Shown: piece by piece, positions 1 through 64,000 of the stretch
How positions within the stretch are numbered: the stretch's first letter is position 1
Layout of the letters: the number at the start of each line of letters is the position of its first letter
Origin: Fibrobacterota bacterium
GTDB lineage: Bacteria; Fibrobacterota; Fibrobacteria; UBA11236
Length of the DNA stretch: 64,000 bases
NCBI GenBank assembly: GCA_947482115.1
Contig: CANKII010000005.1
Span: 62,001-126,000 of the forward strand
Reading direction: 5' to 3'
Position numbers and translations under genes: made by a program
The notes under the pieces: generated by a model
What the model saw: the letters and a program-made list of their open reading frames with translations, nothing else
What the model was told of the DNA's origin: nothing
The model's database searches: none

Positions 1-231
1 CCAGTGGACGTGATCCTACTCGACAACATGAATGACACGACTTTGCGAAAAGCGATAAAACGGGTTAAAGCCGTGGCACCCCGGATACGACTCGAGGCCA
101 GTGGAAATATGGATATTACCCGCGTGAAAAAATTGCGCAACTTCGGTCTGGATTTTATTTCCGTGGGCGGCCTGACACACAGCGTCAAGGCTTTGGATCT
201 TTCCCTCAAGATCGGAAATTTCCCGCGATGA
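1..231 (+). CDS. nadC: Quinolinate phosphoribosyltransferase, C-terminal part
   Basis: The 5' end lies outside the window and the frame is open from base 1. The fragment carries the VDVILLDNM strand, the RLEASGNMDI segment and the FISVGGLTHS segment typical of the barrel end of NadC. NadC makes nicotinate mononucleotide from quinolinate and PRPP in NAD synthesis. The stop TGA overlaps the ATG of coaX (ATGA), so the two are probably translationally coupled. Pairing of nadC with a cofactor kinase gene is plausible housekeeping context. Confidence 0.93.
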   Translation, partial: PVDVILLDNMNDTTLRKAIKRVKAVAPRIRLEASGNMDITRVKKLRNFGLDFISVGGLTHSVKALDLSLKIGNFPR

Positions 232-1070
232 AAAAAGGGAATGACTTTCGCCTTGTCGTGGATATCGGTAACACGCATACCGTGATTGGATTGTTCCAGG
301 GTGCGAAAATTCAACGCAACTGGCGGCTGGCAACGCGCAAAGACACGACGGTGGATGAAATCGCGTTCTGGTTACAGGGATTGAACCTTGTAGGGGCGAC
401 CCACCCTTCGACTACGCTCAGGGACCATGGGTCGCCCCTACAAGGTTCGGCATTGGCATCCGTGGTGCCAACGCAGGATAACGCCTGGTTGTCCGCCATG
501 GAAAATGTGTTCGGGATAAAACCCCGCATCCTCAATTACAAGGATTGCCTGGGCCTTAAACTCGATTATGAAATCCCCAGTCAAATCGGTGCGGATCGAC
601 TGGCCAATGTATTGGGAGCCGAGGCTTTGGGAATTAAAGAAGGTGTCATCATCGATTTTGGAACCGCCACCACTTTCGACGTGTTTGCGAACCACACCTA
701 TTACGGCGGTGTCATTTGCCCGGGCATTCAAACCGGTTTGCGGACTCTAGTACAAAGCACCGCCAAACTCGCCGAGCCGGAATTGCGGTGGCCGAAGCAG
801 TCCGTGGGGCGAACCACGGATGAAGCTTTACGCATCGGCATTTTGCACGGCTCGCTGGGCATGATTGAAAGCCTGTTGAAGAATATTCTTGCCGAATCTT
901 ATTTCGGAAAAAAGAAGCCCGTGGTGATTGCCACGGGAGGGTTGGCGGTTTGGATGCGCGATCACACCAAGGCCATTCAGCGCTTCGAACCGGATTTGAC
1001 ATTGGCGGGCATCAATCATTTGCTGTCCGGAAAAACCCCGGTGGGTTCCACACGAAGGAGTGCAAAGTGA
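228..1070 (+). CDS. coaX: Type III pantothenate kinase
   Basis: The 280-residue protein should phosphorylate pantothenate in the first step of coenzyme A synthesis. It shows the phosphate-binding start [15 protein letters not shown] (residues about 9-23), the [11 protein letters not shown] motif and the [12 protein letters not shown] motif, all diagnostic of CoaX rather than CoaA. Its start overlaps nadC and its stop overlaps the next gene by 4 bases. A 66-base palindromic element (383-448) sits in frame and encodes about 22 residues ([19 protein letters not shown] region) between the N-terminal subdomain and the following strand. This makes the protein longer than the usual 250-260 residues. 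The key motifs are intact, so it is probably functional. Confidence 0.93.
383..448. repeat. GTAGGGGCG-type palindromic element inside coaX
   Basis: Left arm 383-403 and right arm 428-448 are perfect 21-base inverted copies around a 24-base loop. The core is GTAGGGGCGACCC. The outer part of the arm (GAACCTT) is not found in the other copies. The loop holds a second small inverted motif, CCCTTCGAC...GCTCAGGG (404-423), which recurs elsewhere. The element is 66 bases, so the coaX frame is kept. Confidence 0.9.
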
Positions 1071-1999
1071 AAATTCTGGTCACTGGCGGAGCGGGATTTT
1101 TAGGCTCTCATTTGTGCGAGCGGCTCCTCACCGAGGGTCACGATGTCGTTTGCCTCGACAATTTTTTCACAGGCACTAAAAACAATGTGCGGCATTTGCG
1201 CGAACACGCCTCCTTTGAACTGCTCCGTCACGATGTGACCATGCCGTTGTTCATCGAGGTCGATCGCATTTACAATCTGGCCTGTCCGGCATCCCCCGTG
1301 CATTACCAGTACAATCCGGTCAAGACCATCAAGACCAGTGTCATGGGCGCCATCAACATGCTCGGCCTCGCCAAACGCACGAAAGCCCGCATTCTTCAGG
1401 CCTCCACCAGCGAAGTGTACGGCGATCCGCAGGTGCATCCACAGCGCGAAGATTATTGGGGAAACGTGAATCCCATTGGAATCCGCTCCTGCTACGACGA
1501 GGGCAAACGTGTGGCGGAAACCCTGTTCTTCGACTATCATCGCCAGAATCAGGTGGACATTCGCGTCATGCGCATTTTCAATACCTACGGACCGCGCATG
1601 CATCCCGATGACGGCCGCGTGGTTTCCAACTTCATCGTGCAGGCATTACGCGGTCAGGACATCACAATCTACGGCGATGGTTCGCAAACGCGCTCCTTCT
1701 GCTTCGCATCGGATTTGATCGACGGCATGGTGAAGTTGATGAATCATCCTTCCTGCGTGGGCCCAGTGAATGTTGGAAATCCGGTGGAGTTCACCATCAA
1801 ACAATTAGCGGAGCAAGTGATTGCCCTGACCGGAAGCAAAAGCAAGTTAGTTACCAAACCGCTTCCCAGCGATGATCCGAAACAACGCCAGCCGGATATT
1901 TCACTGGCACGGAAAGAATTGGGATGGGAACCGAAGGTTCCATTGAAAGATGGCTTGGTTCAGACCATTGCGTATTTTGAAAAATTATTGGCGGTGTAA
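1067..1999 (+). CDS. UDP-glucuronate decarboxylase (UDP-xylose synthase)
   Basis: A short-chain dehydrogenase/reductase of 310 residues, expected to convert UDP-glucuronate to UDP-xylose for surface polysaccharide. The nucleotide-binding [10 protein letters not shown] lies at the N-terminus, and the CYDEGKR segment gives the catalytic Tyr-x3-Lys. The segments LACPASP and [18 protein letters not shown] match the UXS/SDR family closely. I place the start at GTG 1067, preceded by AAGGAG at 1055-1060 and overlapping the coaX stop (GTGA). The upstream in-frame ATG at 950 would add 39 unrelated residues. It is the third gene of the nadC-coaX operon. Its 3' end overlaps the convergent bioC by 15 bases. 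Confidence 0.9.
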
Positions 2000-2776
2000 C
2001 AGCGCCACCCACGGTTTCCATGTCAACGGCACACCACCGAGTTCTGAAAAACGGCCGGTGTATTCTGCAATCAAATGATTCAGATTTTTCCTGTTGAGCC
2101 GGCCGCCCTCACGGGGATCACGGGTGGAACCCAGAACCTGAAGACGATGCAAGACATCCAGCGTTGAAGGCAGAATTTCTTTCTCTTCCCAATCCTGAAT
2201 CGCAACCACTTTCCATCCCGAATGAGCCGCCGCCATTTCAACGGATTTGGGATCGTGGCCCGGAAAGGTTTGATAGGAGAAAGGCGCTTCGGCAAGCAAC
2301 TCATTCAACTCGGAAAAGTTGGAATGGGAGAAACCGGAAAGGAGGTAAGCTCCATCCGATTTCACAAGTTTGATTGCGAATCTTAAGTGCTTTTCAAGAT
2401 TGGGAAACCACTGAATCAAAGCGTTGGAAGCAATCAAATTATATGGACTTATAGAAACTACTTCTGAAGCCGGATTTTCTATTCCTTGAGCATCTTGAAA
2501 CACAAATTTTGGACTGCCGCTTTCATTCACAACACATCGTTCTTTAGCCTGCTCCAACATGGCAGGAGCCGCATCCGTGGCCAAAAGCATGGCTTCGGGA
2601 AATCGTTGCTGCAACCGCCGTGTCAGAATCCCCGTACCGCATCCGAATTCGAGAATATTTCCAGGAGCCGAACCGTTCCACAAACCCAATAATCGATCCG
2701 CCATGCGGGACTGAATATCCGCACCGGATTCATAGCGCGAAGCCGAACGATTAAAACGCAGGGCATGGAAGGACAT
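1985..2776 (-). CDS. bioC: Malonyl-[acyl-carrier protein] O-methyltransferase
   Basis: A class I SAM-dependent methyltransferase with motif [16 protein letters not shown] and the BioC-style start [19 protein letters not shown]. BioC methylates malonyl-ACP so that the fatty acid machinery can build the pimeloyl chain. The context confirms it: bioD, bioF and bioH lie upstream on the same strand. The start at 2776 follows a purine-rich GGGGGAGAG. An in-frame start at 2806 would overlap the preceding methyltransferase gene. It is cut off from the other biotin genes by three restriction-modification-like genes. Confidence 0.88.
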
Positions 2777-2789
2777 CTCTCCCCCGCCC

Positions 2790-3656
2790 TCAATAATTCC
2801 GGACAATGATTTCCCTGACCGCCCCGCGCGCCGAGGATTTGGAATTTATCGCACGGGTTGCATTGACTTTCTGCAATTGTTTCTTCATTCGATAATGTTT
2901 GAAAAGCTCCAAAATGAAATCGGAATAGGAATTAGAAAGCATGACAAGGCATTTCTTGTGAGCCAACTCCGCAAAAACATCTTTCAGTTTTCGTTGTTCC
3001 GTTTCCCCAAATCCGCTTTTTTCATACGCAGAGAAATTGGCCGTGCTGGAAACCGGGTGATACGGAGGATCGAAGTAAATGAAATCCTTGGGTTTGGCGG
3101 AACGAAGAATGGCGTCGAAGGACTGAAGGCGAATCGATACGCCTTTCAAAGCTTCGGCGCATAACCGCAAATTTTCCTCGTCGCAAATCTTGGGGTTCTT
3201 GTAACTTCCGAAGGGAACATTGAATTGGCCCTTGGAGTTCACCCGGTATAAACCATTGTAGCACGTTTTGTTGAGATAGATCAGTCTTGAAGCACGTGCG
3301 ACCTCATCAAGATTTTTGGGATCGGCACTACGCAGCCGGTAGTAATACTCTTTGCTGTGTACATGTTTTTTCAAAGACTTGATCAACTCCTCGACCTTTG
3401 TTTGCACCACGACATAAGCATTGATCAACTCCGGATTCAAATCCGATAGATAAGCCTTCTTGAATCGTTTCTGTCCTGCCAATTCAAAGAACAAAGCGCC
3501 GCCACCGAGAAAAGGCTCATGATACGAACTGATTTTTTCAGGCATCCCTTTCAACAATTCATCGATGAGTTGGCGTTTTCCACCCACCCATTTGAGAAAA
3601 GGTTTGGCCTGCTTGGGCGCTTCACCGCTTTGGGTGATTTTGGATTTAGAAGGCAT
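2790..3656 (-). CDS. Dam-family DNA adenine methyltransferase (intact copy)
   Basis: A D12-class N6-adenine methyltransferase of 288 residues, predicted to methylate adenine in a short palindrome such as GATC. All family motifs are present: FLKWVGGKRQL (SAM binding, about 20-30), PFLGGGALFFEL (48-59), NKTCYNGLYRVN with GQFNVPFG (129-150, the DNA-contacting hairpin), catalytic DPPY (196-199), and INSKSSARG near the C-terminus. The start MPSKSK matches the start of its paralog at 4848. An in-frame extension to 3704 overlaps the nuclease gene and looks non-coding. It lies 20 bases after the nuclease gene and 13 bases before bioC. Its last 15 bases are identical to those of the paralog, which indicates duplication. 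Confidence 0.92.
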   Translation of the reverse strand: MPSKSKITQSGEAPKQAKPFLKWVGGKRQLIDELLKGMPEKISSYHEPFLGGGALFFELAGQKRFKKAYLSDLNPELINAYVVVQTKVEELIKSLKKHVHSKEYYYRLRSADPKNLDEVARASRLIYLNKTCYNGLYRVNSKGQFNVPFGSYKNPKICDEENLRLCAEALKGVSIRLQSFDAILRSAKPKDFIYFDPPYHPVSSTANFSAYEKSGFGETEQRKLKDVFAELAHKKCLVMLSNSYSDFILELFKHYRMKKQLQKVNATRAINSKSSARGAVREIIVRNY

Positions 3657-3676
3657 GAAAAAGCTGGAGATTAAGG

Positions 3677-4066
3677 TTAGAGGACAAAGTACAACTTGAG
3701 CCAATCCACGAGGTCTTCAAGTTCCACAACGATACCGGTGGCGATGAGATACCCTCGCATATTCTCCGAGAAACCGGGACCATCGATGACCACAAGTCCG
3801 CGAATGGGCCAGGCCTTGATGTCTTCAATCGTGGCGGGGATTTTCTCCTCGGCTGTTCCCGTGGTTCCCTGAAACTTGCATTCCAAACCCAGCTTGAGTT
3901 TGGATTTCAGTTCGGTGAGCACCACGTCGATGCGCCGTTGCGGGCCCCAGATTCGCCGCCCGACTTTGACTTCAGTGCGGCATTCCAATCCGAGTGAAGT
4001 GGCGAGTTCCACAACGGCCTTTTGTAATTCCTGCCCGTTGGCAACGGCTTGCGCTCTTCCCGGCAT
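3677..4066 (-). CDS. Small PD-(D/E)XK nuclease, likely restriction endonuclease
   Basis: A 129-residue protein with a PD-(D/E)XK core: RIDVVL provides Asp47 and LECKFQ provides Glu62-x-Lys64. These are followed by GTAEEKIPATIEDIKAWPI and a GLVVIDGPGFS strand, a pattern I recognise from short nucleases found beside Dam-type methyltransferases. The ATG overlaps the TGA of the upstream methyltransferase-like gene (TGATG), so the two are translationally coupled. The intact methyltransferase follows after 20 bases, giving M*-R-M order. The inferred role is restriction of DNA lacking the modification. It could alternatively be a nicking or DNA-damage nuclease, since it is much smaller than DpnII-type enzymes. 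The longer upstream frame to 4414 is only antisense overlap. Confidence 0.8.
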   Translation of the reverse strand: MPGRAQAVANGQELQKAVVELATSLGLECRTEVKVGRRIWGPQRRIDVVLTELKSKLKLGLECKFQGTTGTAEEKIPATIEDIKAWPIRGLVVIDGPGFSENMRGYLIATGIVVELEDLVDWLKLYFVL

Positions 4067-4848
4067 CAATAATTCCGGACGATGATTTCCTGAACGGGTT
4101 CCGCCGATTTGACCAGAGACGGAATCGCGACAACCTCCGGGACGTAATCCTTGTAATGCTTCTTGGTATGAGGCGTACAGGAATTCGAAAGCAACAGGAA
4201 GCATTTCTTGCGATCCAACGCTTCGAACACATCCTTCAACCGGCGATGATCCTGTTCGCCGAAGTGCTTGAAATCCTCGGAGTCCTTCGCCACCCTTTTC
4301 GAAAGCGGATAATACGGCGGATCGAAATAAATGAAATCGCCCTTGGTCACATCCCGCATGACGGCGTAATAGGACTGACGGCGAATGGTGACGCCTTTCA
4401 AAGCTGCGGAACACAGGCGCAGATTTTCTTCGTCAAAAACAACGGCCTTCTTGCCGCCAGCCTGGTTGAGATAAATAAAACGCGAAGCGCGTTCTATGAC
4501 ATCCATCTCCGCAGGATCCAGACTGGAAATCTGGCGATAATATTCACGGCTGTTCAACCCGGCATGTTTTTTCAGGGAGACGATTAATTCTTCCACCCAC
4601 GTTTGAACTGCGACATAGCTGTTGACCAAGTCCTCGTCCAAATCGGAAAGGTATGCCAGTTGAAAACGCTTGCGTTCGGCCAGTTCGAAGAAGAGCGCGC
4701 CGTTTCCCAAAAAAGGCTGGTGATAACTCTTGCAATAAAATCGCGGAAGACGTTTCACCAACTCAACCAGCAATGCCGGTTGAACTCCCAACCCTTTAAG
4801 AAAAGGCTTGGCCTGTTTCGGTTCAACAGGTTTTGATTTGGTGACCAT
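4066..4848 (-). CDS. Degenerate Dam-like methyltransferase paralog
   Basis: A 260-residue paralog of the methyltransferase at 2790-3656, alignable from KQAKPFLK to EIIVRNY. The SAM-binding motif is altered: WVGGKRQL becomes GLGVQPAL, losing the second Gly and the Lys. PFLGGGALFF reads PFLGNGALFF. The whole NKTCYNGLYRVN/GQFNVPFG block is gone (FIYLNQAGGKKAVVFDEENL), as is the C-terminal INSKxxARG motif. DPPY is kept (176-179). The frame is open with no stops. It is therefore either an early pseudogene that has kept its frame, or a protein kept for another role such as a partner subunit of the coupled nuclease. The start at 4848 is chosen by alignment with the paralog; an earlier start would run into bioH. 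Confidence 0.85.
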   Translation of the reverse strand: MVTKSKPVEPKQAKPFLKGLGVQPALLVELVKRLPRFYCKSYHQPFLGNGALFFELAERKRFQLAYLSDLDEDLVNSYVAVQTWVEELIVSLKKHAGLNSREYYRQISSLDPAEMDVIERASRFIYLNQAGGKKAVVFDEENLRLCSAALKGVTIRRQSYYAVMRDVTKGDFIYFDPPYYPLSKRVAKDSEDFKHFGEQDHRRLKDVFEALDRKKCFLLLSNSCTPHTKKHYKDYVPEVVAIPSLVKSAEPVQEIIVRNY

Positions 4849-4865
4849 CGAAGGAGTTCCGGAAT

Positions 4866-5579
4866 TCAAAAGGAGCCGGGAAATATAGCCCCGCCAACCA
4901 AACGCTGCAGGCTGGTGCGAATCAATTCCGGGCATTCCCAGAAAGGCAGATGTCCGCCTGCATAATCCGTCCGCACAGCCCTAGGCGGAAGGGTTTCCAT
5001 CCCGCGATCCGGAGCCAGAAGATCCTGATCTCCAAACAGCAATTCCCACCGATCCGGAACGGAATGTAGCGTGGAAGTCTCGACCACAATGTCTTTGAGA
5101 AAATCCAGCCCTTGAATCAGTTCTGCATCGGAATAATTCCGCGCTCCCGCAATCCAGTTTTCCTCCCACTCGGCAGGAATGACCCCCGCCTTGGGCATGC
5201 GCCGCCAGAAGTCGCGCAGCACCGCTTCCCGATGGGCAATCAGTTTCTTTTCCATCTTCAGAATGATGGGTTCGCCGAATCCGCCGGGACGGAGAAACCG
5301 GAAGACCGGACAGAGGGACAGCAATGGCAAATCCTGCGGCCATAATCCCTGCGCAATCCAATGATGGGCCAACAGAGTTCCCATGGACCAACCTGCGACG
5401 ACATTCCCCCCAACTCCCTGAGGGGGGAATAAAACACCCGCCTCGGCGGGCGTTTTATTCAACAAGGCATGTGTGTCGAGAAAGCGATGTTCAAAATCGG
5501 GGAACAGTTCGCGCAGCTGTTTTTCCCAGCAGGACAGGGACGAAGCCCACCCGCCCAACCAATGAATCGTAGGCTTCAT
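4866..5579 (-). CDS. bioH: Pimeloyl-ACP methyl ester esterase-like hydrolase
   Basis: An alpha/beta hydrolase of 237 residues with the nucleophile elbow GWSMG (Ser66), a GDQDLLAPDRG acid region and a C-terminal GGHLPF histidine. Sitting between bioF and the rest of the biotin operon, it is best read as the esterase that releases pimeloyl-ACP from its methyl ester. Similarity to BioH itself is modest, so it may be one of the alternative esterases. The ATG overlaps the bioF stop (ATGA). Residues about 40-60 (NKTPAEAGVLFPPQGVGG) are encoded by two hairpin repeats lying inside the gene at 5403-5460. The reading frame survives. Confidence 0.75.
   Translation of the reverse strand: MKPTIHWLGGWASSLSCWEKQLRELFPDFEHRFLDTHALLNKTPAEAGVLFPPQGVGGNVVAGWSMGTLLAHHWIAQGLWPQDLPLLSLCPVFRFLRPGGFGEPIILKMEKKLIAHREAVLRDFWRRMPKAGVIPAEWEENWIAGARNYSDAELIQGLDFLKDIVVETSTLHSVPDRWELLFGDQDLLAPDRGMETLPPRAVRTDYAGGHLPFWECPELIRTSLQRLVGGAIFPGSF
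5403..5460. repeat. Two overlapping hairpins inside the bioH-like gene
   Basis: Hairpin 1 pairs ATTCCCCCC (5403-5411) with GGGGGGAAT (5422-5430). Hairpin 2 pairs GAATAAAAC-CCCGCC (5427-5442) with GGCGGG-GTTTTATTC (5445-5460) with one mismatch. They share the GAAT at 5427-5430. The block is read in frame by the hydrolase gene and encodes a low-complexity loop just before the nucleophile strand. Confidence 0.8.
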
Positions 5580-6766
5580 GCTTTCGAGGCACGTTCTAAA
5601 GCATCTGCAAGACTGAGCACATCTTCTTCGGTGAAAGCAGCCGTCATGTTCAATCGCAAACGCGAAGTGCCTTCGGGAACCGTGGGAGGACGAATGGCAG
5701 GGGCGTGAATACCCTGTTTCAAAAGCGATTGCGAGATGGACACGGCAGCTTCAGGTGTTCCCAATCGCACGGGGACAATGTGACTTTCCGAAGGACCCAA
5801 ATCGAAACCACGGCGCCGGAATTCTTCGCGGGCAAAGCTCGCGATTTCCTGCAACCGTTTTGGCCTCCACGCTTCTTCACTGTTCTGCACGGTTTCCAAA
5901 GCGCCGAGATTCACTCCAAGCACGGAAGGCGGAAGCGAAGTGCTGAAGATGAATCCACGTCCGAAATTGATGAGAGTGTCGATCACTTCCGCCGGTCCCG
6001 TAGCATAGGCGCCAAAACTTCCCAAGGCTTTTCCGAAAGTTCCCATGAGAATGACTTGATCCGGCAACCCCTGCAGTCCGCGCATGTGCAAGTCGGGATA
6101 ACAACCGGTGGAATGTGCTTCATCCAACAGCAACCAGAATCCGTACCGCTTTTGCAAGGCGGCCAATTCTTCCAACGGAGCAAAATCGCCATCCATGCTG
6201 AACAGGGTTTCCGTCACCACCAACCCGCCCTGTTTCGGTTGATGCTTGCGCAACAATTCTTCCAGATGATTCAGGTCATTGTGCTTGAAGCGATGAAAAG
6301 GTTCTTTCGATAATCGCAATCCCTCGGCCACGCTGGCGTGAGCCAGTTTGTCCGCAAAGACCCCTCCCAACACATCCCCCAAGGTGGAAACCAAAGTGAG
6401 ATTGGCCTGAAACCCGCCATTAAATAACAGGGCTTTACTCAATGGACGATAATGACTTAGGGCAAGTTCTAATTCCTCATGCAACGGAAGGTTTCCACCG
6501 AGTAAACGCGAACCGCCGCTTCCCGTTCCGAAATTTTCGATGGCTTCGATGGAGCGTTTCTTTAGATGCGGATGACCGGCAAGGTCGAGATAATTGTTGG
6601 AGGCGCAGTTGAGGCAACGCACGCCGTTGCGCTCAATCCATTTCGACGGCGCATGCGTCAAGGCGGTGAGGGAACGGAGCAGGCCTTTTTCACGCTGCTT
6701 TTGTAAGACGGCGGCGAAAGGGTGGTCCCTGAGCCCCGTCGAAGGGTTCACGGAGTTCCCCACCAA
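5576..6766 (-). CDS. bioF: 8-amino-7-oxononanoate synthase
   Basis: A PLP-dependent alpha-oxoamine synthase that condenses pimeloyl-ACP with alanine to give the KAPA precursor of biotin. The motifs are LNCASNNYLDLAGHP, GTGSGGSRLLGG, LLLDEAHSTG and the PLP-lysine segment LMGTFGKALGSFG. The length is 396 residues. The start is uncertain: the frame opens with TTG/GTG codons inside the end of bioD. The first residues (NPSTGLRDHP) are encoded by a dispersed CCCTGAG...GTCGAAGGG repeat at 6727-6746, so the true start may be displaced by this insertion. Confidence 0.93.
   Translation of the reverse strand: MVGNSVNPSTGLRDHPFAAVLQKQREKGLLRSLTALTHAPSKWIERNGVRCLNCASNNYLDLAGHPHLKKRSIEAIENFGTGSGGSRLLGGNLPLHEELELALSHYRPLSKALLFNGGFQANLTLVSTLGDVLGGVFADKLAHASVAEGLRLSKEPFHRFKHNDLNHLEELLRKHQPKQGGLVVTETLFSMDGDFAPLEELAALQKRYGFWLLLDEAHSTGCYPDLHMRGLQGLPDQVILMGTFGKALGSFGAYATGPAEVIDTLINFGRGFIFSTSLPPSVLGVNLGALETVQNSEEAWRPKRLQEIASFAREEFRRRGFDLGPSESHIVPVRLGTPEAAVSISQSLLKQGIHAPAIRPPTVPEGTSRLRLNMTAAFTEEDVLSLADALERASKA
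6727..6746. repeat. CCCTGAGCC...GTCGAAGGG short repeat at the bioF 5' end
   Basis: A 20-base imperfect inverted motif of the CCCTGAGCnTGTCGAAGGG kind. Related copies are seen in the coaX element loop (404-423), at 7927-7944, 8298-8314, 23050-23068 and 39573-39587. This copy lies at the bioD-bioF overlap and is translated as part of bioF. Confidence 0.65.
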
Positions 6767-7467
6767 GCTTTCAATCCATCACCGAGCGAACGGGCGAACA
6801 GCAATGCCACGGCAGGAGACAACGGCAACCGTTTGTGGAGACCGGGGCAATACGGGACAAGGCCGAAATAATGAGTCGGGATCATGGCCTTCAACGAGGT
6901 GACATTGTCGCTGTAAACTGGAGGAAGATCGGGCGTGGTTTGCGACATGACAAAACCCGCGATGCGCGCGCCGCGCGAGACAAGGAAATGCGCAGTCGTT
7001 CTTGTTTGATGCAATGCGCCGAGACCCGGCTGGCTGACGATGAGACACGGCCATTCGGCTTTGGCGGCGAGTTCGGCGAGAGATAATCCTTCGCGGGTAA
7101 ACGGCGTTGCTGCGCCTCCGGCTCCTTCGATGACGAGCAGGTCGCAACGCTCAGCGGCGGCGGAAACCTGTTCGTAAATCCATTCCGGGTCGATCCATGC
7201 GCCGGTTTTTTCTGCGGCGAGATGTGGAGACACGGGGTCTTGAAAGGTGTAGACGGAAGAGATGGAAAACGCACTGGGCTGGGCTTCTTCAATCCAGTCG
7301 GCGTCGCCTTGAAAATGTTCGGGGTCCTGAATCCGGGAGCCGCATTGCACAAGCTTGATGTATCCGGCGCGAAGGCCCATTTCCTTGGCCCACAGCAGAA
7401 TGGCGAGGGAAACGGCGGTTTTGCCCACTTCGGTGCCGGTGCCGGTGACGCAGAGGATTTTACTCAT
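6748..7467 (-). CDS. bioD: Dethiobiotin synthetase
   Basis: A 239-residue ATP-dependent carboxylase that closes the ureido ring of dethiobiotin. The N-terminal P-loop variant VTGTGTEVGKTAVSLA is diagnostic, and VIEGAGGAATPF supplies the second conserved region. It is the first gene of the operon bioD-bioF-bioH-(cassette)-bioC. The bioA and bioB genes are not in the window. It overlaps the bioF frame by 19 bases. Confidence 0.93.
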   Translation of the reverse strand: MSKILCVTGTGTEVGKTAVSLAILLWAKEMGLRAGYIKLVQCGSRIQDPEHFQGDADWIEEAQPSAFSISSVYTFQDPVSPHLAAEKTGAWIDPEWIYEQVSAAAERCDLLVIEGAGGAATPFTREGLSLAELAAKAEWPCLIVSQPGLGALHQTRTTAHFLVSRGARIAGFVMSQTTPDLPPVYSDNVTSLKAMIPTHYFGLVPYCPGLHKRLPLSPAVALLFARSLGDGLKAWWGTP

Positions 7468-7487
7468 GCGGAAGAAGGTAAAAATCT

Positions 7488-7524
7488 GGGTCTCGATACG
7501 TCCGCCTACGGCAGACTACTCGAC
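7488..7524. repeat. Possible dispersed inverted motif (GGTCTCGATAC...CTACTCGACC)
   Basis: The bioD-tRNA spacer holds an imperfect inverted motif with GGTCTCGATAC at one end and CTACTCGACC at the other. It resembles short repeats common in many bacterial genomes. Only one copy occurs here, so the call is weak. Confidence 0.3.
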
Positions 7525-7626
7525 CATCGCTTCTTCGTTGACATATCCGGCTTTGAGGCTACATTTTGCCCCCTCGGCAAGCCTTTTGCCGCAAGGTTCG
7601 GCGTCTCTGGCGTTGAATCGTGAATC

Positions 7627-7700
7627 GGACGATTAGCTCAGTTGGTTAGAGTATTACCTTGACATGGTAGGGGTCACTGGTTCGAGTCCAGTATCGTCCA
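7627..7700 (+). tRNA. tRNA-Val (anticodon GAC)
   Basis: A full cloverleaf can be drawn. The acceptor stem is GGACGAT/ATCGTCC. The D arm is GCTC...GAGT. The anticodon stem is TTACC/GGTAG with loop TTGACAT, anticodon GAC. The T arm is ACTGG-TTCGAGT-CCAGT. The discriminator base is A at 7700. The 3' CCA is not encoded. The 3' half is duplicated at 8778-8811. Confidence 0.96.
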
Positions 7701-7748
7701 TTTCCCACACTTCCATAACACCCATCCTTCGATACTTGTCACCCAAAA

Positions 7749-8717
7749 TCAGGGTGACGTCAGAATTGTTCCGCTATCTCCCACGGCCACAAGTTGTTTG
7801 CCGGTTGAAGTCACGGAGCGGAGATCCTGCATTGTTCCAGAGGTTTGCTTTGTCCAATTTTCCCCGTCCGTTGAAGTCAGGATGATGCCGTGTTGCCCCG
7901 TGGAGATGAATTGAGTCTCCGCTTGCGGTGAGCCTGTCGAACCCGTCCAGAATACTGAAGTCAATCTTTCGGTCGTTCCTGAATTCCTTGCCGTCCAGAT
8001 CACTCCATCCATCGAAGTCAGAATAGTGCCGGATTCGCCCACGGCGATAAACCCCGTTTTTGCTGACACGATGGAGAATAAGGCGTTTTCGGTTCCCGAA
8101 GTTTGGTTTGTCCACGTAATTCCGTCGGGCGAGGTCAGGACGGTGCCATGATAACCCACGGCGATCAACTGGGTGCCTGTCCATATCACCGAATAGAGTG
8201 AATAGTCCGATTCCGCACTGCGCGCGGTCCAGTTCACACCGTCGGATGAAATCACCTTGGTTCCGTAATAACCTCCGACGGCTACAAACAGTCCGGTCCC
8301 TGAGCCTGTCGAAGAGCCCGTCCATGTCGCGGAATACAGGGAGTTCTGTGTGACCGGATTTCGTACTGTCCAATTTTTACCGTCTGGAGAGGTGAGTAGG
8401 GTGCCGTAATAACCCAATGCAATCCATTGCGTTCCCGCATATGTCACGGAGTACAGTGCATAGGCTGTTCCTGAAATCCTTGTGGTCCATGTGATGCCAT
8501 CGAGAGACGTCAGGATGATACCACTATCCCCCACGGCTATAAGTTGTAGTGAATCCGCCGAACCCATCTTGGCTACTGAATAGAGAGTGTTATGAACTCC
8601 CGATGCCCTTACAGTCCATGTCTCGCCCTGAATCGTGGTGTTTGGAGCGGTGGAATGATTGCACGCGAAAAGGAATGCAAACGAGAGTAGGAGGATTAAT
8701 TTTTTCGGATGCAGCAT
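7749..8717 (-). CDS. Seven-repeat beta-propeller lipoprotein
   Basis: A 322-residue exported lipoprotein: MLHPKKLILLLSFAFLFAC gives a signal peptide with lipobox LFAC. The rest is seven repeats of about 42 residues of the type LIAVGxxGTxLTSxDGxxWTxxxSGTxxxLxSVxWTG. The last repeat is cut at LTSP and the first begins at GETWTVRASG, as in a ring-closed seven-bladed propeller. The repeats recall Ycf48/Asp-box propellers. Its function is unknown; surface binding or scaffolding is a guess. It is the only gene in the segment between tRNA-Val and the copied tRNA end. A homologous propeller forms the N-terminal part of the protein at 48920-50704. Confidence 0.85.
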   Translation of the reverse strand: MLHPKKLILLLSFAFLFACNHSTAPNTTIQGETWTVRASGVHNTLYSVAKMGSADSLQLIAVGDSGIILTSLDGITWTTRISGTAYALYSVTYAGTQWIALGYYGTLLTSPDGKNWTVRNPVTQNSLYSATWTGSSTGSGTGLFVAVGGYYGTKVISSDGVNWTARSAESDYSLYSVIWTGTQLIAVGYHGTVLTSPDGITWTNQTSGTENALFSIVSAKTGFIAVGESGTILTSMDGVIWTARNSGTTERLTSVFWTGSTGSPQAETQFISTGQHGIILTSTDGENWTKQTSGTMQDLRSVTSTGKQLVAVGDSGTILTSP

Positions 8718-8777
8718 GTTTTTGGGCTTGGGAAATTACAATCTAGTTTGGTTTAATGAATTCAATCAATAAGCTTT

Positions 8778-8811
8778 GGGTCACCGACTCGAGTCCAGTA
8801 TCGTCCATTTC
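8778..8811 (+). repeat. Copy of the tRNA-Val 3' end (att-like)
   Basis: Bases 8778-8811 match 7671-7704 (the T arm, acceptor 3' strand and first bases after the tRNA) with three mismatches. The last 23 bases are identical. Two more degenerate copies of the adjoining sequence (CCATTTCYCACAYTTCC) follow at about 8805 and 8839. This is the typical footprint of integration into a tRNA 3' end. No integrase gene remains. Confidence 0.85.
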
Positions 8812-8994
8812 TCACATTTCCTATTACATCCTAAAGCGCCATGTCCCACACTTCTCATAACATCACAAGACGGGCACAAGCCAATGGTTCCTGACCTATA
8901 TCCTCATTTTTACGCCAATTTTTGGTTACCAAGATCAAGATTGAAAAGTCTAACAATGCCAGACGGATTGAAGCCTAAACAAAAATGTCAGACT

Positions 8995-9633
8995 ATGAAA
9001 ATTCTACCCATTATTCTTGGCTTATCCCTTACGGCCTCCACGATTTTTGCTGACGAACTTTTACCGCAAACATTTCGTTCTGATGCTAAACCTGGAAACT
9101 GGGGCATTCAAGTTAACAGCCCTTATGAAGTAGCGGGTCTGCTCTTCGGTGTAGCTACAAAGTATTCAGGTACTGTTTCAAATTTTTCACTTATTCGGGC
9201 GGTAGAAATTGCCATCCCATTTCAATACGAACATGTAGATAATGCCCCGGCTTTTGAAACAATCCCCTATGGATCTAAAAGTTCTGAGTATCATGTTGAC
9301 TGTCAACTCAGATATTTTTTCCTCCCCGAAGGATTCAGGGACCATCTTTATATCGGCAGTGTTGTTCGATACCAAAGGGCCAATTACCTTTCGAATAACC
9401 CTGAACCAAATAATACTGGCGGCGAATTCGAGTTAAAAAAATTAAACCGTCTGGGATTCGGATTAGTGTTAGGGATGAGGTTTTTTTCGCGCTCAGGTTT
9501 TTATTATGGATGCAATGTTTCTCTAGGCAATTTCCTTGGGGGTGATACGCATAGTGCTGGGTATATGCCTTCAGTCCGAAGTGGAAGCTCACTTACTGAC
9601 TATGAGTTATTAAATATCGGTTACTCTTTTTAA
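8995..9633 (+). CDS. Exported protein, likely outer-membrane beta-barrel
   Basis: The start at 8995 gives a clean signal peptide, MKILPIILGLSLTASTIFA-DE. An upstream in-frame start at 8776 would put 73 non-secretory residues, part of them from the tRNA remnant, in front of it. The mature 190-odd residues alternate in a strand-like way, with runs such as YHVDCQLRYFFL, GFGLVLGMRFF and FYYGCNVSLG. They end in NIGYSF, an aromatic C-terminus typical of barrels recognised by the Bam machinery. The region is more AT-rich than its neighbours. The family is not recognised. Confidence 0.65.
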   Translation: MKILPIILGLSLTASTIFADELLPQTFRSDAKPGNWGIQVNSPYEVAGLLFGVATKYSGTVSNFSLIRAVEIAIPFQYEHVDNAPAFETIPYGSKSSEYHVDCQLRYFFLPEGFRDHLYIGSVVRYQRANYLSNNPEPNNTGGEFELKKLNRLGFGLVLGMRFFSRSGFYYGCNVSLGNFLGGDTHSAGYMPSVRSGSSLTDYELLNIGYSF

Positions 9634-9938
9634 AACTGGTTTTTCAGATTACAGTATCCACTAAACTTTGATACACCCTCATCTTATCAATCCCAGAATC
9701 AAAGCCCTATAGAAACACAAACTGTATAAGATTAGTGCCCAGAGCGTGAGGCCATGTATCAATAATGACGGGCGGGATAGCAGATCCGCCCAAGATTATA
9801 CTTGATGCCTCAGCCTGGGCAATCCTGAATATATCGCCAATTCCAAAAAGCAACCGATAATTTCCCCGGATTTATGGTTTTTATTCCCGGCCCAAAAAAA
9901 CCGCTATCACTTTCAATCCGGAAGTTGTACCCTATAGT

Positions 9939-9958
9939 TGAGGGTGACGTCACCCTCA
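9939..9958. repeat. Perfect 20-bp palindrome TGAGGGTGAC/GTCACCCTCA
   Basis: Twenty bases with no mismatch and no loop, centred on TGACGTCA. The half site AGGGTGACGTCA also occurs near 7751 beside the propeller lipoprotein. It could be an operator or a small repeat; nothing here decides. Confidence 0.5.
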
Positions 9959-10221
9959 CTCCCCCGACTTTCCGGCCCGAAACCGCCGTGAAGAAAGGGA
10001 AACTTGATTTTGCCCATTGCGACTACAGATTTACGCTAAGGAGGCCAAAGACAAGATGATAAATCACCCCCCACTGAACAACAGCAAGCACCTGTTCGAT
10101 TCAAGTTTGTGTTCTCAAGTCCCCCTGAATTTGAACGGATGAAGATGGGCTGACTCTCCCTTAAAAAGAAGAGAAGATTGCTGATTGCAACTCCCATGAG
10201 TTGTTGTTCAGTTTAATTCCG

Positions 10222-10250
10222 GCCGGTTCCCTTGGGGACCGGCTTTTTTA
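10222..10250 (+). terminator. Rho-independent terminator-like hairpin
   Basis: GCCGGTTCCC pairs with GGGACCGGC with a one-base bulge and a short TTG loop, followed directly by TTTTTTA on the plus strand. The polarity fits a plus-strand transcript, not pbpC, which arrives from the other side. The nearest plus-strand gene ends 590 bases upstream. Confidence 0.7.
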
Positions 10251-10254
10251 TTTA

Positions 10255-12669
10255 TCAGATTCCCTTCCCCACCGTAAACTCCACACCCGCCGTCCGGCCC
10301 TCCTCATCACTCACCACCAGCGCATGCGATCCCGTTTCCACTTCTGCGGATTGCGTGTGAAAGCGCGTCGTTTCGCCGAGATAAATTCCGTCCAGAAACC
10401 AGTGCAACACAGCCTTGGGATCGCGATGCCCGGCTTCAAAAACCACATGCTGTCGCTTCCCGTTAAACCCGCGGCCAGTGTGCAGGATCGCCCCCGGATC
10501 CGGATACAGAATTTCCAGCGCCTCGCGTTCCTCGCCCGCGTCACATCCATGGGCCCAGGGCGGAGAGAGGGCCACATCCCCTCTGCGCTGGCGCAAATAA
10601 GCAGCGATGGAACCGGGAAGATTGAGAACCACCGTATCATGTGATATTTCCGTACCCGCACAATTTGGTCGCACGCGATAGTGGCCGTCGCGCGTCACCT
10701 GGATGCGCCGGTGCCACGGGCAAACGGGAGCAGTGGCCCCAGCGGAAGGAGCCAGAACTTTCTCGCGTTTGGGACAATTCGGACCCGCCCGAAATCCGGT
10801 CAACGCGCAAATCTCCACCCGCGCCCCGGTGTCCGGAGATTGAAAGGATGTCGGTCCAGGGCTCCGATCCACCGCTTCCATCAGATTCAGGATGCGGAAC
10901 AACAACGGCGCTGCAGAACGCGCGCCCCACAATCCCGCGCGGCCCTCGCCGCTGGGATTTCCCGCCCAGACACCCGCGCAAAACCGCGGAGTCAAACCGA
11001 TGGCCCAAGCGTCACGCTGGCCAAAACTCGTTCCTGTCTTCCATGCCAGTGGACGATCCGGTGCCAGAGCGGTGCGCCATGCTTCCTCCTCGGTGCGAAG
11101 CGGAAGTGACAGGGCATTCAAAATCGCGCGGCGCGCAGCTGTGGAAACGGGAAACGCCGTCGCGCCACCCGGAAGAAAATTTTCGTCCGACGCGCCAAAA
11201 CCGATCCGCGTTCCGGAGGCAACGCCATAACTTACACGAGTGGGACCGGGCGACACCTGCGGTAACAGCGAGGCGTACGCCGACGTCAACTCATCCAGCG
11301 TCACCTCTCCGCCACCCAGAATCAGACTGAGTCCGTAATGATCCGCGGAATAATTGAGATGATGAAAGCCCATGCGATGCAACTGATCGAGAAAGGGGGA
11401 AACCCCGACGGTGCGCAACAGTCTCACGAAGGGCACGTTCAGGGATCTGCACAACGCCTCGTCGGCCGCAACCGCCCCTTCATAGGAGGACGTTGCGTTT
11501 TCCGGGGAGAAGTCTCCGAAGCGTGTGGGAATATCTTCCAGCCATTGCTTCGGAAGCAGTTCTCCCTGATCTATCGCGAAGCCATAAAGAAAAGGTTTCA
11601 ACGCCGATCCGGGTGAGCGCGCCGCCAGCACGGCATCGACCTGACCACCTATCGGATCGGAACCCTCGGTGTTCCCGATATAAATTCGCGCCTCGGGGCG
11701 TCCATCGGAACCCGGCGCAAGCCCCACTATCGCCAGTCCCCTCACATCGAGTTGCGCCAGAACCTGACGATGCGCCCGTGCCAGATCCATGGCTTGACGT
11801 TGCAATGCAGCGTCCAGCGTGAGATTCACATTCCCACCACGGGGATAGCGTTGCGCCAATCCGTTCAACAAATGCGGCGCCAGATCCGGAAGAGGCAACG
11901 GCGCAGGCGGCAGGGGCTCCGCAAGGGCGAGCGCAAGGCTTTCATCATCCATCAACCCGTGCGCCCTCAGATGCCGCAGCAGCCTGTTGCGCTGGCGGCG
12001 CAATCCTTCGCGGTCACCCGCGGGATGCAATCGCGCAGGACGATTGGGCAGGCAGGCAAGCAAAGCCGCCTGTGCCCAGGAAAGACGCGAGGCGTCCTTG
12101 CCGAACCAACGCCATGACGCTGCCTCGACACCGACCACATTGGCACCGAAAGGAGCCTGTGATGCATACATGCCCAGAAGCGTACGCTTGGACCACCGTA
12201 TTTCATAACCCAGTGCGTCCAGCACTTCCATGATTTTTTCCTGGAAAGAACGCGGACGCGGCCCCAGACGAATACGGCGCGACAGGCGGGCAAGTTGCTG
12301 CGTAATCGTGCTACCACCTTCCACCCACGCGTGTGCTTTGATGTCATGGCGCAGCGCGCGCACCACGGCGATCGGATCCACGCCGGGATGAAAACGAAAA
12401 CGGCGATCCTCCGCTTCGAGCAGGCATTGTGCGAAGCGAACGGGAACACTGTCGGAAGGAGGAAAGCGCCATTGCCCGTCGGCGGCCACGCGTGCACCGA
12501 TGAACTCGCCATGGCGATCTCGCGCCATCAGCGAATACCCCTCGGGAAAAGGATCACGCCATAATGCCGGCGCGAGAAGCAAAAAAACAAGCACCCCTAA
12601 TAACACCGCCAGCGTCCAAATCCACCGGCGGCGCGACATGCGCAGCAAAGAGGGAAAGCGGGTGATCAC
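10255..12669 (-). CDS. pbpC: Penicillin-binding protein 1C
   Basis: A bifunctional peptidoglycan synthase of 804 residues. It has an N-terminal membrane anchor (WIWTLAVLLGVLVFLLLAPA). The glycosyltransferase domain carries EAEDRRFRFHPGVDP and EGGSTITQQLARL. The transpeptidase domain has SALK (S-x-x-K), SLN and WKTGTS. The C-terminal domain is of the PBP1C type (VNLPGSIAAYL...GLRGFNGKRQHVVF-like region). It starts at GTG overlapping the stop of the alpha-2-macroglobulin gene (GTGA). The pbpC/alpha-2-macroglobulin pair is a known conserved pairing thought to guard and repair the envelope against proteases. Confidence 0.93.
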   Translation of the reverse strand: MITRFPSLLRMSRRRWIWTLAVLLGVLVFLLLAPALWRDPFPEGYSLMARDRHGEFIGARVAADGQWRFPPSDSVPVRFAQCLLEAEDRRFRFHPGVDPIAVVRALRHDIKAHAWVEGGSTITQQLARLSRRIRLGPRPRSFQEKIMEVLDALGYEIRWSKRTLLGMYASQAPFGANVVGVEAASWRWFGKDASRLSWAQAALLACLPNRPARLHPAGDREGLRRQRNRLLRHLRAHGLMDDESLALALAEPLPPAPLPLPDLAPHLLNGLAQRYPRGGNVNLTLDAALQRQAMDLARAHRQVLAQLDVRGLAIVGLAPGSDGRPEARIYIGNTEGSDPIGGQVDAVLAARSPGSALKPFLYGFAIDQGELLPKQWLEDIPTRFGDFSPENATSSYEGAVAADEALCRSLNVPFVRLLRTVGVSPFLDQLHRMGFHHLNYSADHYGLSLILGGGEVTLDELTSAYASLLPQVSPGPTRVSYGVASGTRIGFGASDENFLPGGATAFPVSTAARRAILNALSLPLRTEEEAWRTALAPDRPLAWKTGTSFGQRDAWAIGLTPRFCAGVWAGNPSGEGRAGLWGARSAAPLLFRILNLMEAVDRSPGPTSFQSPDTGARVEICALTGFRAGPNCPKREKVLAPSAGATAPVCPWHRRIQVTRDGHYRVRPNCAGTEISHDTVVLNLPGSIAAYLRQRRGDVALSPPWAHGCDAGEEREALEILYPDPGAILHTGRGFNGKRQHVVFEAGHRDPKAVLHWFLDGIYLGETTRFHTQSAEVETGSHALVVSDEEGRTAGVEFTVGKGI

Positions 12670-15600
12670 TCCCCGGAAACCTGCGCCCTTCCGCCGGGAA
12701 CGTATGCGGAAAAAGAGGCGTCATACATGGCGGTGACGAAAGCACCCGGCCGGTAATATTCCCCCTTGTATGCCGCAGTGAGACCCACTGCAAAGCGCGC
12801 TTCCTTACCCCGTTCAAGCCGGAAATGAAAATGAACACGATCGTCGCGCACATCGAGATGCTCCGGCGTCGTGAGATTATCCACTCCCGGTGCGCCCTGC
12901 AAGCGGGGGTTCCGAATTTCCCATCCGCCCGGAAAAGCCAGAGTGAGCGCCAGATTATCCAGCGGAAAACTGTTGCTGTTTTTCACCGTGGCCACGGCCA
13001 CGAATTCACCACCCTGCGGCAGTTTGTCCGGATTAATCAAGCGGCCCGAAGCATCCTGCCATTGCACATCCAAAGCGAGACCTCCGCTGCTTTTGGCGGC
13101 CTTTTCGGGTTGCACGCCCGTGCTCACGATTTGCAGATCCACGGTGCCGCCTCCCACACGCTCCACTTCCAACGTTCCGGCATCATTCGCCGGCAACGCG
13201 GTCCGCACAGTTTCACCCTGTGAAGAGAGCTGTTTCCAAGCACCGCCGTTCATGCGCCATCGCAAATCAAACGGTTTGTTTTCTCCTCCATTGGAGCCGA
13301 GAAAATCCGAGAACGCCACCAAAGTTGCGGCAGCTTCCTGCGTGGAGTACCACCATTCCGATGCGGCAAAATCTTTCTTCAGCGCACTGAAAAGATGTTG
13401 CGCATCCTCCCTGAAACCCAGTTCCGATTTGGCGGAAAGAATGAAGGCCTGATCCCGGTGCGGGGATCCGAATTCATAATACATGTCGCGATCCTTGCGA
13501 ACTTGATCCGAACATCTCCCCGCCAGCGTGCGCGCAGCACCCTCCTGACCCGCCGCGCGGTAAGCCCGCGCCAATGTCCAGCAGGAAACACCCGGCAACC
13601 GGGATTCGCGCAGCAGATTCATGGCACCCCAATCCGGCTTTCCCTCTCCGGCCAGCCAGAAAAGGCGCATGGATTGCATCAACGTATCCGATGAACGGGC
13701 GTAGACTCCAGGACGGAACTCGCGCGCCGCGGTGGAAAGATGCTGCAAGAGCGGCAACGTCAACGCGTCGGGAACCAGATAACCGGCACGCTTCGCCTCC
13801 TGAAGAAAACGTGCGGCCCAAAGGGTGCCCCACTCATGAGGCACGCCTTCACCCGCCCATAGCGAAAAGGCGCCTCCGGCCGTTTGAAAACGGCGCAGGC
13901 TTTCAATCGCGGATTGAACATGGGAATGTGCCTGCTCTTTTCTTTCATTCGAAAGCCCCGGAAAGAGTTTGGCCAGAACCAGTTGTGGAAAAGCCGTCGA
14001 CACGGTTTGCTCCACGCAACCATAGGGATATTGCAATAAATCATCGATGCGCCGATCGAGCCCGAGCGAAACCGTTCCGGCTTCCAGTCGCGCCTGGCGC
14101 GTGCCGGGCAAACCAAAGGGAGTGAATGCGATTTTAAGCGGCTCCGAACCCAGCATATAGGTCTCGGCCTTGGGACGGGGCGGCTCCGGCCAATGCACTT
14201 CAAACGGCAGGGACTGCCGGGCATTGCCCATGGATCCTGAAGCGGTAAAATCAGCACGGGCGACGCCCGGCATGTTGCCGGCGATCACGGAAAAGGCCGC
14301 CAGAAAATCACCGCCCTTGTCGGAGAAATGCGTTGTCATCGACGTCGCACCCTGCGATTGCACCGGACCCTGTACATGAAGGGAAATATTGGCATCACCG
14401 GAACGGAATGCAAAAACAGTTGCGGGTAAATCACAGCGATCTCCCGGACTCAGCGCGCGGGGAACCGTGCCGTAAATCATCAGGGGTGCGCGCACCGGCA
14501 CAGTTTTTTCGGCCGAGCCCACGGCGCTTCCGGAACTGGCCACGGCCATGAGCCGCACCGATCCCGCATAGGCCGGAATAGGAACCTGAACGTTGATGCT
14601 TTTCTTTCCGCCGAGGGAAATCGGCGGACTCACCCAAACCATGGGGGGAAATTCCATGCCCTTCTTTTTCCCCAGCTTGTCCAAATCCACCCTGTCGCCT
14701 CCCAAGGTGAGGATTTGATCGAAACGCCCGGCATAGGCTCCCAGCACGCGATCGAACACATCCCATGTGCGCACCGACAAACCTTCGCGGGCATACAAGG
14801 AGGCATGGGGATCGGGAGTCCGGAAATGCGTCAAATCCAGAAGCCCTTCATCCACGGCGGCCAGTACAACGGATCCCTTGCGACCGTCGGGATTGCGGAT
14901 GACAACATCCGCATTACTTTCGGGCTTCAATTCGGAGGAGGATTCCAGAGATATGCGCAAATGGGATTCCGGATCCATCACGATAATCGGAACCAGTCCG
15001 TACATGCGCACCGGCCGATCGTTTTCCCGGCTCCACGGCTGGAACAGATCGACTTCCACGAAAACATTCGGGGCAAAACCCGCTTCCACCCGCGTCTGCC
15101 ATTTTTGAGTGCCGCCATGAGTTTCCACCCACTCTTCACGAATTAAGCTGCGGCCATGCAGCAGGCGTATCAACGCCCGGCCCTTCTCCGGCGCGGGAAA
15201 ACGGATGGCAATCGTTCCACCCGGCTCCACCGTGTCTTTTTCGGAAGTCAGCCTTAGCAAACTAGGAGCGGGTCCCTCACTGCCACCACCGTCCCAGGAC
15301 CAGGCATCGGCAAAAAGACCCGCGGCATGTTTGGTTTCATCATCGCTGGCGAGGAAAAAATACCGCCCTGAAGCCTGCGGGGTAAAGGACAGTTTGTCCC
15401 CGGAAGCTCCCGTCAAAGTCGCGACCAATTTCGATTCGGAACGTTCCTGAAAACGTTCGGAACCAGCGCCTTCATACCACCACCAATTGGGATTATTCCA
15501 GATCTGTACGGTCATGGAGCGACGGCTCGCGGCATGACCCTGTTCGTCCAGCGACGCCAGTTCGACCTTCAAGGGCTTGTCGGTTTCCACCGAACCCCAT

Positions 15601-18137
15601 TCAGAAAGCCCTTCGAGTTTAATCCCTGCATAATGTGAATAGGGGGACACAGCCACCGTTCGCGTGTCCATACTGGGCTGGCCACCCGGCTCGAAAACCT
15701 GGGTGCGCCATTCCGCTCTCAACATGCCCGGGGGATTTTCGAGGGAGGACAAACCGGAGGAAAAATTCGCGCGGCCGTCTGCATCCAGATCCCCGGAGAA
15801 CAAATTTTCGTCGCGGTGTTCCCACGCCGCATGCGTGGGATCGTTGAAGGAAAAATCGCGGTAGGTTCTGAAAGAGACGGGAACCACCGTGACCGCAAGG
15901 GACACATGCGTTTTGTAATTCGCCGCCGGCGAACCCATCAGCCACCGCGCGCTGAAATGCAGATCGCGACCCAGTTGATCCGAGTTGATTTGATCCTGAG
16001 GCAAATCCATCTGTATTTTCAACCGGTTGGGACGCACGGTTTCCACGCTGAAAATCCGATCCGATTTGGCGGGACCGGCTTCCGCGGTCAAATGCCACTG
16101 ACCTGTCGCATCCTCGGATCGCGTGGCTGTCCTCCACTGGTAATGGGCATCCGGCGCATTGCGGAACACGGTCTGGGCCGCGATTCTTCCTGCCGGATCC
16201 ACCAGTGAAAGCCGAACCGGCAAACGTGGAAAGGGCTGGTGATTTTCATCGCGCAGAATACATCCGATGACAAGACTGTCTCCGGGGCGGTACACACCGC
16301 GATCGGAATAGGTGAACAAACGCAAGCCCCGCGGAGTGTCCTCGCCTTGCACGTCAAAACGCGACAGGTTGCGGGCCTCCCCTTCCCCGAGTCGCAGCCA
16401 AGCGCGATGGGTTCCCCCATCCTTGTCCGCCTCCGCCGACAGCAAGATCGCGCCATTCACCCCTTCGAACATCAACGCGCCCTCTCCGTCGGTTTTCCCG
16501 TCCTTTAACGGTCCCCCTCCGGTTCCGGAAACAGTGACATGAGCCCCTTTCCACGGACGGCCTTCCACGAGATCGATGGCATGCACACTCAGGTTTCCGG
16601 AGGGATCCATGCCTGCCAAAAGCATCAGATCCGAAACCACCACGGTCCGCCGCGGGGAAACATGGGAATCATAATTGTAACGAGAAGTATAATATTCATT
16701 GCACGGGTGATCGTAGGGCCACCGGGTTTCGGGATCCCCTTCATCATGGCCGACGCGGGCATGTTCGGCCGCGTCACAGGGATAAAGCATGTTCTCGTGA
16801 GCTCCCGATATCTCCAGTCCGTAAATGCCGAGTCCGAGTTTCTTTACAATACCGCCCATATCCAGCTCGCCGTGATGCAACTGATTCCTCCGGGCCCCGG
16901 TCTGATAGACGCGCTCCGTCACCACCTCCGCGTCACCGGGGATGTAGCTGTCCCCCTCCCCGCTGTTTTCGATGTAGGGCGCCGCGCGCTCTGGGCGGAT
17001 CCGGACCAGACGGACGCGGACGGATCCATAATTCATGCTTTCAAAGGCCATGCGGACGCTGCCAGAGGTTGGCACGATGTACCCGCGCTGCGGTAGGCGC
17101 ACAAAGGGTTTTTCATCCTCGAAATATTGGGAGTACCGGAAATCCTTCATCAACCTCAATCCAGACATGGCGCTGATTCCCTGGCGGATGACAAGCGTGT
17201 GCATTGCTCCGACTTTCAGATCCCCGGTGACCGTGAGATGGGACCCTTGAACCCGGACGGGAACAACCTGCCCGTCCATGGAAACAAAGGAAGCGGCGTC
17301 GCTTTGTCCGGTCAGCGCTTCCGAAAACACCACCTTGAAGCCGCGATCCTTTCCAGAACCCCATGGAATCACACCCAGAATGCCGAACTGCTCCCGAAGC
17401 GGCAGGTTGATCTCCTCTTCCCCGTCGGCCAGCGCACCCATTTCCACACCCGAAACACGGACGTACAAAGACTTGTTCAGTGAGCGTTTGACATTGTAAA
17501 CCGTGCAATTCAGAACGACGGCATCGCCCTCTGCAGCGCCGGAACCACAGCCCACGCGCAAATGTTCACCGCCCTGTTCCGCCGAAAGCGCCCGCGCAAC
17601 GCTTTCTGAATCCGGCGCGGGATTTACCCTCAAATTAAAGGTGAAGCGGATTTCCGGTCCATCAATCAACCCGTCCGGCTCAATGAACCAGCGAGTGGGA
17701 ATACCGTAAAAGGTGAACGGAACTTCGGGCCATCCCTTTTCCCCCAATACTTTTTCCAACTTCAGATGTCCCACATAATAGTGCGCCGGTGGCAGGGCTG
17801 CCTTCGGTTGAAACAAAAGTGTCTGCGGATCCTTCCAGAAAAGTCTTCCATCCAGTTTCGGATCAAATGACACCCAGTCGGATGAGGCTTCGGAACCCAC
17901 TTCATCACTGGCCACCTGGGGGTATTTAAAGTGAATGGTGACCGGTCCCGTTCGCGGCAGGGCTCCCTCCGTCACGCCGGAGAGAACCTCGGCCACCCGA
18001 TCCGCTTCGCTCGCGCTCAAGGGTTGAAAGGAAGGAGGGCGATCGGGGCTGTGCAGGGAATGGGACGACTTGCGTCCGCAGGAAACGAGAAAAACCGCGG
18101 GAAGCAGAAACAAAAAAAACCATTGGCGTCGCATCAT
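12666..18137 (-). CDS. Bacterial alpha-2-macroglobulin lipoprotein
   Basis: A very large 1823-residue periplasmic lipoprotein: the signal MMRRQWFFLFLLPAVFLVSC has lipobox LVSC. The MG domain series includes YSDRGVYRPGDSLVIGCIL (MG2/3-like). The thioester segment YGCVEQTVSTAFPQLVL keeps the Cys-x-Glu-Gln of the trapping site. The GEGVPHEWGT stretch and the C-terminal terpenoid-cyclase-like alpha/alpha region follow. The family traps proteases by covalent linkage. With pbpC overlapping downstream, the pair likely protects the cell wall when the outer membrane is breached. The length is close to the longer members of the family. Confidence 0.93.
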   Translation of the reverse strand: MMRRQWFFLFLLPAVFLVSCGRKSSHSLHSPDRPPSFQPLSASEADRVAEVLSGVTEGALPRTGPVTIHFKYPQVASDEVGSEASSDWVSFDPKLDGRLFWKDPQTLLFQPKAALPPAHYYVGHLKLEKVLGEKGWPEVPFTFYGIPTRWFIEPDGLIDGPEIRFTFNLRVNPAPDSESVARALSAEQGGEHLRVGCGSGAAEGDAVVLNCTVYNVKRSLNKSLYVRVSGVEMGALADGEEEINLPLREQFGILGVIPWGSGKDRGFKVVFSEALTGQSDAASFVSMDGQVVPVRVQGSHLTVTGDLKVGAMHTLVIRQGISAMSGLRLMKDFRYSQYFEDEKPFVRLPQRGYIVPTSGSVRMAFESMNYGSVRVRLVRIRPERAAPYIENSGEGDSYIPGDAEVVTERVYQTGARRNQLHHGELDMGGIVKKLGLGIYGLEISGAHENMLYPCDAAEHARVGHDEGDPETRWPYDHPCNEYYTSRYNYDSHVSPRRTVVVSDLMLLAGMDPSGNLSVHAIDLVEGRPWKGAHVTVSGTGGGPLKDGKTDGEGALMFEGVNGAILLSAEADKDGGTHRAWLRLGEGEARNLSRFDVQGEDTPRGLRLFTYSDRGVYRPGDSLVIGCILRDENHQPFPRLPVRLSLVDPAGRIAAQTVFRNAPDAHYQWRTATRSEDATGQWHLTAEAGPAKSDRIFSVETVRPNRLKIQMDLPQDQINSDQLGRDLHFSARWLMGSPAANYKTHVSLAVTVVPVSFRTYRDFSFNDPTHAAWEHRDENLFSGDLDADGRANFSSGLSSLENPPGMLRAEWRTQVFEPGGQPSMDTRTVAVSPYSHYAGIKLEGLSEWGSVETDKPLKVELASLDEQGHAASRRSMTVQIWNNPNWWWYEGAGSERFQERSESKLVATLTGASGDKLSFTPQASGRYFFLASDDETKHAAGLFADAWSWDGGGSEGPAPSLLRLTSEKDTVEPGGTIAIRFPAPEKGRALIRLLHGRSLIREEWVETHGGTQKWQTRVEAGFAPNVFVEVDLFQPWSRENDRPVRMYGLVPIIVMDPESHLRISLESSSELKPESNADVVIRNPDGRKGSVVLAAVDEGLLDLTHFRTPDPHASLYAREGLSVRTWDVFDRVLGAYAGRFDQILTLGGDRVDLDKLGKKKGMEFPPMVWVSPPISLGGKKSINVQVPIPAYAGSVRLMAVASSGSAVGSAEKTVPVRAPLMIYGTVPRALSPGDRCDLPATVFAFRSGDANISLHVQGPVQSQGATSMTTHFSDKGGDFLAAFSVIAGNMPGVARADFTASGSMGNARQSLPFEVHWPEPPRPKAETYMLGSEPLKIAFTPFGLPGTRQARLEAGTVSLGLDRRIDDLLQYPYGCVEQTVSTAFPQLVLAKLFPGLSNERKEQAHSHVQSAIESLRRFQTAGGAFSLWAGEGVPHEWGTLWAARFLQEAKRAGYLVPDALTLPLLQHLSTAAREFRPGVYARSSDTLMQSMRLFWLAGEGKPDWGAMNLLRESRLPGVSCWTLARAYRAAGQEGAARTLAGRCSDQVRKDRDMYYEFGSPHRDQAFILSAKSELGFREDAQHLFSALKKDFAASEWWYSTQEAAATLVAFSDFLGSNGGENKPFDLRWRMNGGAWKQLSSQGETVRTALPANDAGTLEVERVGGGTVDLQIVSTGVQPEKAAKSSGGLALDVQWQDASGRLINPDKLPQGGEFVAVATVKNSNSFPLDNLALTLAFPGGWEIRNPRLQGAPGVDNLTTPEHLDVRDDRVHFHFRLERGKEARFAVGLTAAYKGEYYRPGAFVTAMYDASFSAYVPGGRAQVSGE

Positions 18138-18260
18138 GATCCCACCCTTGAAAAAGGTCTACGGCGAAGGCACGAAAGTAAGTAAATACATGAGGGGAAC
18201 ACTGCAACCGTTTTCCGAATTAAAACTCATTACGAATCTTCATCACAACAAGCAAAACTC

Positions 18261-18965
18261 ATGTCTGATTCACCTGAAACCCCGTCAATACCCGTCAACC
18301 CCAAAATCGAAGAGTCGTGGAAGCGTGAGCTGGATGAAGAATTCCACAAGGATTACTTCGTCCAACTCAAACAATTCCTGCTGACTGAAAAACAAAGCGG
18401 AGCCGTGGTTTATCCCCCCGGTTCTTTGATCTTCAACGCCTTCAACACCACGCCTTTCGATGCCGTCAAAGTTGTCATTCTTGGACAGGACCCGTACCAC
18501 GGCCCTGGTCAGGCACATGGGCTCAGCTTCTCGGTGCAAATGGGAGTGAAGCCTCCGCCGAGTCTGGTCAACATGTTCAAGGAACTTCACACCGACGTGG
18601 GATTCAAAATTCCTGCACATGGGAATCTGGAAAAGTGGGCGCAACAGGGCGTGCTGCTGCTCAACTCATCGCTCACCGTTCGCGCCGGACAACCCGCTTC
18701 GCATCAGGGACATGGATGGGAACAATTCACAGCGGCGGCGGTCAAAAAACTTTCGGACAAACGCGAAGGCCTTGTCTTTCTGTTGTGGGGAAAACCCGCG
18801 CAGGAGAAGGAGGTTTTAATCGACACCTTGAAACACCATGTTCTTAAATCTCCGCATCCCTCCCCCTTCTCCGCCGACCGCGGATTTTTCGGCTGCCGTC
18901 ATTTCTCCAAAGCCAATGCTTTGTTGAAGGAGGCGGGTAAAACACCGATCGATTGGCAACTGTGA
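18261..18965 (+). CDS. ung: Uracil-DNA glycosylase
   Basis: Family 1 uracil-DNA glycosylase, 234 residues, which excises uracil from DNA in base excision repair. The catalytic motif GQDPYHGPGQAHGLSFS, the VLLLNSSLTVR strand and HPSPFS with the catalytic His are all present. It is a single gene divergent from the alpha-2-macroglobulin gene and followed at once by a palindromic element that may act as its transcription end. Confidence 0.97.
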   Translation: MSDSPETPSIPVNPKIEESWKRELDEEFHKDYFVQLKQFLLTEKQSGAVVYPPGSLIFNAFNTTPFDAVKVVILGQDPYHGPGQAHGLSFSVQMGVKPPPSLVNMFKELHTDVGFKIPAHGNLEKWAQQGVLLLNSSLTVRAGQPASHQGHGWEQFTAAAVKKLSDKREGLVFLLWGKPAQEKEVLIDTLKHHVLKSPHPSPFSADRGFFGCRHFSKANALLKEAGKTPIDWQL

Positions 18966-18966
18966 C

Positions 18967-19012
18967 CCAATGGCGGTAGGGGCGCGTCGCGACGCGCCCC
19001 TACCGCCATTGG
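18967..19012. repeat. GTAGGGGCG-type 46-bp perfect palindrome
   Basis: Both 23-base halves match without a mismatch or loop. The core GTAGGGGCGCGTCG is shared with the family. The outer arm CCAATGGC is found only at this locus, on both sides in inverted copy. It sits 1 base after the ung stop codon and 16 bases before the next start. Confidence 0.92.
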
Positions 19013-19028
19013 CTATCTTATCACCCCC

Positions 19029-20222
19029 ATGCTCGATTCATTGCTCTCGGAATACGATTTCCTTGTCATTGGCGGCGGTCCCGCCGGCCTACTTGCTGCG
19101 TTGACGCTATCCGCCTCCAAGACGCCTTATCGCATTGCTTTAATCGACAAGCGTGACCCGTGGCGGGAACCTGTTTCCTGCGCCGAAGCTGTGTCCAAAC
19201 GCGGACTGGAAGCGTTGGTGCCGAAGGTGGACGCGGAATGGGTGCGCGGCCCCATTGACGGCGTCTTTTTTGTTGCACCCGATGGCACACGGGTGGATTT
19301 TGAAAAGAAAGATTCGGGATTGCTGATCAACCGGGCGCTGATGCACAAGCGTCTGGCGGAGGAAAGCCATCGCCGCGGCGTGCATTGCAATTTTCGGACA
19401 CGGGCCACAAGTTTATCGAAACTTGAAAACGGATTCCGCACGGTGAAATACGAAGGCGAACCTGCAGGAGAACTTCGCGCCAAGGTGGTGATCGATTGTA
19501 GCGGACCGGGATTAGGATTTGGACAGGGAGAAAATATCACCCAAGGCAACTTCGATGTCGAACCTGCCTTGTTCGCGCTTGTCGAGGGACTTGAATATCC
19601 CACCAATTACATCCAGTTATTCTTCGGGCACAATTATGCACCCGGGGGTTATGCGTGGCTGTTCCCACGCGATAAGCAAGTGGCGAACGTGGGACTCGTC
19701 GTGGGACGCGACTATGCCAAGGACGCTCCCGCGCGACAGGCAATGAAGCATTTTATTGAAACGACCTATCCCGGCGCCAGAATCTCCACGGTTCAAGGCG
19801 GAGCCATTCCCTGTGGCTTTCCCGATGAACCCCTTGCGGTCGATAATCTTTACAAGGCGGGTGATGCGGGCAACATGGTGAATCCCATCAGCCGCGCCGG
19901 AATTCTGGAAGCGATGACAGGTGGGAAGTTTGCTGCCGAAGCGGCGTTGAAAACGATTGCAATGAATGACGAAAAGGATCGTATAGTCCATTATGCGGAA
20001 TACAAGGCGCGATGGGAAAAAGATTATGGCAATTCCAGCCGCCGTATTGGAAAAGCGAAGAAGGCCTTTATGGCCATCCCGGATTCGGTTTTAAACAAGG
20101 CTGCACATAGTCTGGTGAAGATCCCTCCGCACAAGCGGACGCTGGCCCGAATCTTCCTCGCCACCATGTGGAGCTCCCCGTCGCTGCTGTGGAAAATGCG
20201 GGGACTTTTTTCGGTGAAATAA
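19029..20222 (+). CDS. FAD-dependent oxidoreductase, geranylgeranyl reductase family
   Basis: A flavoprotein of 397 residues with an N-terminal Rossmann FAD site (FLVIGGGPAGLLAALTL), the VSCAEAVSKRGLE segment and a second FAD motif (LYKAGDAGNMVNPISRAGILEAM). This arrangement matches the geranylgeranyl reductase group that saturates isoprenoid double bonds of lipids or quinone tails. A squalene/phytoene synthase is encoded at 56171-57307 but is not linked. The substrate cannot be told from the sequence. A -10-like TATCTT ends 9 bases before the ATG with no ribosome site between. Confidence 0.8.
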   Translation: MLDSLLSEYDFLVIGGGPAGLLAALTLSASKTPYRIALIDKRDPWREPVSCAEAVSKRGLEALVPKVDAEWVRGPIDGVFFVAPDGTRVDFEKKDSGLLINRALMHKRLAEESHRRGVHCNFRTRATSLSKLENGFRTVKYEGEPAGELRAKVVIDCSGPGLGFGQGENITQGNFDVEPALFALVEGLEYPTNYIQLFFGHNYAPGGYAWLFPRDKQVANVGLVVGRDYAKDAPARQAMKHFIETTYPGARISTVQGGAIPCGFPDEPLAVDNLYKAGDAGNMVNPISRAGILEAMTGGKFAAEAALKTIAMNDEKDRIVHYAEYKARWEKDYGNSSRRIGKAKKAFMAIPDSVLNKAAHSLVKIPPHKRTLARIFLATMWSSPSLLWKMRGLFSVK

Positions 20223-20299
20223 ACTGTTGCTTCCCGCCCCGGGAGCGCGTATGTTCTTAGTGGGAGCGAACTCCCGCTCTCACTGAAAAGAAGGCTCCC

Positions 20300-20449
20300 A
20301 TGCTGTATACAATTGCAGTTGTTTTGGTTCTGCTTTGGCTTCTGGGACTTATCTCTGCTTACACCATCGGCGGCTTTATTCACATTCTACTGGTGGTTGC
20401 CGTCATCCTCATCTTGGTGAGGGTGATTAGCGGCAGAAGTCCCCTGTAA
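20300..20449 (+). CDS. Lmo0937-family small membrane protein
   Basis: A 49-residue, almost wholly hydrophobic protein: MLYTIAVVLVLLWLLGLISA followed by YTIGGFIHILLVVAVILIL and a short basic tail RVISGRSPL. Length and pattern match the Lmo0937/DUF5670 family of tiny membrane proteins of unknown function, often stress induced. A GGGAG-CGAA-CTCCC hairpin (20262-20275) precedes it, and AAGAAGG is its likely ribosome site. Confidence 0.82.
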   Translation: MLYTIAVVLVLLWLLGLISAYTIGGFIHILLVVAVILILVRVISGRSPL

Positions 20450-20464
20450 AAGAACACGGGCAGG

Positions 20465-21991
20465 CTAGCAGACATTATCCCACTTGGAGAAATCCGTCCA
20501 ATGAGTCGGAGGATCTGTTGGGAGAATGATGTCCACGGCTTCTTGGGGTCCATCCGATCCGGCGCGGTAGTTTGGAAATTCCTTGCCCTTGGGATGCTCC
20601 ATCCAATGTTTGAGCAACGGATCGATGAAGCTCCAGGACAACTCCGTTTCGTCGGAACGGACGAACAACGTGGGATCGCCGAGCACGGCATCAAGGAGAA
20701 GCCTTTCATAAGCGTCGGAACTTGTGTCAAAATGATCGCTGTAGCAAAAATTCATGGATGTATCCGAGAGCTCGAAGCTTTGTCCGGGATTTTTCGTGGT
20801 CAGCTCCAATAGGATGGCTTCCTGCGGCTGGATCTTGAACACAATGCGGTTGCTTTGCACATGCTGTCCGCGGGTATTGAACAGAATGTTGGGCAACCGT
20901 TTGAAGGTGACAACGACTTCAGTTCCCTTGCGCACCATGCGCTTGCCGGAGCGCAAATAAAAGGGAACTCCCGCCCACCGCGTGTTGTCGATGTTCAGCC
21001 TCAGGGCCACGAAGGTTTCGGTGCTGCTTCCAGGAGCGACGCCCTTTTCATTGCGATAGGCCGCCGCAGGGTTCCCCTTGACTTCTCCCGCACCGTACTG
21101 GCCGCGCACGGCCACGGGCGGACTGGCTTCGAGATCGATGGGACGCAGGGCGCGCAATACCTTCACCTTTTCGTCGCGGATGGCTTCAGCGGCAAGATTC
21201 ACCGGCGGTTCCATGGTGACAAGGCAGAAGATTTGCATTAAATGGTTCTGCACCATGTCGCGCAGCACACCACTCTTGTCGAAATAATCGGCACGCTCCT
21301 CGACTCCGAGGACCTCAGAACTGTTGATTTGCACGTGGTCAATGTAATGGTGGTTCCAAATCGGCTCGAAAACCGAATTGGCGAAGCGAAAGACCATCAG
21401 ATTCTGCACTGAGTCCTTGCCAAGGTAATGGTCGATGCGGTAAATCTGTTTTTCAGCGAAACTGGAGAGCAGGTTTTCATCCAGTTCGATGGCGCTGTCC
21501 AAATCATGTCCGTAGGGTTTTTCCACCACGAGGCGGCTCCAGAATTTTGCCCGGGCGCGATGCACTAACCCTCCATCACGCAATGCCTTGGCCAGATCCG
21601 CGTACCCTTCCGGGGGGACAGCGAGGTAATGCAGATAATTCTGGGGAATGCCGTGGTCCTTGCAAACCTGATCGCAAACGCTCTTAAGTTTGGCGATACC
21701 CTCCGGGGAATAATCGGTTTGAACGTATTCAAAATGGTCTTTGAAACCTTCCGGATACTTGCCCATGCTCAGCAGGGTATCCACCTCCATGGGCTTGCGA
21801 CCCACGGCGAGGATTCGAAACTTCTCGGGCAGCATTTTTTTGAACATCAAATTGCCCAAAGCGGGAAAAAGCTTGCGTTTCGCCAAATCCCCCGAGCCAC
21901 CGAAAATAATGAGGAGGCAATCGTCCGGATCGCGCTTCGCACCGAAGAAATTGGAGGGCTTGCGGGATTTCTCGTTAACTCTGGATACCAT
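20465..21991 (-). CDS. zwf: Glucose-6-phosphate 1-dehydrogenase
   Basis: About 508 residues. It oxidises glucose 6-phosphate to 6-phosphogluconolactone in the oxidative pentose phosphate pathway. The coenzyme site IIFGGSGDLAKRKLFPAL and the active-site RIDHYLGKD are present. The start at 21991 follows AAGGGA with 7-base spacing; an in-frame GTG at 22015 would add 8 residues. Transketolase is encoded nearby on the same strand but in a separate unit. Confidence 0.95.
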   Translation of the reverse strand: MVSRVNEKSRKPSNFFGAKRDPDDCLLIIFGGSGDLAKRKLFPALGNLMFKKMLPEKFRILAVGRKPMEVDTLLSMGKYPEGFKDHFEYVQTDYSPEGIAKLKSVCDQVCKDHGIPQNYLHYLAVPPEGYADLAKALRDGGLVHRARAKFWSRLVVEKPYGHDLDSAIELDENLLSSFAEKQIYRIDHYLGKDSVQNLMVFRFANSVFEPIWNHHYIDHVQINSSEVLGVEERADYFDKSGVLRDMVQNHLMQIFCLVTMEPPVNLAAEAIRDEKVKVLRALRPIDLEASPPVAVRGQYGAGEVKGNPAAAYRNEKGVAPGSSTETFVALRLNIDNTRWAGVPFYLRSGKRMVRKGTEVVVTFKRLPNILFNTRGQHVQSNRIVFKIQPQEAILLELTTKNPGQSFELSDTSMNFCYSDHFDTSSDAYERLLLDAVLGDPTLFVRSDETELSWSFIDPLLKHWMEHPKGKEFPNYRAGSDGPQEAVDIILPTDPPTHWTDFSKWDNVC

Positions 21992-22073
21992 GTTATTTCC
22001 CTTGTCGTTTAGCACTTAAGTTAAAATTTTCAAGGCTCCTAATTCTCCGCAGCTTGCAGATCGGCTTAATTTC

Positions 22074-23042
22074 ATGAATATCGATGCCATTCATAAAGCC
22101 CTGCAATATGCCGCAAAGCAAAAACATATTCTGTCCGCGAATGTTGAAGCTTTTGAAGCGATAAGGCTTCTGAACTCCGAAGCTTCGGGCACTCCGGGTT
22201 TGGTGTTTGAATTGTACGGCAAACACGGTGTCGCCTATGATTATGGGATCGATATTGGCCAAGAGTTGCAGGGTGTTGCTGCGGATTGGCTCAAAGAATT
22301 CAAATGGAAATCCATCGTGCTTTTGGATCGAACGCGACCCGGAGAAGAAGGACGAGTCGATAGCGTGGTCGCAGCGGGAACTGCGCCGGAGAAAATGGAA
22401 GTACGGGAAGGTTCACTGCGCTTTCTGGTAGAGCCACAGCATCCCCGCAATGTGGGATTGTTTTTGGACACACGCGAATTACGGACTTGGCTGCGCGAAA
22501 ATTCCAGCCAAACCCGCGTTCTCAATCTGTTCAGCTACACCTGTTCTTTGGGACTAGCTGCGCTTGCAGGTGGAGCCGAAGAAGTCGTCAATGTGGACAT
22601 ATCCCAACGCTATCTCGATTGGGGTCGGGAGAATTTGCAACTGAACGGATTGCCGGAGGAGAAATGCCGCTTCATGCGCATGGACAGTGAACGGTATCTG
22701 GATTGGGCCGCGAAGAAAAATCACACCTTCGATCAAATCATTCTGGATCCACCCGTGTTCTCCCGGTTCGAAAAGAAAACCTTTCGCTTCACCGAAGATT
22801 ATTTTCGGCTGGTTTCCAAATCCGCAATGCTGCTCTCCCCCGGCGGAACTTTGCATGCCGTGACCAACTATTCCGGCATCAATGCATTTGAATTCGAAGA
22901 ACGTTTACAAGAAGCTGTGACTTCGATGGGAAGGTACATTCAATCCATCCGCCAGTTGCCGTTGCCACCCGACTTCGATATCGCGGCAGATACGGAGGAG
23001 CGTGTGGAAGGAAATGCGATGATTTTTCAGGTGAAAGTCTAA
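22074..23042 (+). CDS. Class I SAM methyltransferase, RlmI/RlmL-like
   Basis: A 322-residue protein with an N-terminal substrate domain and a Rossmann methyltransferase core: RVLNLFSYTCSLGLAALAGGAEEVVNVDIS (motif I) and QIILDPPVFSR (the DPPxF motif IV of 23S rRNA methyltransferases). It is likely to methylate 23S rRNA, but the precise base is unknown. It is a single gene whose stop is followed directly by a MITE-like element. Confidence 0.8.
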   Translation: MNIDAIHKALQYAAKQKHILSANVEAFEAIRLLNSEASGTPGLVFELYGKHGVAYDYGIDIGQELQGVAADWLKEFKWKSIVLLDRTRPGEEGRVDSVVAAGTAPEKMEVREGSLRFLVEPQHPRNVGLFLDTRELRTWLRENSSQTRVLNLFSYTCSLGLAALAGGAEEVVNVDISQRYLDWGRENLQLNGLPEEKCRFMRMDSERYLDWAAKKNHTFDQIILDPPVFSRFEKKTFRFTEDYFRLVSKSAMLLSPGGTLHAVTNYSGINAFEFEERLQEAVTSMGRYIQSIRQLPLPPDFDIAADTEERVEGNAMIFQVKV

Positions 23043-23190
23043 CACCCCACCCTACGACAGGCTCAGGGCATCGCCTTTTTGCTTCCTCCCCTCTTGAGGG
23101 GAGGAAGTTTCACATGGGTCTGAAACAAGAAATGTTTTTTGCATTACCCCCCTTCCCCTCAAGAGGGGAAGGGGTCGGGGGATGGGGTGA
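23042..23190. repeat. MITE-like element, copy 1
   Basis: This fills the whole gap between two convergent genes. Two perfect 12-base hairpins, CTTCCTCCCCTC/GAGGGGAGGAAG (23082-23107) and CCCCTTCCCCTC/GAGGGGAAGGGG (23149-23174), flank a T-rich spacer. The outer ends ACACCCCAC and GATGGGGTGA are roughly inverted. A CCCTACGACAGGCTCAGGG motif (23050-23068) is nested at the left end. Copies 2 and 3 lie at 30415 and 45582. Confidence 0.85.
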
Positions 23191-25269
23191 TTACAACGCC
23201 GCCAGCTTCTTCAGATTGGCCTTGTACTCCGCCAGATAGGCTTCAGCGACAACGACAACGTTTTCCGCCGTATAACCGAACTTAACGTCCAGCACCTTGA
23301 ACGGAGCCGAGGCGCCGAAGCGGGTCATGCCGTACACCTTGCCCAACGGTCCCACAAGGTTGCGCAACGTGCTGGGCTCACCGGCAGTCCATCCCAGAAC
23401 AGGAATGCCAAACGGCGTCACGGATTCGCGATAACTGTCCGACTGTTCACTGAAGAGACCTTCCGAAATTGCCGACACTACGCGCACCTTCAAACCTTTT
23501 TCCTTCAACTTCGCCGCACCTTCAACGAGCAACGAAACTTCGGAACCGTTCGCAAGCAAAATCAGATCCGGTTTGCCGTCAGAGTCCTGCACCACATAGG
23601 CACCCTTCGGTACGCCTGCGGAAGCATCGGCAAAGCGATTACCGGAACTGGTGGGCAAATCCGTCACAGGTTGACGCGTTAACACCAAGCAGGATGGGCC
23701 ATATGCTTCGAGAGCCGTCTTCCACCCAACGGTGGTTTCGGCACCATCGCCGGGACGCAAGGCCAGGAAGGAGCGATGTCCTTCGAGGTTCTTGAGACGT
23801 TCCAACAAACGCAACTGTGCTTCCTGTTCGATTGGCTCATGCGTAGGCCCGTCTTCGCCGACGCGGAAGGCGTCGTGCGTCCAGATGTAAATCACCTTCG
23901 CGCCCATGATGGAGGCCAGACGCATGGCGGGTTTTTGGAAATCGCTGAATGCGAAGAACGTTCCGCCGGCGGGAATGACTCCACCGTGCAAGGCCATGCC
24001 GTTCATAATTCCGGCCATGGTCAATTCCGCCACACCGGCCTGCAGGAAGGCACCGGAGAAATCACCCTTGCGGAAGATCTTGGTTTGCTTGAGGAAGCCC
24101 TCGGTATAATCCGAGTCCGCCAAGTCGGCAGACATGACAATGAGATTCTCCACTTTGCCCGCGAGATAATGCAAAACATTCTTGCTCGCCGCGCGCGTGG
24201 CTTCATTGGGTTTTTGTTCGATGGAACTCCAATCGAGTTTGGGCAACTCGCCCTTGAACCAGCTTTGCAGCTTCTTCGCGGAGTCCGGATTGATCGCAGC
24301 CCATTTCGCCTCTTCTTTTTTGGACTCGGCAGCGCGGGCTTTTTTATCCGCCATCACCTTTTCCAAAGCCGCTTTCACATCGGAGAACAACTGGAAGGGT
24401 TTCTTGGGATCACCGCCCAGCATTTCCACTGTCTTGTCGAAATTCGCTTCGCTCTTCGAAAGAGGATTGCCATGCAACTTGGGGCTGCCTTCATAGGGCG
24501 AACCGTCGGCCTTCACCGCACCGCGGCCCATAATGGTTTTGCCGACGATGAAGGTGGGCTTCTCGGTTTCGGCCCAGGCGCGTTTCAAGGCCGCTCGCAT
24601 TTGTTCAAAGTCATGTCCGTTGACGGTTTCCACGCGCCAGCCCCACGCTTCGTATTTCATGGCCGTGTCTTCGCTCATGGTGTCGCAGGTCATGTGTGAG
24701 AGCTGCACGTCATTGGAGTCGTAGAACATGATGAGGTTGGAAAGTCCCAAGTGACCGGCAATGCGGCCCACGCCCTGTGACACTTCTTCTTCCACACCGC
24801 CATCGGAGATGTAAGCCACGGTTTTGTGTTCCAGCCAGTGACCGAAACGCGCTTCAAGGAAACGCTCGGCAATGGCCGCACCCAATCCCATCACATGACC
24901 CTGTCCCAACGGACCGGAAGTGTTCTCCACACCGCGCGGCACATCGCGTTCGGGATGGCCCGGAGTCGGGCTTTCCCATTGACGGAACGCTGCGAGTTCA
25001 TCCATTGTGTAGCAGTTGAACAACGACAAGGTCGAATACAACATGGAAGACAGGTGACCCGGATCGAGGAAGAAGCGATCGCGCTGTGGCCACGACATGT
25101 CGGAGGGATCGAAGTTCAGAAATTCAGTGTAGAGCAGGGCCATGAAATCCGCCCCGCCCATGGGGCCGCCGGGATGTCCGGATTTTGCCTGTTCGGGCAT
25201 TGAACAGGAAAGAACGCGAATGTTGTCTGCGATGCGTGCGAGTACGGCGTTGTCCAAAGGCTTGTTCAA
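23191..25269 (-). CDS. tkt: Transketolase
   Basis: A 692-residue thiamine-diphosphate enzyme of the non-oxidative pentose phosphate pathway. It has SGHPGGPMGGADFMALLY, the ThDP-binding segment ISDGGVEEEVSQGVGRIAGH...DSND, and the Pyr-domain WTHDAFRVGEDGPTHEPIEQ. GGVEEE replaces the more usual GDGELMEG, a variation worth noting. The start is TTG at 25269, preceded by AAGGAG with 6-base spacing. Confidence 0.95.
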   Translation of the reverse strand: MNKPLDNAVLARIADNIRVLSCSMPEQAKSGHPGGPMGGADFMALLYTEFLNFDPSDMSWPQRDRFFLDPGHLSSMLYSTLSLFNCYTMDELAAFRQWESPTPGHPERDVPRGVENTSGPLGQGHVMGLGAAIAERFLEARFGHWLEHKTVAYISDGGVEEEVSQGVGRIAGHLGLSNLIMFYDSNDVQLSHMTCDTMSEDTAMKYEAWGWRVETVNGHDFEQMRAALKRAWAETEKPTFIVGKTIMGRGAVKADGSPYEGSPKLHGNPLSKSEANFDKTVEMLGGDPKKPFQLFSDVKAALEKVMADKKARAAESKKEEAKWAAINPDSAKKLQSWFKGELPKLDWSSIEQKPNEATRAASKNVLHYLAGKVENLIVMSADLADSDYTEGFLKQTKIFRKGDFSGAFLQAGVAELTMAGIMNGMALHGGVIPAGGTFFAFSDFQKPAMRLASIMGAKVIYIWTHDAFRVGEDGPTHEPIEQEAQLRLLERLKNLEGHRSFLALRPGDGAETTVGWKTALEAYGPSCLVLTRQPVTDLPTSSGNRFADASAGVPKGAYVVQDSDGKPDLILLANGSEVSLLVEGAAKLKEKGLKVRVVSAISEGLFSEQSDSYRESVTPFGIPVLGWTAGEPSTLRNLVGPLGKVYGMTRFGASAPFKVLDVKFGYTAENVVVVAEAYLAEYKANLKKLAAL

Positions 25270-25318
25270 GGGATTCTCCTTATTTATTTCAATTTATTAG
25301 GAGGGGAAAGATAATTAA

Positions 25319-25361
25319 GGCCGGTGTAGGGGCGCGATTGAATCGCGCCCCTACACCGGCC
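25319..25361. repeat. GTAGGGGCG-type palindrome between tkt and larE
   Basis: Perfect 21-base arms around one central base. The core GTAGGGGCGCGATT is followed by its inverse, and the locus-specific outer arm GGCCGGT is repeated inverted on the other side. It lies 5 bases from the larE stop codon. Confidence 0.92.
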
Positions 25362-25365
25362 AAAA

Positions 25366-26211
25366 TCACACCTGTGTCGCCATTTGTCGTTCATTTTCCG
25401 ATAATACGGTATTCAAATTCCCTGATCGGAGCCCATTGGGATCGACGCTTACCTGTTTAAAACCCAGTGCCTGCAATTGGTGTGAAACTTTGTCCATAAG
25501 ACCCGGCTCTTCAAAACGAACAACTTCCTGTAAGGGAACCTCGATGCGCGCTTCACCATCATCGCTGCGCAACCGGAACTCACGGAAGCCAAGCGAGAAC
25601 AACAAATCCTCTCCCCTCTCGATTCGCACCAGCTTTTCCACAGTCACTTCCTGACGGTATGGAATGCGGCTGCTCAAACACGGACTGGCCGGTTTATCGT
25701 GGCACGGTAAATTCCACAACTTCGCCAATTCACGAATCTCGGTTTTATGCAAACCCGCTTCAGCCAAAGGCGCGGCGGTTGCGAATTCCCTTGCAGCGCG
25801 ATGACCAGGTCGGAAGTCCGACAAGTCATCGACATTAGCTCCATACAGGATATGGGAGAAACCTTTTTCCTCTGCGATGCGCTGGAGATGAACGAATAAA
25901 TCCGTTTTGCAGTGATAGCAGCGATCCGGTCCGTTCTCGCGGTACGCCGGATTTTCAATCTCGGTGGCTTCATAAGACAACAGCGGAAACCCGGCCATAG
26001 CCGCCAAGGCCTCAGCTTCAATGCGTTCCCGTTGCGGCAATGACGGCCCCACGGCCAAACAGGCCAGCATGCGTTCCGGACCCACGGCGCGCAAGGCGGC
26101 GGCACACAACACGGCGCTGTCCACACCACCGGAATATCCGATGACCATGGCGGGAAAGCCCTGCAGGATTTCCCGGAGAACTTCCGCCTTGGCATGGAGT
26201 GAGCCGGTCAT
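25366..26211 (-). CDS. larE: LarE-type ATP-dependent sulfur transferase
   Basis: A 281-residue PP-loop enzyme (VIGYSGGVDSAVLCAAAL). It has the RCYHCKTDLF segment and the KPASPCLSSRIPYRQEVT segment, in which the Cys is the likely sacrificial sulfur donor of LarE. LarE builds the nickel-pincer cofactor of lactate racemase and related enzymes. The larB, larC and larA genes are not nearby, so it may serve another nickel-pincer enzyme or be a solitary family member. It is divergent from gmk with 24 bases between the starts. Confidence 0.85.
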   Translation of the reverse strand: MTGSLHAKAEVLREILQGFPAMVIGYSGGVDSAVLCAAALRAVGPERMLACLAVGPSLPQRERIEAEALAAMAGFPLLSYEATEIENPAYRENGPDRCYHCKTDLFVHLQRIAEEKGFSHILYGANVDDLSDFRPGHRAAREFATAAPLAEAGLHKTEIRELAKLWNLPCHDKPASPCLSSRIPYRQEVTVEKLVRIERGEDLLFSLGFREFRLRSDDGEARIEVPLQEVVRFEEPGLMDKVSHQLQALGFKQVSVDPNGLRSGNLNTVLSENERQMATQV

Positions 26212-26221
26212 GGACTTAAGG

Positions 26222-26227
26222 TATAAT
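26222..26227 (+). promoter_or_regulatory. -10 box TATAAT of gmk
   Basis: A perfect TATAAT ends 8 bases before the gmk ATG, and no Shine-Dalgarno sequence lies between. Transcription would start at or next to the start codon, implying a leaderless mRNA. No convincing -35 box is visible. Confidence 0.55.
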
Positions 26228-26235
26228 TAGCCGCG

Positions 26236-26832
26236 ATGCATATTGGAAAACCTCTCATTCTTCGGGGAAAGCCCTTCGTCATTTCCGCCCCATCTGGAGC
26301 CGGAAAAAGCTCCCTGATCAGCGGCCTGATGGATCGCTTCCCGGATCGACTCGCTTACTCCATTTCCGCCACGACCCGCAAGCCACGGGGCAATGAAACG
26401 GACGGGCTTCATTATTTCTTCAAATCTTTGGAAGAATTCCGCGCCATGATCTCCGCCAATGAACTGGCGGAATACAACCAGGTTCACGGGAACTTTTACG
26501 GCACGCCCCGCGGTCCGCTCGACGCCCTGTTGGGAAATGGATTTGGTGTCATTCTGGATCTCGATGTTTTTGGAAAGGTCAATTTCGACAAGGTTTATCC
26601 GAACGCCATCGGCATTCTCATCGTGCCGCCCAGCGCCGGAGAACTGGAACGCCGTCTGCGCCATCGCGCGACGGATGATGAAGCGACGATCGAGTTGCGC
26701 CTTCGTAATGCAAGAGACGAACTGGCTTTTGCGGAGGAACACGGGAAGTATGAATACACCGTGGTCAATGACGATTTTGAAACGGCGCTGGAAGAATTGA
26801 TTGCGATAGTGGAAAACGAAATGCAGGATTAA
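26236..26832 (+). CDS. gmk: Guanylate kinase
   Basis: A 198-residue enzyme that phosphorylates GMP to GDP. It has the P-loop APSGAGKSSL, the GMP-binding segment SISATTRKPRGNETDGLHYFF, and RLRHRATDDEATIELRL. Standard length. It ends in TAA within a TTAA shared with the opposite-strand gene. Confidence 0.96.
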   Translation: MHIGKPLILRGKPFVISAPSGAGKSSLISGLMDRFPDRLAYSISATTRKPRGNETDGLHYFFKSLEEFRAMISANELAEYNQVHGNFYGTPRGPLDALLGNGFGVILDLDVFGKVNFDKVYPNAIGILIVPPSAGELERRLRHRATDDEATIELRLRNARDELAFAEEHGKYEYTVVNDDFETALEELIAIVENEMQD

Positions 26833-27119
26833 TTCATCAACCCGCGAAGGATTCCCACCACAACCAGCGCCAACAAAACAATCCCTGTGATCCACCAAAT
26901 GGGTTTCACGCCGTGCGGAACAACTTCCGGACCGAATTCTTTTTTAAACGCTTCGTCGTAATCAAAATCATCTTCCGGCGAATCGGAACCGCCGTTATAC
27001 CCGTATTCCTTCCAGCCTGTGCTGTGATCCGATCCGCATTCCGGACAGGCCAGCGCACGCGGCGGAACATTGGCTCCACAGTTGGGACATACTGGAGGGG
27101 TTGTCTGATTCGATTCCAT
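26829..27119 (-). CDS. Zinc-ribbon protein with C-terminal membrane segment
   Basis: A 96-residue protein: an N-terminal zinc ribbon CPNCGANVPPRALACPECGSD (Cys-x2-Cys...Cys-x2-Cys), an acidic linker, and one transmembrane segment IWWITGIVLLALVVVGILRGL at the end. The start at 27119 is chosen because TATCTT at 27126-27131 (minus strand) lies 6 bases upstream. An extra six residues are possible from 27137. The function is unknown. Confidence 0.8.
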   Translation of the reverse strand: MESNQTTPPVCPNCGANVPPRALACPECGSDHSTGWKEYGYNGGSDSPEDDFDYDEAFKKEFGPEVVPHGVKPIWWITGIVLLALVVVGILRGLMN

Positions 27120-27143
27120 GAGATGAAGATAATCCACGCCAAC

Positions 27144-27176
27144 AAAAAAGGCCGGTGGAAAATTCCACCGGCCTTT
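27144..27176 (-). terminator. Rho-independent terminator of the repeat surface protein
   Basis: Perfect 14-base arms AAAGGCCGGTGGAA/TTCCACCGGCCTTT (27147-27176) with a two-base loop. On the minus strand they are followed by a run of T (complement of 27144-27149). It lies 22 bases after the stop of the gene at 27198. Confidence 0.9.
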
Positions 27177-27197
27177 CGAAATTTTCAGATTGGACGG

Positions 27198-28835
27198 TTA
27201 TTTCAGTTTGAACAAATAACCCTTTGAGAAGGCCGCGGGCACGACGACATTGGACTCGCCTACCCGGACGGAAATCCGGCTCTGCAAGGCACCGTTCGGG
27301 CCGAAAACCTGCACCGTGCGGGCCACATTAGACGCGCCCAGATTCATGATTAACTGGCCGCCCATGCGTGTGAAGTGAATTCCATTGGACTTGGCAAAGC
27401 CCGCCTGTATCGCCGCGGGAGTAAAATGGAAGTCGGAAGCGGTCACCCCGCCGGAGACAACCACAATTGCAGCGTTGGTCGCCGTTCCCACGTTCGTTAT
27501 CGCTGTGACCCAGTAATTCAAAGTATCCGCCACCAGATTGCTGAAAGTATATCTGCCAGTGACGGAATCGCTCTGGACGCTGTCCATGATGGCCGCCGTG
27601 TCGGAACCATGACGCAAATACACCCACGCGCCGCGAATGGCATAGGGAAGATCCGGAAGGGGTTCGTTGATCAAAAGTCCGGTGATGGTCCCACGGGCAA
27701 CCAATGCAAAATTGGAAACAACCGCTCCGCCATTGGGAACCGCGACATTGGTGTTGGTCGCGGTGATAAAGCCCGTTGCGCTGGCGGTAATCCAGTAATT
27801 CGGGGCAAGAGGCGCCACATTGCTGAAGCTGTAAAATCCGGCTCCATTGGTGTGAACGCTGTCCAGAATGGCCGAGGTCGCAGAAGTACGGCGGAGAACC
27901 ACGAGAGCATTGGCAATCGGCGCGCCACCCGGAGTTCCTGTTACGGTACCGCTAATGGTGGCGGCAACGATGGGAACCAGATAAATGTTGGTGGTGGTGA
28001 TTCCGCCGCTGGTGACGACGACATTGGCCGTGGTGCCGGTGATATAACCGGTGCCGCTGGCAATGACCCAGTAATTCGGAAGGCCGGAAGCCACGTTGTT
28101 AAATACATAAACTCCGGAACCGTTGGTGAGAACACTGTCGAGAATGGTCGCCGTGGCCGAACCACGACGCAAGACCACCAACACATTGGCCAGAGGCGTG
28201 ACGCTGTCGGCCGCACTTCTCACCGTACCGGTAATGTTGGCGGGAAGAGTCATGTACAGGTTAAAGGATACCGATGAACCGCTGGAAAGCGCGATGTTGG
28301 CAAGCGTCGCATTGCTAAAGCCCACCGCCGTGGCAATGACCCAATAGTTCGGAGTTCCGGAAGCGACATTGTTAAAAGCAAATGTCCCGCCACCACCCGT
28401 CAAGACGCTGTCGATCAAAGTTCCGGTTGCAGAACTGCGGCGCAAATAAACCCAGGAACCTGCAATCACCGTGCTGTCTGAAGCGCGTCTCACCGTGCCG
28501 GTGATGGTTCCCGGAACACCGAGATCGAGATTCACCGTGGCATTTTGGTTGGCGTTATTGATGTTGCTATTGGCGGTGGTGGTGCTCAACCCGGTATAGC
28601 TGCCTTCGATCGTCTTGGTACCGGTGGCGACGTTCAACAGGGTGTAATGCCCCACAGAATCGGTCACGGTGGAGTCGGTGCGCACATTCGCTGCGATCAA
28701 AACGACCTTGGCTCCCACCAGAGCAGTCGCTCCGCTTCCCGTGGTGATGGTACCGGAAATGGTGGCGGCCCAAAGCGAAGCCGGCAATATCATTGCCGCC
28801 GTTAAAAGCGAAAGAATTCTGTTGGATTTTTTCAT
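27198..28835 (-). CDS. Secreted protein with five carboxypeptidase-regulatory-like repeats
   Basis: The start MKKSNRILSLLTAAMILPASLWA-AT gives a signal peptide. Five tandem repeats of about 90-95 residues follow, with the pattern ITGTVRxxxDSxxxLANxxVxLRRxSATxxILDSVxTNGxGxYxFNNVASGxPNYWVIAxxTGF. These are beta-sandwich units like carboxypeptidase regulatory domains. The last about 65 residues (HFTRMGGQLIMNLG...SKGYLFKLK) form a different terminal domain resembling type IX-like sorting tails of FCB bacteria. Surface adhesion or scaffold is inferred. Confidence 0.82.
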   Translation of the reverse strand: MKKSNRILSLLTAAMILPASLWAATISGTITTGSGATALVGAKVVLIAANVRTDSTVTDSVGHYTLLNVATGTKTIEGSYTGLSTTTANSNINNANQNATVNLDLGVPGTITGTVRRASDSTVIAGSWVYLRRSSATGTLIDSVLTGGGGTFAFNNVASGTPNYWVIATAVGFSNATLANIALSSGSSVSFNLYMTLPANITGTVRSAADSVTPLANVLVVLRRGSATATILDSVLTNGSGVYVFNNVASGLPNYWVIASGTGYITGTTANVVVTSGGITTTNIYLVPIVAATISGTVTGTPGGAPIANALVVLRRTSATSAILDSVHTNGAGFYSFSNVAPLAPNYWITASATGFITATNTNVAVPNGGAVVSNFALVARGTITGLLINEPLPDLPYAIRGAWVYLRHGSDTAAIMDSVQSDSVTGRYTFSNLVADTLNYWVTAITNVGTATNAAIVVVSGGVTASDFHFTPAAIQAGFAKSNGIHFTRMGGQLIMNLGASNVARTVQVFGPNGALQSRISVRVGESNVVVPAAFSKGYLFKLK

Positions 28836-28994
28836 GATTTCCCCTCTCAAAGTGGATTTAAAGACCTCTCACATTGCAAACTAATCTTCGTGCCAAAGCT
28901 TGGCTAAAGAATGATGTGATTTCGAACACCGGAAAATGATAACGCAACAAATAATGACATTTTGTCGCTGACAGCAACAAAATGGTCTTACCAC

Positions 28995-29035
28995 TTACCA
29001 GTAAGGGCGCGATTGAATCGCGCCCTTACTGGTAA
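28995..29035. repeat. GTAAGGGCG variant palindrome between eno and the surface protein
   Basis: Perfect 20-base arms around one base. The inner part GGGCGCGATT is the same as in the copy at 25319. The core has one changed base (GTAAGGG for GTAGGGG), and the partner arm carries the matching change (CCCTTAC). The locus-specific outer arm is TTACCA. Confidence 0.9.
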
Positions 29036-29067
29036 TCACATATCTTCTGGCTTGAAAAAGGATTGAA

Positions 29068-30354
29068 CTAAAACGCGGATTTCTTCCACTTCGCCTTGGA
29101 GCCTAGCTGCTCTTCGATGCGAATGAGCTGGTTGTACTTGCACACACGATCCGTGCGTGAAAGCGAACCGGTTTTGATTTGACCCGCGCTGGTGGCCACT
29201 GCCAAATCGGCGATGAAGGAATCTTCAGTTTCACCAGAGCGATGCGACACGACCACGCCGTATTTCGCCTTCTTCGCAATCGCGATGGCCTCCAGCGTCT
29301 CGGTCAACGTGCCGATTTGATTCACCTTGATAAGAATGGCGTTGCCGATCTTCTTGTTCACGGCCTGTTTGAGAATCGTCGGGTTGGTCACGAACAAATC
29401 ATCACCCACGAGCTGGACTTTTTTGCCGAGCACATTGGTGAGTTCCGCCCAACCTTCCCAGTCATTCTGATCCAGACCATCTTCGATCGAGTAAATCGGA
29501 TACTTGGCGCAAAGCTCGGCATACATGCGAACCATTTGCGAAGAGCTTAAAGCCTTGCCCGTGCTCTTGTGAAACACGTATTTGCCGATGCTCTTTTCAT
29601 AGAACTCGGAAGAGGCCACGTCCAATGCGATCTTCACTTCGCTTCCGGGTTTGTATCCGGCGGACTCGATGGCTTTCATCAAGGAATCCAGCGCATCGTT
29701 GGTGCTCTTGAGATTGGGGGCAAAACCGCCTTCGTCCCCCACGGCGGTGGAAAGACCGCGCTTCTTCAGAATGGACTTGAGGGCGTGGAAAATTTCCACC
29801 GACATGCGCAGGCCTTCGGAGAAATTCCGCGCGCCCACGGGCGCAATCATGAATTCCTGAAAATCGACCGGAGCGTCGCTATGCGCGCCACCGTTGATGA
29901 CGTTGCACATGGGAACGGGCAGCAAATAATTCTTGTTGCCGCTGATTTCCGCGAGATAGGCATAGAGTGGAATTCCGCGCTCAATGGCAGCGGCGCGGGC
30001 AATGGCCATGGAACAACCGAGAATGGCATTGGCGCCGAGCTTGCCCTTGTTGGGACTTCCATCGGCGTCGATCATGAGTGCATCAAGTTCGGTTTGGCAG
30101 AAGGGATCCTTGCCACGCAAAGCTTGGGCCAAGGTGGTCTTGACGTTCTTGACCGCCTTCATGACACCCTTGCCCAGATAACGGCCTTTTTCTCCATCGC
30201 GCAGTTCGACAGCTTCGCGTTCACCCGTGGAAGCGCCGGATGGTACGGCAGCGCGACCAACGGCTCCACCGTTGAGGGTCACGTCCACTTCGATGGTGGG
30301 ATTTCCGCGAGAATCAAGGATTTGACGGGCATTAACCGATGCAATCGAACTCAT
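29068..30354 (-). CDS. eno: Enolase
   Basis: A 428-residue glycolytic enzyme that interconverts 2-phosphoglycerate and phosphoenolpyruvate. It has the N-terminal [28 protein letters not shown], and the [17 protein letters not shown] signature. The start follows GGAGTGAAAAC. It is monocistronic, with about 200 bases to the next gene on this strand. Confidence 0.97.
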
Positions 30355-30414
30355 GTTTTCACTCCAAGTTGAATTTCTACAGCTTCTTAAAGATAGAATC
30401 GGGATTGGGTTCTA

Positions 30415-30548
30415 TCACCCTATCCCCCAACCCCTTCCCCTCTTGAGGGGAAGGGGAGAAGAATGAAGAAAAACTTCAAAGCAAAACTTCTTTTTCAAAC
30501 TTATCAGACCTTCCCTCCCCTCAAGAGGGGAGGGTTAGGGCGGGGTGA
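30415..30548. repeat. MITE-like element, copy 2 (inverted)
   Basis: The ends are TCACCCTATCCCCCAACCCC and GGGTTAGGGCGGGGTGA. Two perfect hairpins CCCCTTCCCCTC/GAGGGGAAGGGG and CCCTCCCCTC/GAGGGGAGGG flank a 60-base T-rich spacer. The orientation is opposite to copies 1 and 3. Part of it is open in the frame of the next gene but is unlikely to be translated. Confidence 0.87.
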
Positions 30549-30564
30549 TGCTACTTTCCCCCCA

Positions 30565-31254
30565 ATGCTTCGTGTTTTCGGGTGGTTTTTTCGTTGGGTC
30601 AGCCTCGCGGCCCTGCTTTGCCTCACCATTGCCATCCTTCGGGTCACATCGGAACATTTGATGGCTGGAGGATGGAAAGCGCTTTTCGGAGCTTCCGCGC
30701 TTTGGATTGCAGCGGCCGGATTTGGAGTTCGCGTTCTTTTATCCCGGGTGTTTGGGGAAAATCCGTTCGAGTTTCTGGACACTCTCGAACATGAGTTGAC
30801 GCATGCCATCACCGGCTATTTGACCTTCGCTCCACCCATGTCGCTTACGGCAACCTTGCGGGAAGGCGGAGAAGTGGAATTGCCCAGACGGAATCCCATC
30901 GCCGTCCTCTCCCCTTATTTTCTTCCGCTGTATGCGACCTTCGTTGCATTATTGACCTTGGTCATGAAATCCAATTTTCTGCCTTATGGCCGGTACGCCG
31001 TAGCCTTTCTTCTCGGGGGATTCGTCTACCGCTTCTGCAAGGAGTTTCATCTCGGACAAACGGACTTCACCCAATACGGATTTGTGTTCTCGTTATGCTT
31101 CGTCGCGGTGTTGTTGCCGCTCTCCTTCGCAGGAATTCTCGAAACATCCCGATTAGTCCATCTTCCGTGGCACAACGGGATCTGGCATTTGTTTGTGGAA
31201 CAGGGAAAGTGGTTTGAACATCTGGTGATAGGGCGTTTTACACATTCCGGTTAA
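30565..31254 (+). CDS. M50-like membrane metallopeptidase
   Basis: About 229 residues with several hydrophobic segments (WVSLAALLCLTIAIL, ALFGASALWIAAAGFGV, IAVLSPYFLPLYATFVALLTL, FVFSLCFVAVLLPLSF). The motif LEHELTHAI supplies the HExxH zinc site. This recalls M50-type intramembrane proteases, though no second Asp motif is clearly recognised. The start at 30565 is preferred: the frame upstream (to 30463) is made of the MITE-like repeat. TACTTT lies 7 bases before this ATG. Confidence 0.65.
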   Translation: MLRVFGWFFRWVSLAALLCLTIAILRVTSEHLMAGGWKALFGASALWIAAAGFGVRVLLSRVFGENPFEFLDTLEHELTHAITGYLTFAPPMSLTATLREGGEVELPRRNPIAVLSPYFLPLYATFVALLTLVMKSNFLPYGRYAVAFLLGGFVYRFCKEFHLGQTDFTQYGFVFSLCFVAVLLPLSFAGILETSRLVHLPWHNGIWHLFVEQGKWFEHLVIGRFTHSG

Positions 31255-31421
31255 GTCTTTAACTACGTATTGTTGTAGAAACGATCATTACGGCTTGGTA
31301 TCCGTCATCACACTCCCGAGAAATCGATTGATAAAGGGAGTAGCATGACGTAAGTTCCTCACAGTCGCGCATGAAAAATCATAGCGAATGGATGACGAAC
31401 TTCACTCAATGGAGACTTCAA

Positions 31422-31985
31422 ATGAAAAATCTTTTCGCCACTGCGCTCGTCATGACGTTTTTTTTAGCAAGTGGAGCTCTCGCTCAAAACACCGATTCTG
31501 GAGGAAGTGGTGTGAATCACTACTGTTGCACCAGCGGCACATGCCCCTGCAAAGAGAATATAGCTGCACCACCTTCAGGTGGTAATACTGAAGCAAGCAG
31601 CAACACGACTAATGGTACAGCCCCAATGGGAATTGGATCACCTAAATGCTGCATAGGGGGTATACGCACTTGCTGCGGTGTCAGGAGCGCAGCAATTATT
31701 GATTCAGAAAATTCTGGAGAAACGGGACGGAGTAAACCCTGCTGTTTATATGGTAAAGGCACATGCTGCAGTACAGGGCCTACCGATCCCAACCCTAGAA
31801 CAGTCTCTGGATCGGGAAACTCTCCGAAACCAGCATACGGAAATGTGTTCAAAGTTCCTTTTGACTGCGCAACCGAAATCGAGGTCCGTAGGACTGGCGA
31901 TACTACTAGGGGAAGCGGCGATCCTTTGAAAGGGTTAAACGTCACTAAAAGTAAAGGTGCCCACGGCAGCGCCCCATGTCCCTAG
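31422..31985 (+). CDS. Exported Cys-rich protein with CC motifs
   Basis: 187 residues. GGAG precedes the ATG at 31422, and MKNLFATALVMTFFLASGALA-QN is a signal peptide. The mature part has three repeated double-cysteine clusters: HYCCTSGTCPC (35-43), PKCCIGGIRTCC (75-85) and KPCCLYGKGTCC (106-116), separated by Ser/Thr/Gly-rich linkers. No family is recognised. The clusters may bind metal or form tight disulfides. The first 38 bases of the gene are nearly repeated at 32052, and another Cys-rich exported protein follows at 32361. Confidence 0.72.
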   Translation: MKNLFATALVMTFFLASGALAQNTDSGGSGVNHYCCTSGTCPCKENIAAPPSGGNTEASSNTTNGTAPMGIGSPKCCIGGIRTCCGVRSAAIIDSENSGETGRSKPCCLYGKGTCCSTGPTDPNPRTVSGSGNSPKPAYGNVFKVPFDCATEIEVRRTGDTTRGSGDPLKGLNVTKSKGAHGSAPCP

Positions 31986-32051
31986 CTCTCTTTGAAAGAC
32001 TCAAAACTACAGTTGTGGTTTCTAGTAAGTCAGTGAAGAAGGGATGTCACA

Positions 32052-32220
32052 ATGAAAAATCTTTTCGCCACGGCGCTTGTCATGACGGCTGTTTTGGTGG
32101 GTGGGTGTTTGCACAAAACAGTTTGATCAATTTCTCCCGCAGCGATATCAGACACGGTGTGGCGGCAACACCCCCAGTGATTCGGCTGCGATGACTGCGC
32201 CAACCAAAGCGGTCAAATAG
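32052..32220 (+). pseudogene. Small lipoprotein gene broken by a frameshift
   Basis: It begins with the same signal-peptide sequence as the gene at 31422 (MKNLFATALVMT), then AVLVGGC, a lipobox. In that frame it stops after 24 residues. Moving one base at the GGTGGGTGGGTG tract (about 32096-32107) gives an uninterrupted continuation (CTKQFDQFLPQ...TAPTKAVK) to a TAG at 32218. A terminator follows at 32243. The most likely reading is a lipoprotein of about 54 residues disrupted in this repeat. Slippage-based switching or a base-calling error are alternatives. Confidence 0.6.
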
Positions 32221-32242
32221 GCTTTTACAAAATGCTTCCGAT

Positions 32243-32282
32243 GGGACTGATGGAAATCCATTCCACAGTCCCATTATTTTTT
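32243..32282 (+). terminator. Rho-independent terminator
   Basis: GGGACTG-TGGAA pairs with TTCCA-CAGTCCC (32243-32272), followed by ATTATTTTTT. It closes the Cys-rich/lipoprotein unit upstream. Confidence 0.85.
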
Positions 32283-32360
32283 GCCGGGTTCTGAGGGTTT
32301 CCCTCGGCGCGCGCAAAGAACCGGGGTTATATTCAAGACTCCACCCGGGGAGGAATTGCC

Positions 32361-32891
32361 ATGCGTAAGCTTAGTCTGGTTCTGGGGATGACGGCCGCTT
32401 TGGCCGGAGGGGTATTTGCCGTCTCCATCAATACGACACGCAGTAATATCAAGCATACCGCGGCTGCAACAAATCCCGGGGATTCCACGGGGATGAATTC
32501 GACAGGTGATGCGGGATCGGATAACGCCGCCACTCCTGCGGCGAATACCAAACGCACCCAGATGAACATGGGACACATCATGTGGACCGCAAAGAGCCAG
32601 CCCGGCAGCGATAGCGCAACCTCACCGAAGAATGATGCCGCTCTTCAAAATGATGCAGCCGGTTCAGCCATCATCGGCACCTGCCGCACTTGTAGTGGAG
32701 CCTGCAGCAGCTGTTCCCCGCCGAAGTGTGCATGTGCAGCAGCCTCTTCCGACATGACAACGGCAACGAAATGCCCCGATGGTTGCACTCCTCAAAAAAA
32801 CGGGGACTGCAACTGCGGCGACCCCAACAATGTCACCATTCCTGAAAAAAGCGCCGTCAAAGAACAACTGAAAGCGAATCCGCGACATTAA
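32361..32891 (+). CDS. Exported Cys-rich protein
   Basis: 176 residues. GGGGAGGA lies 6 bases before the ATG. MRKLSLVLGMTAALAGGVFA is a signal peptide. The middle is low-complexity (Asn/Thr/Asp/Ala). The C-terminal half holds GTCRTCSGACSSCSPPKCAC and KCPDGCTPQKNGDCNCG, ten cysteines in all. No family is recognised. It is the second intact Cys-rich exported protein of this locus. Confidence 0.7.
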   Translation: MRKLSLVLGMTAALAGGVFAVSINTTRSNIKHTAAATNPGDSTGMNSTGDAGSDNAATPAANTKRTQMNMGHIMWTAKSQPGSDSATSPKNDAALQNDAAGSAIIGTCRTCSGACSSCSPPKCACAAASSDMTTATKCPDGCTPQKNGDCNCGDPNNVTIPEKSAVKEQLKANPRH

Positions 32892-32903
32892 TACATTGTG
32901 TCC

Positions 32904-33956
32904 ATGCCCTCCTTACGCGTCTTGTTCGCCGCAGCATTGTTATTGACCCTTTTCATTTCCGCACCCAAAGCCGTCACGGTTCCCGCCGGGGAATTAAGAG
33001 CCGACAACGTAAGCGATCTCGCCCCGCATCCTCAAATCGGGAAAAACTTCAACGAGTTATGGACTTACCAGTTCTGGCTGAGCAACGGCGTGCAGGCGCA
33101 AATAAGCCTTTCGCGCGCCAACTTCGGCAGCTACAAGGATCCGGTGTGCGGCGCTGATTTTGCACTGATGGGTTTCAAGAGCCAGAATTATTTCGTGGGT
33201 CGCGAGTATCCGGCGAAAAATTTCATCTTTGATTCGGCAAAGGGACGTCTTGCCGTTCACGAAAAAATCTTCTTCGAAGGCCGCCTACCACTCAAACACC
33301 ATCTGTTCTTTTCCACCGTCAAAAAAGGCGTCACCTATTTCGCCGATCTCACCTTTGAGGACATCACGCCGGGAGCGGTCTGGGGCGACGGTGTTTTTCA
33401 TCTGAAGGACAACCATACCGCCGGATTGTTTTTCCACATCCCCGGGGCGCGGGTGCACGGCCGTGTCGGCATCAATGGGGATACACAAACTGTGGATGGA
33501 TTCGGATGGATGGATCACACCTATCAAACCGGTTTCGCCACCAAACTCATCGATGCCGGATATCGATATGCCCTGATTCCCAAATCCTCCGAACATCGCG
33601 GAAAAATGGAATACGGATATTTTTTTGAAAGCAGTTCCGGGGTTTTCGGCTATGGCCTGCGGGAGGAAAATGGCCGCTGGATTCTGCTACGCCCCAGCGG
33701 ATTAAAAACTGAAAAAGGTTCTCTGGGAGATCTCAGTATTCCCAAACGCGTGGAAATTTCATTCGACAAGGCTGCGGCCACCCGGTTGCAACGCAAGGAC
33801 GATCGTCAGCAAACCTCGGCGCTTCAGGAACTCAGCCGGATGGAAAGATTCGGTGCCAAAATGTTTCTGGGCGGGCAAATATACGGCTGCCGCGGAACGG
33901 GCATGGTGAACGACTCGTTACTGGCCCTTTATTCCTTCACCGAAATCACGCATTAA
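32904..33956 (+). CDS. Exported CrtC/Svf1-like lipocalin-fold protein
   Basis: About 350 residues with an N-terminal signal peptide (LRVLFAAALLLTLFISAPKAV). The lipocalin-pair pattern of the CrtC (hydroxyneurosporene synthase)/Svf1 group is visible: FADLTFEDITPGAVWG, the ARVHGRVGINGDTQTVDGFGWMDHTYQ strand pair, and the C-terminal VNDSLLALYSFTEI. It probably handles a hydrophobic ligand outside the cytoplasm; the substrate is unknown. A GTG at 32898 is an alternative start. TACATT ends just before it. It shares its stop (TTAA) with the next gene on the other strand. Confidence 0.65.
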   Translation: MPSLRVLFAAALLLTLFISAPKAVTVPAGELRADNVSDLAPHPQIGKNFNELWTYQFWLSNGVQAQISLSRANFGSYKDPVCGADFALMGFKSQNYFVGREYPAKNFIFDSAKGRLAVHEKIFFEGRLPLKHHLFFSTVKKGVTYFADLTFEDITPGAVWGDGVFHLKDNHTAGLFFHIPGARVHGRVGINGDTQTVDGFGWMDHTYQTGFATKLIDAGYRYALIPKSSEHRGKMEYGYFFESSSGVFGYGLREENGRWILLRPSGLKTEKGSLGDLSIPKRVEISFDKAAATRLQRKDDRQQTSALQELSRMERFGAKMFLGGQIYGCRGTGMVNDSLLALYSFTEITH

Positions 33957-34966
33957 TTGTCTTCATCATGCACCTCCGGGGGGTACATGATCGCCACGCC
34001 TTTTTCAGTGCCGAACCAAATCTCCCCTTCCGGACCCGCCATGACCGTGTAGATGTACCGGGTCAAAAGACCGGTGGTGGTGTTCTTGGTGAAAAGCTCC
34101 CAGTTGTTGTTGCGAAAACGCGTGCTGCCTCCGCGAATGCAGGCCCACACATCGCCAGCCGGACTCAAGGACAGGGAGTAGACCACTTCTTTGGCCAGTT
34201 CCTTCAAACGGCTGTCGGTTTGAAAATTGGTCCACTTGCCGTCGCGATCTAGGCGCGCCACGCCGGCCTGGGTTCCCACCCAAATGGAATTCGCCGAGTC
34301 CACCAGCAAATAGGTAATCCCGTCATGTGGCAAACCGCCGCGTGTGCTTTGTACGGTGTATTGGGTCCATGTCGAGCCGGTGAACTTGACAAGTCCGCCG
34401 ATGGTGCCAATCCATTTATTGCCGGAAGAGTCCACCGCGATGGCCGTGACGACGCGGTTGGGAAGCCGGCCGGAAATCCGATCCCCGGAATAAGTCGTCC
34501 AAACACTGCCGTGAAACAATGCGAATCCATTGCGGGTTCCCACCCATCGATCCTCCTTGTCCACAGCCAATGCAAGCACCCTGTCATCCGGTAAACCGTT
34601 ATGCGTACTGTCGCGGCGGTAATTCTTCCATCGCCCGTTGTCGTACACATTAAGTCCGCCGCCATCGGTTCCGATCCACAGGGCGCGATATCGATCTACG
34701 CCCAGACAGGTGACGGAATCCGACGCCAGTGCGCCACTGGTGGCAGACCGGGTAAAGATCTGGAAATTGTCGCTCTTGTCAATGAAAGTGAGGCCCTTTG
34801 GAGTCGCGAAATACTTGTTGCCCAGATCATCATGTGCCATGGCAATAACCTGCCCGACCGCGCCCGGCAGCCGTTGCATATCCATCAGCACCCAGCGATA
34901 AGGTGCAGCCGCCAAAAGCACGCAAAACATCGCGCAGGCGGCGGAGATGTGAACCCATTTTTTCAT
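33953..34966 (-). CDS. Exported two-component-regulator-type propeller protein
   Basis: 337 residues with signal peptide MKKWVHISAACAMFCVLLAAA. About six to seven Reg_prop repeats follow (DRYRALWIGTDGGGLNVYDNGRWKNY, DSSGNKWIGTIGGLVKFTGSTWTQY, DSANSIWVGTQAGVARLDRDGKW, GPEGEIWFGTEKGVAIMYP). No kinase, receiver or DNA-binding domain is attached, so it is a free propeller, probably periplasmic or surface. GGAGG precedes the start. Confidence 0.8.
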   Translation of the reverse strand: MKKWVHISAACAMFCVLLAAAPYRWVLMDMQRLPGAVGQVIAMAHDDLGNKYFATPKGLTFIDKSDNFQIFTRSATSGALASDSVTCLGVDRYRALWIGTDGGGLNVYDNGRWKNYRRDSTHNGLPDDRVLALAVDKEDRWVGTRNGFALFHGSVWTTYSGDRISGRLPNRVVTAIAVDSSGNKWIGTIGGLVKFTGSTWTQYTVQSTRGGLPHDGITYLLVDSANSIWVGTQAGVARLDRDGKWTNFQTDSRLKELAKEVVYSLSLSPAGDVWACIRGGSTRFRNNNWELFTKNTTTGLLTRYIYTVMAGPEGEIWFGTEKGVAIMYPPEVHDEDN

Positions 34967-35023
34967 TCCGGCCTCCGGTCTTTAATTTAACGTACCAAGA
35001 GCGGTGTTGCTACCATTCGCGCC

Positions 35024-35968
35024 ATGATTCCCCTGCGATTTCACTTTATCTGGATCGGCCGCAACTTCCCCTTCGTGAACCGGCTGGCCGTGGAGTCGGT
35101 GCGACAAACCCATCCGCAGGCCGAGATCATCGTCCATTTTCAGGACGGCCCGGTGGGAAATGCGGACTGGGATGCGCTGAAAAGCAAGGTGGAATTTCGC
35201 CCCATCAATTTGGCCGGATGGTTGAACGACCTCCCCCCCTCTCTGAAGTCCGTTGGAGAGTCCGTGGCAAAAGTGTCGGCCAGCTACCCTGCGGGCCGCA
35301 GCAATATTTTGCGCTATCTCATCCTTTACCGCGAAGGCGGGATTTATCTCGACTTCGACACCCTGACTTTAAAATCCTTCACTCCCCTGCTGAACAACCC
35401 GGCTTTCATCGGAGAAGAGGAAGTGTTCCGCTGCGACGACGATCGAGTGGCGGGAAAATACACGTGGGACCTCCCCTTGATGGGAGCCTTGTTTGGCATC
35501 AGCTACGGCCTCTCCTATGCCAATGTCCAATGGCTGGGCAATCTCGAGGTATTGAACGGAATGAATCGCGGTCTGATGAAGATCTGGAGCGCGCGAAAAC
35601 TCAACAACGCCCTTCTGGGTTCGGAACCGGGCAACGCTTTTTTCGCGGAAGCGTTGAGATTGATTCCCGAAACCGATGCTGGAATGCGCTTCGCATTGGG
35701 ACCGATGTTGATGAACCGGGTTTATGAATCCGAGTCCAAAAATTCCATCAAACGTTTGGACAAGGATGTTTTCTATTCCATCCCGCCCAGCCAAACGTTT
35801 CGCTTTTTTTATGGACGCCCTTCGGCGATTTCAGAGGATGCATTGGCGATTCATTGGTGCGCGAGCAACCATAAGGAACTGGCACCGACCTTGACGCGGG
35901 ATGTGCTGGAAAAATCCACCAGCCTTTATGCGCGGCTGGCGCAAAAAATCATTGCCCGCGGGATTTAA
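35024..35968 (+). CDS. Glycosyltransferase, GT32-like
   Basis: 314 residues. Opens with IPLRFHFIWIGRNFPFVNRLAVES. SNILRYLILYREGGIYLDFDTLTLKSF contains the DxD metal motif (DFD) of OCH1/GT32-type sugar transferases. A later segment, LAIHWCASNH, is typical of the family's end. It probably adds a hexose to a surface glycan. TACCAT lies 7 bases before the ATG. It ends in a TTAA shared with the DUF2334 gene. Confidence 0.8.
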   Translation: MIPLRFHFIWIGRNFPFVNRLAVESVRQTHPQAEIIVHFQDGPVGNADWDALKSKVEFRPINLAGWLNDLPPSLKSVGESVAKVSASYPAGRSNILRYLILYREGGIYLDFDTLTLKSFTPLLNNPAFIGEEEVFRCDDDRVAGKYTWDLPLMGALFGISYGLSYANVQWLGNLEVLNGMNRGLMKIWSARKLNNALLGSEPGNAFFAEALRLIPETDAGMRFALGPMLMNRVYESESKNSIKRLDKDVFYSIPPSQTFRFFYGRPSAISEDALAIHWCASNHKELAPTLTRDVLEKSTSLYARLAQKIIARGI

Positions 35969-36753
35969 TTCGTCCAATCCAATTTTTCAGGCAGCGTAAA
36001 TTCCCGATCCTGTTTCAATTTCCTCAGAACATATTCGATGTTCCGAACCGTCAACGGGTGATCAAAATCATGCGGATGCATGGCCAAGCGCACAATAGGA
36101 TCTTTGCGAAACAGAAAAGCCTGAGCCGGACACACGGCCAAAGAACCGTATTTTCGCAGCAAAGTGCGCGTGGCCCAGGTGATGACCGGCGCCGGTCGGG
36201 ATTTGCCGCGATACACGTCATAGATGAGATGATGATCCTCGGTAAACGGAAGATTCATTTCCCGGAGCAATGGCAAAAGGACATCCGGCTTGAACAGCCA
36301 TGCGGGAGGAACGAACCCCTCGGGCTTGATTCCCTGAAGACAATGGGAAAATTCTTCCAAGCCCGCCTGAAGACGGCGGCGTTGCGCACCAGCATCCAGA
36401 GCGAGAAATTCTCCTTCACCGGCGGTTAAAAATCTCCGCTTCATTCGATCCTTGAAATGGAGTTCCACCTCCGGCTCCGGGGAAACGGGGCGATCCTGAT
36501 GATAATATCCGTGCAACCACCAGCTCACCTTGAAGGAGCGGTCGCGACGGCACCAGTCCAGAAACTCGGGGTATTCCGAGGCGCGGTAGCGGCCGTGAAA
36601 CTCCGGCACAAACAGGTATTGCACCTGATCCACCTTGAGCGAGCGCAACAGGGATTCCGCCTTGCGCAAACGCGGCAAATGCACCGCTGCCACGTCGTGC
36701 AGGGAAACGATCAAGGATGGATTCGATGCATTCACGAGGCCAACTCCCGCCAT
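35965..36753 (-). CDS. DUF2334 polysaccharide-deacetylase-like protein
   Basis: 262 residues of the polysaccharide-deacetylase fold variant. IVSLHDVAAVH gives the His-Asp pair, WWLHGYYHQD the HGYxH motif, and LAMHPHDFDH the HPxD motif. The family lies close to NodB-type deacetylases and often travels with GT4 genes, as here. It probably trims or modifies a cell-surface saccharide. The start overlaps the upstream GT4 gene by 22 bases. Confidence 0.78.
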   Translation of the reverse strand: MAGVGLVNASNPSLIVSLHDVAAVHLPRLRKAESLLRSLKVDQVQYLFVPEFHGRYRASEYPEFLDWCRRDRSFKVSWWLHGYYHQDRPVSPEPEVELHFKDRMKRRFLTAGEGEFLALDAGAQRRRLQAGLEEFSHCLQGIKPEGFVPPAWLFKPDVLLPLLREMNLPFTEDHHLIYDVYRGKSRPAPVITWATRTLLRKYGSLAVCPAQAFLFRKDPIVRLAMHPHDFDHPLTVRNIEYVLRKLKQDREFTLPEKLDWTN

Positions 36754-37874
36754 GTATTTACCATCCGTTCAACAGCTTGATCCCAGGTTCCATATCGCAG
36801 CGCCACTTCGCGATGCTGCGTTGATCCAGCGGCAAGATCCGAATTCGCGGCGCTTTGAATAGCGGTGAGAAATCCGTTCGCATCTCCCGCAGTGAATTGA
36901 AAGGGTGAAGTGCACTCCGCCAAAAGTTCTCCCGTTCCACCCGTGTTCGGACCGACCACAATCAGGCCGGACGCCATGGCTTCCAGAACACCGAGTCCAA
37001 AAGTTTCAAAAGGACCGGGCGCGAGGAAAATATGATGAGAATGATACAACTCGACCAGCGATTCTTCCCCGGTCAAAAATCCTGCGAAGCGAAAGCGTTC
37101 GTGATGAATCGATTCAAAGCGATCCGCAAACGCGCCGCGTCCCGCCACTGTCACATGAAAATTGGGATTGCTCAATAAAGTGGGCAGGATTTCCAGCAAC
37201 AGCTCGATGCCCTTGTCGCGATCGAGGCGGCCCGCATAGAGCAGACGCAGAGGCTGCAACGACTGCGATCCCGGTGAAGATGCCATATTGAAAAAGGCTG
37301 GATTCACTCCAAAGGGAAGCCTTCGCACATTCTCCACTTTTTTTTGTCGCAAGGATCTTTCCATGATTCCCGAGGCCGTCGCCGTCCAGTCGAATCGGCG
37401 TTGCACGGCATAGAAAACAGCCGATGCCATGCCGACCATTCCTCTCCGCAACCCTTTCCATCCTCCGCGCTGCGACCACGGAACCAAATAACTCGGAACG
37501 GGATCGCTGTGGTAAAAGGAAACGAGCAAGCCGTTCCACAAACCGGATGCACGGTACGCCAGACAAAACAAACTGGTAAGCCACGCATCCCCGGCTTCAA
37601 TCACATCGGGCCGCAATTTCCGAATCCATTGGCTTACGCGGACATAATCCAGCATCAACCGGTAACCCTGCGGATCGGAAGTCAGGGGCTTGCCGTAAAC
37701 CTGTATGAGGTAAACCGAGGGCGATAATTTTTCCACCTGATATGCGGGACCCGGATAAATCAGACAATACACATGCCCGCTCTGCTTGGCAAACCAATCG
37801 AGCTTGGCCCGATGATAGGTGCGAATGCCACCCGCCTTGGGCCCGTAGAAGGTATTGATGTCCAGAAAAACCAC
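36732..37874 (-). CDS. Glycosyltransferase family 4
   Basis: 380 residues with a GT-B fold. The N-terminal FYGPKAGGIRTYHRAKLDWF acceptor-side loop is followed by LLYAGRLDRDKGIELLLEILPTLL and the donor-site FLAPGPFETFGLGVLEAMASGLIVVGPNTGG (E-x7-E). It starts at GTG 37874, transcribed with the DUF2334 gene. A divergent second GT4 gene lies 26 bases away, so the three probably act on one glycan or glycolipid. Confidence 0.85.
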   Translation of the reverse strand: MVFLDINTFYGPKAGGIRTYHRAKLDWFAKQSGHVYCLIYPGPAYQVEKLSPSVYLIQVYGKPLTSDPQGYRLMLDYVRVSQWIRKLRPDVIEAGDAWLTSLFCLAYRASGLWNGLLVSFYHSDPVPSYLVPWSQRGGWKGLRRGMVGMASAVFYAVQRRFDWTATASGIMERSLRQKKVENVRRLPFGVNPAFFNMASSPGSQSLQPLRLLYAGRLDRDKGIELLLEILPTLLSNPNFHVTVAGRGAFADRFESIHHERFRFAGFLTGEESLVELYHSHHIFLAPGPFETFGLGVLEAMASGLIVVGPNTGGTGELLAECTSPFQFTAGDANGFLTAIQSAANSDLAAGSTQHREVALRYGTWDQAVERMVNTWRELAS

Positions 37875-37900
37875 GCAAGTCCCCGTAAAAGGAGAAAGTT

Positions 37901-39250
37901 ATGTTTTTGCCGGTCATGACCGAATCCCCCGCGAAATCCCCTGCTTTTCGTTTGCATTTGCCCGTGGGATTCCTGGGAATTTCAGCTCTATTTTTCTTCT
38001 GGTTCCTGGAATTATTTCTCCATCTTCCGGCCCTCCTGAGCGCCCGGAGAAAATACCGGAAGGCATTGCAAGCGGCTTCCCGGACCGAACCGTGGGTCGC
38101 CTGTGTCAGCGATAATCTCGATGAGGTCAACGGCATCGCCCTCGCCTCCCGCGTACAGTTGCGCGAGCTCCGGCGGCATGGCCATCAGGCTTTCCTGTTC
38201 GGGGTGGCTTTCCGCGACCGTCCTCCGCGCCGCGAGGATCCGGATCAGGCGTTGATTCTGGCCCCGGGCCGTTACTCCGTCGATCAGGTTGGATATCCGC
38301 AAAGCGAAATGGTGGTGTTGGACCTTTCGGCCTTCATCGCCTTCGTCCTTGAAAACCCGGTGGACATGATAGAGTTCGAGACGTTTGCGAGTCCGGTGAT
38401 GGTGTTGACTCTCGTCGCCTCCAAAATCATGGGCATCCGCACGCTCTGGCATTATCGCACCGACATCGTGACCTACATCGAGATGTATGTGAAGTACAAG
38501 CTCGGAGTCGTCTTTTTGAAACTGTGGATCAAGGGTGTCACTCGCAGCGCCGGCCCGGTAATCGTTCCTTCCGAAGCTTCGCGGAAAAAAGTGGAGGCGA
38601 TGGGATTCGCACCCGGCGACATTTACAAGCTGCCACGCGGCGTGGATCTTTCCGCCTTCCATCCCCGTCTTCGCGATCGAAACTTCTGGAACGAACGCAG
38701 AGTTCCAAACGATGGATTTCTGCTGTTATACGTGGGCCGTCTTTCACCGGAGAAAAATCTCGGAACTCTGGCGGATGCCTTTCGGGAGGCCTTGAAAACC
38801 CGTCCCGACCTGCGCCTGATCGTGGTGGGCGACGGACCTTCACGCGCGGACTTCGAATCCCGCATTCAATCCACGGGACGGGCGCACTTCACAGGTTTTC
38901 TTGAAGGTGAAAATCTTGCGAAGGCCTTTGCCTCCGCCGATCTGTTCGTCTTCCCCAGCCTCACCGAAACTTTCGGCAACAGCCCTGTGGAGGCGATGGC
39001 CTCGGGTCTTCCTTGTCTGGTCAGCGATCTGGGCGGCCCTTGCGAAAGCATAGTGCCCAATGTGTGCGGCGAAATTTTCAATCATCAGGAACCGAATTCC
39101 CTGCGCGACGGTATTCTTTCACTAGCCGGAGATCCGGAAAAGCTGGAACGCTACCGTGCGGCGGCCCGCATCCGGGCGGAGGAATTCACCTATGAAAACT
39201 CCGCGCGCGCCTTTTGGAATCTTTATACTTCTCTCTGGAAAACCAAATAA
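37901..39250 (+). CDS. Glycosyltransferase family 4 with N-terminal membrane segment
   Basis: 449 residues. AAAGGAG precedes the ATG. An N-terminal transmembrane segment (LPVGFLGISALFFFWFLELFL) is followed by a GT-B fold: VSDNLDEVNGIALASRVQL, LLYVGRLSPEKNLGTLADAF and FVFPSLTETFGNSPVEAMASGLPCLVSDLGG. The membrane anchor suggests a lipid-linked acceptor. It resembles the DGDG/SQDG-synthase-like GT4 branch, but the sugar is unknown. Confidence 0.83.
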   Translation: MFLPVMTESPAKSPAFRLHLPVGFLGISALFFFWFLELFLHLPALLSARRKYRKALQAASRTEPWVACVSDNLDEVNGIALASRVQLRELRRHGHQAFLFGVAFRDRPPRREDPDQALILAPGRYSVDQVGYPQSEMVVLDLSAFIAFVLENPVDMIEFETFASPVMVLTLVASKIMGIRTLWHYRTDIVTYIEMYVKYKLGVVFLKLWIKGVTRSAGPVIVPSEASRKKVEAMGFAPGDIYKLPRGVDLSAFHPRLRDRNFWNERRVPNDGFLLLYVGRLSPEKNLGTLADAFREALKTRPDLRLIVVGDGPSRADFESRIQSTGRAHFTGFLEGENLAKAFASADLFVFPSLTETFGNSPVEAMASGLPCLVSDLGGPCESIVPNVCGEIFNHQEPNSLRDGILSLAGDPEKLERYRAAARIRAEEFTYENSARAFWNLYTSLWKTK

Positions 39251-39264
39251 AAAGGAAACCCGTC

Positions 39265-39558
39265 ATGTTCGTTCATTGCGTTTACTTCTGGCTGAAACCC
39301 GGCATCACGGCTGAAGAGGAAAAACAATTTCTTGCAGGAGCGCAGGCTCTGACGAAAATCAGTTCCGTGAAGCACGGATGGGTTGGAAAGCCTGCCGACA
39401 CGGACCGCGCCGTCATCGATCGCACCTATTCCTACGGACTCGTGATTGTCCTTGACGACGAAGCGGGACACGAAGCCTATCAGGTCGATCCGATCCACGA
39501 CGCGTTCCGGGAAATGCATGATTTGTGGACGGGTGTGAAGATTTACGATTTTCAGTAA
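39265..39558 (+). CDS. Dabb-family protein (stress-responsive alpha/beta barrel), copy 1
   Basis: 97 residues starting MFVHCVYFWLKPGITAEEEK, with VKHGWVGKPADTDRAVIDRTYSYGLVIVLDD and a terminal HDLWTGVKIYDF. It is a dimeric ferredoxin-like barrel of the Dabb family; function unknown. AAAGGAA lies before the ATG. A related gene follows 62 bases later, so this is a tandem duplication. Confidence 0.85.
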   Translation: MFVHCVYFWLKPGITAEEEKQFLAGAQALTKISSVKHGWVGKPADTDRAVIDRTYSYGLVIVLDDEAGHEAYQVDPIHDAFREMHDLWTGVKIYDFQ

Positions 39559-39620
39559 CTGGCACCGCTTGGCTTCGACAAGCTCAGCCAGCGGTCTCAC
39601 GTAATCCATTCCGAGGATCC

Positions 39621-39917
39621 ATGTTCCTACACTGTGTTTATTACTGGATGAAGCCGATGTCGGAGTCGGAGCGGGAATTATTCACATCTGAGATTATGAA
39701 GCTGACGAAATTGGCTTCCGTGAAGCATGGATGGTTTGGAAAACCTGCGGCGACGGATCGTCCGGTGATCGATCGCAGCTATGACTATGCACTGGTAGTG
39801 GATGTTGGAGATGCAGCGGGGCATGATGCATGGCAGACTGACCCCGGGCATCTTGCGGTTCGGAATGTGGTTGGAGGAATGTGGGACAGGATTTTGATTT
39901 ATGATGTAGAGGGTTAA
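39621..39917 (+). CDS. Dabb-family protein, copy 2
   Basis: 98 residues, clearly paralogous to copy 1 (MFLHCVYYWMKP, SVKHGWFGKPAATDRPVIDRSYDYAL, GGMWDRILIYD). The spacer from copy 1 holds a CTTCGACAAGCTCAGC repeat (39573-39587), which is translated only if a longer upstream start is used. The start at 39621 follows GAGGA. It ends in a TTAA shared with the propeller gene on the other strand. Confidence 0.85.
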   Translation: MFLHCVYYWMKPMSESERELFTSEIMKLTKLASVKHGWFGKPAATDRPVIDRSYDYALVVDVGDAAGHDAWQTDPGHLAVRNVVGGMWDRILIYDVEG

Positions 39918-41770
39918 TTGCCGGTGTATTTCAAAATGGTGCCCCAATACCCCACAACCCACCCCGTTTTTCCATCCACGAAATCAATCGCTGTCAATTC
40001 ATTTGTCGTACCACTAGATTGAACAGCCCAACTGCTACCGCCATTGCTTGTGTTCAATATGATGCTGTAGTTTCCCACAGCCCAACCTATGTTTCCATCT
40101 ACAAAACGAACCGAGAACATGGGATTTGTCGTCCCGCTGGCTTGGGCAATCCAACTGCTGCCACCATTGCTTGTCTTTAAAATGATACCATTCCATCCCA
40201 CTACCCAACCTGTATTAGCATCAACAAAATCAACTGAGGTTAAGTCGTTTGTCGTTCCACTGGATTGCGCAACCCAACTACTACCGCCGTTACTCGTCTT
40301 TAAAATGACGCCATTCCATCCCACTGCCCAACATGTATTAGCATCAACAAAATCAACTGAGGACAAGCGACCTGTCTTACCGCTGGATTGAACGGCCCAG
40401 CTGCTACCGCCGTTACTCGTCTTAACAATGGTGCCGACATCTCCAACAGCCCAACCCGTGTTTGCGTCAACAAAATCAACCGAATAAAATCTGTTTGAAG
40501 TGCCACTAGATTCAGCGGCCCAGCTGCTACCCCCATTACTTGTCTTGAAAATGGTACCGACATCTCCAACAGCCCAGCCAGTATTTGAGTCCACGAAATG
40601 AATCGAGTATAAATCGTATTTAGCGCCGCTGAATTCAGCAACCCAACTACTACCGCCATTACTTGTCTTTAAGATCTTATTACCCCCCACGGCCCAGCCA
40701 TTGTTTGTATCCACAAAATCAACTGACATCAAATTAACTGTGCTAACACTACTGGTTTGGGTGGTCCAGCTACTACCCCCATTGCTTGATTTAACAATAG
40801 AGCCACCAACCCCTACTGCCCAACCTGTATTTCCATCCACAAAGTGAATCGAGAAATTTATCGTACTAATGGAATCAATAATCCAATTATTGCCCCCATT
40901 ACTTGTCTTTAAGATTTGACCAACTCCCACAGCCCAGCCCGTATTGGCATTCACAAAATCAATTGAATACAAGTGACTTGTTGTGCCACCCGGCTGGGAA
41001 GCCCAACTACCGCCCCCATCGCTGGTTTTTAAGATGACACCGCCCCATCCAACCGCCCAACCAATATTTGGATTCACAAAATGAACCGAGGATAATTCAT
41101 TTGTCACACCACTAGATTCAGCAACCCAACTGGCACCACCATTACTCGTCTTTAAGATGAGGCCGTAACCTGGGAATAAATCGCTAAGATACCCACCCAC
41201 CGCCCAGCCTATATTTGCATCGACAAAATCAACCGAGAGCAAGTCGTTTGCCGTGCCACTAGTTTCAATGACCCAACTGTTACCACCATTGCTGGTCTTT
41301 ATGATGATACCGCCATCTCCAACAGCCCAACCCGTGTTAACATCAACAAAATCAACCGAACCCAACTCCTTAGTCGTGCCACTGAGTTCAGTGGCCCAAC
41401 TAATACCGCCATTACTGGTCTTTACAATGACACCACCATCTCCCACAACCCAACCCGTATTGGCATCCACAAAGTCAACCGAATTCAAATCATTTGTTGT
41501 TCCACTGGTTTGAACAACCCAAGTACTACCGCCATTGCTCGTTTTTAAAATGGTGCCAGCACCTCCTACTGCCCAACAACTATTCGCATCAATGCAAGAG
41601 CTGGAAAACAGGTCATTTCCTTGAAGCGATGGATTTTGCCATGTCCATTTCCCTGAGATCTTGGGAGTAGAAGATGCTGATGATTGATTCGAAGTAAGAC
41701 AACCATTTAACAGGAAGCAAAAAAGCAAGCCGTAAGCAGCCACAGCGCTTTTAGTCAGAATAGCCCTCAC
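39914..41770 (-). CDS. Lipoprotein with fourteen Ycf48-type propeller repeats
   Basis: 618 residues. It begins with GTG at 41770 after GGGAGGATTT. The signal peptide ends in the lipobox LLNGC. The rest is fourteen near-identical 42-43-residue repeats of SVDFVDANTGWAVGDxGxIxKTSNGGSSW-type (Ycf48-like), enough for two seven-bladed propellers. One repeat carries an extra loop (GGYLSDLFPGYG). The high similarity between repeats points to recent expansion by recombination. It is probably a surface or periplasmic lipoprotein of unknown ligand. Confidence 0.85.
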   Translation of the reverse strand: MRAILTKSAVAAYGLLFCFLLNGCLTSNQSSASSTPKISGKWTWQNPSLQGNDLFSSSCIDANSCWAVGGAGTILKTSNGGSTWVVQTSGTTNDLNSVDFVDANTGWVVGDGGVIVKTSNGGISWATELSGTTKELGSVDFVDVNTGWAVGDGGIIIKTSNGGNSWVIETSGTANDLLSVDFVDANIGWAVGGYLSDLFPGYGLILKTSNGGASWVAESSGVTNELSSVHFVNPNIGWAVGWGGVILKTSDGGGSWASQPGGTTSHLYSIDFVNANTGWAVGVGQILKTSNGGNNWIIDSISTINFSIHFVDGNTGWAVGVGGSIVKSSNGGSSWTTQTSSVSTVNLMSVDFVDTNNGWAVGGNKILKTSNGGSSWVAEFSGAKYDLYSIHFVDSNTGWAVGDVGTIFKTSNGGSSWAAESSGTSNRFYSVDFVDANTGWAVGDVGTIVKTSNGGSSWAVQSSGKTGRLSSVDFVDANTCWAVGWNGVILKTSNGGSSWVAQSSGTTNDLTSVDFVDANTGWVVGWNGIILKTSNGGSSWIAQASGTTNPMFSVRFVDGNIGWAVGNYSIILNTSNGGSSWAVQSSGTTNELTAIDFVDGKTGWVVGYWGTILKYTGN

Positions 41771-41884
41771 AAATCCTCCCGGATTCTTACCGTCACGTAT
41801 TCAATCTAATGCAGATAAGGCCAAATAGCCGCTAAATATCGGGTGATTTCGGAATTCACTTGTCCAAGTGAAACGACCTTGTTC

Positions 41885-42607
41885 TTAAGACCAAACCTTC
41901 GCGGCCACTGCCAGCAAAATCAACACTCCCGTTTCCGACAGTTCCGAAAGCAGCGAAACGGTTTGCAGGGTCAAACCATTAAAGAGTGCGTTGCAACGCC
42001 TCAGCCCCAACAGCACGATGACAGCAAACAAAGCCAGAGCCGGAATCGCCACGCGCCAGGGGAAAAGGAAAAGAAGCATGAGAAGAATGACACAAATGAA
42101 GCTGGCGCGCACGCGGCGACGAGCGATCAACTTGTCGTTCACATGCGTGTCCGGAACACATGACGGACTCAGGACAAAGGACAATGTCTGAGCGCAATGA
42201 TCGAGAATGGGAAGCAGAAAGACCGCATGGGTCTGCCATTCCCTCGGCAGCAAAATCAGCGCCGTTGTTTTAAAAAACAGCATCATCCCCACGATTCCAA
42301 AACCGCGCAGATCCAGTTTGAAGCCGGGATCGAATCCGTGTCCCGGATAGGTGCGGCGACCTTGAATCATTTCCACGATACCGCGAAGCTGCACCCCGCC
42401 CGTCAAAACCTCCAGAACGGCAAGCGTCAGAAAACACGACAGGGCGTTGGGAAAAACATGCTGAATTCCCAAAAAGAAAAGCACCGCAAAGCTGCCCATG
42501 CCCATGCCCACAAGCGGGAAATAATGAATGGAGCGCAGCAACGGCACCTGCTTCTTGTAGGGAAATGGCAGGATGGTCAAATGACCCAATGCGTTACCGA
42601 GGCTCAC
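41885..42607 (-). CDS. CobS-like membrane protein with altered active site
   Basis: 240 residues with about seven hydrophobic segments, aligning with adenosylcobinamide-GDP ribazoletransferase: HYFPLVGMGMGS, LEVLTGGVQLRGI, LDLRGFGIVGMMLFFKTTALILL. The family's metal-binding TGGLHLDGLADxxDG reads TGGVQLRGIVEMIQG here, so all three Asp are gone. Later DSRIGAFG reads DLRGFGIVG. No other cobalamin gene is near. It is therefore probably not a working CobS; another CDP-alcohol-like transferase role or loss of function is possible. The start overlaps the rnr stop (ATGA). Confidence 0.6.
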   Translation of the reverse strand: MSLGNALGHLTILPFPYKKQVPLLRSIHYFPLVGMGMGSFAVLFFLGIQHVFPNALSCFLTLAVLEVLTGGVQLRGIVEMIQGRRTYPGHGFDPGFKLDLRGFGIVGMMLFFKTTALILLPREWQTHAVFLLPILDHCAQTLSFVLSPSCVPDTHVNDKLIARRRVRASFICVILLMLLFLFPWRVAIPALALFAVIVLLGLRRCNALFNGLTLQTVSLLSELSETGVLILLAVAAKVWS

Positions 42608-44634
42608 GGGTTTCCCAGAAAATCGAAATCCACTTGTCCGGAAAAAGGATCGCTGCGGGCCAGCCGGATTTTCACCTTCTGCCCCAATTCGAAATGCCGT
42701 CCGAATCGATGGCCGACAAGATGGCCTGATTTCGGGTCGATCTCATAAAAATCATCCCGCATGCGCGCCACAGGAATCAAACCTTCACCGTAGGGATTGG
42801 TCAGAGAGACGAACACACCGAAGTTTTCCACCCCGCTGACGTCGCCAATAAACTCTTTGCCAATCCATTTCTGGAAGATCCACGCGGTCGCAATTTTCAT
42901 TGCCTTGCGCTCCACCTTTTGGACGATCAACTCCCGATCGGAAATCTCCGTACCCACCGCAATGGCGCGGGTGCGCAGCAACTTCGGAATTTTCTTTCCG
43001 TGCAAATGCATTTTCATCACCCGATGCGTCCACAGATCCGCATAACGGCGGATGGGCGATGTAAAATGCGCATAATGGAGCCAGCCTAGGGCGAAATGAC
43101 CGAGGGAGCGTGCATCGTACTGGGCCTTTTTCATGCTCCGTAAAATACTGCGCTGCACCGAAGGAGGCAAAGCCCCGTGTTTCGGATCGAGCAGCCGCAC
43201 ATAAAAATTCTGGATGGCCGGATTGAGATAACTCTGTGTCTCCTTCAACGAGTCAAATGCGATACGAACATCATGACCCTTGGCCTTGGCGATGGAACTG
43301 CCCCACAGTTCTTTGACCACTTCCATGTCCGGTTGTTCATGTACACGGAACAGCCCGGGAATCTTGAGTTTCTCCAGATGTTTGGCCGTGGCCTGATTGG
43401 CCAGCAACATGCACTCTTCGATCCACCCATGCGAAGGCAAATGCTCCACCACATAAATATCGATGGGTGTGCGATCCGCGTCCAGCTTCACCTTGGGTTC
43501 GGGAAATTGGAATTCCAGATAGCCGTCCTCGCGGCGGCGGTTCAACAGAGCATCCGTGAATTCGCTCATCAAATTGAGGAAGGGATCGCCCTGTTCCTTC
43601 AACGCCTGCGCTTCTTCGTAGGAATGGAAACGCGATACTTGGATGAAGGTTTCCACAAATTCATACTTCAACAATTCACCCTTGGCATTCACGTCCATCA
43701 TGCACGAAAATGCCAGTCGCTCCTTGCCTTCCAGCAAACTGCACAAGTCTCCTGATAGACGCTGCGGCAACATGGGCGCAGCAGTCCAGGGAAGATATTG
43801 GGTATAAGCGCGGCGCAAGGCTTCTTCATCCAAAGGACTGTCCAACGGAACATACTCGGAGACGTCCGCGATATGTACTCCGAGCTTCCAGTTTCCATTC
43901 GGTAATTTTTCAAGTGAGATCGCATCGTCGTGATCCTTCGCATCCGCCGGATCGATTGTGACGATGTAGGTGGAACGCAAATCCAGCCGTTTTTTATGCG
44001 CTTCCCAAACAGGCTCCGGGCTGGCTTCTGCTTCAAGCAGAGCAGCCTTGGGATACGAATGCGGCAAATGCAGTTCTTTGAAAAAAGCCTGTGCCACTTC
44101 GGAAAAACCGACTTCGTGTTTGACTCCGCTCAACACTTTCGCGACTGGATAGCCAAAGGAACCGTTGCGATCCAACGGCTTGATGAGAACCGTTTCACCC
44201 GATTTGGCCGAACCGCGAAAAGATTTGGGAATCACAAATTTGGTGCGTTCCTTACCCGTGCCCACAAGGGCAAAAAAGAAAGCCCCCTCGCGAACGATGC
44301 GCGCACGCAAACCTTCATTCTTGGAAGCCTTGACGGAAGCATCCGCATTCTTGTCGGCAATTTTATTCCCGCTCTTTTCCACTTTGGGAATCGCTCCGGC
44401 AACTTCCGCTTCGGGAGCGGCGTAGCGGCGGCCTTTGAGCTTGCGAATTTTCCCCTCGGATGCGAGACGTTTCAACAGTCGTTTGAAACCAATTCGCTCG
44501 TCCTGGGTCACGGAAAATTGTTTGGTGAGCTGGGAAAAACCCAACGGAGTCGGAGTGGCGCGAACGAAATCCGCCACGGCCTTGTCTTCGGAGGCGGACT
44601 CTTCCCCGCCTGCTCCACGATGAGGCCGCGCCAT
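42604..44634 (-). CDS. rnr: Ribonuclease R
   Basis: An exoribonuclease of the RNase II/R family, about 676 residues. It has an N-terminal winged-helix (ADFVRATPTPLGFSQLTKQF), cold-shock-type OB regions and the catalytic core TIDPADAKDHDDAISLE with its four metal Asp. HFTSPIRRYADLWTHR and a C-terminal S1 domain (FIGDVSGVENFGVFVSL) follow. It degrades structured RNA 3' to 5'. The first ATG is 44634; GTG 44637 is possible. It lies between a small ORF and the CobS-like gene in one operon. Confidence 0.92.
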   Translation of the reverse strand: MARPHRGAGGEESASEDKAVADFVRATPTPLGFSQLTKQFSVTQDERIGFKRLLKRLASEGKIRKLKGRRYAAPEAEVAGAIPKVEKSGNKIADKNADASVKASKNEGLRARIVREGAFFFALVGTGKERTKFVIPKSFRGSAKSGETVLIKPLDRNGSFGYPVAKVLSGVKHEVGFSEVAQAFFKELHLPHSYPKAALLEAEASPEPVWEAHKKRLDLRSTYIVTIDPADAKDHDDAISLEKLPNGNWKLGVHIADVSEYVPLDSPLDEEALRRAYTQYLPWTAAPMLPQRLSGDLCSLLEGKERLAFSCMMDVNAKGELLKYEFVETFIQVSRFHSYEEAQALKEQGDPFLNLMSEFTDALLNRRREDGYLEFQFPEPKVKLDADRTPIDIYVVEHLPSHGWIEECMLLANQATAKHLEKLKIPGLFRVHEQPDMEVVKELWGSSIAKAKGHDVRIAFDSLKETQSYLNPAIQNFYVRLLDPKHGALPPSVQRSILRSMKKAQYDARSLGHFALGWLHYAHFTSPIRRYADLWTHRVMKMHLHGKKIPKLLRTRAIAVGTEISDRELIVQKVERKAMKIATAWIFQKWIGKEFIGDVSGVENFGVFVSLTNPYGEGLIPVARMRDDFYEIDPKSGHLVGHRFGRHFELGQKVKIRLARSDPFSGQVDFDFLGNP

Positions 44635-44638
44635 CACT

Positions 44639-44965
44639 TCAATGTCCGGCCTTGTTCCGCTCGTATTTCAGAATCGGATCGCATTTGCCGGGAAACTTCG
44701 CGGTGATTTTGTCGGAACAACCCGTGGGGGTAAGACTCGGGCAGGTTTGGCAGACGTTGTCGAACCATTCCTTGGAAATTCCCGCAGGCGGCTCGCCGGT
44801 TTTGACGGCTCCTCCGGTATCCAGAGTGTCCAGTTTGGCTACAATGCCCTTGGCAATTTGCATGATCTGCTGGACGGATTGCGGAGGCAGCTGGGCGCTG
44901 GCCTGTTGCACGTAAAATTGCAGGGATTGGGCAATGAGGTCTTTTTCGTCTTCAGATAGCGGCAT
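44639..44965 (-). CDS. Hypothetical protein with four C-terminal cysteines
   Basis: 108 residues. The N-terminal half is helical (SEDEKDLIAQSLQFYVQQASAQ). The C-terminal half has CQTCPSLTPTGC...FPGKCDPILKYE, four cysteines that could bind a metal. No family is recognised. Its stop is 4 bases before the rnr ATG, so it is co-transcribed. TATATT lies about 10 bases before its ATG. Confidence 0.6.
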   Translation of the reverse strand: MPLSEDEKDLIAQSLQFYVQQASAQLPPQSVQQIMQIAKGIVAKLDTLDTGGAVKTGEPPAGISKEWFDNVCQTCPSLTPTGCSDKITAKFPGKCDPILKYERNKAGH

Positions 44966-45067
44966 TTCAGAATGAAATATAGACGTTTACACACCCCTAC
45001 CCTGAACCGGGGATGGCAACCTCCCCGAACGATTTATTATTTGTCTTGAAAACCGCGCACGAAATCC

Positions 45068-45580
45068 ATGAAACCCTTTAAAACCCTTCTCATTTCATGC
45101 CTTGGGCTGGTGTCTTCGATCTGTTCACAGCCTGCCGATTCCCTTTCGCACCCCATCGGTTGTGATGCGTTCTGCGTTTCCTTCAAGAGGGTATTGCAGG
45201 AACGGCAAAGCCATTTCAAGAAGATGAAGAAACGTCCGAACCCCTACAACAGCTACGGCAATCCATTCGCGGGAATTTTTTTGTCCGGCGCCAACATCTG
45301 CACTTTGAACGCCGATAGTGAATACGAATGCAGTTACGATTTCAGAGCGAGGGTTGACGAGGCCAACAAACTTTTCAGCAAATTGAAGCACCACTTACCG
45401 GGGCTGGTTCCACGGGACTGGGTTACCAGGGAAAACTCCGAAGGGGCATTGGAATTTGCAACCTCGACCGGCGCCTTTGCCTTGAGGTTGTCTCTGGACA
45501 ACACAGGCGGAGGAGATGATCCGTGGTCCGGCCGTGTTTATCCTCCCAATATGCACATCCTGTTGACCATCGATCCTTAA
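45068..45580 (+). CDS. Exported hypothetical protein
   Basis: 170 residues with a signal peptide MKPFKTLLISCLGLVSSICS. The body has four further cysteines (GCDAFC, ANICTL, EYECSYD) and GLVPRDWVTRENSEGALEFATSTGAFALRLSLDN. No family is recognised. A MITE-like element begins directly after the stop. Confidence 0.6.
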   Translation: MKPFKTLLISCLGLVSSICSQPADSLSHPIGCDAFCVSFKRVLQERQSHFKKMKKRPNPYNSYGNPFAGIFLSGANICTLNADSEYECSYDFRARVDEANKLFSKLKHHLPGLVPRDWVTRENSEGALEFATSTGAFALRLSLDNTGGGDDPWSGRVYPPNMHILLTIDP

Positions 45581-45581
45581 T

Positions 45582-45706
45582 TCACCCCGCCCTAACCCTC
45601 CCCTCTTGAGGGGAGGGAACTTTATATTAGCGTCCCTTTGCGTCCCTTGATTTTTTTCTGTACTCCCCTTCCTCTCAAGAGGGGAAGGGGTCGGGGGATA
45701 GGGTGA
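45582..45706. repeat. MITE-like element, copy 3
   Basis: The ends are TCACCCCGCCCTAACCC and GGGGGATAGGGTGA. The hairpins are CCCTCCCCTC/GAGGGGAGGG and CCCTTCCTCTC/GAGGGGAAGGG (one mismatch), with a 47-base T-rich spacer unlike those of the other copies. Same orientation as copy 1. Confidence 0.87.
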
Positions 45707-45726
45707 CTTAGTTACAATTCCTTCCC

Positions 45727-46956
45727 ATGCGCATAGCCCTACTGACCAACGAATACCCCCCGCACATTTACGGCGGTGCCGGAGTTCATGCCGAATATTT
45801 GAGTCAGGCCTTGAGCCGATTGGAATCTGGAAAAAATCCGGTGGATGTGTTTTCCTTTGGCGACCAAAAGGTCGCAGATCCCAGACTCAGCGTAACCGGC
45901 GTAAAACCGAATTTCACTTTACCAAGCCAAAACGCAAAGCACGCCAAGTTGATGGATACGCTGGCGTATGATCTGTTGATGGCTGGAACCGTGGACGGTG
46001 CGAACATCGTTCATTGCCATACTTGGTACACCCACTTTGCCGGATGTTTACTGCAACAACTTTTGCGCATTCCTCTGGTGCTGACCACGCATTCGTTGGA
46101 GCCCCATCGCCCCTGGAAAGTCGAACAACTCGGCAATGCCTATCATGCCTCGACGTGGCTGGAGCGCACAGCTTATCAAAACGCCGACGGAGTGATCGCC
46201 ATTTCCGAATCCATGAAACGCGACGTGCAAAGTCTTTATGGCGTAAAAGAAGAACGCATCCGCGTCATTCCCAACGGCGTTTCCACCCAGGCATTTCACA
46301 GAAGCCCCAATCCTGAATTATTGCGCAGCCACGGCATCGACCCGGAAAAACCCATGGTCCTTTTCGTCGGCCGCATCACCCGTCAAAAGGGTGTGTTGCA
46401 TCTGGTGCGTGCCATCCCCCACTTTCCTGCGGGCGTACAGGTTGTGCTTTGTGCGGGAATGCCGGACACTCCCGAAATCGGCGCGGAAATGGAAGCCTTG
46501 GTGCGTGAATTGCAAACGCATCCCGAGCACCCTGTCTTCTGGATTCCCAAAATGCTGCCGCGCGATCAACTCGCATCCATGTATTCGCATGCCTCGGTGT
46601 TTGTCTGCCCGTCCGTGTACGAACCTTTCGGCCTCATCAATCTCGAAGCCATGGCTTGTGGCATTCCTGTCGTTGCCTCGGCCGTGGGCGGAATTCCTGA
46701 AGTGATTGTGGACGGACAAACCGGCTTGCTGGTGGATGTCAATGCCATCAGCAATGAAAACTTTGAACCGAAAAATCCCGAAGCCTTTTCAAAAGGATTG
46801 GCGGATGGAGTTACTTCCCTGCTGCAAAATCCCGATCGGATGCGCACTTTCGGCGCCGCCGGATTGAAACATGTCGAGGAAAAGTTTTCCTGGGACAGCG
46901 TCGCATTGCAAACTTTGAACTTTTACAAGGAACTCGTGGCCTCTCATGCCGGCTAA
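45727..46956 (+). CDS. glgM: GlgM/GlgA-type GT4 glucan synthase (maltose-1-phosphate synthase)
   Basis: 409 residues with a GT-B fold of the actinobacterial-type glycogen synthase family: LLTNEYPPHIYGGAGVHAEYL, VHCHTWYTHFAGCL, VLFVGRITRQKGVLHLVRAI, SVYEPFGLINLEAMACGIPVVASAVGGIPEV. The next gene is glgE, so it most likely makes alpha-maltose 1-phosphate from ADP-glucose and glucose 1-phosphate for GlgE. The stop overlaps glgE by 11 bases. TACAAT ends 8 bases before the ATG and no ribosome site is visible. Confidence 0.88.
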   Translation: MRIALLTNEYPPHIYGGAGVHAEYLSQALSRLESGKNPVDVFSFGDQKVADPRLSVTGVKPNFTLPSQNAKHAKLMDTLAYDLLMAGTVDGANIVHCHTWYTHFAGCLLQQLLRIPLVLTTHSLEPHRPWKVEQLGNAYHASTWLERTAYQNADGVIAISESMKRDVQSLYGVKEERIRVIPNGVSTQAFHRSPNPELLRSHGIDPEKPMVLFVGRITRQKGVLHLVRAIPHFPAGVQVVLCAGMPDTPEIGAEMEALVRELQTHPEHPVFWIPKMLPRDQLASMYSHASVFVCPSVYEPFGLINLEAMACGIPVVASAVGGIPEVIVDGQTGLLVDVNAISNENFEPKNPEAFSKGLADGVTSLLQNPDRMRTFGAAGLKHVEEKFSWDSVALQTLNFYKELVASHAG

Positions 46957-48793
46957 AAAAAACTTGCGCGGATCAAAATCCAAAACATCCAAGACGGTTG
47001 CAACCAAACCCATTAAAGCAACCAAATCCTCTCTCAAGTTGATTCCCACCCAGCATGCGCTCGTGGAAAACTTGCAACCTTCAGTGGACGGCGGGTTGTT
47101 TCCTGTCAAAGCGGTACCGGGGGAACTCATCGAAGTCACGGCGGATATTTTCCGCGATGGGCACGACAAATGCGAAGCCGATCTTCTTTATCGCCGCAAA
47201 GGTGAAAAAACATGGCAGCGCACACCCATGAGTTTTGTGGACAATGATTTGTGGGGCGGCGAATTCACGGTGGATGCCGTGGGGAATTGGGAATTTACCA
47301 TTGAAGCAAGAACGGTGGGTTTGGGTGCGGCGGTAGGGGCGACCCGGCGGGTCGCCCCTACCGCCGCCGCATTTGAAACACCGTATTTGCATCCACATTT
47401 CGGCACAGTCCGCGTTGATGCCAGATTGACGGAATACAGCGCATGGTATGAAATGTTTGCCCGTTCACAAGGCACCGTTCCCGGCAAAAGCGCGACCTTC
47501 GCGGACATGGAAAACCGTCTGCATGAAATCAAGGGAATGGGTTTTGATCTCATTTACCTTCCGCCCATCCATCCGATCGGGATGACCAAACGCAAGGGCA
47601 AGAACAATTCGCTCACAGCCCAACCCGGTGAACCCGGTTCGCCCTATGCCATTGGTGGCAAAGAGGGCGGGCACAAGACCGTGCATCCCGAACTCGGAAC
47701 GTTGGCGGATTGCCGCCACTTTTTCAAACGCTGTAAGGAAATGGGTTTTGCGGTCGCTTTGGACTTTGCCTTGAACTGTTCGCCGGATCATCCTTATGCG
47801 AAGAAGCATCCGGATTGGTTCTACCGCGAAAAAGATGGCACCATCAAATGTGCCGAGAATCCGCCCAAGCGTTATGAGGATATTTACCCGCTCAACTTCT
47901 TCTGCGAAGATCGCGCGAATCTCTGGCTGGAGCTGAAATCGGTCATCGAGTTCTGGATCGACATGGGCGTCACCGTGTTCCGTGTGGATAATCCGCATAC
48001 CAAACCCTTCGCGTTCTGGGAATGGTTGATCACCGAGATCAAATCCAAGCGACCCGATGTAGCTTTTCTCGCCGAAGCTTTCACACGCCCGAAAGTCATG
48101 AAGCGATTGGCAAAAATCGGTTTCGATTTGTCCTACACGTATTTCACATGGCGTGAGACCGCGCAGGAATTGCGTGAATATCTGGAAGAGCTGACACAGC
48201 AGGATCCCAAGCTGTACATGAAGCCCATCTTCTTCCCCACCACGCCCGACATTCTTCCCTATCCGTTGCAAAACGCCGGACGCGAGGCATTCCAAATCCG
48301 CTTTGCGTTGGCTAGTACTCTGGTCGGTGCTTATGGGATGTACAACGGCTATGAGCTCTGCGAAGGCACACCGTATCCGGGCAAGGAAGAGTATGGGAAT
48401 TCGGAGAAGTACGAGTACAAGGTTTGGGACTGGAACCGACCCGGTAACATCAAGGAATTCATCGGCACCTTGAATCGTATTCGCAAAGAACATCCGGCAT
48501 TGCACAAGCTCAAGAATCTGACTTTCCATGATTGCGAGAATCCGCAGATGCTGGTTTACTCCAAGGCGGAAGGCGATGATGTTTTACTCTTCGTGGTGAA
48601 TCTGGATCCCCTGCATCGTCAGGGCGGCTTCATGACACTGGATTTAAATGCGCTTCAGGTGAAGCATGAAAACATCTTTGGTGTCCACGATCTTCTCTCC
48701 GGCGAAAGCTATGCATGGTCCGGGGCGAGGAATTATGTGGAATTGGAGCCGAAGAAGCAGGTGTTGCATATTTTGAAGGTGGAGAAGTTTTAG
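46946..48793 (+). CDS. glgE: Maltose-1-phosphate maltosyltransferase
   Basis: 615 residues of GH13 subfamily 3, which extends alpha-1,4-glucan by maltosyl units. It has YLPPIHPIGMTKRKGKNN, VALDFALNCSPDHPY, the nucleophile segment FRVDNPHTKPFAFW, the acid segment FLAEAFTRP, and a C-terminal beta domain. It is shorter than the usual 650-700 residues. Between GNWEFTIEAR and EYSAWYEMFARSQG only about 40 residues remain, and part of these (AAVGATRRVAPTAA) is encoded by a palindromic element at 47327-47367. The helical segment normally found there seems to be missing. The catalytic residues are intact. Confidence 0.92.
   Translation: MPAKKNLRGSKSKTSKTVATKPIKATKSSLKLIPTQHALVENLQPSVDGGLFPVKAVPGELIEVTADIFRDGHDKCEADLLYRRKGEKTWQRTPMSFVDNDLWGGEFTVDAVGNWEFTIEARTVGLGAAVGATRRVAPTAAAFETPYLHPHFGTVRVDARLTEYSAWYEMFARSQGTVPGKSATFADMENRLHEIKGMGFDLIYLPPIHPIGMTKRKGKNNSLTAQPGEPGSPYAIGGKEGGHKTVHPELGTLADCRHFFKRCKEMGFAVALDFALNCSPDHPYAKKHPDWFYREKDGTIKCAENPPKRYEDIYPLNFFCEDRANLWLELKSVIEFWIDMGVTVFRVDNPHTKPFAFWEWLITEIKSKRPDVAFLAEAFTRPKVMKRLAKIGFDLSYTYFTWRETAQELREYLEELTQQDPKLYMKPIFFPTTPDILPYPLQNAGREAFQIRFALASTLVGAYGMYNGYELCEGTPYPGKEEYGNSEKYEYKVWDWNRPGNIKEFIGTLNRIRKEHPALHKLKNLTFHDCENPQMLVYSKAEGDDVLLFVVNLDPLHRQGGFMTLDLNALQVKHENIFGVHDLLSGESYAWSGARNYVELEPKKQVLHILKVEKF
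47327..47367. repeat. GTAGGGGCG-type palindrome inside glgE
   Basis: Perfect 20-base arms around one base, core GTAGGGGCGACCC, with the locus-specific outer arm GCGGCG inverted on the far side. It is translated in frame as part of the GlgE N-terminal region. Confidence 0.92.
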
Positions 48794-48919
48794 ATCCAAA
48801 TTCCCTAAATTTCACAGTGTTAAGGAAATTTTGAGTTGTCTGTCAGATGGAGTACTGAAAAACAGGCGGTGTTAGCGGATATAATGCTTTAGATTCATTG
48901 GATTGAAAAGGGGCCGTGT

Positions 48920-50704
48920 ATGAGACATGTCACTTTCACAATGCTTCTTCTAATAGGATTAATTTCGAACCTGTTTGCACAAGGAGTGTGGACGAAGCGA
49001 GTTTCCGGAACAACAAATGGTTTGCTCTCCGTGACATGGGGTGGCAACCAACTTGTGGCTGTGGGTCAAGGCGGCACCATCCTAACATCACCCAGTGGTG
49101 TGAATTGGACAGCAAGAATTTCTGGAATAGCTGACAGTCTGAGTTTGTGCTCGGTGACTTGGACAGGAAACCAGTTAGTGGCTGTAGGTGCGCATGGCAC
49201 CATTCTGACTTCACAGGATGGAATATCATGGACAATCCGATCTTCTGGAACTACCGGTAATCTGAATTCAGTCATTTGGACTGGAAGCCAATTGGTCGCC
49301 GTTGGAAAAACGAATCTCCCCCAACCTAACGACTCCGGCATCGTAATCATGTCCCCTGACGGAGTGAACTGGACTTCCCGGGCATTTGGTACTGCAGGTG
49401 GATTGTACTCCGTGTCTTGGACAGGAAACCAACTGGTGGCGGTAGGGCATACATATTCGGTCAGTGGCAATGTACGTGCCATAAGGGGGCTCATTGTTAC
49501 TTCGCCAAATGGTGTGACATGGACAACCCAAGCTACTGGAATTTCTGGTTATATGAGCTTCGTTGCGTGGATCGGGAACGAGCTTATAGCCCTTAGCAGG
49601 TTAGGCAATATCCTAACATCACCCAACGGTGTGAATTGGACGTCGCGGACTTCTGGAACCACTCAATCATTGTTTTCAGTAGTTTCAACGGGTTCTCTCT
49701 TTGTGACAGTGGGCTTATCCGGTACTGTGATCAATTCTCTTGACGGCGCGACATGGATGGCACGTACTTCGGGAGTTGTGAATGACCTGTATTCCATAAC
49801 CTGGACTGGTACCCAATTCGTTGCCGTGGGCACAGGAGGTGCCATTCTTACCTCGCCTCGGGAAGTTACTCCTGCTGCTCCAACGTTAACAGCCCCAGGA
49901 CAAAATGCCATAAACATTTCAACAGCACCGACCTTGACATGGAATGATCTCCCCGAAGCGGCTTCTTACAGACTTCAAGTTTCAACCAATTCAAGTTTCA
50001 CCACCACACTGGTCAATGATTCCACCATCACAACGACTGCCCGCGTCATCGGACCTCTTGTGACCAATACGGTTTACTACTGGCAGGTGAACGCCAAAAA
50101 TACGGCGGGGATCAGCACCTATTCGCCAATCTGGAGTTTCACAACAGCAGGTGTGGTGGCGCCACCTCTGACACCGACTTTAAGCAGCCCACCTTCACCA
50201 TGCGGCTGCGAGTATGTCTCTAATCTGATTTGGAATTCATCCATTGGAGCGACGTCCTATCAAGTTCAGCTTTCCACCGATTCAACCTTCTCCACGACCG
50301 TGATTAACGACTCAACACTTACTACAACCACGCGATCCATTGGAGGACAGTTGACCGCCCACACATGGTACTACTGGAGAGTAAGGGCAAAAAATACCTC
50401 TGGGGTCAGCACCTATTCCACAGTTTGGAGCTTTAGGATGGATCCATTAGCGGTGTCACCTCAAGATCTCACACATCAACATTTAAGCATTGAGAACGGA
50501 AAAATCTTGCGCTTCTTCCTTCCACAACGCACCCAAGTTGTAATCAAACTTGTCGATCCCCAAGGCCGAATGGTTTCGCAACTTCTCAACGAAACCCGCG
50601 ATGCGGGTTCCAACACCCTGCCATTAACGGGATTGAAAAACTCTTACGATCTGCTCGACTTCCGCGCCGGGGATTATCACAGGACGATGAAGATTCATCC
50701 TTGA
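48920..50704 (+). CDS. Secreted propeller-FN3 protein with C-terminal sorting-like domain
   Basis: 594 residues. AAAGGGG precedes the ATG, and MRHVTFTMLLLIGLISNLFA-Q is a signal peptide. Residues about 22-315 form seven repeats (LVAVGxxGTILTSPxGVNWT) homologous to the lipoprotein at 7749-8717. Two fibronectin type III domains follow (PTLTWNDLPEAASYRLQVSTNSSFTTT..., NLIWNSSIGATSYQVQLSTDSTFSTT...). The last 70 residues (ILRFFLPQRTQVVIKLVDPQGRMV...) resemble FCB C-terminal sorting domains. It is a probable surface adhesin or glycan-binding protein. Confidence 0.85.
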   Translation: MRHVTFTMLLLIGLISNLFAQGVWTKRVSGTTNGLLSVTWGGNQLVAVGQGGTILTSPSGVNWTARISGIADSLSLCSVTWTGNQLVAVGAHGTILTSQDGISWTIRSSGTTGNLNSVIWTGSQLVAVGKTNLPQPNDSGIVIMSPDGVNWTSRAFGTAGGLYSVSWTGNQLVAVGHTYSVSGNVRAIRGLIVTSPNGVTWTTQATGISGYMSFVAWIGNELIALSRLGNILTSPNGVNWTSRTSGTTQSLFSVVSTGSLFVTVGLSGTVINSLDGATWMARTSGVVNDLYSITWTGTQFVAVGTGGAILTSPREVTPAAPTLTAPGQNAINISTAPTLTWNDLPEAASYRLQVSTNSSFTTTLVNDSTITTTARVIGPLVTNTVYYWQVNAKNTAGISTYSPIWSFTTAGVVAPPLTPTLSSPPSPCGCEYVSNLIWNSSIGATSYQVQLSTDSTFSTTVINDSTLTTTTRSIGGQLTAHTWYYWRVRAKNTSGVSTYSTVWSFRMDPLAVSPQDLTHQHLSIENGKILRFFLPQRTQVVIKLVDPQGRMVSQLLNETRDAGSNTLPLTGLKNSYDLLDFRAGDYHRTMKIHP

Positions 50705-50707
50705 ATA

Positions 50708-51010
50708 TCAGCGATTTTTTCGAGTCCGTTTTTCCCAATAACCCGGCTTGCGTTTTAGATGCATAACGGCTGCCACATAGATCGAATTCTTATCCACGGC
50801 ATAAATCAAACCGTATGGGAAAACATGCACCAGAAAACGCCGGAACGATCCCTTAATCCGACGCCATAGGATGGGATGTCGAATCACATCTTTTGTGGCA
50901 GCTTCTATTGCTTCAAGAAAAAGTTTGCCCAACCCCGGTTGACTGTCTTCATAAAAAGCAGCTGCTTGTTGTACTTCAAGCAGGGCTTCCGGGTCAAAAT
51001 ACAGTTTCAC
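50708..51010 (-). CDS. ParE/RelE-family toxin
   Basis: 100 residues: MKLYFDPEALLEVQQAAAFYEDSQPGLG, then HPILWRRIKGSFRRFLVHVFPYGLIYAVDKNSIYVAAVMHLKRKPGYW. This is the compact fold of ParE/RelE toxins that act on gyrase or mRNA. Its ATG overlaps the antitoxin stop, giving the antitoxin-then-toxin order. Confidence 0.88.
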   Translation of the reverse strand: MKLYFDPEALLEVQQAAAFYEDSQPGLGKLFLEAIEAATKDVIRHPILWRRIKGSFRRFLVHVFPYGLIYAVDKNSIYVAAVMHLKRKPGYWEKRTRKNR

Positions 51011-51240
51011 CAGCCGAGGGCTTTCCGAATCTGTTTAAATCCGGTTGCCGCAGGGACTCCGCGCCTTTCTCCTTTGCGGTAAGCAGCGAAACGCCGTTCG
51101 GCTTCCTGAACCCACGCCTCTTCAATTTCGGTCAAAGGTTTTTCATCAACACTGTGCATCAAGCGTTCAGCCAATGCCTCACGATCCTTAATCGGCAAAC
51201 GAAAGACCTTGCGTTCAATTTCAAGCAATTGTGGACTCAT
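51007..51240 (-). CDS. Addiction-module antitoxin component
   Basis: 77 residues: MSPQLLEIERKVFRLPIKDREALAERLMHSVDE...EIEEAWVQEAERRFAAYRKGE. It matches the short helical addiction-module component that accompanies ParE-type toxins. It is the first gene of the pair; its upstream region probably holds the autoregulated promoter. Confidence 0.87.
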   Translation of the reverse strand: MSPQLLEIERKVFRLPIKDREALAERLMHSVDEKPLTEIEEAWVQEAERRFAAYRKGERRGVPAATGFKQIRKALGW

Positions 51241-51371
51241 TTTTCATTCCTCCGCATATCCATAAAATGTCAAGGAATCCCGATTTAAGCAAGTCCTTAC
51301 CAAACGAAACAAAACCCGCTCCGCAATATAGCCCCACGGTAATTCCCCAAAAGCCGTATTATATTAAATCC

Positions 51372-51656
51372 ATGGCTTCCAAGGAAATCAAAATCGATTG
51401 CCCCTGCTGCAAGGCCAAACTGGTCATTGATACTGAAACCGGCATCATTCTCCAAACCACACCTCACAAGGAAGCGCCGCCCAGCCTTCAGGATTTTCTC
51501 AAGAACGACAAGAACCGTTCCAAGGATCTGGACGAGAAGTTCGCCGAGGCCAAACGTCAAGAGGACACCAAGCTGCAAACTCTCGAAAAGAAATTCGAGT
51601 GGGCGAAGAAGAACAAGGACAAGCTCCCCGAAGCCCCGCGCATCCAGTGGGATTGA
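51372..51656 (+). CDS. Small zinc-knuckle/coiled-coil protein
   Basis: 94 residues from ATG 51372: MASKEIKIDCPCCKAKLVID contains Cys-x-Cys-Cys, followed by a charged helix (FLKNDKNRSKDLDEKFAEAKRQEDTKLQTLEKKFEWAKKNKDKL) that could form a coiled coil. Function unknown. TATATT lies 6 bases before the ATG. Upstream in-frame codons to 51231 look non-coding. It lies 9 bases before ptsP and is probably co-transcribed with it. Confidence 0.7.
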   Translation: MASKEIKIDCPCCKAKLVIDTETGIILQTTPHKEAPPSLQDFLKNDKNRSKDLDEKFAEAKRQEDTKLQTLEKKFEWAKKNKDKLPEAPRIQWD

Positions 51657-51665
51657 GTCCGATTC

Positions 51666-53948
51666 ATGTCCGACGCGCAAACCGCCTTTGAAATTATCCG
51701 CTCCGTAACCCGGACCATGATCGAGTCGCGCGAAACCCAGCCCGCGCTGGATGCCGTGGTGCAATTGATTTCGGAAAAGATGGGCGCCGAAGTTTGTTCC
51801 ATCTATTTGCACGAAGCCGGAACCGATCAACTGCGCATGGCTTCAACGTATGGACTGAATGCGGATGCGCTTTCGAATGTGCATCTCAAATCCGACGAAG
51901 GATTGACCGGTGCCGTGTTTTCCGACGGTGACGTTGTAAACATCGCCCACCCGCGCCAGGATGCCCGCTTTAAATTCTTTCCCGGCCTCGGCGAAGATCG
52001 ACTCAACAATTTTCTCGGTGTCCCCATCCCACCCGGAACCGCGCGTGGCAACGGCGTCCTGATTCTTCAGGGAACGGAACCCGCGCCCTTCAACCGCACC
52101 GTGCACGATCTCGCCTACACGCTTGCCGCACAACTCGGCACCTTGCTCGAAAACCGCAAACTGAAATCCTCACCATTACTGGAGTCCTCCGGCGGGATGA
52201 GCCGGGCCGTCCCTCCCCCGCCCAAGGAAGCGCCGCCATTCCTGCGCGCGCAAATGGCGATGGGCGGCATTGCCGACGGCACCGTACTGGTGCTTAAAAC
52301 CCATCAGGTGTGGGAAGACCTTCTCTTCAGCGAATCGGAAGATGCTGAAAAGGAACTGGTGCTTTTCAAGGAAGCCGTCCAGCTGGCCCGCAAGGAAACC
52401 CGCTGGTTGCGACAGCGCGCCGGGGAATTGTTCGCCGAAATGGACGCCCGTATTTTCGACACTCATGAATTGTTTCTCATGGACGAAAGCTATGTCGGCC
52501 TCATTGAAAACCATGTGCGGGAAAAAATGACCGCTGCCTTCGCGGTCAAGCTCGCGACCCGCGAACTCACCCAGTCCTTTCAAAAGTCCGGCAATGCGAA
52601 ACTGGCCGATCGCGCTGCGGATTTGCGCGATGTCGCCCTGCGACTGTTGAATGCATTAGGGGAAGTTCAGGGGCATTATCACCCGGAGCCGGAATCAGAC
52701 ACGGGTGTGATCGTGGCCGCAGCGGAATTGCTTCCCTCCGATCTCGTGTATTTGCAATCACGCAAGGTACTCGGCATACTCTGTGAAACCGGCGGACTCA
52801 CCTCCCACGCCGCCATTCTCGCCCGCTCATTGGACATTCCCTGCTTCATCGGTATCCCCGGTCTCACCCAGTTTCTTCCCTCGGGAACACATGTCATTCT
52901 CGACGGTCACTCCGGGCTCATTTACATACGTCCGGAAGCGCCCGTCATTCGTGAATACCAGCGGTTGCTTGCTTCGTTTCAGGCAAGAAGCGATATCCAG
53001 CCTCCGGATCAAGATCGCACCCTAGATGGGCATCCCGTTCAGCTCTCCGGTAACGTCTCGCTGCTTTCCGATCTGCAATTGATGAAGCGTTTCGGAATCA
53101 AAAGCGTGGGCCTTTACCGTTCTGAATTTTTCTTCATGATCCGTTCTTCCTTTCCGGATGAGGAAACGCAATTCGGCGTTTACCGGCAGGTGATGGAACG
53201 CTGCGGAGCTTTCGGTGTTACTTTCCGTTTGCTGGATGTGGGTGGCGACAAGCCTCTTAAATACTTCGACTGGGGCAAGGAGGAAAATCCAAGTCTCGGC
53301 TGGCGCTCCATCCGCATGCTTCTGGAACGACCTGACATTTTAAAACCACATATGCGGGCTTTACTGCGCGCTTCTCAATTGGGGCAAATGCGACTGCTCT
53401 TCCCCATGATCGCCACCTTGCGCGATCTGCGTGAGCTCAAAGAGCATTTGAAAGTGGCGGCTGCGGAATTGGAAGCAGAACACGGCGTAGTTTTTCGTCT
53501 TCCCCCGATGGGGATTATGATTGAGATCCCCTCCACAGTTTTACAAATCGAGGGATTTTTATTCGAATCCGATTTCATTTGTCTCGGTACCAACGATTTG
53601 ATTCAATATCTCTTCGCCATCGATCGCAGCAATGAACGGGTGGCGAGCTATCATCAGCCTTATCACCCGGCTTTGCTTCAGGCGCTGAAGCATGTCGCCG
53701 ATGCGGCGCAAAAGGCGGGGAAACCCGTGACGGTATGCGGAGAAATGGCCTCGGACCCCAAGGCGGTTGCGCTGTTATTGGGATTGGGCTTGACTTCGCT
53801 CAGCATTGCTCCCGGCGCGGCGGATGATGTCCGGGAAGCATTGGCGAAACTCAGCTATTTGAAATGCCAGTCGCTGGCCCGGCGTGCGCTGCAATTATCA
53901 ACGGCCGAAGAGGTTCGCAAAGAAGTTGATTTGTTCTGGCCAACGTAG
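51666..53948 (+). CDS. ptsP: PEP-protein phosphotransferase with GAF domain (EI-Ntr)
   Basis: 760 residues. An N-terminal GAF domain (about 1-165, AEVCSIYLHEAGTDQLRMASTYGL) is followed by enzyme I: phospho-histidine loop GGLTSHAAILARSLDIP, FRLLDVGGDKPLKYF, and CGEMASDP with the catalytic Cys. It passes phosphate from PEP to an NPr/HPr carrier in the nitrogen PTS. The IIA partner could be the PtsN-like protein at 62584-63048; no HPr gene is in the window. The stop TAG is part of a GTAGGGGCG sequence that starts the repeat cluster behind the gene. Confidence 0.92.
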   Translation: MSDAQTAFEIIRSVTRTMIESRETQPALDAVVQLISEKMGAEVCSIYLHEAGTDQLRMASTYGLNADALSNVHLKSDEGLTGAVFSDGDVVNIAHPRQDARFKFFPGLGEDRLNNFLGVPIPPGTARGNGVLILQGTEPAPFNRTVHDLAYTLAAQLGTLLENRKLKSSPLLESSGGMSRAVPPPPKEAPPFLRAQMAMGGIADGTVLVLKTHQVWEDLLFSESEDAEKELVLFKEAVQLARKETRWLRQRAGELFAEMDARIFDTHELFLMDESYVGLIENHVREKMTAAFAVKLATRELTQSFQKSGNAKLADRAADLRDVALRLLNALGEVQGHYHPEPESDTGVIVAAAELLPSDLVYLQSRKVLGILCETGGLTSHAAILARSLDIPCFIGIPGLTQFLPSGTHVILDGHSGLIYIRPEAPVIREYQRLLASFQARSDIQPPDQDRTLDGHPVQLSGNVSLLSDLQLMKRFGIKSVGLYRSEFFFMIRSSFPDEETQFGVYRQVMERCGAFGVTFRLLDVGGDKPLKYFDWGKEENPSLGWRSIRMLLERPDILKPHMRALLRASQLGQMRLLFPMIATLRDLRELKEHLKVAAAELEAEHGVVFRLPPMGIMIEIPSTVLQIEGFLFESDFICLGTNDLIQYLFAIDRSNERVASYHQPYHPALLQALKHVADAAQKAGKPVTVCGEMASDPKAVALLLGLGLTSLSIAPGAADDVREALAKLSYLKCQSLARRALQLSTAEEVRKEVDLFWPT

Positions 53949-53955
53949 GGGCGGT

Positions 53956-53995
53956 TCATTTGTAGGGGCAACCCATGGGTTGCCCCTACAAATGA
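53956..53995. repeat. GTAGGGGC-type 40-bp perfect palindrome after ptsP
   Basis: Two 20-base halves without loop or mismatch, core GTAGGGGCAACCC, with the locus-specific outer arm TCATTT. A separate half-copy GTAGGGGCG at 53945-53953 overlaps the ptsP stop codon. It fills the gap between convergent ptsP and dnaA. Confidence 0.92.
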
Positions 53996-54001
53996 CAAAA
54001 A

Positions 54002-55318
54002 TCATTTCGCCGTTAATTTTCCCATAATCGCATCAACGCTTTTCTTAAAACTATCGTCCTTCTCCATCGCTTTTTCAATGGTCTTAATCGCATGCACCAC
54101 CGTGCTATGATCGCGGCCACCAAAGCTTAAACCGATTGATTTCAAAGAAGATGAAGTCAGTTCCTTCATGATGAACATCGCGAGTTGCCGGGCCTGTGCC
54201 ACTTCCTTGGTGCCGCGTCCCTGTTCCAGAATCTTGTCCACTTCGACTTCGAAATAACCTGCCACCACCGAGGTAATATCCCCGGAGGTGATGCGCTTCG
54301 AAGGTTGATGAGCCCCGATGCGATTGACGATTTCCTCAGCCAGCTCCATGGTAATGTCCGCATGCTTGATGGAAGCCTGCAGCAGTAATTGCCGGATGGC
54401 TCCCTCAAGAATGCGGATATTCGAGTCAATGGCCTCAGCCAAATAAGAAATGATGTCCTCGGAAATATTGAGGTTCTGCGCCTGAGCCTTGCGACGCAAA
54501 ATCGCCTCGCGCGTTTCCCGATCCGGCGGCTGAATGTCGACAAACAGTCCCCATTGGAAACGGCTGACCAGACGATCTTCCAATCCCTTGAGTTCACCCG
54601 GAGGCGCGTCGCTGGTAAGCACAATTTGCTTGCGGCTTTGGTGCAGCGAGTTGAAGATGTGGAAGAATTCCTCCTGCGTGCGATCCTTGCCGCTCAGGAA
54701 TTGCACGTCGTCCATCAGCAATACATCGACTTCATGGCGATAAAACGCCGACATCTCATTGATGCGATTGTGCTGAATGGACTCCACGAACTCGCGATAA
54801 AAAGCTTCGGAAGTCACATAGCGGACACGCTTGCCCGGATTTTCACGCAAGACGTGGTTACCGATGGCCTGCAACAAATGAGTTTTGCCGAGTCCCACTC
54901 CCCCGTAAATCAACAGAGGATTAAAGCGCGATCCACCTGGCTCTTTCGCCACAGCCAGCGCTGCGGAATGCGCGAATTGGGAATTGCTTCCGACTACGAA
55001 TTCTTCGAAATTGTAGCCGGGATTGAGATCGATGGAAGGAAGGCTGCTGAAGGGAATGGACGGGCTGTGATTGGACGGCAGAGGCGCCGTGGATTGTCTG
55101 CGAAACTGGACACGGAGATGCCGACCCGTCGCCTCCTGAAAACAATGCTCGATGAGTCCGCCGTAAATACGCGCCAGTTGATCGAGATCGATATGAACGG
55201 GAACCGCAATCGCCAGATTGGAATCCCCTACCTCCTGAATTTTCAACGGAAGAATCCATTGATTCAAGGCTTCTTCTGAAAGTTTTTCGCGCAAACAGCC
55301 CACACAAGCCGTCCACAT
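54002..55318 (-). CDS. dnaA: Chromosomal replication initiator DnaA
   Basis: The AAA+ initiator: domain I MWTACVGCLREKLSEEALNQWILPLK, FVVGSNSQFAHSAALAVA, Walker A YGGVGLGKTHLL, Walker B VDVLLMDDVQF, and the domain IV helix-turn-helix ending in SIGLSFGGRDHSTVVHAIKTI. The start is uncertain. ATG 55318 or GTG 55324 fits the usual domain I start, whereas the frame is open to 55597 with residues that look non-coding. No dnaN, recF or gyrB is adjacent, and no cluster of DnaA boxes is evident upstream, so the origin is not obvious here. Confidence 0.93.
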   Translation of the reverse strand: MWTACVGCLREKLSEEALNQWILPLKIQEVGDSNLAIAVPVHIDLDQLARIYGGLIEHCFQEATGRHLRVQFRRQSTAPLPSNHSPSIPFSSLPSIDLNPGYNFEEFVVGSNSQFAHSAALAVAKEPGGSRFNPLLIYGGVGLGKTHLLQAIGNHVLRENPGKRVRYVTSEAFYREFVESIQHNRINEMSAFYRHEVDVLLMDDVQFLSGKDRTQEEFFHIFNSLHQSRKQIVLTSDAPPGELKGLEDRLVSRFQWGLFVDIQPPDRETREAILRRKAQAQNLNISEDIISYLAEAIDSNIRILEGAIRQLLLQASIKHADITMELAEEIVNRIGAHQPSKRITSGDITSVVAGYFEVEVDKILEQGRGTKEVAQARQLAMFIMKELTSSSLKSIGLSFGGRDHSTVVHAIKTIEKAMEKDDSFKKSVDAIMGKLTAK

Positions 55319-55568
55319 ATTCACCCAGCTCGCAGCGGAAGAGCCGTTGCCAATGAACGTTCTCGGCCGCGAAACAGAGCCGGTTTCCTGATATTTTTGA
55401 TCTTCGAGGGCCAAGTCCGTACCGTGCGGAATCACCGCGATTATTTGTGGGTTTGGAATGATACTAATTGGGGAATAATGGTTCGATGGCCGGGAAAATC
55501 TCTTATTTTTACCCCCGTTGCAGAATTCCATAATTTCACCATTTTTACAACCGGGCCATTGAATCACC

Positions 55569-56162
55569 GTGACGCCAATCGACCAAACATCATCCATTCC
55601 AATCGCCTACTGGCTCTGGGGAACTTTCATTTTGTTTCTGGTGGCGCATTTTCTCTGGTGCCAATTCGCCGCCTATCCCACCGCTTTCGAGTCCCAATTG
55701 CGCAAGGGAAAATCCTGGGTTTATATCCCACTGGGTTGGAAGGGTTTCCGCAAATTCACCGTGCTTTCTGTTTCCCGCTTGCTCGTCCTGTCGGTGGCCG
55801 GAAGTGGAACCATTTTATTGATGTTCCTGACCCAGAAGTACACGCTACAACGCGGACCACTTTGGATTACGGGTTTTGCAGTCGTTCTTTTTCTCGCCAT
55901 AAACCGGCTGGATGCCTTCTGGAATCATCTGCGCTACCGCCAGCAGGAGGATGCCTACTACCGCCTGCACGATGAGCTCCGTGCGAAGCTCGATCAGGAA
56001 GCCAAGGACTACACAGAAGCCCAGTTTCGCAGCCTTGCCGCCTATCAGCACCAGCAACGCCTGCACAAGGCCGATGAAGCGGGAACCTTTCTCGTCGCCC
56101 TGAAATCCGAGGCCAGGATAGCGCGTAAAACTCCGGCTCCCGTTCAATCTGCGGAAGCCTGA
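55569..56162 (+). CDS. Hypothetical membrane protein
   Basis: 197 residues from a GTG start. Three to four hydrophobic segments (AYWLWGTFILFLVAHFLWCQF, SRLLVLSVAGSGTILLMFL, PLWITGFAVVLFLAI) are followed by a long charged helical tail (YRQQEDAYYRLHDELRAKLDQEAKDYTEAQFRSLAAYQHQQ). No family is recognised. The squalene/phytoene synthase gene follows after 8 bases, so it is the first gene of that operon. Confidence 0.6.
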   Translation: MTPIDQTSSIPIAYWLWGTFILFLVAHFLWCQFAAYPTAFESQLRKGKSWVYIPLGWKGFRKFTVLSVSRLLVLSVAGSGTILLMFLTQKYTLQRGPLWITGFAVVLFLAINRLDAFWNHLRYRQQEDAYYRLHDELRAKLDQEAKDYTEAQFRSLAAYQHQQRLHKADEAGTFLVALKSEARIARKTPAPVQSAEA

Positions 56163-56170
56163 CTCCGCCA

Positions 56171-57307
56171 ATGAACAAGGCCGGCATTCCGGAAGACGAT
56201 TCTTGGAGGGAACGACTGCGTCAGGGGCTTTCCGCTTCTGAAAATCTTGCATTCGCCCGGTTCGCCCTGTCCCGTGTCTCACGAACCTTTGCCCTCAACA
56301 TTCGTATTCTGCCCCTTCCCCTCCAGAATCACGTTCTCTACGCCTATCTGTATTGCCGGATGGCAGATACGCTCGAAGATGATTCCGTTCTCGAACCCTC
56401 TGAAAAAATCCGGCTGCTGAAAAGCTTCTCCGCATTATTCACACCTGCTGAAAATCCGGACGAGAACATGTACGCATTCAGCGCACAACTTCCCACAGCT
56501 TGGAAAACTTCTCCGGAATGGGAGCATTTGCTGCTCGTCCACGCCTCTGCGATCCTGACGCCTTATTTGGATTTCCCAGTTCCGGTGCAGCAAATCATTT
56601 CCCGCTGCGTGAATGAAATGTGTGAAGGCATGGCGGATTTCACGGCAAAGCAGGAAAAGAGTGGCGGTCTGAATCTCATCGAGTCCATCGAAGATCTCGA
56701 CCGGTATTGTTATTACGTGGCGGGAACCGTGGGCATTCTGCTTTGCGAACTGTTCATCGGACATTCCAGACATATCACCGCAGAAAAAGCCAAAAAGCTT
56801 CGGGAACACTGTGTGTCATTCGGACTCGGTCTGCAGCTCACCAACATTCTCAAGGATTTGCACGACGACAAAGACCGGAACATCTCGTGGCTTCCCGGTG
56901 AACTTCTGAAATCAGAGCATCTTACTTTTCAGGATTTCCTACACTCGCCTGCAGCCAAGGACGGGCGGCGAAGAATCTACCGAATCTTGTTCGCCAAGGC
57001 CCAAAAACACCTTGAAGATGCGCTGGAGTATTCCTGCCTAATCCCCAGATATAACAGGCAGTTACGGTTATTTTGCTTGTGGCCTCTTTTCATGGCCATC
57101 GAAACCCTTGCCTTGCTGGCAGAAAGCCTCGATGCCTTGACCGAGGGTGTGCGGCTTAAGATTCCCCGCTCCAAAGTGAGCAGCATTGTGGGACGAACCC
57201 AGCTCTTTTGGTGGTCGAATCGCTGGATTCATTCCGAGTTTCAAAAACCTATGCGCCGACTGGAAAACGCCTTGAATGCAAATTCTTTTACCTTGGAAAA
57301 CACATGA
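56171..57307 (+). CDS. Squalene/phytoene synthase family protein
   Basis: 378 residues. The first Asp-rich motif CRMADTLEDD and the second NILKDLHDDKDRN bind the prenyl diphosphates. YCYYVAGTVGILLCELF is close to farnesyl-diphosphate farnesyltransferases. It probably joins two prenyl diphosphates head-to-head (squalene or a C30-C40 product). No desaturase or hopanoid cyclase gene lies in the window. Its stop overlaps the lspA start (ATGA). Confidence 0.85.
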   Translation: MNKAGIPEDDSWRERLRQGLSASENLAFARFALSRVSRTFALNIRILPLPLQNHVLYAYLYCRMADTLEDDSVLEPSEKIRLLKSFSALFTPAENPDENMYAFSAQLPTAWKTSPEWEHLLLVHASAILTPYLDFPVPVQQIISRCVNEMCEGMADFTAKQEKSGGLNLIESIEDLDRYCYYVAGTVGILLCELFIGHSRHITAEKAKKLREHCVSFGLGLQLTNILKDLHDDKDRNISWLPGELLKSEHLTFQDFLHSPAAKDGRRRIYRILFAKAQKHLEDALEYSCLIPRYNRQLRLFCLWPLFMAIETLALLAESLDALTEGVRLKIPRSKVSSIVGRTQLFWWSNRWIHSEFQKPMRRLENALNANSFTLENT

Positions 57308-57864
57308 AATCCTCTTCGCGTAATTCATTGTTGTTCTGGCTCATTGGGGCGGGAATGCTTGGGCTGGATCAAGCCACCAAGCATTGGGCCCGCCTTCGTT
57401 TCTCCCTGCCGGACGGAAATCCTGATTATTTCAAATCCCTTCCCGTCATCGGTGACTGGCTTCAATTCCGTCTCGTTTACAACATCGGTGCGGCCTTCGG
57501 AATGAAACCGCAAAGCGTCCTTCCCTTCCTCAGCCCCACCCTCTTCTATGCGCTTTTTTCCTGTGCCGCCATGGCATTCCTGTTGGTGTATTACTTCCGC
57601 CTGAAGTCCAACGAATCGGCATCGCGTTTGGGAGTCATTCTGATTCTGGCCGGGGCCATAGGCAATCTCATCGACCGCTTGCATTTTCACAAAGTCACCG
57701 ATTTTATCGACGCGGGAATTCCGGGTGTTTTTCCGCGCTGGCCAACCTTCAATGTCGCCGACAGCAGCGTTTGTGTCGGAATGGGAATCCTCCTTCTCTT
57801 TCCCATTCTTTTCAAGAGCCAGGCAAATCCTGAATCCGCTCCATCGAGTCCTGATGTCGGATAA
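57304..57864 (+). CDS. lspA: Lipoprotein signal peptidase (signal peptidase II)
   Basis: 186 residues and four transmembrane segments. It has the catalytic Asp motifs GNLIDRLHFHKVTDF and FNVADSSV, and the N-terminal GLDQATKHWA. It removes signal peptides of lipoproteins such as the several encoded in this window. The upstream in-frame start at 57208 is not used, since it lies inside the synthase gene. rluD overlaps the end by 11 bases, a common lspA-rluD pairing. Confidence 0.95.
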   Translation: MKSSSRNSLLFWLIGAGMLGLDQATKHWARLRFSLPDGNPDYFKSLPVIGDWLQFRLVYNIGAAFGMKPQSVLPFLSPTLFYALFSCAAMAFLLVYYFRLKSNESASRLGVILILAGAIGNLIDRLHFHKVTDFIDAGIPGVFPRWPTFNVADSSVCVGMGILLLFPILFKSQANPESAPSSPDVG

Positions 57865-58840
57865 TCGCCTGTCCTTTGTTTGTGGTGAGGAAGACGCAGG
57901 AACACGGCTCGACAAATTTCTCAACGCGCGCCTCGAAGACACTTCGCGTTCCCAAATCCAGAAATGGATCGAAGATGGACTGGCGCTGGTAAACGGGATT
58001 CCGTCCCGCAAAAACACCTCTTTAAATACAGAGGATGTGATTGAAATCGAGATCCCTCCGCAACCGGAAGCCAATTATCTCGAACCCGAAAACATTCCCA
58101 TCCGCATTGTGTATGAAGATGAATTTCTCGCCGTGGTGGACAAACCCAAAGGCATGGTCACCCACCCCGGAAATGGAGTGCGTTCCGGAACTTTGGCCAA
58201 TGCGCTGGCTTATCATTTCAAACAACTTTCCGACATCGGCGGCTGGGATCGTCCCGGCATCGTGCATCGTCTGGATCGAGACACTACCGGCCTGCTCATC
58301 GTGGCGCGGGATAACGTCACTCATGCCGCGTTGTCAAAACAGCTGGAAGAGCACCAAATCCGGCGAACCTATGAAGCCTTGTGCTGGCGCGAATTGTCTC
58401 CGGCCAACGGACTGTTCGATGCTCCGCTGGGAAGACACCCCACCGATCCCTTGAGACGCGCCGTGCGCGAAAACGGAAAATCCGCCATCACCCATTACCG
58501 CGTACTCGACTGGTTTCATTTCGTTTCCCATCTGGAAGTACGCCTTGAAACCGGACGCACCCATCAAATCCGCGTTCATCTTTCGCATGCAGGCTATTCC
58601 ATTGTGGGCGACGCCTTGTACGGCGGACGCGAAACCATGCTGGCGCGCACACAACCCTTATATCACGCCCGTGCGGTGGGTTTGCTCAAGCTTTTGTCGT
58701 CCCAGGCCCTGCACTCCGCCCGTCTGGTCTTTACGCATCCCCGCACCAGCGAGACAATGGAATTCCGCTCCCCCATGCCCGAGGAATTCCGCGCCGCAAT
58801 GGAATTCCTGCAACCTTACAAACGCGAGATGGAATCATGA
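57854..58840 (+). CDS. rluD: Ribosomal large subunit pseudouridine synthase, RluD family
   Basis: 328 residues: an S4-type RNA-binding N-terminus (GTRLDKFLNARLEDTSRSQIQKWIEDG) and the catalytic motif GIVHRLDRDTTGLLIVA with the active Asp. ETGRTHQIRVHLSHAGYSIVGDALYGG follows. It modifies uridines of 23S rRNA helix 69 or a similar site. The start at 57854 removes 43 residues of an upstream frame inside lspA. Confidence 0.93.
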   Translation: MSDNRLSFVCGEEDAGTRLDKFLNARLEDTSRSQIQKWIEDGLALVNGIPSRKNTSLNTEDVIEIEIPPQPEANYLEPENIPIRIVYEDEFLAVVDKPKGMVTHPGNGVRSGTLANALAYHFKQLSDIGGWDRPGIVHRLDRDTTGLLIVARDNVTHAALSKQLEEHQIRRTYEALCWRELSPANGLFDAPLGRHPTDPLRRAVRENGKSAITHYRVLDWFHFVSHLEVRLETGRTHQIRVHLSHAGYSIVGDALYGGRETMLARTQPLYHARAVGLLKLLSSQALHSARLVFTHPRTSETMEFRSPMPEEFRAAMEFLQPYKREMES

Positions 58841-59745
58841 AGAAACCCCCGAAGTTCGATTTTAACCGCGCACTCGCCCGCGGCCACGTTTGTTATGACG
58901 CCGGAGTGGGTCAATGGTGGGAAAGCCAGGCCGCAGATGGCGCACATCGCTCCGCCTATCGCGCCATTGCGGAATACATCCGCGACAAAATGCGAGCAGC
59001 TAAAATCAAATCCCCTCTGATCGTGGACTACGCCTGCGGCGGCGGATTTGTGCTGTTGCAATTGGCCAAGCTTTTGCCCGAAGCGCGACTGGTGGGTTTG
59101 GACGGTTCCAAAAAACTGCTGGCATTGGCTCAATCCCGGTTGGAAGCACAAGGTGTTTCCTGCGCCGCTCTTCCGGCTGATGAAGCTTTTGCAACCCAAG
59201 GCCCCCGTGTTCGTTTAATCCAGACTCTGCTGCCCAATTTCAAATTGCCGAAAGGCAAGGCGGATGCAGTGGCCTTTGTGTTTCCCAACATCGCACCCGG
59301 TCCCAAGGATCAACCGATTTACGATCGCAACGGTTATTTGAATCGCGTGGACGTGGCGGTGGCGAAAATGCTGGCCCGGTTTCGCGAAATGGATCCGGAA
59401 GATGAAGTCACCAAAGATGATCCGGACACCCTGTTCGACGGCTATATGACGGAAAGAGTTTTGGCGCGAAATATCTACGGAATGCTGAAACCGCGTGGGC
59501 AATGGATTAAAGTGGATTATGCCAATGCCCTGCGCTCGGAACTCAGCCAGCTTTCACAACAGCGTTGTTTGTTCTGTGAATGCGCCCTGGAAGCCGCCAT
59601 CAAGGAAACCCGCAGCGAACAACTCTTCGCCATGCGGGACAATGTATTCCGGCGATCCAAAGTCATCATGGACGTTTATCACCAGACCAAGGATGAATCG
59701 GACAAATCCGGCGGATATTTCATCACCTTGCTGGAAGGTCTTTAA
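58837..59745 (+). CDS. Class I SAM-dependent methyltransferase
   Basis: 302 residues. Motif I VDYACGGGFVLLQLAKLLPEARLVGLDGS and FVFPNIAPGPKDQPIYDRNGYLNRVD are visible. The substrate is unknown. The ATG overlaps the rluD stop (ATGA), so it is translationally coupled, perhaps a ribosome- or lipid-linked function. The start MKKPPKFDFNRALARGHVCYDAGVGQWWES is well placed. Confidence 0.78.
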   Translation: MKKPPKFDFNRALARGHVCYDAGVGQWWESQAADGAHRSAYRAIAEYIRDKMRAAKIKSPLIVDYACGGGFVLLQLAKLLPEARLVGLDGSKKLLALAQSRLEAQGVSCAALPADEAFATQGPRVRLIQTLLPNFKLPKGKADAVAFVFPNIAPGPKDQPIYDRNGYLNRVDVAVAKMLARFREMDPEDEVTKDDPDTLFDGYMTERVLARNIYGMLKPRGQWIKVDYANALRSELSQLSQQRCLFCECALEAAIKETRSEQLFAMRDNVFRRSKVIMDVYHQTKDESDKSGGYFITLLEGL

Positions 59746-59879
59746 ACCGCAAAGAAAAGCTTCCGACTGAACACGGTGAGGTAACAACAGGGTAACGCCC
59801 GGGTAACAGTTACAAAATCCGGAAATTGAGTTGATGATTTTTCCACCTTCATCTTCTTGCGACGATTATCTTATTCGTC

Positions 59880-60026
59880 ATGAAGAAAGTTCAACAGGAA
59901 AATGTTCCGTACGATGCGAAAAAGATGTCCGCAAAACAGCTCGTCTATTCAAGCCTTTTCATTGCCGCAGTCGGCATCTTTTTTTTCGGATTGATGTATC
60001 TGGTCAGAAGTTTGACCAGCAACTAA
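59880..60026 (+). CDS. Small single-span membrane protein
   Basis: 48 residues: a charged start MKKVQQENVPYDAKKMSAKQ and one transmembrane helix LVYSSLFIAAVGIFFFGLMYLV, ending RSLTSN. It is short and has no recognised family, but the composition and clean frame support a real gene. It lies 5 bases from the convergent topoisomerase stop codon. Confidence 0.5.
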   Translation: MKKVQQENVPYDAKKMSAKQLVYSSLFIAAVGIFFFGLMYLVRSLTSN

Positions 60027-60031
60027 AACGG

Positions 60032-62530
60032 TTATTCCGCCGATGCTGCCGCAGCGGGTTCATCCGTGGCCGCAACTTTTTTCCCGCGACCTTTAAACTC
60101 TCTCGGCGGGAACTCAAACTGAAGTTTTCCAGCTGAAGTCATTTTCAAGTAGGCATCAAAGAACCGCCTCGTCTTGGAAGATTGAAACCCCTTGAGAAGC
60201 CCCGTCCTTCCTTCCGTCAGCATCTTCTGCATACTCTCGCGATCCAGAGCCTTGCCCAGAATTACCTTGCCCAGACGGAATCCTTTTTTCGCATCCCCAT
60301 CAATCGCAGTTTGCGATAGATAGGACGCCACGGTTTCATACACCGGAGATTCGTCGATGGGTGAATTTCCCAGCGGTTCAGGATTTACGATCTCCGGTTT
60401 CTCACCATCCGCGCCGTTTTCAAACACGAACTCAACCTTGTTTTGATCGGTAAAGCGGATCACCGCCGAAAAAGATTTCCCCTGCTTGCTGCGAAATCCG
60501 GAAAGCGGGCCGATGCGTTTGTTCGTCAGCAGCGCCACAATTTCGTCACCAGACATTTTGCGTCCGCCCAAAACCTTGCGGATGACAAGCTTGGCATCCT
60601 GCGATTCCCAGCGGCTGGGCGTTTCATTCATCGGTTTGCCGTCCAACGGATTGATGAACGTCGTGGTTTGGCGGTCGTTGTCCTCGTTATATCCCTTGAT
60701 ATTGCCGACGATGCGGCGGGCCAAATCCTTGGTTTCATTCATGAAGGCGTCGCGCGTGACGAGACCTTTTTCCATGAGATTCAATTTGTGTTCCCACTCC
60801 CCCGTCAATTCGGGTGAAGTCAATTCCTGAATGTCCATGGCCGCAAGCATGTGCAACAATTCAATGCCCTTGGCGGTGGGAATCAATTCCTTGCCTTCAC
60901 GTACCACGTATTTGTCGGAGATCAAACCTTCGATGGTTGCGGCGCGTGTCGCCGGAGTGCCGAGTCCGCGCTCCTTCATGGCTTCGCGTAAATCTTCGTC
61001 TTCAACCAGCTTGCCCGCACCTTCCATGGCGGAAAGCAACGTCGATTCGTTCAGGCGCGGCGGCGGACGGGTTTGATCCTTGCGGACTTCCACTTCCTTG
61101 GCAATCACGGCATGACCAGGAATCCATGCGGGCAATACGGCTTCTTCGGTGGGATCGATTCCGTAAATCGCCTTCCATCCGGGAATTTCCAAAACCTTGC
61201 CTTCCGTCCGGAAGCTTTCACCTTCAACAACCGACACGCGCGAAGTTTGCAGAAACTTGGCGGGAGGAAAGAACACGGCGAGAAATCGCTGCGTCACCGC
61301 ATTGTAAATCTTCCGCTCTGCGTCGCTGAGCCCCTCGGGGATCACCGAGGTGGGAATGATGGCAAAGTGATCAGAGATTTTGGAACTGTCGAAAATGCGC
61401 TTGTCGGCCTTGACATAATTTTTCTCAAGCGCTTCGGCAGAAAATTTTCCGAAGTCTCCGCCCTTGAGAGTTCCCATCAGATCACGAGCCACAGTCACAT
61501 AATCTTCGGGCAAGTGCCGGCTGTCGGTACGTGGATAGGTCAGCGCCTTGTGTTTTTCATATAAAGCCTGCGCAATGGACAAAGTGGTTTTGGCACTGAA
61601 ACCAAAGCGTGAATTGCCTTCACGTTGCAGCGAAGTCAAATCAAACAGCGGCGGGCTGCTTTGAAATGCGGGCTTTTGATTTTCAGTGACCTCGGCAGTC
61701 TTACCCAGACATTTTTTGGCGATGGCTTCGGCGCGGGCTTCATCCCACAACCGTTCCGCCCTGTCATGCTCATCATCCGATTTTTGAAAGGTGGGATCAA
61801 ACCAACGGCCGTTGTAATCCAATCCGCCTGCCAGTGAAAAAACCGCATGAACCTCGGCGTAATTGCGCGAGACAAACCGCTCGCGCTCATCTTCACGGCG
61901 TACCAACATGGAAAGCGTGGGGGTTTGCACGCGACCGCAAGGTGTCAGAAAAAATCCGCCGTTCTTGGATTTGTATCCGGTGAGCGCGCGCGATCCGTTG
62001 ATGCCAATCAACCAATCCGCCTCGGATCGGGATTGCGCCGCCTGCGCCAGATGAAGCATTTCGGAATCATCGCGCAAATGTTCCAGCGCCTCGACCATGG
62101 CCGACTTGGTCATGCTTTGCAGCCACAACCGTTTGAGTTTGGCCTTCACCGGCTTCGACTCGGAAACGTATTGGAGGATGTAGCGGAAAATCAACTCCCC
62201 TTCACGACCAGCGTCGCAGCCGTTGATTATCTCCGTCACGTCCTTGCGGCGGATCAATTTGCCAAGCGTACCGAGCTGGGTTTTGGTCCGGGGCAAAGCC
62301 CGGATGCCGAAGTTTTCAGGGATGATGGGAAGATGATCGAGGGACCAATCCTTGTGCTTGTCGTCCATTTCCTTGGGCATGGCCAAGGACACAAGATGCC
62401 CCAGGGCAAAGGAAACCAGATATTTTTCGCCTTCCCAGTAGGAATCGTGCTTCTCGAATTTGTCGGGCAGGGCCTTGAGCAGATCCTGTGCGACACTGGG
62501 CTTTTCAGCGATAATAAGCGTTTTGGACAA
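60032..62530 (-). CDS. topB: DNA topoisomerase III
   Basis: A type IA topoisomerase of 832 residues. It has the TOPRIM domain LIIAEKPSVAQDL...CDAGREGELIFRYI, the active-site Tyr in LTYPRTDSRHLPEDY, and a long C-terminal part with the GLLKGFQSSKTRRFFDAYLKM topoisomerase C-terminal repeat and GPLSGFRSKQGKSFSAVIRF. It relaxes and decatenates DNA. TTG start after AAAGGGAGAG. No Cys-type zinc fingers are seen. Confidence 0.93.
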   Translation of the reverse strand: MSKTLIIAEKPSVAQDLLKALPDKFEKHDSYWEGEKYLVSFALGHLVSLAMPKEMDDKHKDWSLDHLPIIPENFGIRALPRTKTQLGTLGKLIRRKDVTEIINGCDAGREGELIFRYILQYVSESKPVKAKLKRLWLQSMTKSAMVEALEHLRDDSEMLHLAQAAQSRSEADWLIGINGSRALTGYKSKNGGFFLTPCGRVQTPTLSMLVRREDERERFVSRNYAEVHAVFSLAGGLDYNGRWFDPTFQKSDDEHDRAERLWDEARAEAIAKKCLGKTAEVTENQKPAFQSSPPLFDLTSLQREGNSRFGFSAKTTLSIAQALYEKHKALTYPRTDSRHLPEDYVTVARDLMGTLKGGDFGKFSAEALEKNYVKADKRIFDSSKISDHFAIIPTSVIPEGLSDAERKIYNAVTQRFLAVFFPPAKFLQTSRVSVVEGESFRTEGKVLEIPGWKAIYGIDPTEEAVLPAWIPGHAVIAKEVEVRKDQTRPPPRLNESTLLSAMEGAGKLVEDEDLREAMKERGLGTPATRAATIEGLISDKYVVREGKELIPTAKGIELLHMLAAMDIQELTSPELTGEWEHKLNLMEKGLVTRDAFMNETKDLARRIVGNIKGYNEDNDRQTTTFINPLDGKPMNETPSRWESQDAKLVIRKVLGGRKMSGDEIVALLTNKRIGPLSGFRSKQGKSFSAVIRFTDQNKVEFVFENGADGEKPEIVNPEPLGNSPIDESPVYETVASYLSQTAIDGDAKKGFRLGKVILGKALDRESMQKMLTEGRTGLLKGFQSSKTRRFFDAYLKMTSAGKLQFEFPPREFKGRGKKVAATDEPAAAASAE

Positions 62531-62583
62531 TGGGACTCTCCCTTTCCCGGGCTTCCGGAGCGAGGGAATAATAATACAACGGT

Positions 62584-63048
62584 CTAGGAATACTTGTTCT
62601 CACCGGTTTGCAACCGGGCATAAAACTCCGCAGGAGTCCCTGCATCAATCAGATTTTTGCGAATATCGGCATCAGAAAGAATCCGTGAGATGGCGGACAA
62701 GGCCCGGATGTGCGGACCGGTGTTGTTGGACGGAGAGACAATCAGGAAGAGAAGATAAACCGGTTGTTTGTCGAGGGCGTCGAAGTCCAGGCCGCGTTTT
62801 ACCGAACATGCGGCAATGCACATTTGATCGAGAAAGTCCACCTTGGCATGCGGCACGGCCAACCCGCAACCAATGCCGGTGGACATTTTGTCCTCGCGTT
62901 CCAGAACGGCGGACAGCAGACGATCGCGATCCGCCAAACCGCGCACCTGACAGAGACGGCTCACCATTTCTTCGATCACTTCGCTGCGTGTGGACTTTTG
63001 CGAGTCCACAATCACACATTCCTCGGTAAACCGGTCCGTCAATTTCAT
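62584..63048 (-). CDS. PTS IIA-type protein, PtsN-like
   Basis: 154 residues from MKLTDRF at 63048, preceded by GGAGG. The phospho-histidine motif GCGLAVPHAKVDF and the GPHIRALSAISRILSDADIRKNLI segment define the mannitol/fructose class IIA, as in PtsN. It could take phosphate from PtsP (51666-53948) by way of an NPr not found here, acting as a regulator rather than a transporter. An in-frame start at 63114 is less likely. Confidence 0.85.
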   Translation of the reverse strand: MKLTDRFTEECVIVDSQKSTRSEVIEEMVSRLCQVRGLADRDRLLSAVLEREDKMSTGIGCGLAVPHAKVDFLDQMCIAACSVKRGLDFDALDKQPVYLLFLIVSPSNNTGPHIRALSAISRILSDADIRKNLIDAGTPAEFYARLQTGENKYS

Positions 63049-63089
63049 GCCGGCATCCTCCACCCCACCACTCGTCGGGGCGGCGGAAT

Positions 63090-64000
63090 TTAGAATTCTG
63101 TTCCCAGAGACCAATACTCCCGGGAGCCTAAATTTCGATTTGTTCCGGCGGAATTCCCGTGACTCCCCCGGAAGGACTGGGCCCAGGTGTATTTCAACAC
63201 GAAAATTCCCAGATTCAGGCGCAGCCCATACCCGGCGCCGATGCCCATTTGTCGTAAAGGATCCCCTTCAGACCAGGCTCCTCCATAATCGAGGAAAATA
63301 TTTCCCATGACATTGCGAATGCTGAAGGGCAGCGGCCATTCCACGGTGAATTCGCTGATGAAGGGATAACGGAATTCGAAATTGGTCAGAAACTTGCGCG
63401 TGCCGGTGAATTCATAGAAGTCGTACCCGCGCAACGGAAATTCCAAATCAGAGAAATAATACTCGGCCAAGGATTTGGGAAGATTGTCGAAGTTGACATG
63501 GGGATTGAAGGTGTAGGATTCTCCGCCCACCACGAATTTATGCGGATTGGTGTAACCGTTCATGGCTTCCGAGAACCCGCCGGAAACCCGTGCGGCAAAG
63601 GTATAGCGTTTGAAAAATTCCCAATAAGCCCGGAGATCTGTTTCCATCTTGTAATAGGAAAACTTGTTCTGATACATCGGCGGCAGATATTGCGCCACCA
63701 CCAAGGCGCGATGGCCCGATACCGGCCCGACGATGCCCCATTGCGAATTATCCTGCACCCAGGACAGGGTGGGAAGCACGGAATTGGTCACGGTGCGGGA
63801 AGCGGTGTCCACATTTCCCAAAGAGTCGTATTGCTGCCATTTACTGGTGGCGAAGCGCGCCACCAAGGCCAACTCGAAACGAGTGAAGGTGGAAAGCGGA
63901 TATTTCACTCCAGCCCCCACTCCGTAAAGTAAATCGGTGAAGTCGCGCTCAAAAATGGAGCTGTCGCTGGGATTGTTGGAAAAAACCAGTGCGCTTGTTT
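63090..64000 (-). CDS. Omp85-type outer-membrane barrel, C-terminal part
   Basis: The frame stays open to the window edge, so the start is outside. The 300 visible residues show barrel strands: LPLRGYDFYEFTGTRKFLTNFEFRYPF (Omp85-like LRGY motif region), NVMGNIFLDYGGAWSEGDP, GAGYGLRLNLGIFVLKYTWAQSF, and a terminal aromatic SLGTEF. BamA/TamA-like surface antigen barrels match this pattern, sometimes fused to an N-terminal propeller. Which one this is cannot be told from the fragment. Confidence 0.7.
   Translation of the reverse strand, partial: TSALVFSNNPSDSSIFERDFTDLLYGVGAGVKYPLSTFTRFELALVARFATSKWQQYDSLGNVDTASRTVTNSVLPTLSWVQDNSQWGIVGPVSGHRALVVAQYLPPMYQNKFSYYKMETDLRAYWEFFKRYTFAARVSGGFSEAMNGYTNPHKFVVGGESYTFNPHVNFDNLPKSLAEYYFSDLEFPLRGYDFYEFTGTRKFLTNFEFRYPFISEFTVEWPLPFSIRNVMGNIFLDYGGAWSEGDPLRQMGIGAGYGLRLNLGIFVLKYTWAQSFRGSHGNSAGTNRNLGSREYWSLGTEF

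What the first reader, a model, noticed from the sequence alone, without database searches (positions are those of the whole stretch)
2790..4848. Restriction-modification-like cassette embedded in a biotin operon
Seen: a degenerate Dam-like protein, a coupled 129-residue PD-(D/E)XK nuclease and an intact Dam-like methyltransferase sit between the bioH-like gene and bioC, all co-directional and spaced by 17, -1, 20 and 13 bases. Known: R-M genes are usually carried on mobile segments with their own promoters, and bioC normally joins other bio genes. Inferred: the cassette is co-transcribed with biotin synthesis, so its expression may follow biotin status, or it arrived by insertion and was kept as an operon passenger. 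I do not know of a described system of this kind.
Basis: partly seen in the sequence, partly recalled or inferred. Interest (0 to 1): 0.75.

Follow-up and report, generated by a model that had tools for sequence, protein, structure and literature searches.

The report
Restriction-modification genes inside a biotin operon
A small bacterial DNA-cutting and DNA-marking gene set, of a kind that moves between genomes, has landed between two vitamin-making genes; the landing site looks accidental, but one of its three genes is a duplicated DNA-marking enzyme that has lost its working parts and yet has been kept readable.

Summary
Between bioH-like (4866-5579) and bioC (starts at 2776) lie three co-directional genes: a degenerate DpnM/Dam-class methyltransferase (dam1, 4066-4848), a 129-aa PD-(D/E)XK nuclease (nuc, Pfam PDDEXK_11, 3677-4066) and an intact DpnM-class adenine methyltransferase (dam2, 2790-3656). 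Two of three genus-mates, and outgroups, have bioF-bioH-bioC joined without the cassette. Nuc homologues sit beside a Dam methyltransferase in six loci from at least four phyla, and more distant ones beside a different, beta-class methyltransferase in 38 of 43 loci. Genus-mate G002 has a 76%-identical nuc at another site, empty here. So dam2+nuc is best read as a mobile type II restriction-modification module inserted into an operon, a described phenomenon. Nothing ties it to biotin: the biotin ligase has no room for a repressor domain, and no BirA-like operator was found. The unusual part is dam1, sister to dam2 but fast-evolving: it lost 25 of 60 near-invariant residues, including the target-recognition hairpin, yet stayed open over 260 codons (neutral simulation P about 0.001). 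It is probably a non-methylating paralogue, function unproven. GATC is not depleted; specificity and activity are untested.

The parts
4066..4848 (-). dam1: degenerate DpnM/Dam-class (D12) methyltransferase paralogue, 260 aa, open frame
   Evidence: PF02086 5.2e-26 in two stretches; closest solved relative DpnM 2dpm by sequence and by predicted fold; sister to dam2, support 99/98, branch 1.18 vs 0.076; 25 of 60 near-invariant residues lost
4064..4068 (-). TGATG: dam1 stop overlaps nuc start by one base (probable translational coupling)
   Evidence: sequence
3677..4066 (-). nuc: 129-aa single-domain PD-(D/E)XK nuclease, candidate restriction endonuclease
   Evidence: PDDEXK_11 PF20472 1.4e-18; D47, E62, K64, Q66 invariant in 28 homologues; AF2 model pLDDT 89.5, best fold matches are remote PD-(D/E)XK-type proteins
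2790..3656 (-). dam2: intact DpnM-class adenine-N6 methyltransferase, 288 aa
   Evidence: TIGR00571 299 bits; DpnM 2dpm E 6.5e-68, full length
1985..2776 (-). bioC-like gene, downstream flank (ATG 2776 after GGGGGAGAG)
   Evidence: TIGR02072 134.5 bits, below cut-off 184.95; start conserved with G001 and G003
4866..5579 (-). bioH-position alpha/beta hydrolase, upstream flank
   Evidence: Abhydrolase_6 5.2e-06; conserved between bioF and bioC in G001, G003, G010
5576..6766 (-). bioF-like gene
   Evidence: TIGR00858 380 bits, below cut-off 426
6748..7467 (-). bioD
   Evidence: TIGR00347 108.5 bits, above cut-off

Best explanation
A horizontally acquired type II restriction-modification module inserted between bioH and bioC. 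dam2 methylates adenine at its site (GATC expected from its DpnM/Dam class) and nuc, a minimal PD-(D/E)XK restriction endonuclease, cuts unmethylated DNA. The module moves as a nuclease-methyltransferase pair and was kept in the operon because the insert preserves the frames and tight spacing of the bio genes and is probably read by the upstream transcript. dam1 arose by duplication of dam2 (or of a dam-nuc unit), then lost DNA-recognition and cofactor-binding residues; it no longer methylates, but its reading frame has been kept, perhaps for translational coupling to nuc or as a binding partner. Shown: gene content, order, empty sites, conserved pairing, paralogy, loss of motifs, open frame. 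Inferred: enzymatic activities, GATC specificity, co-transcription, any function of dam1.
For: Families and motifs. Empty bioH-bioC junctions in G001, G003, G004, G010. nuc beside a Dam methyltransferase in L043, L044, L045, L046, L047 and G010/L069, in different orders, orientations and contexts. More distant nuc homologues beside a PF01555 methyltransferase in 38 of 43 loci. G002 nuc, 76% identical, lies between orf103 and a membrane-protein gene, a site empty in G000. nuc under purifying selection between the two: dN 0.18, dS about 3, saturated. dam1-dam2 sisters. Neutral drift to the observed identity (about 53%) would leave no stop in only 0.001 of simulations.
Against: GATC is not depleted in the genome by a codon-shuffle null (0.99), so there is no sign of long-standing GATC restriction; the Markov value of 0.86 is not exceptional among palindromes. 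G002 shows nuc without any detected methyltransferase of PF02086 or PF01555, though its assembly breaks inside bioF and lacks bioH and bioC, so a dam gene there could be missed. nuc has no solved or named restriction-enzyme relative.
Confidence: 0.75

Rival explanations
1. Biotin-coupled defence: the cassette is in the biotin operon for a reason and is expressed according to biotin status.
For: Co-directional, tight spacing, no minus-strand promoter-like site found between 1900 and 7800.
Against: Cassette absent from bioH-bioC in G001, G003, G004, G010; same pair elsewhere in unrelated contexts; G002 carries nuc behind panB-orf103 instead; biotin ligase of 235 aa without room for the repressor domain, no BirA-like operator.
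Confidence: 0.06
2. On dam1 only: it is a retained non-methylating subunit that binds nuc, dam2 or DNA and controls or directs cleavage.
For: Frame kept over 260 codons despite heavy loss of catalytic and recognition residues; model still folds as DpnM (pLDDT 85.6, TM 0.77); overlaps the nuc start.
Against: Found in one genome only; the other Dam-paired loci have one Dam each and need no such partner; no conservation test possible.
Confidence: 0.3
3. On dam1 only: it is simply a decaying duplicate, caught before its first stop codon; only its stop codon next to nuc matters.
For: Branch about 15 times longer than that of dam2 and loss of near-invariant residues, as in relaxed selection.
Against: Fully neutral decay to this divergence gives an open frame in about 0.1% of simulations; a long selected phase followed by recent decay is not excluded.
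Confidence: 0.5
4. nuc has left the R-M role and works alone (repair or other DNA cleavage), with dam genes as neighbours by history.
For: G002 holds nuc, conserved at the protein level, with no methyltransferase found.
Against: Pairing with methyltransferases of two unrelated classes across phyla; G002 assembly gap at bioF-bioH.
Confidence: 0.12

Closest known systems
DpnII / MboI-type GATC R-M systems (DpnM + DpnA + DpnB)
   Same: Methyltransferase of the DpnM class in a cluster with a nuclease; two methyltransferase-like genes in one cluster (DpnII locus: PMC3573125).
   Different: Nuclease is PDDEXK_11, with no match to the DpnII endonuclease family; the second methyltransferase gene is a degenerate Dam-class paralogue, not a single-strand methylase like DpnA; specificity unproven.
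Operon insertion of R-M systems, as described for the PabI family
   Same: R-M genes co-directional inside a metabolic gene cluster; mobility seen by comparing relatives (PMC4615327).
   Different: PabI is a DNA glycosylase; host cluster here is biotin synthesis; three genes instead of two.
PDDEXK_11 nuclease + PF01555 methyltransferase pairs (Polyangia, Cyanobacteria, Acidobacteria)
   Same: Homologous nuclease (about 30-45%) directly beside a DNA methyltransferase.
   Different: Beta-class DPAY methyltransferase, mostly upstream of the nuclease, rather than a Dam-class one; longer C-terminus of the nuclease.
Dam + DUF6997 pairs in the same family (G004-G009)
   Same: Dam-class methyltransferase with a co-directional partner.
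   Different: Partner is a protein of about 420 aa (DUF6996/DUF6997/DUF7226 in L035), not related to nuc by any family match.

Membership tests
Type II restriction-modification system | intact site-specific DNA methyltransferase gene | tested here: met
   dam2 matches DpnM over its full length and keeps all 60 near-invariant residues
Type II restriction-modification system | adjacent endonuclease gene with an intact catalytic motif | tested here: met
   PDDEXK_11, D47/E62/K64/Q66 invariant among 28 homologues
Type II restriction-modification system | nuclease and methyltransferase genes linked across unrelated genomes | tested here: met
   Dam beside nuc in all 5 close-group loci outside the genus and in L069; PF01555 methyltransferase in 38 of 43 distant loci
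Type II restriction-modification system | same recognition site for both; cleavage blocked by methylation | not testable with these tools
   needs enzyme assays
DpnII/MboI family | DpnM-class methyltransferase | tested here: met
DpnII/MboI family | DpnII-type endonuclease | tested here: not met
   only PDDEXK_11 above cut-off
DpnII/MboI family | beta-class second methyltransferase (DpnA) | tested here: not met
   dam1 is D12 class; no PF01555 match anywhere in G000
DpnII/MboI family | GATC specificity | tested here: inconclusive
   class predicts GATC; no GATC depletion by codon shuffle
Operon-inserted R-M module | empty site in relatives | tested here: met
   G001, G003, G004, G010 junctions
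Biotin-regulated gene set | BirA-type repressor and operator | tested here: not met
   no operator match; 235-aa ligase; other regulators not tested

The most novel reading that the evidence does not exclude
dam1 is a methyltransferase turned into a non-catalytic partner: after duplication inside an R-M module it shed its recognition hairpin and cofactor residues and is kept as a subunit or regulator, translationally coupled to the nuclease.
Probability: 0.25. Interest if true: 0.55.

Novelty: new variant of a known kind. Interest (0 to 1): 0.33.

Why it matters
It points to PDDEXK_11 as a restriction-endonuclease family without a described member in the libraries searched: it pairs with two unrelated methyltransferase classes and has no good model in the defence library. 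It also gives a clear case of an R-M module inside a metabolic operon with empty sites in congeners. If dam1 is functional, it would be a case of a Dam enzyme losing catalysis while being retained in an R-M module.

Tried and rejected
GATC avoidance as evidence of restriction: a Markov null suggested depletion in G000 and G002 (0.86, 0.84), but a synonymous-codon shuffle removed it (0.99, 1.00), so it is not used. Nuclease in phage or plasmid records: no match. Solved relatives of nuc by sequence: none; by fold only remote PD-(D/E)XK proteins. Terminal repeats or an insertion-element signature at the cassette ends: only dam1-dam2 paralogy and a 32-nt repeat at the two dam 3' ends, which may be a trace of duplication but is not decisive. 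Promoter and terminator scan: no more sites than in shuffles, none promoter-like on the minus strand. RNA families: only a tRNA-Val. 'Lone nuc in G002' as proof of a non-R-M role: not accepted, because the assembly is cut inside bioF and lacks bioH and bioC. Papers naming PDDEXK_11: none found.

Full report
Observation. The window carries, on the minus strand, bioD (6748-7467), bioF (5576-6766), a bioH-position hydrolase (4866-5579), dam1 (4066-4848), nuc (3677-4066), dam2 (2790-3656) and bioC (ATG 2776 to 1985). The dam1 stop and nuc start overlap as TGATG. The bioF and bioC matches score below their curated cut-offs, but the gene order bioF-bioH-bioC is conserved in relatives.

What the parts are. 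dam2 is a full-length DpnM-class adenine methyltransferase (2dpm, E 6.5e-68). nuc is PDDEXK_11 with D47, E62, K64 and Q66 invariant in 28 homologues. Its predicted structure (pLDDT 89.5) is a single small domain whose best fold matches are remote PD-(D/E)XK-type proteins. dam1 is a paralogue of dam2: sister with support 99/98, with an end branch of 1.18 against 0.076. It lacks 25 of 60 residues that are near-invariant among 13 intact Dam proteins; dam2 keeps all 60, and intact members, each scored against a set defined without it, lose 0 to 15. The losses include W, G and K of FLKWxGGK and ten residues of the NGLYRVNxxGxFNVPFG segment, which in E. coli Dam contacts the target bases (that role is from general knowledge, not tested here). 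Motif DPPY and the FxGxG motif remain. The model still folds as DpnM.

Is dam1 a pseudogene? Its frame is open over 260 codons. A simulation of neutral drift from dam2 to the observed amino-acid identity left no stop in 0.1% of runs; dN/dS of the pair is about 0.19, with dS near saturation. So most of its history was probably under some protein-level constraint. A recent loss after a long selected phase cannot be excluded, and only one genome has it.

Comparative evidence. The genome has three congeners in the collection. G001 and G003 have bioF-bioH-bioC joined with no cassette, as do G004 and G010. G002 has a 76%-identical nuc between orf103 (behind panB) and a membrane-protein gene; those neighbours adjoin in G000. 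No PF02086 or PF01555 methyltransferase was found in G002, but its contig ends inside bioF, and bioH and bioC are missing, so this is inconclusive. A pattern scan of the collection of 84,980 species genomes gave 50 nuc loci. The close group outside the genus (about 54-64%: L043 Armatimonadota, L044 Hydrogenedentota, L045 and L046 Chloroflexota, L047 unnamed) and the Fibrobacteria locus L069 (= G010, 37%) all lie beside one Dam gene, in either order or convergent. The distant group lies beside a PF01555 methyltransferase in 38 of 43 loci; one of the exceptions is cut by a contig end. In the class, only 3 of 126 genomes have PDDEXK_11. This is the distribution of a mobile R-M module.

Link to biotin. 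No BirA-like operator was found. The two ligase-family proteins in the genome are a 235-aa biotin-ligase-like protein that begins directly with the catalytic domain and a lipoate-ligase-like protein. Promoter scans show nothing above chance. [quoted passage not shown] movement of an R-M system within a genome has been shown experimentally (PMC3031569).

Activity. Restriction of GATC over long times should deplete GATC. With a synonymous-codon shuffle, G000 and G002 show no depletion (0.99, 1.00), while five relatives of the same class but another family show strong depletion (0.38-0.60). So the module is recent, weak, of another specificity, or inactive; this is open.

Conclusion. dam2+nuc is best read as a type II R-M module of an undescribed nuclease family, inserted by chance into the biotin operon. 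The unusual feature is dam1, a probably non-methylating Dam paralogue with a maintained frame. Mechanism of the pair: inferred, confidence 0.75. Function of dam1: undecided between decay and a partner role.

Noticed in passing
window 385-446 (inside coaX, 228-1070): In-frame palindromic insert of about 60 nt in coaX (TTGTAGGGGCGACCCA...TGGGTCGCCCCTACAA), folding at -44.5 kcal/mol (z -9.4); its core CCCTTCGAC...GCTCAGGG recurs in the window only at 6727-6746, near the bioF start.
   Followed up: partly
L174-L188 (G011, G013, G018, G019, G021): GATC is strongly depleted (codon-shuffle O/E 0.38-0.60) in relatives of the same class but another family, not in the window's genus.
   Followed up: partly
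L035, L036, L037, L038, L039, L040: Family relatives carry a Dam-class methyltransferase co-directional with a protein of about 420 aa; the L035 one is DUF6996/DUF6997/DUF7226, a candidate restriction partner.
   Followed up: no
window 2783-2814 and 4059-4090: 32-nt repeat, 91% identical, at the 3' ends of dam2 and dam1, running past the stop codons; possible trace of a dam-nuc duplication.
   Followed up: partly
L031:6735-7441: In G002 the nuc start lies 5 bases behind orf103, a conserved 103-aa gene without a Pfam match that follows panB across the family.
   Followed up: yes

What the first reader, a model, noticed from the sequence alone, without database searches (positions are those of the whole stretch)
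4066..4848. Dam paralog stripped of SAM and DNA-recognition motifs but kept in frame with a nuclease
Compared with the intact copy, WVGGKRQL is GLGVQPAL, the NKTCYNGLYRVN/GQFNVPFG hairpin is deleted and INSKxxARG is lost, yet DPPY and the rest of the fold remain with no stops in 260 codons. The stop/start overlap TGATG couples it to the nuclease. A catalytically dead methyltransferase kept as a specificity or inhibitory subunit of a small nuclease would be a novel arrangement.
Basis: partly seen in the sequence, partly recalled or inferred. Interest (0 to 1): 0.7.

Follow-up and report, generated by a model that had tools for sequence, protein, structure and literature searches.

The report
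Dead Dam duplicate in restriction-modification cassette
A bacterium carries a small DNA-cutting enzyme and its usual protective DNA methylase inside its biotin genes, plus a second, broken-looking copy of the methylase that has lost its DNA-reading parts but is still kept as an open, protein-like gene; this seems unique to this genome and is probably not a required part of the cutting enzyme.

Summary
Window 4848-4066 (-) encodes a 260-aa Dam paralogue (dam'), 54% identical over aligned residues to the intact Dam at 3656-2790. It overlaps (TGATG) a 129-aa PD-(D/E)XK nuclease (Pfam PDDEXK_11). The three genes sit between bioH and bioC; that site is empty in two congeners. In 63 of 66 related loci the nuclease lies by exactly one Dam, so nuclease plus Dam is a plain two-gene restriction-modification cassette. 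No other locus has a second Dam, so the nuclease does not in general need a dead-Dam subunit. dam' is not freely decaying: omega about 0.3 against 0.1 for Dam under a clock, neutrality rejected (strongly with a clock, modestly without), hydrophobic core kept, no stops. Best reading: a lineage-specific dead duplicate, weakly constrained, probably with a non-catalytic binding role, possibly only a translational leader for the nuclease. The partner role is inferred, not shown.

The parts
4066..4848 (-). dam': catalytically degenerate Dam/DpnM-family paralogue, 260 aa (the finding)
   Evidence: TIGR00571 141.7 bits, PF02086 92 bits; motif X, hairpin and C-terminal motif lost, FxGxG and DPPY kept; AF2 model pLDDT 90.9, DpnM Z 25.4
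4699..4806 (-). N-terminal part of dam': degenerate motif X, PFLKGLGVQPALL (intact copy PFLKWVGGKRQLI), through motif I PFLGNG
   Evidence: codon alignment: W, G and K that are invariant in 64 relatives are replaced by G, V and Q; FxGxG kept
4438..4476 (-). site of the in-frame deletion of the GATC-recognition beta-hairpin in dam' (IYLNQAGGKKAVV, residues 125-137)
   Evidence: alignment with P0003 and 64 relatives; equivalent of E. coli Dam residues 118-139 (PMC10073500)
4303..4326 (-). retained motif IV FDPPYYPL in dam'
   Evidence: DNA around it is among the best-conserved stretches of the pair
4064..4068 (-). TGATG stop/start overlap joining dam' to the nuclease
   Evidence: sequence; only a weak Shine-Dalgarno-like GGA upstream of the nuclease ATG
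3677..4066 (-). 129-aa PD-(D/E)XK nuclease (Pfam PF20472 PDDEXK_11), catalytic D47, E62-C-K64, Q66
   Evidence: PF20472 67 bits, E 1.5e-18; R44, D47, C63, G70, E74, G96 invariant and E62, K64, Q66 in 90% or more of 74 sequences; AF2 pLDDT 89.9, restriction-endonuclease-like fold
2790..3656 (-). intact Dam/DpnM-type N6-adenine methyltransferase, 288 aa
   Evidence: TIGR00571 299 bits; best solved relative DpnM 2dpm, E 6.5e-68; all motifs present
2790..4848 (-). three-gene insertion dam'-nuclease-dam between bioH (5579-4866) and bioC (starts about 2776)
   Evidence: bioD-bioF-bioH-bioC uninterrupted in congeners G001 and G003

Best explanation
A two-gene restriction-modification cassette (a minimal PDDEXK_11 nuclease and a Dam-type, presumably GATC, methylase) was inserted into the biotin operon of this Fibrobacterota lineage. 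Its Dam gene was duplicated, there or before arrival, and the copy upstream of the nuclease lost methylation and GATC reading (motif X replaced, recognition hairpin and C-terminal motif deleted) while keeping the Rossmann fold. Shown: homology, losses, intact frame, cassette context, insertion site, weakened but non-zero purifying selection. Inferred: dam' survives as a non-catalytic folded protein, most likely binding a partner encoded in the same operon (nuclease, Dam or DNA-bound Dam) and, through the TGATG overlap, also setting nuclease translation. It is an accessory of this lineage, not a general component of the system. Restriction and protection themselves are done by the nuclease and the intact Dam.
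For: Nuclease with exactly one Dam in 63 of 66 loci from Hydrogenedentota, Armatimonadota, Chloroflexota and others; three of these have two nucleases, none has two Dams. More distant PDDEXK_11 nucleases sit beside a beta-type DNA methylase in 31 loci, so the family travels with DNA methylases. dam' and Dam are sisters (98/92 support), with branch 1.09 for dam' against 0.05 for Dam. Codon model under a clock: omega(dam') 0.30-0.36, omega(Dam) 0.08-0.10; neutrality rejected with 2dlnL 22-32, equal omega rejected with 2dlnL 23.7. Family-hydrophobic positions are 68% identical against 53% expected under drift without stops (3 of 1299 identity-matched simulations reach it); P(no stop) is about 4e-4 under free drift. 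No compensated frameshift at motif X. AF2 model superposes on DpnM over 228 residues, Z 25.4.
Against: No orthologue of dam' is known, so constraint is inferred from one sequence and its paralogue. Without the clock the rejection of neutrality is modest (2dlnL 4.4 and 6.2). Retention against family conservation shows no overall trend (p 0.77), which free drift would also give. The nuclease does without dam' everywhere else, which argues against any essential partner role. No interaction evidence exists, and the AF2 confidence may be borrowed from the family alignment. GATC specificity rests on homology alone.
Confidence: 0.4

Rival explanations
1. Translational leader: dam' has no protein function; its frame stays open because ribosomes finishing it re-initiate at TGATG on the nuclease, so stops and frameshifts would be polar on the nuclease.
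For: One-base overlap TGATG and only a weak Shine-Dalgarno-like site for the nuclease; open frame unlikely under free drift; all losses are at the amino-acid level, none break the frame.
Against: The codon-model null omega = 1 with stops excluded is this hypothesis, and it is rejected with a clock (2dlnL 22-32) and weakly without (4.4-6.2); core residues are kept preferentially.
Confidence: 0.25
2. Decaying duplicate: dam' was functional for most of its history (low omega) and died recently; it is now drifting and will be lost.
For: Relaxed rate relative to Dam; many catalytic invariants gone; found in one genome only.
Against: About 30 family-conserved positions are changed or deleted, which suggests a long dead phase, yet there is no stop (P about 4e-4 at K 0.31, 3e-3 at K 0.2) and no frameshift.
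Confidence: 0.2
3. Retargeted methyltransferase: dam' still binds SAM through FxGxG and uses DPPY on another substrate.
For: FLGNG, D72, DPPY and SNS kept; the DPPY stretch is among the most conserved parts of the pair.
Against: Motif X W, G and K, invariant in 64 relatives, are gone; motif I carries Gly to Asn; T..FT.Y after DPPY is lost.
Confidence: 0.1
4. One reading: dead Dam as the specificity or inhibitory subunit that the nuclease requires.
For: Genetic coupling; very small nuclease with no separate recognition domain.
Against: 63 relatives with no dead Dam; a congener nuclease with no Dam found; the GATC-reading hairpin that would confer specificity is exactly what is deleted.
Confidence: 0.05

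Closest known systems
DpnII-type restriction-modification system (DpnM, DpnA, R.DpnII)
   Same: Operon with two Dam-type methylase genes and one nuclease; DpnM (2dpm) is the nearest solved relative of both copies.
   Different: From general knowledge DpnA is an active second methylase; here the second copy lacks the recognition hairpin and motif X. The nuclease is a 129-aa PDDEXK_11 protein to which no solved sequence matched.
PDDEXK_11 nuclease plus single Dam, two-gene cassettes
   Same: Same nuclease (about 44-64% identity in most Dam-linked loci) and same type of Dam close by.
   Different: No dead second Dam in any of them.
Pseudo-methyltransferase partners such as METTL14 and ciliate MTA9 (general knowledge)
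   Same: A dead methyltransferase-fold protein kept beside an active paralogue.
   Different: Those are conserved heterodimer partners; dam' is a singleton and no interaction is shown.

Membership tests
Dam family N6-adenine methyltransferase (TIGR00571 / PF02086) | Sequence homology above the curated cut-off | tested here: met
   141.7 bits vs 114.85; PF02086 92.3 vs 22
Dam family N6-adenine methyltransferase (TIGR00571 / PF02086) | Motif X (KWxGGK) of the SAM/target pocket | tested here: not met
   KGLGVQ in dam'; W, both G and K invariant in 64 relatives
Dam family N6-adenine methyltransferase (TIGR00571 / PF02086) | Motif I FxGxG | tested here: met
   FLGNG
Dam family N6-adenine methyltransferase (TIGR00571 / PF02086) | Catalytic motif IV DPPY | tested here: met
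   FDPPYYPL
Dam family N6-adenine methyltransferase (TIGR00571 / PF02086) | GATC-recognition beta-hairpin (E. coli Dam 118-139) | tested here: not met
   deleted; role of the hairpin from PMC10073500
Dam family N6-adenine methyltransferase (TIGR00571 / PF02086) | Methylates GATC | not testable with these tools
   needs biochemistry or a methylome
Type II restriction-modification system (nuclease + intact Dam) | Nuclease gene next to a methylase gene, recurrent across genomes | tested here: met
   63 of 66 loci with Dam; 31 more distant loci with a beta-type methylase
Type II restriction-modification system (nuclease + intact Dam) | Nuclease with intact PD-(D/E)XK site | tested here: met
   D47, E62, K64
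Type II restriction-modification system (nuclease + intact Dam) | Cleaves the site that the methylase protects | not testable with these tools
   no cleavage data; GATC in the window is 0.89 of expectation, uninformative
DpnII-type two-methylase system | Second methylase is a functional enzyme | tested here: inconclusive
   motif loss makes GATC methylation very unlikely; activity itself untested
Pseudogene | Disrupted frame or neutral evolution | tested here: not met
   open frame; neutrality rejected, strongly only under a clock

The most novel reading that the evidence does not exclude
dam' is a pseudo-methyltransferase recruited as a regulatory subunit: it binds the minimal nuclease or the intact Dam through the Dam fold and tunes cleavage against protection, a bacterial restriction-modification analogue of active/dead methyltransferase pairs.
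Probability: 0.2. Interest if true: 0.65.

Novelty: new variant of a known kind. Interest (0 to 1): 0.35.

Why it matters
It gives a concrete, testable case of a dead methylase paralogue kept beside its active sister inside a restriction-modification operon. On the way it shows by comparison that PDDEXK_11 nucleases are a widespread, very small restriction partner of Dam (and of a beta-type methylase). If dam' proves to regulate the nuclease it would be a new control mode for restriction-modification; if not, it may show how translational coupling keeps a dead gene open.

Tried and rejected
Compensated frameshift as the origin of GLGVQPA: rejected, the in-frame alignment is best there. Tandem duplication of a dam-nuclease unit leaving a nuclease remnant before bioC: no signal above random 50-mers. 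Phage or plasmid origin: no nuclease relative found in phages, plasmids or IMG/VR; dam' in IMG/VR also found nothing. GATC avoidance as a test of specificity: uninformative. Literature on dead methylases in restriction systems: searches returned nothing relevant; PDDEXK_11 as a term: no paper. PDB sequence search with the nuclease: none. A complex of dam' with the nuclease could not be modelled with the single-chain tool.

Full report
Setting. The window lies on a 151-kb contig of a 2.7-Mb genome; an order-level relative is labelled 'Fibrobacteria' (G010 = L062). On the minus strand the order is bioD (7467-6748), bioF (6766-5576), a bioH-like gene (5579-4866), dam' (4848-4066), nuclease (4066-3677), Dam (3656-2790) and bioC (from about 2776). 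In congeners G001 and G003 bioD-bioF-bioH-bioC run without interruption, so the three genes are an insertion between bioH and bioC. Gene names of the biotin cluster are by resemblance and synteny, not tested by family scans.

The observation. dam' is a true Dam-family protein and its nearest relative is the intact Dam beside it: 48% identity in BLAST with gaps counted, 54% over aligned residues; the two are sisters with 98/92 support. Numbered on the intact copy and compared with 64 relatives, it has lost W23, G26 and K27 of motif X, R109 (by alignment the equivalent of E. coli Dam R95, a phosphate contact), the hairpin (T131 to P148), T205, F208 and Y211 after DPPY, and R268, N271 and R277. 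A review gives the E. coli hairpin as residues 118-139, with Y119, L122, R124 and P134 making the GATC contacts and K9 reading the first guanine (PMC10073500). All of these but the K9 equivalent (the lysine of FLKG) are gone. Motif I FLGNG, DPPY and LSNS are kept. So dam' cannot read GATC in the known way, while SAM binding is doubtful rather than excluded.

The nuclease. It is Pfam PDDEXK_11, 129 aa, with an alpha-beta-beta-beta-alpha-beta core predicted at pLDDT 89.9 and restriction-endonuclease-like matches (Z up to 9.8, fold level only). In 74 sequences D47 is invariant and E62, K64 and Q66 nearly so. Between the window and congener G002 the protein is 76% identical while silent sites are near saturation, so it is under clear purifying selection. 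In G002 it is alone, behind a gene that looks like panB, with no Dam found in that genome.

What the cassette is. One scan of 84,980 species genomes gave 50 relatives of the nuclease, and further searches in Hydrogenedentota, Armatimonadota, the phylum of G171 and a Chloroflexota class gave more. Of 66 loci read, 63 have exactly one Dam, mostly adjacent and always within about 3 kb of the nuclease, three of these with two tandem nuclease genes; one has a beta-type methylase; two have neither, one of them on a short contig. A few Dams are cut by contig ends. Order varies: nuclease then Dam, Dam then nuclease, or convergent. In 31 loci carrying a more distant form of the nuclease the neighbour is a different methylase with DPPYESLEKHR. 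The inference is an ordinary R plus M pair; convergent orders mean that the two genes do not need co-translation. None of the 66 has a dead second Dam, and searches with dam' itself in 167 genomes of the phylum and 68 Hydrogenedentota found no orthologue, only Dams at 44% identity or less outside this genome.

Is dam' under selection? On the protein tree the dam' branch is 1.09 and the Dam branch 0.05. Pairwise dN is 0.36-0.39 and dS 1.3-1.9. A branch codon model with equal time for both copies gives omega 0.36 vs 0.08 with one outgroup set and 0.30 vs 0.10 with a closer set. Neutrality of dam' is rejected (2dlnL 22.4 and 31.8) and so is equality with Dam (23.7). Without a clock the rejection is weaker (4.4 and 6.2), and the neutral fit then needs 4-5 times fewer silent changes in dam' than in Dam, which is odd for two genes 400 bases apart, unless they came together only recently. 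The codon model excludes stops, so its neutral case is also the leader hypothesis. By simulation, family-hydrophobic positions are kept more than drift would allow (68% vs 53%, 3 of 1299 matched runs), while other positions are kept slightly less. Free drift from the intact copy would leave no stop with probability about 4e-4. There is no trace of a compensated frameshift at motif X. Against this, within aligned columns the chance of a residue being kept does not rise with family conservation (p 0.77): structural positions are held, functional ones are lost, and the two may cancel. This fits a dead but folded protein; it does not prove one.

Structure. The AF2 model of dam' (pLDDT 90.9) superposes on DpnM over 228 residues at 2.3 A, Z 25.4, with lower confidence at residues 181-200 and 241-250, where the T..FT.Y and INS..RG segments used to be. 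The model was made with a family alignment, so its confidence is partly borrowed.

Mechanism. Shown: homology, losses, open frame, cassette, insertion, weakened constraint. Inferred: GATC specificity, restriction, and a binding role for dam'. A requirement for dam' as a specificity subunit is disfavoured by the relatives and by the loss of the very element that reads DNA. A lineage-specific accessory or leader role remains, and only experiments or sister strains can separate these.

Limits.

Noticed in passing
window 383-448, 47333-47361, 53962-53989: A palindromic element (GTAGGGGCGACCCA...TGGGTCGCCCCTAC) occurs three times; one copy (21-nt perfect arms) lies inside an open pantothenate-kinase-like gene without breaking the frame. 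Chance expectation 0.36 half-sites, 6 found.
   Followed up: partly
window 5427-5460: Another palindrome (GAATAAAACACCCGCC / GGCGGGCGTTTTATTC) lies inside the bioH-like open frame.
   Followed up: no
window 7926-7941, 8298-8313, 23053-23068: Dispersed CCCTGAGCCTGTCGAA-type repeat, 5 matches against 0.68 expected, two of them inside one open frame.
   Followed up: no
L033 1501-1887 (G002): Congener carries the PDDEXK_11 nuclease alone behind a panB-like gene, 76% identical, catalytic residues intact, with no Dam found in the genome.
   Followed up: partly
L191 1420-2248, L192 3475-4331, L194 3479-4311: Tandem pairs of diverged PDDEXK_11 nucleases convergent to one Dam, a possible heterodimeric nuclease.
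   Followed up: no
L041-L084: Distant PDDEXK_11 nucleases, mostly in myxobacteria, cyanobacteria and Acidobacteria, are linked in 31 loci to a DPPYESLEKHR beta-type methylase.
   Followed up: partly
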